Positions 1 through 21,706 of a DNA stretch of 21,706 nucleotides are shown in pieces; the first letter of the stretch is position 1, and every line of letters starts with the position of its first letter. The translations under genes were made by a program, and so were the position numbers. This DNA is from a virus, in IMG/VR virus record IMGVR_UViG_3300030109_001617, positions 1 through 21,706 of that record. One strand, 5' to 3'. Under the pieces are notes generated by a model. It was not told the origin of the DNA. It did no database searches and worked only from the letters and a program-made list of their open reading frames with translations.

Positions 1-20
1 TATCACCCCGTGATATTTTT
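1..20 (+). terminator. Possible intrinsic terminator of a gene left of the window
   Basis: TATCAC and GTGATA form a 6-bp stem around a CCC loop, followed at once by five T. This fits a weak rightward rho-independent terminator closing an upstream gene that lies outside the window. The stem is short and AT-rich, so the call is tentative. Confidence 0.4.
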
Positions 21-271
21 GCAACAAATACTGTGGCATTATTGCAACAAGTACGTTAGGTCTTTATGTTATGCACAAATCACATATGCCTGCATAGTCC
101 TATAATCTTTTTATACATAGCAGGTTTAAAAAAAACGCCTAGGCTGACCGAAAAAAAATATTAGTCGCTGTACAAGGCTATAAATGGCATTATCTTAGTT
201 AATACGTTGATTTTATTACGTAAAATTTGTGTGACATATTGCGACACGCATGACCCAGGGGGGGTCTGCAC

Positions 272-283
272 GTACACGTGTAC
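272..283. promoter_or_regulatory. Perfect 12-bp palindrome, operator-like
   Basis: GTACACGTGTAC is its own reverse complement. It lies between two ATGACCC direct repeats in otherwise AT-rich non-coding DNA. Such a palindrome could bind a dimeric repressor, but no repressor gene is seen nearby and no second copy was noticed in the window. Confidence 0.3.
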
Positions 284-347
284 AGAAATGACCCGAGATT
301 GGGTAAATAGTTCTATATACCAGAGGGCGGCTACTTACTTTAGACAC

Positions 348-370
348 AAAAAAAGCCCCATATAGGAGCT
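348..370 (-). terminator. Intrinsic terminator of the leftward 82-aa gene
   Basis: Read on the minus strand, AGCTCC and GGGGCT form a 6-bp stem (one G-T pair) around a short AT loop, followed by seven T. It starts 12 bases past the stop of the leftward gene, the expected place for its terminator. Confidence 0.75.
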
Positions 371-382
371 TCTGTAGTAAAA

Positions 383-631
383 TCAACGGGTTAGTCCCTT
401 ATACCAGGGGTCTTTAGTAGCTCGTTTCCTTTTCTTTTTCGGGGGATTACTCTCTTTTTGTTCTTCTGCACGTAGTTTCTGCATAAGGGCAACTGCATCA
501 CTATCGGGTTTCGTCCTTTGGGGGGCTTTCTTGACGACATATTCTCCTCGTTGATACTTTAAGGGAGATTTGTACTCTTTTTTAAAGTATCTCTTGGGTG
601 TATTTGTGTTTTTCCTAAATATCTCGACCAT
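383..631 (-). CDS. Small basic protein of unknown function (82 aa)
   Basis: This is the only leftward gene in the window. The 82-aa product is strongly basic, with lysine/arginine clusters near residues 7-27 and a PPKKKRKRATK stretch near the C-terminus. No membrane segment, signal peptide or recognised domain is visible. A nucleic-acid-binding or early regulatory role would fit the composition and the isolated, divergently transcribed position, but that is inference. It has a dedicated promoter (733-761), a terminator hairpin in its leader (659-681) and a terminator just after its stop (348-370). The Shine-Dalgarno is weak (AGAG close to the ATG). The complete transcription-unit architecture supports it as a real gene. 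Confidence 0.65.
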   Translation of the reverse strand: MVEIFRKNTNTPKRYFKKEYKSPLKYQRGEYVVKKAPQRTKPDSDAVALMQKLRAEEQKESNPPKKKRKRATKDPWYKGLTR

Positions 632-658
632 AATCTCTAAGGGGGCTACTCCAGAGAC

Positions 659-681
659 AAAAAAAGCTTCCGAAGAAGCCT
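659..681 (-). terminator. UUCG-loop intrinsic terminator or attenuator in the leader of the leftward gene
   Basis: On the minus strand AGGCTTC, TTCG, GAAGCTT and a T-run follow in order. This is a 7-bp stem (one G-T pair) closed by a C(UUCG)G tetraloop and then a U-tract. It lies about 45 nt downstream of the predicted start of the leftward transcript and 28 bp before the 82-aa gene. It would end most transcripts before the gene or act as an attenuator. Confidence 0.8.
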
Positions 682-726
682 ATAATGTTAACCTGAAAAA
701 GAAAAAAAGGGGAAAAAAAGAAAAAC
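659..726 (-). ncRNA. Candidate small RNA of about 68 nt, or attenuated leader
   Basis: Transcription from the promoter at 733-761 would start near 726 and meet the UUCG terminator ending at 659. The first 31 nt (complement of 725-695) are pyrimidines only, an unusual C/U tract. No ORF fits in this RNA. It could be an independent sRNA, or an untranslated leader controlling read-through into the 82-aa gene. The element is inferred from promoter and terminator spacing, not from a known RNA family. Confidence 0.45.
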
Positions 727-732
727 ATGGAT

Positions 733-761
733 TTTATACCAACTTTTGACCACCTTGTCAA
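733..761 (-). promoter_or_regulatory. Strong sigma70-type promoter, leftward
   Basis: On the minus strand the -35 is TTGACA (761-756), the spacer is exactly 17 bp, and the -10 is TATAAA (738-733) with TG just upstream (extended -10). The predicted start is near 726. The -10 region, GGTATAAAAT, is shared with the promoter at 14553-14588 and nearly with that at 801-836. Confidence 0.8.
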
Positions 762-800
762 CCCCCTAAATAAAAATAAATTTTCATTGACACTAATTTA

Positions 801-836
801 TGTACAATTTCATCATTATGTGGTATAATATGTATA
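801..836 (+). promoter_or_regulatory. Extended -10 promoter, rightward
   Basis: TGTACA (801-806, 4 of 6 matches to the -35 consensus), a 17-bp spacer, and TGG-TATAAT with the -10 hexamer at 824-829. Predicted start is near 836. The 21 bp at 816-836 match 14568-14588, upstream of the capsid gene, with a single mismatch. A TTGACA also occurs at 787-792 but is too far from the -10 (31 bp). Confidence 0.75.
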
Positions 837-838
837 TT

Positions 839-1039
839 ATGACTGTACAACCACAATTTGGTTCTTTATTAGAGCAAATCTGCTATGAATATGAAAAATA
901 TGGTAGATTTAAAACACATATACCAAGCCATCACGTTATTTACATACGTGCGGCTTTAAAAGGACGTACTGGGAAAGACTTCAGCGTTGAGGATATAGAA
1001 AAGGCATTGGTAGCGGAGGGTATGTCGCAGTATGTATAG
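839..1039 (+). CDS. Small hypothetical protein (66 aa), possibly leaderless
   Basis: The frame is open from an ATG at 800, but the promoter at 801-836 overlaps those codons. The next in-frame ATG at 839 is therefore the likely start. It lies about 3 nt from the predicted transcription start and has no Shine-Dalgarno, as expected for leaderless initiation. The 66-aa product looks soluble and mainly helical. It has an aromatic-rich first half (YEYEKYGRF) and a helix with acidic and hydrophobic residues near the C-terminus (FSVEDIEKALVAEG). No family is recognised. It is followed by a hairpin on its stop codon and a terminator at 1117-1156, so it forms a one-gene transcription unit. A small phage regulator or inhibitor is possible but unproven. 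Confidence 0.6.
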   Translation: MTVQPQFGSLLEQICYEYEKYGRFKTHIPSHHVIYIRAALKGRTGKDFSVEDIEKALVAEGMSQYV

Positions 1040-1116
1040 AGAGTAATCTCTATCGTCACAGAGCAGCTTGATACTGTACTTATTCCTGCGGGGTTCGATG
1101 CAGTTACTCAAGTTTA
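1037..1116 (+). other. Structured 3' region with mutually exclusive hairpins
   Basis: TAGAGA-GTAA-TCTCTA (1037-1052) makes a stem with a GNRA-type loop directly on the stop codon. CTGC (1086-1089) can pair with GCAG at 1100-1103 or at 1063-1066. GAGTAA (1041-1046), inside the first hairpin, is also complementary to TTACTC (1104-1109), so two folds compete. The 3' terminator follows at 1117. A stable 3'-UTR RNA is possible; no known RNA family was recognised. Confidence 0.35.
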
Positions 1117-1156
1117 GGGCGAGATTATACTAATGTCGGTCTCGCCCATTATTTTT
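1117..1156 (+). terminator. Intrinsic terminator after the 66-aa gene
   Basis: GGGCGAGA (1117-1124) pairs perfectly with TCTCGCCC (1140-1147) over a 15-nt loop and is followed by ATTATTTTT. The 8-bp GC-rich stem with a T-rich tail is a convincing terminator, separating the left unit from the lysis and small-gene cassette. Confidence 0.8.
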
Positions 1157-1166
1157 AGGAAGAAGA

Positions 1167-1382
1167 ATGTTTAAGACACTTGTATTAGTATGTTTATCAA
1201 CAAATCCAAACATATGTCAAGCACTAGAGGATTTGTATGGACCATATGAGACGCATAAGCAATGTGTACAAAGAGCGTATGAGATAGCTAGGGATTTACC
1301 AGAACATATGCCTAATTACGTGGCTATGAAGTATAAATGTGTAGACCCCTTAGATAAAAGAGTTGATAAGAAGAATATCTAA
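1167..1382 (+). CDS. Small cysteine-containing protein with hydrophobic N-terminus (71 aa)
   Basis: A Shine-Dalgarno AGGAAG lies just before the ATG. The product starts with a short hydrophobic stretch (MFKTLVLVCLS), which could be a signal or membrane anchor. Later come conserved-looking cysteines: C in a QALEDLYGPYETHKQC helix, and a YKC near residue 57. The pattern hydrophobic start, aromatic plus about five residues then C-x3-A, then a Y-x-C strand recurs in the 60-aa product at 4840-5022, so the two look like diverged members of one family. The paired cysteines suggest an exported, disulphide-bonded mini-domain. The function is unknown. The stop overlaps the next start (TAATG). Confidence 0.75.
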   Translation: MFKTLVLVCLSTNPNICQALEDLYGPYETHKQCVQRAYEIARDLPEHMPNYVAMKYKCVDPLDKRVDKKNI

Positions 1383-1660
1383 TGGCAGGGATGAAAGGGC
1401 ACACTATAAAGGGCGGACATAAGCGACCAACTAAGTCTGGTGCTGGTATGACCAAAAAAGGTGTGGCTAAGTATCGAAGAGATAACCCTGGCAGTAAATT
1501 AAAGACTGCCGTTACAGGTAAAGTAAAACCAGGAAGTAAAGCAGCTAAAAGAAGAAAGTCATTTTGTGCTAGAAGTGCAGGACAGATGAAGAAGTTTCCA
1601 AAGGCAGCTAAGAATCCTAATAGTCGTTTACGACAAGCAAGGAGAAGATGGAAGTGTTAA
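1382..1660 (+). CDS. Basic DUF6321-like phage protein (92 aa)
   Basis: The 92-aa product is extremely rich in lysine and arginine and glycine-rich at the N-terminus. Its second half carries KRRKSFCARSAGQMKKFPK, then PNSRLRQARRRWKC at the end. From memory, this C-terminal signature (SFCAR-x-G-MK, then a terminal R-R-W-x-C) is typical of the DUF6321 family of phage proteins, whose role is unknown. The composition suggests DNA or nucleic-acid binding, perhaps a virion-associated condensing protein, but this is inference. It overlaps the preceding gene by one base (TAATG), and its end overlaps the start of a 37-aa ORF. The DUF number was not checked by search. Confidence 0.8.
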   Translation: MAGMKGHTIKGGHKRPTKSGAGMTKKGVAKYRRDNPGSKLKTAVTGKVKPGSKAAKRRKSFCARSAGQMKKFPKAAKNPNSRLRQARRRWKC

Positions 1661-1761
1661 TAGAATTAAACTTTAGATTATTTAAGGTACTTAATAAGAT
1701 TAGCAATAATTGTTATAGACGTTATGTAAAATTACTACATAAGTCACAGGGGAGAATATAG
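1648..1761 (+). CDS. Candidate microgene (37 aa)
   Basis: ATG at 1648 sits behind an AGGAG inside the end of the upstream basic-protein gene. The frame runs 37 codons to a TAG at 1759-1761, whose G is the first base of the GTG start of the holin gene (TAGTG). Without it there would be a 100-bp gap in an otherwise gapless cassette. The stop/start overlap and the good ribosome site argue for real translation. The peptide is basic and amphipathic (MEVLIELNFRLFKVLNKI...). No homologue is recognised. It may also serve only to couple ribosomes onto the holin start. Confidence 0.5.
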   Translation: MEVLIELNFRLFKVLNKISNNCYRRYVKLLHKSQGRI

Positions 1762-2153
1762 TGCTCAGTGCATTAATTGGACCTATAGCTAGTTTAGCTG
1801 GGACTTGGTTTGAGAACAAAGTCGAGAAGACAAAGGCAGAAGGACAAGCTAAGGTCGCAGAGGCTCGTGCTCGTGCTACTGTTGCAGAGAAAGTTGCAGC
1901 AGGTGAGGTTGCATGGGAAGGTAAGATGGCAGATGCTACTGTGGATTCTTGGAAAGACGAATTTGCGTTAGTGGTGCTACTCACCCCAGCAATTTTAGTT
2001 TTTATTCCAGGGATGACGGAATATGTTGAACATGGATTCACAATACTGGCAACTCTTCCAGAGTGGTATCAGTACTTATTATATATTGCAATTAGTGCAA
2101 GTTTTGGAATCAAAGGAGTTGGACAAGCTGCAAAGATGTTCAAGAAGAAGTAA
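1761..2153 (+). CDS. Holin of the 3TM / GTA-holin type (130 aa)
   Basis: This is a small membrane protein expected to form pores in the inner membrane and release or activate the lysozyme encoded next to it. It has an N-terminal hydrophobic segment (residues 1-14, SALIGPIASLAG), an alanine- and charge-rich helix (18-55), transmembrane segment 1 (about 68-84, ending in FIPG) and transmembrane segment 2 (about 103-120), then a basic tail (KMFKKK). This order, with a WKDE motif just before the first main segment, matches what I recall of the GTA_holin_3TM family (PF11351). It starts at GTG with a GGGGAG ribosome site. Its stop is directly followed by the lysozyme ATG, giving a classic lysis pair. 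Confidence 0.8.
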   Translation: MLSALIGPIASLAGTWFENKVEKTKAEGQAKVAEARARATVAEKVAAGEVAWEGKMADATVDSWKDEFALVVLLTPAILVFIPGMTEYVEHGFTILATLPEWYQYLLYIAISASFGIKGVGQAAKMFKKK

Positions 2154-2618
2154 ATGAATTTAATTACACTACAAGATGAATTAGCAAATGATGAAGGTAT
2201 CAAATACGAAACCTATAACTGCTCACTTGGGCATTTAACTGGAGGAATTGGTCACCTTATCACTGAATGGGATATAGAGTACTATGATAAGCCTATAGGA
2301 ACTAAAGTACCAAATGAACAAGTAAATGATTGGTTTGAGAGTGACATAAAAACAACTATAAAAGATTGTAAGTTATTGTTCTCTCAATTTGATGACTTAC
2401 CTGATGAGATACAATTAGTACTTGCGAATATGTGCTTTCAATTAGGTAGACCTCGTTTATCTAAATTTAAAAAGATGATTGCTGCTGTAGAAAATTTGGA
2501 TTGGTCAAGTATGGCAGATGAGATGCACGACAGCACGTGGAGATGGCAGACACCCGAAAGAGCACAACGTCTTATAAGTCGTGTTGAAAAACAAATGATT
2601 AGTGAAATACCAACATAG
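2154..2618 (+). CDS. Endolysin, T4-lysozyme-like (GH24) with Cys in place of catalytic Asp
   Basis: This is a peptidoglycan muramidase that cuts the cell wall during lysis. The N-terminal active site aligns with T4 lysozyme. E14 (in NDEG) corresponds to Glu11, C23 (in YNCSLG) to Asp20, and T29 (in HLTGGIGH) to Thr26. The C-terminal half has the helical-lobe signature DSTWRWQTPERAQRL, like the W-x3-TP-x-RA-x-R of the family. Length 154 aa is normal (T4: 164). No signal peptide is visible, so access to the wall needs the holin at 1761. The Asp-to-Cys change is not necessarily inactivating: a D20C mutant of T4 lysozyme is reported to keep activity. Translation is likely coupled to the holin. Confidence 0.88.
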   Translation: MNLITLQDELANDEGIKYETYNCSLGHLTGGIGHLITEWDIEYYDKPIGTKVPNEQVNDWFESDIKTTIKDCKLLFSQFDDLPDEIQLVLANMCFQLGRPRLSKFKKMIAAVENLDWSSMADEMHDSTWRWQTPERAQRLISRVEKQMISEIPT

Positions 2619-2667
2619 AGAGCAGAGCGGCTATAACACGCATTAATAAACTAGGAGCACCAGCGTA

Positions 2668-3135
2668 ATGGAAAAAATTACAAATGAAGATTTAATAAAA
2701 GCTAAAGATAGAAAATTTATGACTGAGTCAAAAGAGGCTGTTAGTAAAATTGGCAAAGATGATAAAATTGATACAAGTAAGATGAAGTTACGTAAAGATA
2801 CTAGCAAAAAAGATTTAGCGGATATGTACAGATTTAGAATGGGACTACCTAAATCAATGTCTGATGATAAAGTTATTAAGATGTTTCAAAATCAAGGAGT
2901 GCCTAAAAATAAAATGGGAGCTGCTAAACTTCCTAAGAAATCCATTATGGAAATACCAACTAACGTACCAAGATTAATGAGAGGTGCTTTATTAGGAGAC
3001 CTTGATAAAGATGGCAAGATGTCTGGATACGAAACAGCTAGACAAAAAGCTATTGAGAAAAGTATGAAAGAACAGAAAACTAAGAAAGCTAAAAGTGGTT
3101 TAGCAATAGGTATCGCAAAGATTAAGAGTAAATGA
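2668..3135 (+). CDS. Basic protein with one EF-hand calcium-binding loop (155 aa)
   Basis: A lysine-rich protein with no membrane segment. Residues 111-122 form a textbook EF-hand loop: D111, D113, D115, G116 and the terminal E122, flanked by potential helices (PRLMRGALLG before, ARQKAIEKSM after). Just before it, around residues 92-108, is IMEIPTNVPRLMRGA, which recurs almost unchanged at the N-terminus of the next protein. A calcium-binding virion or assembly protein is possible; no family was recognised. Start choice: ATG at 2668 preceded by AGGAG at a long spacing of about 11 nt. It ends in an ATGA-type overlap with the next gene. Confidence 0.75.
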   Translation: MEKITNEDLIKAKDRKFMTESKEAVSKIGKDDKIDTSKMKLRKDTSKKDLADMYRFRMGLPKSMSDDKVIKMFQNQGVPKNKMGAAKLPKKSIMEIPTNVPRLMRGALLGDLDKDGKMSGYETARQKAIEKSMKEQKTKKAKSGLAIGIAKIKSK

Positions 3136-3557
3136 ATAAAAAGCATATCATGGAATTACCAACTAATGTGCCTAGATTAAAGAAAGGGGCAGGTATGATT
3201 GAATTACCTGACGGAGGTAAATACTTCCCAGGGGGTAAAAGAATGAGCGAGTTTGCTCCTGATGTAGGACAAAGTAGCCGAGATACATTTACATCGGAAC
3301 TTATGGGTAAGTATGAATTTAAAACTCCTGTGATAAAACCTAAGAAAGAACAGTCTTCTATGCCACTTAAACAGGCTATGAGACCAAGAGATAGAAAAGC
3401 AAAAGATTTAAGAAAATTCAGAAAAGCAAAAAAAGATTCATTCTTAGGACTTGGACTTGGGATGAAAGAAGAGCATCCTGATAACATAAATAAGAAGACC
3501 CCATACAAAAGTATGGATTTGCTAGGTAAGCAAAAGAAGAAGAAGATAGCTATATAA
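3132..3557 (+). CDS. Basic hypothetical protein sharing a TNVPRL motif with its neighbour (141 aa)
   Basis: The ATG at 3132 overlaps the upstream TGA. The first 18 residues contain HIMELPTNVPRLKKGAG, nearly identical to an internal segment of the preceding protein. A glycine/proline-rich part follows (ELPDGGKYFPGGKRM), then a highly charged KR-rich region (about 80-105), and a KQKKKKIAI end. There are no transmembrane segments, catalytic motifs or cysteines. The shared motif may bind a common partner, for example a virion protein, or mark a duplication. Function unknown. Confidence 0.7.
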   Translation: MNKKHIMELPTNVPRLKKGAGMIELPDGGKYFPGGKRMSEFAPDVGQSSRDTFTSELMGKYEFKTPVIKPKKEQSSMPLKQAMRPRDRKAKDLRKFRKAKKDSFLGLGLGMKEEHPDNINKKTPYKSMDLLGKQKKKKIAI

Positions 3558-3567
3558 GGAGATACTA

Positions 3568-3756
3568 ATGGCTAAACATACTAAAGGTGCTGCTAATGGT
3601 GGCAAGAAGAAAAAGAAGCCAATCAAGAAAATGCAGAGTGGTGGAATGAAAATGACCAAGGGCATGGCTCGTGGTGGAGCTAAGACTAAAATGAAAATGG
3701 GCGGCTCTAAGATGACTAAGGGATATGCCAGGGGTGGAGCAATAAGACGTAAGTAA
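3568..3756 (+). CDS. Lys/Gly/Met-rich repeat protein (62 aa)
   Basis: A very short, extremely basic protein with a good ribosome site (AAGGAG). The sequence is low complexity: a KKKKK block, then two copies of a repeat of about 17 residues centred on KMTKGMARGGA and KMTKGYARGGA. Similar MTKGYARGGA-type peptides are common in marine phage genomes as far as I recall, without assigned function. Composition suggests electrostatic binding to DNA or RNA. Its stop overlaps the next start (TAATG). Confidence 0.7.
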   Translation: MAKHTKGAANGGKKKKKPIKKMQSGGMKMTKGMARGGAKTKMKMGGSKMTKGYARGGAIRRK

Positions 3757-4451
3757 TGCCGTATCTCATAAGTAACGTACCCCATTTTAAGTGCTGGGTA
3801 CGTAGGGAGTTTACGTGCAACCATCAAAAGTACCATGGAGAGTTTCTTCATGCTATGGTTATAGCCGTAAACACAATCCCAGATAGGTCTTTAAGCTTCC
3901 AAGTTGTTTTCACTGGTTGCGAAGTAGACCGAGAAGATGGTCCTGATGCGAATGTGCATGGAGGAGCAATGTGGGCAAGGATGCCTATACAAGCCCTAGT
4001 CGCAGATATACCTGTAGAAGAATGGGCAGAACCTATGGAAGACCATTTGTGTCAACCATGGGATTGCGAATCAAGAACACATAGTGTTGTAGTTATGGAT
4101 AGAGTCAGCTCTTCTCCATGGCTATGTAAGATTGATAATCAGTTCCATAAAGGTAAGTATTTATTTACAGTTGACTACACAGAGAATGACATTGCAGATG
4201 ACCCAGCACAACATAAGCAGTCTCATGTATTGTACTTAACTGATGCAGGTAAATGGACAGGTAATATTGTAGCTTTACCTAACAACAGAGTTAGAGCAAC
4301 AAGTCCTGCACTATGGAGAACTGGAGAAGGTGCACCAGATTTTAGCCCTTCACAGTGGACACACTCTGCAGAGTCACATGAAACTTACTTAGACCCTACA
4401 ATAACTTTTAATAACTTATATTCAGATGGCAGCAAAAAGAAAAAAAAGTGA
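3756..4451 (+). CDS. Conserved marine-phage hypothetical protein (231 aa)
   Basis: A well-folded-looking, neutral to acidic protein that stands out among the basic neighbours. It is rich in tryptophan and histidine. Recognisable blocks are HFKCWVRREF near the start, HGGAMWARMPI (about 68-78), HLCQPWDCESRTHSVV (about 96-112), KYLFTVDYTENDIADDPAQH (about 133-153) and GNIVALPNNRVRATSP (about 168-184). I recall close relatives in cyanophages and other marine phages, always unassigned. A beta-rich structural or virion-associated role is possible. There is no membrane segment. The last 26 bases overlap the next gene. The end (SDGSKKKKK) is basic, perhaps a by-product of that overlap. Confidence 0.8.
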   Translation: MPYLISNVPHFKCWVRREFTCNHQKYHGEFLHAMVIAVNTIPDRSLSFQVVFTGCEVDREDGPDANVHGGAMWARMPIQALVADIPVEEWAEPMEDHLCQPWDCESRTHSVVVMDRVSSSPWLCKIDNQFHKGKYLFTVDYTENDIADDPAQHKQSHVLYLTDAGKWTGNIVALPNNRVRATSPALWRTGEGAPDFSPSQWTHSAESHETYLDPTITFNNLYSDGSKKKKK

Positions 4452-4734
4452 CCCTAAAGTTGGAACAGGGAAAAAGCCAAAGGGGTCGGATAGACGTTTA
4501 TATACTGATGAAAACCCTAAGGACACAGTTAGAATTAAATTTGCTACTCCAGCAGATGCTAGAGCGACAGTCGCAAAAGTTAGAAAAGTTAATAAACCTT
4601 ATGCACGAAAGATACAAATCCTAACAGTTATGGAACAACGTGCCAAGGTTATGGGTAAAACCGAAGTAGTTAAAATAGCAAAAGTAGCTAAAGAAAGTCT
4701 AAAGAGGGCACATGAACGAAAAAAGAAAAAATAG
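4426..4734 (+). CDS. Basic hypothetical protein (102 aa)
   Basis: The gene starts inside the end of the previous one, with no clear Shine-Dalgarno, so translation is probably coupled. The product has a basic N-terminal tail (AAKRKKSDPKVGTGKKPKG), a central conserved-looking segment with DRRLYTDENPKDTVRIKF and ATPADARATVAKV, then helices rich in lysine, ending in HERKKKK. I recall the YTDENP-x-DTV-x-IKF block from other marine viral genomes but cannot name the family safely. Nucleic-acid binding would fit the charge; function unknown. Confidence 0.75.
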   Translation: MAAKRKKSDPKVGTGKKPKGSDRRLYTDENPKDTVRIKFATPADARATVAKVRKVNKPYARKIQILTVMEQRAKVMGKTEVVKIAKVAKESLKRAHERKKKK

Positions 4735-4840
4735 ATGCGAGACTTGCGAATGTTATGATTGCGATTGTGACGAGTGTAACTGCGATTGCCACGAAGAAAA
4801 ATCCACTGAAGAACAACTGGAGTTGGATTTTATTAATTAA
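4712..4840 (+). CDS. Cysteine-rich metallothionein-like microprotein (42 aa)
   Basis: A 42-codon gene starting at ATG 4712 inside the end of the upstream gene, behind an AGAGGG ribosome site. It ends in TAA 4838-4840, whose last base is the A of the next ATG. Residues 9-27 hold eight cysteines and one histidine: C9, C12, C14, C17, C19, C22, C24, C26 and H27, mostly spaced by one or two acidic residues. Dense C-x-C and C-x2-C spacing is the hallmark of metallothioneins and other metal-cluster peptides. The tail is acidic (EEKSTEEQLELDF). Binding of zinc, copper or an iron-sulphur cluster is inferred. No known family match was recalled. A wrong-frame artefact is unlikely given eight regularly spaced cysteines and the double stop/start overlap. 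Confidence 0.75.
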   Translation: MNEKRKNRCETCECYDCDCDECNCDCHEEKSTEEQLELDFIN

Positions 4841-5022
4841 TGATTGAGTTTGTGTTGGTGTTTATGATGGGAATAAGAGTAGTAGACCAAACACAAACTT
4901 TCCAGGATATAGATAGATGTTTGTATTTTGCAGAGAGATTAACAAAACAACCTTCAATACCACAACAGGAAGGACCTAATCTAAGAATAACAGCATATTG
5001 TAAACCCATAAGGAAAAGATAA
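4840..5022 (+). CDS. Small cysteine-containing protein, paralogue-like to the gene at 1167 (60 aa)
   Basis: The product begins with a hydrophobic stretch (MIEFVLVFMMGIRVV) that may be a signal or anchor. A helix DIDRCLYFAERL follows, and an ITAYCKPI strand near the end. The two cysteines (about residues 27 and 54) sit as in the 71-aa protein at 1167-1382 (QCVQRAYEIA and MKYKCV). This suggests one family of exported disulphide mini-proteins present twice. Start and stop are both in TAATG overlaps, so it is coupled to the cysteine-rich microgene before it and the membrane protein after it. Function unknown. Confidence 0.75.
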   Translation: MIEFVLVFMMGIRVVDQTQTFQDIDRCLYFAERLTKQPSIPQQEGPNLRITAYCKPIRKR

Positions 5023-5462
5023 TGTTAGCAGAACTCGCAGCAGCAAATGCAGCTTTCAGTGTAATCAAAAGTTTTGTATCCAACGGAAAAGAACTTACAG
5101 GGTGTGCTAAACAGATATCTGATTTTGTATTTTCAAAGGAACAATTGGAAAAGAAAGCAAGTAAACAAAAAGCCAAAGGGGGGAGTTCTGATTTAGAAGA
5201 GTTCATGGCTCTTGAGCAGATAAAAGAAAAAGAAGAAGAACTCAAGAAGATGATGATATACATAGGCAGACCTGGCTTATGGCAAGATTGGCAGGCTTTC
5301 CAAGCTGAAGCAAGAAAGTCAAGACGCTATCAAGAGAAGATGGCAGAGAGAAGACAAGCAGAGTTAATGGAATATTTTGGTTATGGTATAGCTTTTATAT
5401 TCGTACTATTCTTTGCAGGGTTACTAGCTTGGATTGTTGGTAAATGGACAGGGAAACTTTAA
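5022..5462 (+). CDS. Coiled-coil membrane protein with C-terminal anchor (146 aa)
   Basis: The N-terminal 20 residues are alanine-rich and amphipathic (AELAAANAAFSVIKSF). A long charged region with coiled-coil potential spans about 39-78 (EQIKEKEEELKKMM), followed by YIGRPGLWQDWQAFQ (80-94). A basic helix precedes one clear transmembrane segment at about 119-141, and a short basic tail ends the protein. Similar proteins occur in marine phages as I recall. Its place in the cassette with lysis genes allows a second holin, antiholin or spanin-like role, but no lipobox or signal sequence is seen. The stop region overlaps the next microgene by 19 bases. Confidence 0.75.
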   Translation: MLAELAAANAAFSVIKSFVSNGKELTGCAKQISDFVFSKEQLEKKASKQKAKGGSSDLEEFMALEQIKEKEEELKKMMIYIGRPGLWQDWQAFQAEARKSRRYQEKMAERRQAELMEYFGYGIAFIFVLFFAGLLAWIVGKWTGKL

Positions 5463-5578
5463 CACCTTGCATAGGCGTATGTAAACTTGAAGATGATATT
5501 TGTATTGGATGTAAGAGAACTATAGAAGAGATTAAGGAAGCATATGATAAATTGGTTATTAAAAATCCTAAGACATAA
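5444..5578 (+). CDS. DUF1289-type cysteine microprotein (44 aa)
   Basis: ATG at 5444 lies in the end of the membrane-protein gene; the frame runs 44 codons to TAA at 5576-5578. Residues 8-30 carry P-C9-IGV-C13, then C20-IG-C23-KRT-IEEI. This is the exact arrangement of the DUF1289 family (PF06945): PC-x-x-x-C, about six residues, C-x-G-C-x-R-T-x-x-E-I. That family is common in proteobacteria as a short stand-alone protein or next to other domains. The four cysteines suggest zinc or another metal. The role is unknown; acquisition from a proteobacterial host is a reasonable inference. Confidence 0.8.
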   Translation: MDRETLTPCIGVCKLEDDICIGCKRTIEEIKEAYDKLVIKNPKT

Positions 5579-5660
5579 TAGTAGAATAGGAATCACGAGT
5601 GCTAGAGAATTAGCAAAACACAGACTTTATACAACCAAGTATGAAGACTTATGCATGTAA
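5544..5660 (+). CDS. Candidate microgene (38 aa)
   Basis: ATG at 5544 follows AAGGAAG at a good distance and overlaps the end of the DUF1289-type gene by 35 bases. The frame is open for 38 codons to TAA at 5658-5660, just before the ribosome site of the next gene. The peptide is basic with a hydrophobic first turn (MINWLLKILRHNSR) and a helical second part (SARELAKHRLYTTKYEDL). No relative is recognised. It fills what would otherwise be a 94-bp gap. Confidence 0.45.
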   Translation: MINWLLKILRHNSRIGITSARELAKHRLYTTKYEDLCM

Positions 5661-5672
5661 AAGGAGTATCAC

Positions 5673-5840
5673 ATGGCAGCAAAGAAGAAAGCAAAAAAGG
5701 GTGGTGCAAAACCATCTAACCCAAAGTTATACGCTTCAGTAAAAGCAGAAGCTAAACGTAAGTTCAAGGTATACCCAAGTGCGTACGCAAATGCCTGGCT
5801 TGTGCGTACCTATAAGAAGCGTGGTGGTGGATACTCCTAA
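5673..5840 (+). CDS. Small basic protein with PSAYAN motif (55 aa)
   Basis: A strong ribosome site (AAAAGGAG) precedes the ATG at 5673; 55 codons end in a TAATG overlap with the next gene. After a lysine-rich tail the protein carries SNPKLYASVKAEAKRKFK and VYPSAYANAWLVRTYKKRGG. This block, LY-x2-VK-x-EA-x3-F-x-x-YPSAYAN-x-W-x-V-x-x-YK-x-RGG, is one I recall from many marine viral genomes as a small stand-alone protein. I cannot fix the family name. It is probably a compact helical nucleic-acid-binding domain, but that is inference from charge and size. Confidence 0.75.
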   Translation: MAAKKKAKKGGAKPSNPKLYASVKAEAKRKFKVYPSAYANAWLVRTYKKRGGGYS

Positions 5841-6085
5841 TGGCTAAACCCAAAGGCGGCTTAACTAAATGGTTTAAAGAAGATTGGCGTGATGTTAAGA
5901 CTGGCAAAAAGTGTGGTCGGTCAGGCAAAGAAAAGAAGTCACGACCTTATCCTGCTTGTAGACCAAAAGCCGTTGCAGGTAGAATAAGTAAACAGGAAGC
6001 TAAAAAGAAGACAGGTCCTAAAGCTGTTAAGTGGTCTGTTACTGCTTCAGGTAGAAAAAGAAAAACAACACGCAAGAAGACATGA
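5840..6085 (+). CDS. Small basic protein with CGR...CRP motif (81 aa)
   Basis: The N-terminal half carries GGLTKWFKEDWRDVKTG, then C25-GR and PYPA-C40-RP. Two cysteines 15 residues apart with R/P after them may form a metal or disulphide site. The second half is lysine- and arginine-rich (GPKAVKWSVTASGRKRK). I recall the LTKWF-x-E-x-W-x-D-x-KTG-x-x-CGR arrangement from viral and algal-virus proteins of unknown function. It is linked by TAATG to the 55-aa gene and by ATGA to the HNH-like gene, so the three are probably co-translated. Confidence 0.75.
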   Translation: MAKPKGGLTKWFKEDWRDVKTGKKCGRSGKEKKSRPYPACRPKAVAGRISKQEAKKKTGPKAVKWSVTASGRKRKTTRKKT

Positions 6086-6339
6086 ATAGAAATTACAGAA
6101 AAGAGTACGACAGGTATCACGGAAAGCCAAAGCAAAAAAAGCGAAGAGCTTCACGTAATGCAGCTAGAGCTATAATGGCTAAACGTGGTCGAGTCACTAA
6201 AGGTGATGGCAAAGACGTACATCATACCACAGGTAATCCTATGAATAATAAGAAGAGTAAATTATCTGTAAAATCAAAAAGCAAAAATCGTTCTTTTGCT
6301 AGAACCAAAACAGCTAGAAAGAAGAATCCTCGTGCATAA
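6082..6339 (+). CDS. HNH-like small protein (85 aa)
   Basis: The N-terminus is a basic helix (NRNYRKEYDRYHGKPKQKKRRASRNAARAIM). Residues 45-56 read DVHHTTGNPMNN, followed by LSVKSKSKNRS. This resembles the core of HNH_3-type endonucleases, in which a D-H-H (H47/H48), GN-x-x-NN (N52, N55/N56) and a following L-x-x-x-S-x-x-x-N form the beta-beta-alpha metal fold. The protein is short and lacks the zinc-knuckle cysteines seen in some HNH proteins, so activity is uncertain. HNH proteins beside the terminase genes assist packaging in some phages (HK97 gp74 is the known case). It is separated from the large terminase by two small genes here. Confidence 0.7.
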   Translation: MNRNYRKEYDRYHGKPKQKKRRASRNAARAIMAKRGRVTKGDGKDVHHTTGNPMNNKKSKLSVKSKSKNRSFARTKTARKKNPRA

Positions 6340-6724
6340 AGAATTAACAGAATTACAAAATAAATTCTTAGATGCTTTGTTTGGTCCTGCTAAAGGTAAT
6401 CATGCTAAAGCTATGAAGATTGCAGGATACTCAGAGTCAACTAACCCACATCATATTATTAACTCAGTGCGAAAGCATATAATAGAAAGAGCAGAATTAG
6501 AGATGGCAGTCAATGCTCCTAAAGCCGTATTATCAATGGTGGGAGTTATAGATGACCCATCAGCTATAGGCAATAGAGAAAGACTAGCAGCTTCTCAACA
6601 AATACTTGATAGGGTAGGATTATCCAAAGTAGAAAAGCTCAACGTCACATCAGATAAACCTATGGGCGTATTTATCTTACCAGCAAAGACAGATGAAGAT
6701 AGCACAGAAACTCAATCCAACTAG
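6332..6724 (+). CDS. Putative small terminase subunit (130 aa)
   Basis: Probable recognition component of the DNA packaging motor. The frame is open from a TTG at 6296, but the GTG at 6332 gives only an 8-base overlap with the upstream gene and begins right before the domain, so it is preferred. The first 45 residues contain ELTELQNKFLDALF, then GNHAKAMKIAGYSEST. This is a helix-turn-helix typical of small terminases (Q-x-x-F, then A-x-x-AGYS). A conserved helical middle (PKAVLSMVGVIDDP, NRERLAASQQILDRVGL) may form the oligomerisation region. The C-terminus ends in an acidic low-complexity tail. Position just before the large subunit supports the call. Confidence 0.75.
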   Translation: MHKELTELQNKFLDALFGPAKGNHAKAMKIAGYSESTNPHHIINSVRKHIIERAELEMAVNAPKAVLSMVGVIDDPSAIGNRERLAASQQILDRVGLSKVEKLNVTSDKPMGVFILPAKTDEDSTETQSN

Positions 6725-7034
6725 TAGATACACTACTTTAAAAGGTCCAACAGTTCCTTGGGGATACGAAGCAAACAGCATCGACCCACATTTATTAGAG
6801 CCAATAGAAGAGCAATTAGAAGCTCTATCCATGGCAGAAGATTATTTAAAAGAGTCATCTTATCCAGAAGTAGCAAGATGGCTGTCAGAATATACAGGAC
6901 GTAGCATAACTCCGATGGGATTATGGAAGCGTATAAAGACAGACAAAACAGATAGACGAAGGTATGCTGAACAAAAAAGCCGCATTGCCAAGACCCAAGC
7001 TGAAGGCAACATCAAAGCCCAAGCCTTTAACTAA
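6693..7034 (+). CDS. Conserved small protein between terminase subunits (113 aa)
   Basis: It overlaps the small terminase by 32 bases and the large terminase by 71 bases, an unusually tight nesting. The product has GPTVPWGYE near the start, then EPIEEQLEALSMAEDYLKES, and SYPEVARWLSEYTGRSITPMGLWKRIKTD. The last block looks like a helix-turn-helix of the resolvase or replication-initiator type, as in many small DNA-binding proteins. I recall close relatives directly before the large terminase in other marine phages. A DNA-recognition helper of the packaging motor is the likely guess; no enzymatic motif is seen. Confidence 0.65.
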   Translation: MKIAQKLNPTSRYTTLKGPTVPWGYEANSIDPHLLEPIEEQLEALSMAEDYLKESSYPEVARWLSEYTGRSITPMGLWKRIKTDKTDRRRYAEQKSRIAKTQAEGNIKAQAFN

Positions 7035-8604
7035 AGAAGAAAAAGACTTAGTTAAAGCTAAAAAACAACAAAGGTCTGCACGTGTGCGTTTAAACATAGC
7101 ACAACGTAAAATAGCTAAGATAGCTAGGAGTACAGAAGATAATGACATTGCAGAGAAAGCTACAGAGAGTTTACCTGAAGCTTATCCTGTCGAGGAGGAA
7201 TCAAGCCAAGAAGTATTATTCAAGCCAAACCCAGGACCACAGACAAATTTTTTAGCTGCACCAGAACGAGAAGTATTATATGGAGGAGCAGCTGGGGGTG
7301 GCAAGACGTATAGTCTGATAGTAGACCCACTACGTTACTGCAATAATCCAAATATGAACGCTCTTATATTAAGACGTACAAATGACGAACTTAGGGAGAT
7401 TATACACAAATCTCAGGAAATGTATCCTCAGGCTTTCCCTGGGGCTAAATGGATGGAGAAAAAAAGCCAATGGACTTTCCCGTCTGGTGCTAGAATATGG
7501 ATGACATATCTTGAACAAGAAAAAGACGTTCTAAGATACCAAGGACAAGCATTCACTTATATTGGTTTTGACGAATTAACACAGTATCCGACACCATATG
7601 CTTGGGATTATTTACGTTCGCGCCTTAGAACTGCAGACCCGTCACTCCCCGTTTACATGCGAGGTACGACAAACCCTGGAGGACCAGGGCACAACTGGGT
7701 CAAAAAAATGTTCATTGACCCTGCTCCAGCGGGTAAGCCGTTTTGGGCAACAGATATTACGACTGGGGAAACTTTAAAGTACCCTAAACACCATTCAAAG
7801 GCAGAGCAACCTTTGTTTAGGAGAAGATTCATTCCTGCTAAGTTAATGGATAATCCATTTTTATATGAGCAGGGGGATTATGAAGCGATGTTGTTATCTC
7901 TACCAGAGACACAACGTAGACAATTATTGGAGGGAAGTTGGGATGTTGCAGAAGGTGCGGCTTTTTCTGAGTTCGATAGGCGATATCACGTTACGGATGT
8001 ATTTGCAATTCCAGACAATTGGAGAAAATTTAGGGCGTGCGATTATGGGTACTCTTCCTATTCTGCAGTCTTATGGTTTGCAGTTGACCCAGCTACTGAG
8101 CAACTTGTGGTCTACCGTGAAATGTATGTATCAAAATATACAGCCAAAGATTTGGCGTTTGCTATCTTGGATATGGAAAGAAACGATGGACAAATCTCGT
8201 ATGGTGTACTCGACAGTTCGTGTTGGCATAAAAGGGGTGATACAGGTCCTTCCTTGGCGGAACAAATGATTTCAATTGGTTGTCGTTGGCGACCAGCAGA
8301 CAGAAGTAAAGGTAGTCGTATAGCAGGTAAAAACGAAATACATAGACGACTACAAGTAGACGATATTACAGAAGAGGCAGGTCTCACCATATTTAACAGT
8401 TGCACTAATTTAATTGCACAGTTACCAATTATACCTTTAGATAAAAGTAACTCTGAGGATGTAGATACAAAAGCAGAAGACCATTTGTATGATGCTTTAC
8501 GTTATGGTATAATGACCAGACCTAGGTCAAAGTCTATATTTGATTATGACCCAGCAGCGATGCCACAGAAATGGACTCCTGCAGACAGAGTATTTGGATA
8601 TTAA
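6964..8604 (+). CDS. terL: Terminase large subunit (546 aa)
   Basis: ATPase and nuclease of the packaging motor; it translocates phage DNA into the prohead and cuts the concatemer. The ATPase half has a Walker A at residues 107-115 (GGAAGGGKT) and a Walker B with D203-E204 in YIGFDEL. A coupling-type GTTNPGG motif lies at 234-240. The nuclease half has RNase-H-like acidic residues D360 (CDYGYSS), D417 (VLDSS) and D506/D510 (DHLYDALRYG). Length is typical. An N-terminal basic extension of about 80 residues (LPRPKLKATSKPKP) precedes the core and is longer than usual. The start overlaps the upstream gene. The family is Terminase_3/6-like. Confidence 0.95.
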   Translation: MLNKKAALPRPKLKATSKPKPLTKEEKDLVKAKKQQRSARVRLNIAQRKIAKIARSTEDNDIAEKATESLPEAYPVEEESSQEVLFKPNPGPQTNFLAAPEREVLYGGAAGGGKTYSLIVDPLRYCNNPNMNALILRRTNDELREIIHKSQEMYPQAFPGAKWMEKKSQWTFPSGARIWMTYLEQEKDVLRYQGQAFTYIGFDELTQYPTPYAWDYLRSRLRTADPSLPVYMRGTTNPGGPGHNWVKKMFIDPAPAGKPFWATDITTGETLKYPKHHSKAEQPLFRRRFIPAKLMDNPFLYEQGDYEAMLLSLPETQRRQLLEGSWDVAEGAAFSEFDRRYHVTDVFAIPDNWRKFRACDYGYSSYSAVLWFAVDPATEQLVVYREMYVSKYTAKDLAFAILDMERNDGQISYGVLDSSCWHKRGDTGPSLAEQMISIGCRWRPADRSKGSRIAGKNEIHRRLQVDDITEEAGLTIFNSCTNLIAQLPIIPLDKSNSEDVDTKAEDHLYDALRYGIMTRPRSKSIFDYDPAAMPQKWTPADRVFGY

Positions 8605-8606
8605 AC

Positions 8607-10712
8607 ATGGAACATGAAAACGAAAACATAGAAGATTTAGTGTTCGTACCTAAAGACCCAAAGGACGAACTTGCAGCCTATGTTATTGAAAAATTTAAAT
8701 CTGCAGAAGATGCACGATTATATGATGAGCAAAGATGGCTTAACTCATACAGACAGTATAGAGGACTATACACAAACGACACACAGTTTACTGAAACTGA
8801 AAAATCACAAGTTTTTATTAAGATAACTAAAACAAAAGTTTTAGCTGCTTATGGACAAATTATTGATGTATTGTTTGCAGGACAAAGATTCCCACTAGGT
8901 GTAGAGGCTACACGTATTCCTGAAGGGGTAACAGAGTCTGTAAACTTTGACCCCAAAGAACCTGACAATGCATTAAATGAATTAAATAATGTTTATGGTT
9001 TCCCTGGAGATGGGCAAGAGTTACCAAAGGGAGCTACGCAAGAATCTCTTCAAGATATGCAATTAGGTGCATTTGAAGATGATTTAGAAAGCATAAAAGA
9101 GAAAATAAAATCTGGACAGGGATTAACCCCTACCTCTCAAACATACTACCCTGCACAAAAAGCGGCAAAGAGAATGGAAAAAACTATTCTTGACCAGTTA
9201 GAAGAATCTAATGCATCTAAACATTTAAGAACAGTTGCATTTGAGATGGCGTTGTTTGGCACAGGTATTATCAAAGGACCTTTTGCTTTTGATAAAGAAA
9301 GAGCAAACTGGGATGAGGAAGGTAATTACTCACCAGAAAGTAAAACTGTACCACGAGTTGAGTCAGTTTCTACATGGAACTTCTACCCTGACTATGATGC
9401 TAACAATATGTCAGAGGCAGAGTACGTTATAGAAAGACATAAACTAAGTTACTCAGAGCTACGTAATTTAAAGAAAAGACCATACTTTGATACTGACTCT
9501 GTAGATGAGTGTGCAGAGATGGGATATAACTATACACGTAAATGGTGGGAGACAGACCTAAGAGATAATGAAACTCAGTATGATGTAGATAGATTTGAAG
9601 TATTAGAGTTTTGGGGCAACATAGATAAAACTATGGCTGAAGGTTCTGGACTAGAGATACCTAAAGATTTTGAAGATGTAGATACATTACAGGTTAATAT
9701 ATGGGTTTGTAATAACAAGATACTTAGATTAGTTATAAATCCATTTACTCCTAAACGTATTCCTTATTGTGCAGCTCCGTTTGAGTTGAATCCATATAGT
9801 TTCTTTGGTGTAGGATTAGCTGAGAATATGTCAGATACTCAAACACTTATGAATGGATTTATGAGAATGGCAGTTGATAACGCTGTCTTATCAGGAAACT
9901 TAGTATTTGAGATTGATGAAACTAACTTAGTGCCAGGGCAAGACTTACAAGTATACCCAGGAAAAGTATTTAGAAGACAAGGTGGTGCTCCTGGGCAAGC
10001 GTTGTTTGGAACTAAATATCCAAATGTAAGCACAGAGAATATGATGATGTTTGATAAGGCACGGGCGTTAGCTGATGATGCAACGGGTATACCATCTTAC
10101 TCACATGGACAAACTGGTGTTGCAGGCACAGGTAGAACTGCGGCTGGTATTAGTATGCTTATGGGAGCGGCACAACTTAGCATTAAGAGTGTCGTAAAGA
10201 ACTTAGATGACTATTTATTGCAACCACTTGGAGAAGCATTGTTTGCATTTAATATGCAGTTTGATTTTGACAAAGAAGCTAGAGGCGACTTAGAGATAAA
10301 AGCCAGAGGCACAGAAAGTCTTATGAAGAATGAAGTACGAAGTCAAAGACTTCTGCAGTTACTTCAGATGTCAGGAAATGCTGCAGTTGCACCATACTTA
10401 AAAATACCAGTTATATTAAGAGAGCTGGGACACGCTATGGATTTAGATGCAGAGAAACTTATTAATGATGAAAGAGAAGCATTTAAACAAGCAGAGATAC
10501 TAAAAGCTGCTGGAGGTTTACCAACTGACCAATCACAAGCTCAAGGTGTAAATCCTGCTGACCCATCAGGAGGTGGTGGAGGTAATATAGGTGTAGGACA
10601 AGCTCCTGTTCCTGGCGAACAAGGATTTAGTGCTCCACAGAATCCTGCTACAGCTCCACAAGAACCTGCCGTAGCTGACCAACTACAACAGTTATTAGGT
10701 GGTAGACAGTGA
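8607..10712 (+). CDS. Portal protein (701 aa)
   Basis: Forms the dodecameric ring at the packaging vertex and connects head and tail. The open frame begins at 8571, but the first 12 codons overlap the terminase end; the ATG at 8607, 3 nt after its stop, is the natural start. The length fits large podovirus (P22-like) portals. Features include an N-terminal helix (DELAAYVIEKFKSAEDARLY), QVFIKITKTKVLAAYGQIIDVLF, a central WNFYPDYDANN motif, and FFGVGLAENMSDTQTLMNGFMRMAVDNA in the core. The last 70 or so residues are Gly/Pro/Gln/Ala-rich and probably disordered. The stop overlaps the next GTG start. The order terL, portal, scaffold, capsid supports it. Confidence 0.9.
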   Translation: MEHENENIEDLVFVPKDPKDELAAYVIEKFKSAEDARLYDEQRWLNSYRQYRGLYTNDTQFTETEKSQVFIKITKTKVLAAYGQIIDVLFAGQRFPLGVEATRIPEGVTESVNFDPKEPDNALNELNNVYGFPGDGQELPKGATQESLQDMQLGAFEDDLESIKEKIKSGQGLTPTSQTYYPAQKAAKRMEKTILDQLEESNASKHLRTVAFEMALFGTGIIKGPFAFDKERANWDEEGNYSPESKTVPRVESVSTWNFYPDYDANNMSEAEYVIERHKLSYSELRNLKKRPYFDTDSVDECAEMGYNYTRKWWETDLRDNETQYDVDRFEVLEFWGNIDKTMAEGSGLEIPKDFEDVDTLQVNIWVCNNKILRLVINPFTPKRIPYCAAPFELNPYSFFGVGLAENMSDTQTLMNGFMRMAVDNAVLSGNLVFEIDETNLVPGQDLQVYPGKVFRRQGGAPGQALFGTKYPNVSTENMMMFDKARALADDATGIPSYSHGQTGVAGTGRTAAGISMLMGAAQLSIKSVVKNLDDYLLQPLGEALFAFNMQFDFDKEARGDLEIKARGTESLMKNEVRSQRLLQLLQMSGNAAVAPYLKIPVILRELGHAMDLDAEKLINDEREAFKQAEILKAAGGLPTDQSQAQGVNPADPSGGGGGNIGVGQAPVPGEQGFSAPQNPATAPQEPAVADQLQQLLGGRQ

Positions 10713-10927
10713 TAAAAGAAATAGCTAAGAAACTTGTACCTTTAGTAGATAGCAAGAAGAGTAGTGATTTATTAGAAGTGTATATGAATCACAGAGTAGA
10801 AGAACTACATAAGTTACTAGAACAACATGAAGATATTCACAACATAGCAAAAGCACAGGGAGCAATCCAAGAGATACGCAGATTAAAAACTTTGCGTGAT
10901 GAAGTTTTAGCAAGGGCAGAAAAGTAG
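10709..10927 (+). CDS. Short coiled-coil protein after the portal (72 aa)
   Basis: It starts at GTG in a GTGA overlap with the portal stop. The product is almost wholly helical and highly charged (EVYMNHRVEELHKLLEQHEDIHNIAKAQGAIQEIRRLKTLRDEVLARAEK), consistent with one long coiled coil. No cysteine, signal or membrane segment. Proteins of this size and position occur in many podoviruses as small head- or portal-associated factors. A role in portal assembly is a guess from position only. Confidence 0.8.
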   Translation: MIKEIAKKLVPLVDSKKSSDLLEVYMNHRVEELHKLLEQHEDIHNIAKAQGAIQEIRRLKTLRDEVLARAEK

Positions 10928-10936
10928 GAGAACAGT

Positions 10937-13612
10937 ATGGCAAAGACAGAACCAGCAGGATTAGGTGTATCACCAATGACACAGAAGACCAGTCCCCCAG
11001 TAGGAAATAAACAAGTCCAAACAAAAAAACTGGGCAGAGCCGCAGCTCCAAAAGTTCCTGACCCAAGAGACGAAGCTTTAAAATTAGTTTCACAAAGACT
11101 TAAACAAGATAAAGAAAAAGGTATTGCCACTCCTATGAGTATTATAAATACTGATATGCCTACACCTATGACAACTGCGTTAGCAACTCCCCCTGTTATG
11201 CCTGCAGATGAACAGCCTAAAGCTATGAAAGCTGGAGGTACAAAGTCTAAAGGTAAAGGTAAAGGATTAGCTGTTGTAATTGATGTAGGGAGTTCAACAG
11301 AACCAGAGTATGAAGAAGCATCAAAAGGCACACCTGCTGACCCACCTCCAGGAGCAACAGCAGATGAAGTTAAAGATGACCAACATGTATTACTAAGTGA
11401 AGGCGAGTTAGTTGTACCAGCTAACGTAGTTAGATATCATGGACTTGGGATGTATGAAGGATTAAGAAGAGAGGCTCTACAAGGCTTAGGTGAGATGGAA
11501 GATGCTGGGCAAGTTGAGTATGTTGATAATGATATAAAAAGTGCTCAAGCAGGTATGACTATTATGAATGCACCGAATGTTGCTACAACTAGAGGTATTG
11601 CACAACAACAAGCACAGTATAATCCTGCACTAGGACAGTTTGGAACAGCAACTACTCCACAAGCAGCCTCCGCTAGATTCGTACGAGCACCTGGTTTTAC
11701 AGATACAAACAGAGATGGTATAGATGATAAATTACAACCTAGCATTAATAGGGGTATAGTTACTCCTACTACAACTGGGGCAATCACACCTGCTGCTCTT
11801 AATCTTGGTCCAACAACTAATCCTAATATTGTTGTAGGTGCTGGTAATGTAGGTTCGTATACTGATAACCAAACATACAAGCCAGGAGACGACACTACCC
11901 CTCCTCCTGCAGACGATACCCCTGCTCCAGTTGCACCAACTAGAGTTGTTCAACAAGATAGTGGTGACGGAGGAGGAGGCGACCCTGAAATAGATGCAGG
12001 ATTGGGAGGTGCTAGAACTAGTATTGGTGGTAAAGATTATGCTATTCAATATGATTTTAGTGGAAATATAACAGGAATAGCAGACGTAAAAGAAGCGTTA
12101 GCCACAGGAAGAGCTAATTATTTTGCCCCAAACCCAGAGCTAACGGGATTAATAAACACACAAACCACTGGACAAAAAGCATTAGGATTAGCGGCTTTTG
12201 CTCCAGTTGCCAATGCTTTTGGATTTTTAGACGATAATAAAGCAAATATAGAGGCAGGAAAAGCTGCTACTGCTGCATTAAACTCTTATAGAGGTGAAGT
12301 AGGGATGCGTTCTCAAGATATGCCAATGGGTAGACCTACGCAAGATGTTATTAATGCGTATGCCACTGAAAAACCTACAACTCAACCTATTGATTATTCA
12401 AATGTGTTATCCACAGCACAACAAAATATAAATACCAAAGGTTTGTCTGCTCCTCAAGTTACAAATGTAACAGATATAGCACAACAAAGTTTAGCAGAAA
12501 AAGGCACAGTAGCAAGTAATATATCACCTGAAATAACAACACCTTTTGGAGGCAGACAAGAATTTGGACAGTTTTCTTCAGCTGGGGATGTAATGGGTAA
12601 ACAAAGTTATCAAGATGCATACGATAAGTATTCTACTCAATTTTCTACAGGGATGGGTCCTACAGGAGCTAAACCTGGAACTAACCAAAGTTATACTCAA
12701 AATATAAATGCATTAAATACTATAGCTAATAATGCTATTACTCCTGAAGATAGATTAGCAGCAACTCATGTAGCCCAAGATTTACAGATGGATAGAATAT
12801 CTCAACAAAACTTAGGTCCTGCTTATGGAGGTCGAAGTATTGAACAACAAGCTTCTTTAGAAAAAGGATTTGATGTTGAGGAGACATTTGGAAGTGGTAA
12901 AAATCCTGGACAACAAGAAGTAGACCAAAACTTTTCCGATAGGGGACAAAATGCTGTTGCTGCTAATGGAGGTAGTGTAGGACTAGGAAGAACAGATAAT
13001 GGTAGCAAATATAGTATAAATTCTAACGGCACATTTAGTTTTTCAAATGGAACAACTACAAATGTTACGGACAGAAATGGTAATCCTATAAATGACCCTG
13101 ATGCTGATAAAGCAGGTCCTGACCAAACTAACCCTGAAAGTCAAGGTCAAGGTGCGGGAGGAGTTGAAGGTGCAGGAGGAACTACATCATCTTCAGCAAC
13201 TGCTGGACAAGACACAGCTACATCTGGACCAACAGGCACAAGTTATTCAGCTGATACCCAACAATCTGGTAGTGGTCCAGGAGACTCTAAAATAGTTTGC
13301 ACTGAGATGTATAGACAAACTCAACTTGATGATTGGGCACAAGCTATGAAAACTTGGTACATTTATCAGAAAAAATACTTGACACCCTTACATGAAATAG
13401 GGTATCATTGGTTATTCAAACCTTATGTTCGTGGCATGCAGAATAGTAACATATTAACTAATCTGGGTGCATATCTTGCTAAAGAAAGAACAAAACACCT
13501 TAGACATATTTTAACAAAAGGCAAAGCTAAAGACAGTAAAATTGGCAATGTCTGGTGTAAAATAATCCATCCTATAGTTTACTTAGTAGGATTGGCAGTT
13601 CATAAAAAATAA
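10937..13612 (+). CDS. Large mosaic virion protein (891 aa)
   Basis: Good ribosome site (GTAGGAG) and coupling distance from the 72-aa gene. The protein is modular. Residues 1-150 are basic, proline- and methionine-rich. Residues 152-180 carry LSEGELVVPANVVRYHGLGM, a motif I recall from large virion proteins of marine phages. At 256-264 is a calcium-loop-like D-T-N-R-D-G-I-D-D. The middle is Thr/Pro/Gln/Asn-rich with VGAGNVGS-type low complexity. A Gly/Ser/Thr/Gln linker precedes the C-terminal domain (785-891), which begins with VCTEMYRQT and includes WYIYQKKYL, GYHWLFKPYV and RHILTK. That domain recurs in other marine phage proteins as I recall. An internal or ejected head protein is possible; no enzymatic motif was identified. 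Confidence 0.75.
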   Translation: MAKTEPAGLGVSPMTQKTSPPVGNKQVQTKKLGRAAAPKVPDPRDEALKLVSQRLKQDKEKGIATPMSIINTDMPTPMTTALATPPVMPADEQPKAMKAGGTKSKGKGKGLAVVIDVGSSTEPEYEEASKGTPADPPPGATADEVKDDQHVLLSEGELVVPANVVRYHGLGMYEGLRREALQGLGEMEDAGQVEYVDNDIKSAQAGMTIMNAPNVATTRGIAQQQAQYNPALGQFGTATTPQAASARFVRAPGFTDTNRDGIDDKLQPSINRGIVTPTTTGAITPAALNLGPTTNPNIVVGAGNVGSYTDNQTYKPGDDTTPPPADDTPAPVAPTRVVQQDSGDGGGGDPEIDAGLGGARTSIGGKDYAIQYDFSGNITGIADVKEALATGRANYFAPNPELTGLINTQTTGQKALGLAAFAPVANAFGFLDDNKANIEAGKAATAALNSYRGEVGMRSQDMPMGRPTQDVINAYATEKPTTQPIDYSNVLSTAQQNINTKGLSAPQVTNVTDIAQQSLAEKGTVASNISPEITTPFGGRQEFGQFSSAGDVMGKQSYQDAYDKYSTQFSTGMGPTGAKPGTNQSYTQNINALNTIANNAITPEDRLAATHVAQDLQMDRISQQNLGPAYGGRSIEQQASLEKGFDVEETFGSGKNPGQQEVDQNFSDRGQNAVAANGGSVGLGRTDNGSKYSINSNGTFSFSNGTTTNVTDRNGNPINDPDADKAGPDQTNPESQGQGAGGVEGAGGTTSSSATAGQDTATSGPTGTSYSADTQQSGSGPGDSKIVCTEMYRQTQLDDWAQAMKTWYIYQKKYLTPLHEIGYHWLFKPYVRGMQNSNILTNLGAYLAKERTKHLRHILTKGKAKDSKIGNVWCKIIHPIVYLVGLAVHKK

Positions 13613-13677
13613 TTTATGAATTAATTACTAGCTACTTATCCCCCAATAATGGCTACGATAACCCTAGGAGAAATGGT

Positions 13678-14544
13678 ATGGCTGACATGGCTGTAGAACA
13701 AAAAATAGTTAAAACCCCAATAAGATACAAACGTAACGATGATAAAGAAGCGTTAGAGTTAGAAAAAAATATTAAAGATAGAGATTTAGCTTTAGGTAAA
13801 GTCAAAGAAGAAGCAGAAGATGCTGCTGAAACAGAGGCTTTAGCTCCTGAAGAAAAAACATTTAAGAAAAGATATGGCGATTTACGTAGACACTCTCAAG
13901 AGAAAGAGAAGTCATATCAAGATGAGATATTTAAATTAAAGCAACAACTTACAGATACAGCAACTAAAGAAATAAAGTTGCCTAAATCTGATGAAGAGAT
14001 TGCTCAATGGTCTCAGGAGTATCCTGATGTTGCTAAAATTGTAGAAAGTATTGCTACTAAAAAAGCAAAAGAATTAGATTCTACATTGGAAGAAAGAATG
14101 AAGTTAATAGCTGAAAGAGAAGCACAGTCTACTCGTGCTATGGCAGAAGCAGAATTGATGACAATTCATCCTGATTTTGACACAATTAGAAACGACCAAG
14201 AGTTTCATGATTGGGTTGAAGTGCAACCTAGATGGGTTCAACAGGCTTTATATGAAAACGAGAGTGATTCTAAATCTGCAGCAAGAGCTATTGATTTATA
14301 TAAAGTAGATATGGGTATAACCTCTACACCTAAGAAAAAGGCAGACCCTTCTAAAGATGCAGCAAAAGCTGTAACAAGAGGTAGTACCAACACCCCTTCT
14401 GCTACTAAATCAGGACAAGGAAATCAAATTAAAGAGTCTGAAGTAGCAAAGATGAAGCCGCACGAGTTTGAGAAAAATGAAGAAAAAATAAGGGAAGCTG
14501 TACAATCAGGTAACTTTATTTATGACGTCAGCGGACGAGCATAA
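13678..14544 (+). CDS. Scaffolding protein (288 aa)
   Basis: Probable assembly scaffold that guides coat polymerisation and then leaves the prohead. It is highly charged and predicted helical. A glutamate/lysine-rich coiled-coil region spans about 20-105 (KEEAEDAAETEALAPEEKTFKKR, HSQEKEKSYQDEIFKLKQQL). A mid domain has AELMTIHPDFDTIRNDQEFHDWVEVQP (about 157-184). Towards the C-terminus lies a helical segment (KMKPHEFEKNEEKIREAVQSG) such as scaffolds use to bind coat. Start choice: ATG at 13678 after AGGAG with 7-nt spacing. It directly precedes the capsid gene, as expected. Confidence 0.85.
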   Translation: MADMAVEQKIVKTPIRYKRNDDKEALELEKNIKDRDLALGKVKEEAEDAAETEALAPEEKTFKKRYGDLRRHSQEKEKSYQDEIFKLKQQLTDTATKEIKLPKSDEEIAQWSQEYPDVAKIVESIATKKAKELDSTLEERMKLIAEREAQSTRAMAEAELMTIHPDFDTIRNDQEFHDWVEVQPRWVQQALYENESDSKSAARAIDLYKVDMGITSTPKKKADPSKDAAKAVTRGSTNTPSATKSGQGNQIKESEVAKMKPHEFEKNEEKIREAVQSGNFIYDVSGRA

Positions 14545-14552
14545 TATTTTTC

Positions 14553-14588
14553 TTTACTTTTTAAAATTTATGTGGTATAAAATGTATA
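14553..14588 (+). promoter_or_regulatory. Promoter of the capsid unit, twin of the promoter at 801-836
   Basis: TTTACT (14553-14558, 4 of 6 matches to -35), 17-bp spacer, TGG-TATAAA with the -10 at 14576-14581; predicted start about 14588. The segment 14568-14588 matches 816-836 at 20 of 21 positions, while flanking DNA is unrelated. It lies in the 207-bp gap before the major capsid gene. Confidence 0.8.
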
Positions 14589-14751
14589 AATAGCAGCCCA
14601 TCTATTTGATGTCTACCTGCTTAAAACATTTTCACGACTTATACTAAGAAAAACTACCTAGTTTGAATTAGCCCCTTTATGGATACCTAATAGCATCTAG
14701 CCTTTTGATTGTGTATGCACTCGTATTTTAATATTAGCCAAGGAGGACGAT
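14589..14751 (+). promoter_or_regulatory. Long leader of the capsid mRNA with strong Shine-Dalgarno
   Basis: About 160 nt separate the predicted transcript start from the capsid ATG. No ORF of note and no strong hairpin was found by eye. It ends with AAGGAGG at an optimal distance from the ATG, the strongest ribosome site in the window. Such leaders often stabilise highly expressed capsid mRNAs; that role here is inferred. Confidence 0.5.
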
Positions 14752-15825
14752 ATGGCTTTCCAAACTGCGGCTGGATACGGGAATTTACCTAATGGCAATT
14801 TTAGTCCTGTCATTTATTCCCAAAAGGTTCAGCAAGCTTTTCGTAAGACTTCTGTAGTAGAATCAATCACAAATAGTGACTACTTTGGAGAGATTGCGAA
14901 TTATGGTGATACTGTCAAAATTATCAAAGAACCAGAAATCACTGTAAAAGAATATGCTCGTGGTGTCAACATTCAACCACAAGACTTAGACGATGAGGAT
15001 TTTTCTCTTATCGTAGATAAAGCTAACTATTTTGCTTTCAAAGTTGATGACATTGAGGAAGCTCACAGTCATGTTAACTTTGAATCAATGGCTTCTGACA
15101 GAGCTGGATATAGACTTCGTGACCAACACGACCAAGAAATACTTGGTTACTTGTCAGGTTTCAAGCAATCTTCTCTGAATACAGTAGCAGGAACTGCTAA
15201 TGATGTCGTAAACGGCACAAAAGCTGTTTCAACTGCAGGCTCAGATGAACTATTGACAAGCATGAAGCTAAGAAAAGATAGCTTTGGTAACATCACTACA
15301 AGTAGTGCTGGTGACCACTCTATCCCATTAGCTCCAAGAATGCCAGGTGCTACAGCTCAGGCAACAGCAACTGCTACACCATTGCAAGTTATTGCAAGAA
15401 TGGGCAGATTGTTAGATACACAGTTTGTAGACACAGAAGGTAGATGGCTCGTTTTACATCCAACTTTCGTTGAAATCTTAAAAGATGAAGATTCAAGACT
15501 TCTCAATGCAGATTTCGGTGAGTCAGGTGGATTAAGAAGCGGATTGGCAATAGGTTCATTACATGGTTTTGATATCTATATGTCAAACAACTTACCTGCT
15601 GTTGGTACAGGACCAGGAACTTCAGGTTCTGCTAACCAAAACTCAAACTATGGTCTTATTGTAGCTGGACATACTTCATCAGTAGCAACAGCTTCACAGA
15701 TAACAAAGACAGAGTCTTACAGAGACCCTGATTCTTTCGCAGACATCGTAAGAGGTATGCATTTATATGGCAGAAAGATTCTTAGACCAGAATCAATCGT
15801 AACTGCCAAATACAACGTAGCGTAG
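14752..15825 (+). CDS. Major capsid protein (357 aa)
   Basis: Builds the icosahedral head, very likely with the HK97 fold. It directly follows a scaffold gene and has its own promoter and an AAGGAGG ribosome site, as expected for the most abundant virion protein. The N-terminus has GNFSPVIYSQKVQQAFRKTSVVE; the E-loop region has GDTVKIIKEPEITVKEYARG; the long helix is near EEAHSHVNFESMASDRAGYRLRDQHDQEIL. The P-domain contains RWLVLHPTFVEILKDE and SLHGFDIYMSNNLP. The end has DIVRGMHLYGRKILRPESI. The length is typical for podovirus coats. It is followed by a decoration-like gene with GGAGG. Assignment to a precise coat family needs structure or profile comparison. Confidence 0.9.
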   Translation: MAFQTAAGYGNLPNGNFSPVIYSQKVQQAFRKTSVVESITNSDYFGEIANYGDTVKIIKEPEITVKEYARGVNIQPQDLDDEDFSLIVDKANYFAFKVDDIEEAHSHVNFESMASDRAGYRLRDQHDQEILGYLSGFKQSSLNTVAGTANDVVNGTKAVSTAGSDELLTSMKLRKDSFGNITTSSAGDHSIPLAPRMPGATAQATATATPLQVIARMGRLLDTQFVDTEGRWLVLHPTFVEILKDEDSRLLNADFGESGGLRSGLAIGSLHGFDIYMSNNLPAVGTGPGTSGSANQNSNYGLIVAGHTSSVATASQITKTESYRDPDSFADIVRGMHLYGRKILRPESIVTAKYNVA

Positions 15826-15835
15826 GGAGGTGTAA

Positions 15836-16366
15836 ATGGCAACTTTTGATTTAACTTCTAAAGATACCACTGGTGTATCTTCCGACTCTATCGTGGCTAT
15901 GCCATCAGCTAAGAATACTCACGTAATGAGAAATATTGAGGCTTACCTTGATATTGATGCGTTAGTAGCAGCAGGTGGTAGTTTCTCAGACGGAGACATT
16001 TTTCAGGTGTTAGAAATCCCTGCAAATACTCTAGTCCTAAACGCAGGTGCAGAAGTGATGAAAGCATTCACAGGCAGTTGTACTCTTGACATGGACTTTG
16101 CAGCAGGAGATGACATTATTGATGGTGCAGATATAACCTCTACAGGTTTTTGTGCAGCAGGTAGTAATGGTCAGACTAATACTATTGTGGGAAGCGCGGC
16201 TTCAACTTACACTCAATTTGTAACTACTACAGATACTATTGATGCTAAGATTGCAGGTGCTGCTCCAGCCACAGGTAGACTTAGAATGTATGCCACTGTT
16301 ATTGATTTAGCAGGTCATGGCTTAGATGATAAGCCTGACGAAGTCGATAGAGACCAATTAGCTTAA
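15836..16366 (+). CDS. Probable head decoration or minor capsid protein (176 aa)
   Basis: Starts 10 bp after the capsid stop behind GGAGG. The product is acidic, Ala/Gly/Thr/Asp-rich and beta-predicted: IFQVLEIPANTLVLNAGAEV and CTLDMDFAAGDDIIDGADIT near the middle, then GRLRMYATVIDLAGHG near the end. I recall the same small protein directly after the capsid gene in marine podovirus genomes, usually annotated as structural or hypothetical. Co-transcription with the capsid gene from the promoter at 14553, and the terminator after it, suggest it is needed in similar amounts to the coat. A surface decoration role is therefore inferred, not proven. Confidence 0.7.
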   Translation: MATFDLTSKDTTGVSSDSIVAMPSAKNTHVMRNIEAYLDIDALVAAGGSFSDGDIFQVLEIPANTLVLNAGAEVMKAFTGSCTLDMDFAAGDDIIDGADITSTGFCAAGSNGQTNTIVGSAASTYTQFVTTTDTIDAKIAGAAPATGRLRMYATVIDLAGHGLDDKPDEVDRDQLA

Positions 16367-16378
16367 AAGCGTAATCAT

Positions 16379-16408
16379 GGGGACAATTAATTTTGTCCCC
16401 TATTATTT
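16379..16408 (+). terminator. Intrinsic terminator of the capsid unit
   Basis: GGGGACAA (16379-16386) pairs perfectly with TTGTCCCC (16393-16400) over a 6-nt TTAATT loop, followed by TATTATTT. It sits between the decoration gene and the tail genes. It would let capsid mRNA stop here, with read-through supplying less of the tail proteins. Confidence 0.85.
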
Positions 16409-16416
16409 AAAACAAT

Positions 16417-17358
16417 ATGGCACAAACTTATCTTACATTAACAAATTCAGTGCTTGCACGAATTAATGAAGTACAACTGACCTCGTCTACTTTCTCAAGT
16501 GCACGGGGTATTCAGGTTCAAGCCCAAAATGCAGTTAATGAGGCTATAAGATATATCAATCAAAAAGAATTTAGTTACCCATTTAATCATGCCAGTAATA
16601 GTCAAGTATTAGTTCCAGGCACAGTAAAGTACACTGTACCAACTTCTACTAAACACATTGATTATAATACAGCTAGAATTGTAAAAGATTCAGACTTAGG
16701 CACATCTGGATTAAACTTAAGTACGTTAGCCTATAACGAATACATTGCTAATAATGTTGAACAAGAAGATGACATTGTAACAACAACAACTAGCACCACA
16801 CATACCGATAGTGTTACAACTATAACTGTGGCAAGTACATCAGGATTTGATTCTTCAGGCACACTACATATAGCTAATGAACAAATTACTTATACTGCTG
16901 TAGGGTCAAGCACCACATTTACAGGATGCACTAGAGGGGCTAACAGTACAACTGCAGCTTCTATAGCTAGTGGCGTACAAGTAGCACAGTTTACTGGTGG
17001 TGGAGTACCTAGTCACATAGTAAGAACACTAGATAATAATTTTATATTATACCCTTTTCCAAATAAAGGCTACACATTAAAGTTTGATTACTTTACATTT
17101 CCGTCTGATTTATCAGCACATGGAGATACAACAACAATACCCGATAGATTCGCCCCAGTGATAGTAGATGGGGCAACTGCATACGCTTATCAGTACCGTG
17201 GAGAAATAGAGCAGTATCAATTAAATTTTGCTAGATTTGAACAAGGTATAAAGAATATACAGACTTTACTTGTTAATAAGTATGAGTATGTAAGGTCCAC
17301 AGTAGTATTAAGACCAACAAGTATGGCAGGATATTTTAGCACTGAAACAACGACATAA
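16417..17358 (+). CDS. Head-to-tail adaptor / tail tubular protein A-like with an inserted domain (313 aa)
   Basis: Likely the ring between portal and tail nozzle (T7 gp11-like). The N-terminal helix LTLTNSVLARINEV, then QAQNAVNEAIRYINQKEF, and C-terminal YAYQYRGEIEQYQLNFARFEQGIKNIQ are typical of this family. Residues about 121-192 break the fold with a Thr/Ser-rich beta insertion (TITVASTSGF, GTLHIANEQITYTAVG, TGCTRGAN), a module I recall in other phage structural proteins. The start is an ATG at 16417, 8 bases after the terminator tail; no strong Shine-Dalgarno is visible. It is coupled to the next gene by TAATG. Confidence 0.8.
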   Translation: MAQTYLTLTNSVLARINEVQLTSSTFSSARGIQVQAQNAVNEAIRYINQKEFSYPFNHASNSQVLVPGTVKYTVPTSTKHIDYNTARIVKDSDLGTSGLNLSTLAYNEYIANNVEQEDDIVTTTTSTTHTDSVTTITVASTSGFDSSGTLHIANEQITYTAVGSSTTFTGCTRGANSTTAASIASGVQVAQFTGGGVPSHIVRTLDNNFILYPFPNKGYTLKFDYFTFPSDLSAHGDTTTIPDRFAPVIVDGATAYAYQYRGEIEQYQLNFARFEQGIKNIQTLLVNKYEYVRSTVVLRPTSMAGYFSTETTT

Positions 17359-18872
17359 TGGCAGACTTATCACGAGCACAACCTTCAGCGTTTAATTGTG
17401 TAGGAGGTTTAGTATTAAACAAATCCACATTCTTAATGGAAGCAGGGGAAGCATTAGAATTAGAAAACTTTGAGCCTGACGTTGAAGGAGGCTACAGAAG
17501 AATAAGTGGATTTTCTAAATATGTAACAGCTATTGTGCCACAGACTTCATCCTCTTCAGAAAAAGTTCTTATGGTAGCAACCTTTGGTGATGTAGTTTTA
17601 GCAGCTAGAGGCACAAGTATATATAGTGCTACTCCTGGAGGTTCATCATGGACCAGTCGAGATAGTGGTAGGACAGGTGCATTAAAGTATAACTTTGAAA
17701 GATTTAACTTTGATGGCACAGATAAAATAGTTGTGGTGGATGGTGCAAATGCACCTACAGTATTTAACTCTAGTTTAGCTGCAACAGATATAAGTGAAAG
17801 TTCAGTAGCAGGTTCTAAGTTTGTAGTATCATTTAAGAACCATATGTTTTATGCAGGTAAGTCAACAACTAAACAAGAAGTGATATTTAGTCAACCCTTT
17901 GATGAAGATGCATTTAGTAGTGGGTCAGGAGCAGGCAGTTTCAAGGTTGATGATGAAATAACAGGACTTAAAGTTTTCCGTGATGATTTGTTTATATTCT
18001 GCGAAACTAGGATATTTAAATTAACAGGTACATCATCTGCAAACTTTGCAGTTTCTGATGTAACAAGAGATATAGGATGTATCAATGGAGATACAATCCA
18101 AGAATTTGCAGGTGACTTAATATTCTTAGGTCCTGATGGTTTAAGAACTATTGCTGGTACAGCAAGAATTGGTGACGTAGAATTAGGCACTATAAGTTCT
18201 AATGTGCAGTCTATATTTAATGAAAACATAGCCAGTGCATCAGAGTTTGACAGTATAGTTATACCTGACAAAACACAATATAGAATATTTTTTACAAAAG
18301 CTAATGTTGGTGAAAATCAAACTAAAGGTATTATATGTGTTATGAGAGGACAAAAGTTTGAGTTTGCTGAACTACGAGGTATAAGACCTGCTTCTACTGA
18401 CCATTTTGTATCAGAAGGAGATGTAATAGTTTTACATGGTGCATACTCAGGAGGTTATATATATAGACAAGAATCAGGAAATACCTTTGATGGCACTGTA
18501 ATATTTGGTAAATATAGAAGTCCAGATTTAACTTTTGACGACCCAGGAATACGAAAGCATATGCAAAGGGTTGTTGTAAATTACAAACCTGAAGCAGCAA
18601 TAGATGCTGATTTATTTGTTAGATATGACTATGAGGCAGCTTCATCAGCAAGACCTGCAGCCTATCCATTAGATTCTACAGATGTCGTTGCTATATATGG
18701 TACATCAGTTTATGGAACACCTACATATGGTGGTGCATCACAGCCACTAGTTAGACAACCAGTAGAAGGTTCAGGATTTGCTGTAGCATTAAGAGTAAAT
18801 GATGGAGGTTCAACTGCACCATATTCGCTTAAAGGTTTTCAATTAGAATATCAATTAGGAGCTAGACGTTAA
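17358..18872 (+). CDS. Tail nozzle / tail tubular protein B-like (504 aa)
   Basis: Probable tail nozzle or hub forming the central tube below the adaptor. Segments fit the beta-propeller-rich nozzle proteins of podoviruses (gp12-like or P22 gp10-like). They include LELENFEPDVEGGYRRISGF (early), ARGTSIYSATPGGSSW, FVVSFKNHMFYAG, FRDDLFIFCETRIFKLTG and GDLIFLGPDGLRTIAGT. C-terminal strands have FGKYRSPDLTFDDPG and SLKGFQLEYQLGARR. It lies immediately after the adaptor and before the fibre, as in T7-like and related phages. There is no transmembrane segment. Both ends are in TAATG overlaps. Confidence 0.82.
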   Translation: MADLSRAQPSAFNCVGGLVLNKSTFLMEAGEALELENFEPDVEGGYRRISGFSKYVTAIVPQTSSSSEKVLMVATFGDVVLAARGTSIYSATPGGSSWTSRDSGRTGALKYNFERFNFDGTDKIVVVDGANAPTVFNSSLAATDISESSVAGSKFVVSFKNHMFYAGKSTTKQEVIFSQPFDEDAFSSGSGAGSFKVDDEITGLKVFRDDLFIFCETRIFKLTGTSSANFAVSDVTRDIGCINGDTIQEFAGDLIFLGPDGLRTIAGTARIGDVELGTISSNVQSIFNENIASASEFDSIVIPDKTQYRIFFTKANVGENQTKGIICVMRGQKFEFAELRGIRPASTDHFVSEGDVIVLHGAYSGGYIYRQESGNTFDGTVIFGKYRSPDLTFDDPGIRKHMQRVVVNYKPEAAIDADLFVRYDYEAASSARPAAYPLDSTDVVAIYGTSVYGTPTYGGASQPLVRQPVEGSGFAVALRVNDGGSTAPYSLKGFQLEYQLGARR

Positions 18873-21358
18873 TGGGTGATACATACACTAGACAGTCCTC
18901 GTACACAGATGGAGATGTAATAACTGCGGCTCATACCAATGATGAGTTTAATCAATTATTAGCAGCATTTGCATCTAGTTCAGGACACACACACGATGGT
19001 ACAACTGCAGAAGGTGGTCCTATTACTAAGCTATTAGGTAATACACTTACCTTTGGTGCAGGAACTGCAGGAACAGATATAACAATTACATTTGATGGTG
19101 AAACAGCAGATGGTGTTTTACTATGGAAAGAAGACGAGGATTATTTTGAGTTTAGTGATGACATACTTATTGCTTCTACAGAGAAGCTACAATTCAGAGA
19201 CACAGCTATATACATCAATTCAAGTACCGATGGACAACTTGACCTTGTAGCTGATACAGAAATACAACTTGCCGCTACTACGATTGATATAAATGGTAAT
19301 GTAGATATATCAGGCACACTAACAATAGGTAGTGCAGGTATATCTGAAACAGAATTAGAAGTTCTTGATGGTCTCACTGTAACCACCACAGAAGTAAACA
19401 TATTAGATGGTGACACAAGTGCTTCATCTGTAACTGTAGCAGATGCAGACAGAGTTGTACTCAATGATGGTGGTACAATGAAGCAGGTAGCAGTCACTGA
19501 CTTGTCTGCTTACTTTGATGATGAAATAACTGCAATGCCTAACCTTGTAACTACGGCAGCTACAACAGTAGGTGCGTTAAACTCTGGTAGTATAACAAGT
19601 GGTTTCGGTACGATTGATACAGGTTCATCTACAATAACAACTACAGGTTTGATTACAGGTGGTTCTTTAGATATAGATGATGTTGTTATAAATGGAACAA
19701 CTATTGGACACACAGATGACACAGACCTTATAACTGTAGCGAGTGGTCTTGTAACAGTAGCAGGTGAAATATCTGTAACTACATTAGATATCGGTGGAAC
19801 AAATGTAACATCCACAGCTACAGAACTTAACTTATTAGATGGTGTATCAGGGTTAGTACAAGCCGACTTTACAAAACTAGCTGCTGTAGATGCAACAGCT
19901 ACAGAACTAAATATTATGGATGGTGATACTTCAGCATCATCAACTACACTTGCAGACGCAGACAGAATTGTAGTCAACGATGCAGGTACAATGAAACAAG
20001 TTGCATTAACTGATTTTGAGACTTACTTTGAATCTGCACTAGATACATTATCAAATGTAACAACAGTCGGTGCATTAAATAGTGGTTCAATAACAAGTGG
20101 TTTTGGTGCAATAGATGTTGGGTCAAGTAACTTAACTGCAACAGGTACAATATCTTTAGGTGCTACATCTTTTAATGATAATGCGATTACTAATGTAGGT
20201 GACATTGCACTTGATTCTATTAGTGCAGATGGAACAGATATTAACGTAGCAGTATCAGACAATTCAGGAACTGCATTTACAATTAAACAAGGCTCAGATG
20301 CTTATCTTATTGTAGATACAGGCAATAGTAGTGAATCAGTATCTATAGGCACAGGTATATCAGGCACAGCTATAACATTAGGTCATGGCACATCTGAAGT
20401 AACTGTAGGAGATAACTTAACTGTTACAGGTAACTTAACAGTATCAGGAACAACAACTACTGTAAACTCCACAACAGTAAATTTAAATGACCACAATATT
20501 GTATTAGATAGTGGTAATAGTACAAGTGCAGTTATTAATGGTGCAGGTATTACAATAGAAGGTGGCTCAGGTGATGATGCTACATTTACATATAATACAA
20601 CAGGACCTCAGTTTGAACTAAAGTTAGGTTCTAGTTTTGAAGACTTACAGATAGCTAAATTAACAGCTACGGAATTAGATATATCAGGTGATGCAGATAT
20701 TGATGGTACATTGGAAGCAGATGCTATAACAGTAAATGGAACTGCACTTAATACAGTTATTGCAGGAGTCACAGTAACAAACGCAACAACAGCAGCAGTA
20801 GCAACAACAGTTACAATATCAGACAATGAAAATACAAATGAAGATAATGCTATTGTATTTACTGCAGGTGGTGATGTAGATGGTGGTAATATAGGATTAG
20901 AAAGTGATGGTGATTTAACTTATAATCCAAGCACAGGTAGATTAACTGCAACACAATTAGCAGGCACATTACAAACTGCGGCTCAAGCTAATGTAACGTC
21001 GTTAGGCACACTAACTACATTAACAGTAGATAATGTAATAGTTAATGGCACTACAATAGGTCACACAGATGATACAGATTTAATTACACTAGCAGATGGG
21101 ATAGCTACTGTAGCAGGTGAAGTGTCTATGACTACACTTGACATAGGTGGTACGAATGTAACGTCTACTGCCGCAGAACTTAACATCATGGATGGTAATA
21201 CGTCTGCTTCTGCAATAACATTAGCAGATGCAGATAGATTAGTAACCAATGATGACGGTACTATGAAACAAGTAGCATTGACTACTTTAAAAACATATTT
21301 AACTAGTGCAGGGTTTACTACAGATGACCCAACAGCACTTGCAATTGCGTTAGGATAA
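18872..21358 (+). CDS. Repeat-rich tail fibre (828 aa)
   Basis: Probable receptor-binding fibre. The N-terminus (YTDGDVITAAHTNDEFNQLL, then GHTHDG at 38-43) resembles fibre attachment regions; the two histidines H39 and H41 may bind metal. The rest is a beta-rich, Thr/Ser/Gly/Asp-dominated rod made of repeats. Unit A (44 aa, three copies) has NIMDG-TSAS-ADADR-ND-GTMKQVA. Unit B (55 aa, two copies) has NGTTIGHTDDTDLIT and TTLDIGGTNVTST. Unit C (31 aa, two copies) has TTVGALNSGSITSGFG. The protein ends right after the third A copy, without a large distinct tip domain. A separate receptor tip or chaperone may be encoded downstream. Confidence 0.85.
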   Translation: MGDTYTRQSSYTDGDVITAAHTNDEFNQLLAAFASSSGHTHDGTTAEGGPITKLLGNTLTFGAGTAGTDITITFDGETADGVLLWKEDEDYFEFSDDILIASTEKLQFRDTAIYINSSTDGQLDLVADTEIQLAATTIDINGNVDISGTLTIGSAGISETELEVLDGLTVTTTEVNILDGDTSASSVTVADADRVVLNDGGTMKQVAVTDLSAYFDDEITAMPNLVTTAATTVGALNSGSITSGFGTIDTGSSTITTTGLITGGSLDIDDVVINGTTIGHTDDTDLITVASGLVTVAGEISVTTLDIGGTNVTSTATELNLLDGVSGLVQADFTKLAAVDATATELNIMDGDTSASSTTLADADRIVVNDAGTMKQVALTDFETYFESALDTLSNVTTVGALNSGSITSGFGAIDVGSSNLTATGTISLGATSFNDNAITNVGDIALDSISADGTDINVAVSDNSGTAFTIKQGSDAYLIVDTGNSSESVSIGTGISGTAITLGHGTSEVTVGDNLTVTGNLTVSGTTTTVNSTTVNLNDHNIVLDSGNSTSAVINGAGITIEGGSGDDATFTYNTTGPQFELKLGSSFEDLQIAKLTATELDISGDADIDGTLEADAITVNGTALNTVIAGVTVTNATTAAVATTVTISDNENTNEDNAIVFTAGGDVDGGNIGLESDGDLTYNPSTGRLTATQLAGTLQTAAQANVTSLGTLTTLTVDNVIVNGTTIGHTDDTDLITLADGIATVAGEVSMTTLDIGGTNVTSTAAELNIMDGNTSASAITLADADRLVTNDDGTMKQVALTTLKTYLTSAGFTTDDPTALAIALG
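19388..19519 (+). repeat. Fibre repeat unit A, copy 1
   Basis: 44-codon unit beginning TEVNILDGD and ending in a TDLSAYFD-type close. It has the same length (132 bp) as copies 2 and 3, with the GTMKQVA core conserved. Confidence 0.8.
19562..19654 (+). repeat. Fibre repeat unit C, copy 1
   Basis: 31-codon unit starting TTVGALNSGSITSGFG. The second copy is at 20060-20152; six of the first 16 codons differ without changing the residue. Confidence 0.75.
19679..19843 (+). repeat. Fibre repeat unit B, copy 1
   Basis: 55-codon unit DVVINGTTIGHTDDTDLIT through ATELNLLDG. It runs into a short variant TELN/LDG block before the A2 copy. Confidence 0.8.
19901..20032 (+). repeat. Fibre repeat unit A, copy 2
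   Basis: 44-codon unit TELNIMDGDTSASSTT to ETYFE, followed by repeat C copy 2. Confidence 0.8.
20060..20152 (+). repeat. Fibre repeat unit C, copy 2
   Basis: 31-codon unit TTVGALNSGSITSGFG to LTATGTI. It follows an A unit, as copy 1 does, so A and C form a higher-order A-C module. Confidence 0.75.
21032..21196 (+). repeat. Fibre repeat unit B, copy 2
   Basis: 55-codon unit NVIVNGTTIGHTDDTDLIT to AAELNIMDG. It overlaps the start of A copy 3, so B and A share the ELN-DG junction. Confidence 0.8.
21173..21304 (+). repeat. Fibre repeat unit A, copy 3
   Basis: 44-codon unit AELNIMDGNTSASAIT to KTYLT, near the end of the fibre gene. Confidence 0.8.
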
Positions 21359-21362
21359 TAAC

Positions 21363-21706
21363 ATGGCAAATACATTTAAAGTGGTCACATTCGCTGCCGA
21401 GCCAAATGCTGCAGGAAGTCCGTATACAATATACACAACTCCTGGTAGTACAACTACAGTGGTGATTGGACTCATACTCACAAACATAAATACATCTCAA
21501 GTAACCACAGAAGTAGAGCTTGTATCTACTACATCAGGTGGTGGTAGAGGAGCAACTAACGGAACAGCTTTCTTGGTTAAAGATGCACCTATACCTGTAG
21601 GTTCATCGCTAGAACTATTGACAGGTGGTAAAGTTATACTTGAGACAGGGGACTTACTAAGAGTAGACTGCTCCGTAGCAGACAAACTAAGTGGCACACT
21701 AAGTAT
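21363..21706 (+). CDS. Virion or tail protein, cut by the window end (at least 114 aa)
   Basis: ATG at 21363, 4 bases after the fibre stop; the frame stays open to the last base, so the 3' end is missing. The visible part is beta-rich: ANTFKVVTF, SPYTIYTTPGSTTTVVIGLILTN, TEVELVSTTSGGG, then FLVKDAPIPVGSSLELL and GGKVILETGDLLRVDCSVA. The block LVKDAPIPVG-x-x-L-x-x-x-x-G-K-x-x-LETGD is one I recall from small structural proteins encoded after fibre genes in marine phages. A fibre-associated or tail-decorating protein is the likely role. Confidence 0.7.
   Translation, partial: MANTFKVVTFAAEPNAAGSPYTIYTTPGSTTTVVIGLILTNINTSQVTTEVELVSTTSGGGRGATNGTAFLVKDAPIPVGSSLELLTGGKVILETGDLLRVDCSVADKLSGTLS

Follow-up and report, generated by a model that had tools for sequence, protein, structure and literature searches.

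A conserved gene for a cysteine-rich, predicted metal-binding mini-protein in phages related to HMO-2011

Does an open reading frame (ORF) of only 42 codons, crowded with cysteine codons and wedged between two other phage genes, encode a functional protein, and if so, of what kind? The question arises from positions 4712–4840 (+ strand) of IMG/VR record IMGVR_UViG_3300030109_001617, a 21.7-kb fragment that was analysed over its full 21,706 nucleotides and is referred to here as the window. Based on sequence comparison, the window belongs to the HMO-2011-type marine podovirus lineage, as its portal protein is 64% identical to that of HMO-2011 over 92% of the length and it carries an SU10-type portal and adaptor. 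The ORF runs from ATG to TAA and encodes the peptide MNEKRKNRCETCECYDCDCDECNCDCHEEKSTEEQLELDFIN, in which C9, C12, C14, C17, C19, C22, C24 and C26 together with H27 fall within 19 residues. An earlier note, made from the DNA letters alone, had described eight cysteines and one histidine in this space and overlaps with the genes on both sides, and this description is accurate in every detail: the overlap amounts to 23 nt with the upstream 102-aa gene and to 1 nt (TAATG) with the downstream 60-aa gene. The 19 codons from C9 to H27 form a conserved core (4736–4792, +) of the pattern C-x-T-C-[EK]-C-Y-[DE]-C-x4-C-x-C-x-C-H, which lies wholly beyond the stretch overlapping the upstream gene. It is followed by a variable C-terminal tail (4793–4837, +), here EEKSTEEQLELDFIN. 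Tails are swapped among relatives, with QLELDF, EVQGVPV, VAEKGND and SDTEI types; the QLELDF type resembles what we take to be a sliding-clamp-binding motif.

Cysteine density alone is not decisive, as a wrong-frame stretch on the minus strand of the window encodes 12 cysteines in 19 residues. The exact cysteine skeleton, however, occurred in none of 60 simulated windows, and chance is therefore an insufficient account, even though dense wrong-frame cysteine runs do occur in repeats. Relatives were gathered from IMG/VR by three independent anchors, namely the upstream gene, the downstream gene and the family's own profile, the last of which reported 117 relatives. Together they yielded 102 distinct loci with the motif; at the core, these comprise 90 different DNA sequences encoding 58 different peptides. 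Among the 78 testable loci that were fetched via the 60-aa gene only, 71 carried the strict motif directly upstream of that gene, and one more (L242) contained the core but had no start codon that could be recognised. In the other six the gene was cleanly missing and the 102-aa gene abutted the 60-aa gene; a decayed core was found in none of the 78. In loci fetched via the 102-aa gene, the ORF followed directly in about 20 of 80 and was located elsewhere in a few. Profile searches showed a single copy in the window contig and in 12 of 12 longer contigs of relatives. The earlier note had named loss of the frame or of its cysteines in relatives as the outcome that would speak against a gene. With anchors independent of the peptide no such loss was seen, except in a natural variant (L147, positions 1051–1170, CDTCEGYDCNCEECTCDCH) that has glycine in place of C14 and retains C19, which shows that a rule of eight ligands is not absolute. 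Five further loci (L146, L149, L150, L151 and L156) had no 102-aa gene detectable by tblastn upstream of the core, and there the frame of the core stays open far upstream. The ORF at 4712–4840 is hence a real and strongly conserved gene rather than a product of chance.

The substitutions in the core reveal what is being conserved. In the downstream-anchored set, pS reached 1.00 (saturated) and pN 0.08, and the Jukes-Cantor (JC)-corrected dN/dS of close pairs was 0.15; the comparison of synonymous with non-synonymous change that had been put forward as a check thus points to strong selection at the protein level. Variable columns in the same set numbered 7, 3 and 19 (out of 19 each) for the first, second and third codon positions, and TGT and TGC interchange at every invariant cysteine codon. 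This pattern of codon variation, together with the free switching between TGT and TGC, indicates that the sense frame is under selection and not the antisense or +1 frame. All 58 motif-selected core peptides are identical at Cys9, 12, 14, 17, 22, 24 and 26, His27, Thr11 and Tyr15, and residue 8, just before C9, is arginine or lysine in every one. E13, [DE]16, D18, [DE]20, [DE]21 and [NST]23 are nearly conserved in this set, which leaves 10, 19 and 25 as the only loosely constrained positions. The core is free of indels and its spacing is fixed. Since these invariance counts rest on sequences chosen by motif, the argument is carried by the downstream-anchored set and by scans of the whole collection. 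In DNA scans of all IMG/VR that required GAN at positions 16 and 20, the same skeleton was never found with a Thr11 codon not beginning with A or a Tyr15 codon not beginning with T; these scans covered replacements with a non-A first base at 11 and a non-T first base at 15. The matches listed for a relaxed skeleton were all spurious, coming from repeats read in the wrong frame with hardly any acidic residues, and were discarded. C19 is present in about half of the sequences. The count of eight cysteines in the earlier note is thus correct for the peptide of the window and has to be revised for the family, in which the conserved set of candidate ligands comprises seven cysteines and one histidine, with C19 dispensable.

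The gene resides in a + strand cluster with a lysozyme gene, a holin-like gene, small basic genes, terminase and portal. The upstream gene (4426–4734, +), which encodes a basic protein of 102 aa, is a usual but not an obligatory neighbour: it is located elsewhere in L020 and L033, and none turned up immediately upstream in L152 or L155. The constant partner is the downstream 60-aa gene (4840–5022, +), whose product has a hydrophobic N-terminus and two cysteines. It is normally followed by a 146-aa gene (5022–5462, +) of unknown function (phrog_32327), whose product has a hydrophobic segment at the C-terminus, and the order of cysteine gene, 60-aa gene and, usually, 146-aa gene recurs in relatives including these four. 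In 57 of 71 loci, the gap between the stop of the cysteine gene and the start of the 60-aa gene is −1, −4 or −8, values that would be expected if translation is coupled, and Shine-Dalgarno (SD)-like sites precede 21 of 60 starts compared to a background of 13%.

This arrangement is reminiscent of the poly-cysteine leader peptides of attenuation type, which are likewise short cysteine-rich ORFs overlapping a downstream start. The peptide could accordingly sense cysteine and tune translation of the coupled gene, and the cluster of cysteine codons, the stop/start overlap and the constant downstream gene would fit such a role. Such a leader would need only its cysteine codons conserved and its spacing to the regulated gene kept constant. 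In the phage gene, selection acts on the entire peptide, with His, Thr, Tyr, [RK] and the exact spacing kept and the spacers constrained at the protein level, while tails of different length place the cluster anywhere from about 8 to over 20 codons away from the next start. We therefore consider a cysteine-sensing leader highly improbable.

Several other cysteine-rich or metal-related ORFs were observed in the window and in related contigs. A 44-aa ORF at 5444–5578 of the window matches DUF1289 (PF06945, E 2e-10, four cysteines) and occurs near the cysteine gene in many relatives, though not in all. The 231-aa gene at 3756–4451 matches phrog_3704, annotated as 'ferredoxin' (E 3e-31), a label that seems doubtful; Pfam gave no match for this gene. 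Phage iron-sulphur genes (IscU/NifU_N, ErpA-type) were absent from all 12 tested contigs with the cysteine gene, some of which are fragments. A distinct ORF of 24 aa in L051 (4206–4280), shared with L275 and L293, encodes MTKCICGCGCSDSEQCTCKECDCK with eight cysteines. It starts behind a good ribosome-binding site, overlaps the next ORF by ATGA, lies about 550 bp upstream of a homologue of the 102-aa gene and is possibly a second, unrelated cysteine-rich mini-protein. Among the matches listed in a scan for this peptide, only L275 and L293 were relatives, the rest being wrong-frame junk. A further cysteine-rich stretch, MGCTCDDDGSNCGCDCESPEVCKCRSNPNDDVR, forms the end of an ORF in another related phage contig (L044, 3281–3571).

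What kind of protein the gene encodes was addressed by comparison with known families. The earlier note had called it metallothionein-like. This stands insofar as the gene is hidden, conserved, cysteine-rich and probably metal-binding; membership in the PF02069 family does not. None of 74 members matched PF02069 up to E = 1, and thus none reached the Pfam gathering threshold, whereas SmtA as a control matched it at 1.7e-20 in that library. Mycobacterial MymT, the second control, was not recognised by any Pfam model, and a metallothionein type may therefore go undetected by Pfam. PHROGs v4 yielded no match for any of the 74 members, and PDB profiles gave nothing of substance for the members or for their profile; no homologue of known structure or function emerged from Pfam, PHROGs or PDB. 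A scan of IMG/VR with SmtA found no relative, which says little because such a single-protein query finds close relatives only. We know of no described family with this Cys/His signature. Taken at the level of sequence, the peptides very probably represent a new family of cysteine-rich mini-proteins of metal-binding type. A search of openly accessible literature returned no relevant paper on a phage metallothionein; the sole candidate, PMC3974807, lists a host gene.

Metal binding as such is predicted with high confidence. The peptide has no hydrophobic start, which should leave its thiols reduced in the cytosol, and the product is very likely a cytosolic metal-thiolate peptide. Such a peptide might act as a functional metallothionein, a buffer or scavenger that soaks up zinc or copper from the dismantled host or starves host metalloenzymes. 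Its small size, its cytosolic nature, the lack of secondary structure and the C-x-C and C-x2-C spacing, with seven to eight cysteines in 19 residues and all eight of the window's peptide inside 18 positions, are what would be expected in this case. Like SmtA and BmtA (PF02069), it is small, cytosolic and dense in cysteines arranged in C-x-C and C-x2-C motifs, and its core ends in C-x-C-H where SmtA ends in CNCH. It differs from them in lacking a profile match, in its shorter core of 19 residues, its acidic spacers and its invariant Thr and Tyr, and in having been found here only in phages. The Neurospora-type copper metallothionein of fungi is a single domain with seven cysteines in about 20 residues and resembles the phage peptide in this respect; its spacing is different, it has Gly/Ser spacers and no histidine, and there is no evidence of kinship. 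Metallothioneins have few or no aromatic residues, yet Tyr15 inside the cluster is invariant in the 58 motif-selected cores. Invariant Tyr and Thr, acidic spacers and an indel-free core are unusual for this class, and the cysteine number, fixed apart from the optional C19, also speaks against it. A role of this kind would have a marine parallel in cyanobacteria, where metallothionein serves as a zinc store (PMC9337993). On balance, a functional metallothionein appears rather unlikely.

We favour, with a probability of roughly one half, a phage-specific mini-domain that would bind a defined number of two metal ions, probably zinc, over a loose metallothionein. Two-zinc mini-domains with eight Cys/His ligands are a general structural class, and the phage core resembles them in its eight possible tetrahedral ligands (seven Cys and one His), its rigid spacing and its conserved non-ligand residues. 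It is much shorter (about 19 residues) than known cross-brace domains, and no sequence relation was found in the PDB. The eight conserved ligands, the rigid spacing and the conserved neighbours fit two tetrahedral sites, and the frozen stoichiometry, spacing and residues around the ligands suggest a defined, zinc-loaded mini-domain rather than a bulk buffer. After a basic start, the core would fold around a pair of divalent metal ions (Zn2+ being the likeliest), bound either in one Cys4-type and one Cys3His-type site or in a small bridged cluster. AlphaFold predicted a low-confidence coil (pLDDT 63, pTM 0.27) without regular secondary structure in the core, over which confidence was best; this is weak evidence, compatible with a fold held by metal but no proof for or against one.

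The same features bear on two other possible functions. A thiol-redox peptide or disulfide-bonded mini-protein acting on host or phage proteins might be suspected from the C-x-x-C pairs and from the downstream product with its hydrophobic N-terminus and two cysteines. The peptide itself carries no export signal, and the histidine after C-x-C-x-C and the odd number of seven conserved cysteines suit metal ligands better than disulfides, which makes this quite improbable. Alternatively, a zinc-dependent regulator could bind host RNA polymerase or nucleic acid; small zinc-binding phage regulators exist, and the conserved [RK] before the core and the rigid, conserved non-ligand residues would be compatible with one. 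The strongly acidic core and the location of the gene in a lysis/packaging cluster instead of the early region render it improbable. If the two-metal mini-domain is correct, it would be made from a late operon together with the 60-aa and 146-aa proteins, its stop coupled to the next start. It would take up zinc late in infection and then hold it or hand it over, or else offer a zinc-structured face that binds a partner, and would not be a bulk metal buffer. Its role may thus lie in zinc capture and transfer or in that of a zinc-structured adaptor.

The gene is unevenly distributed. On a TerL tree, it occurs in the clade of the window and among phages nearer to HMO-2011, and is missing in HMO-2011 and CRP-345. 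Its distribution requires three changes on this tree and may reflect gain as well as loss. A profile that recovers all 12 tested relatives and the window did not find it in 20 whole records of related phages, including HMO-2011, HTVC033P, HTVC103P/104P/115P and many CRP roseophages. A tblastn search of the phage collection with the peptide gave no match, although the query may be masked there by low-complexity filtering. In 84,980 cellular genomes, the only match came from Alistipes; it spans no more than 17 residues and was set aside.

A gene for a cysteine-rich mini-protein has gone unrecorded by standard annotation and yet is kept in a hundred related phages. It illustrates that phage family libraries lack genes that are strongly selected but fall short of the usual length cut-offs, PHROGs having no entry for it. 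It is possible, though less likely than not, that these peptides, of about 40 aa, constitute a new phage-only family of two-metal mini-domains, among the smallest zinc domains known, which could serve in late theft of zinc from host proteins or in docking to a host target. HMO-2011-type phages reportedly dominate and are widespread in the ocean (PMC9038755). If the prediction is true, a conserved metal-thiolate peptide carried by some of these phages would directly link phage infection to the handling of trace metals in metal-poor water.
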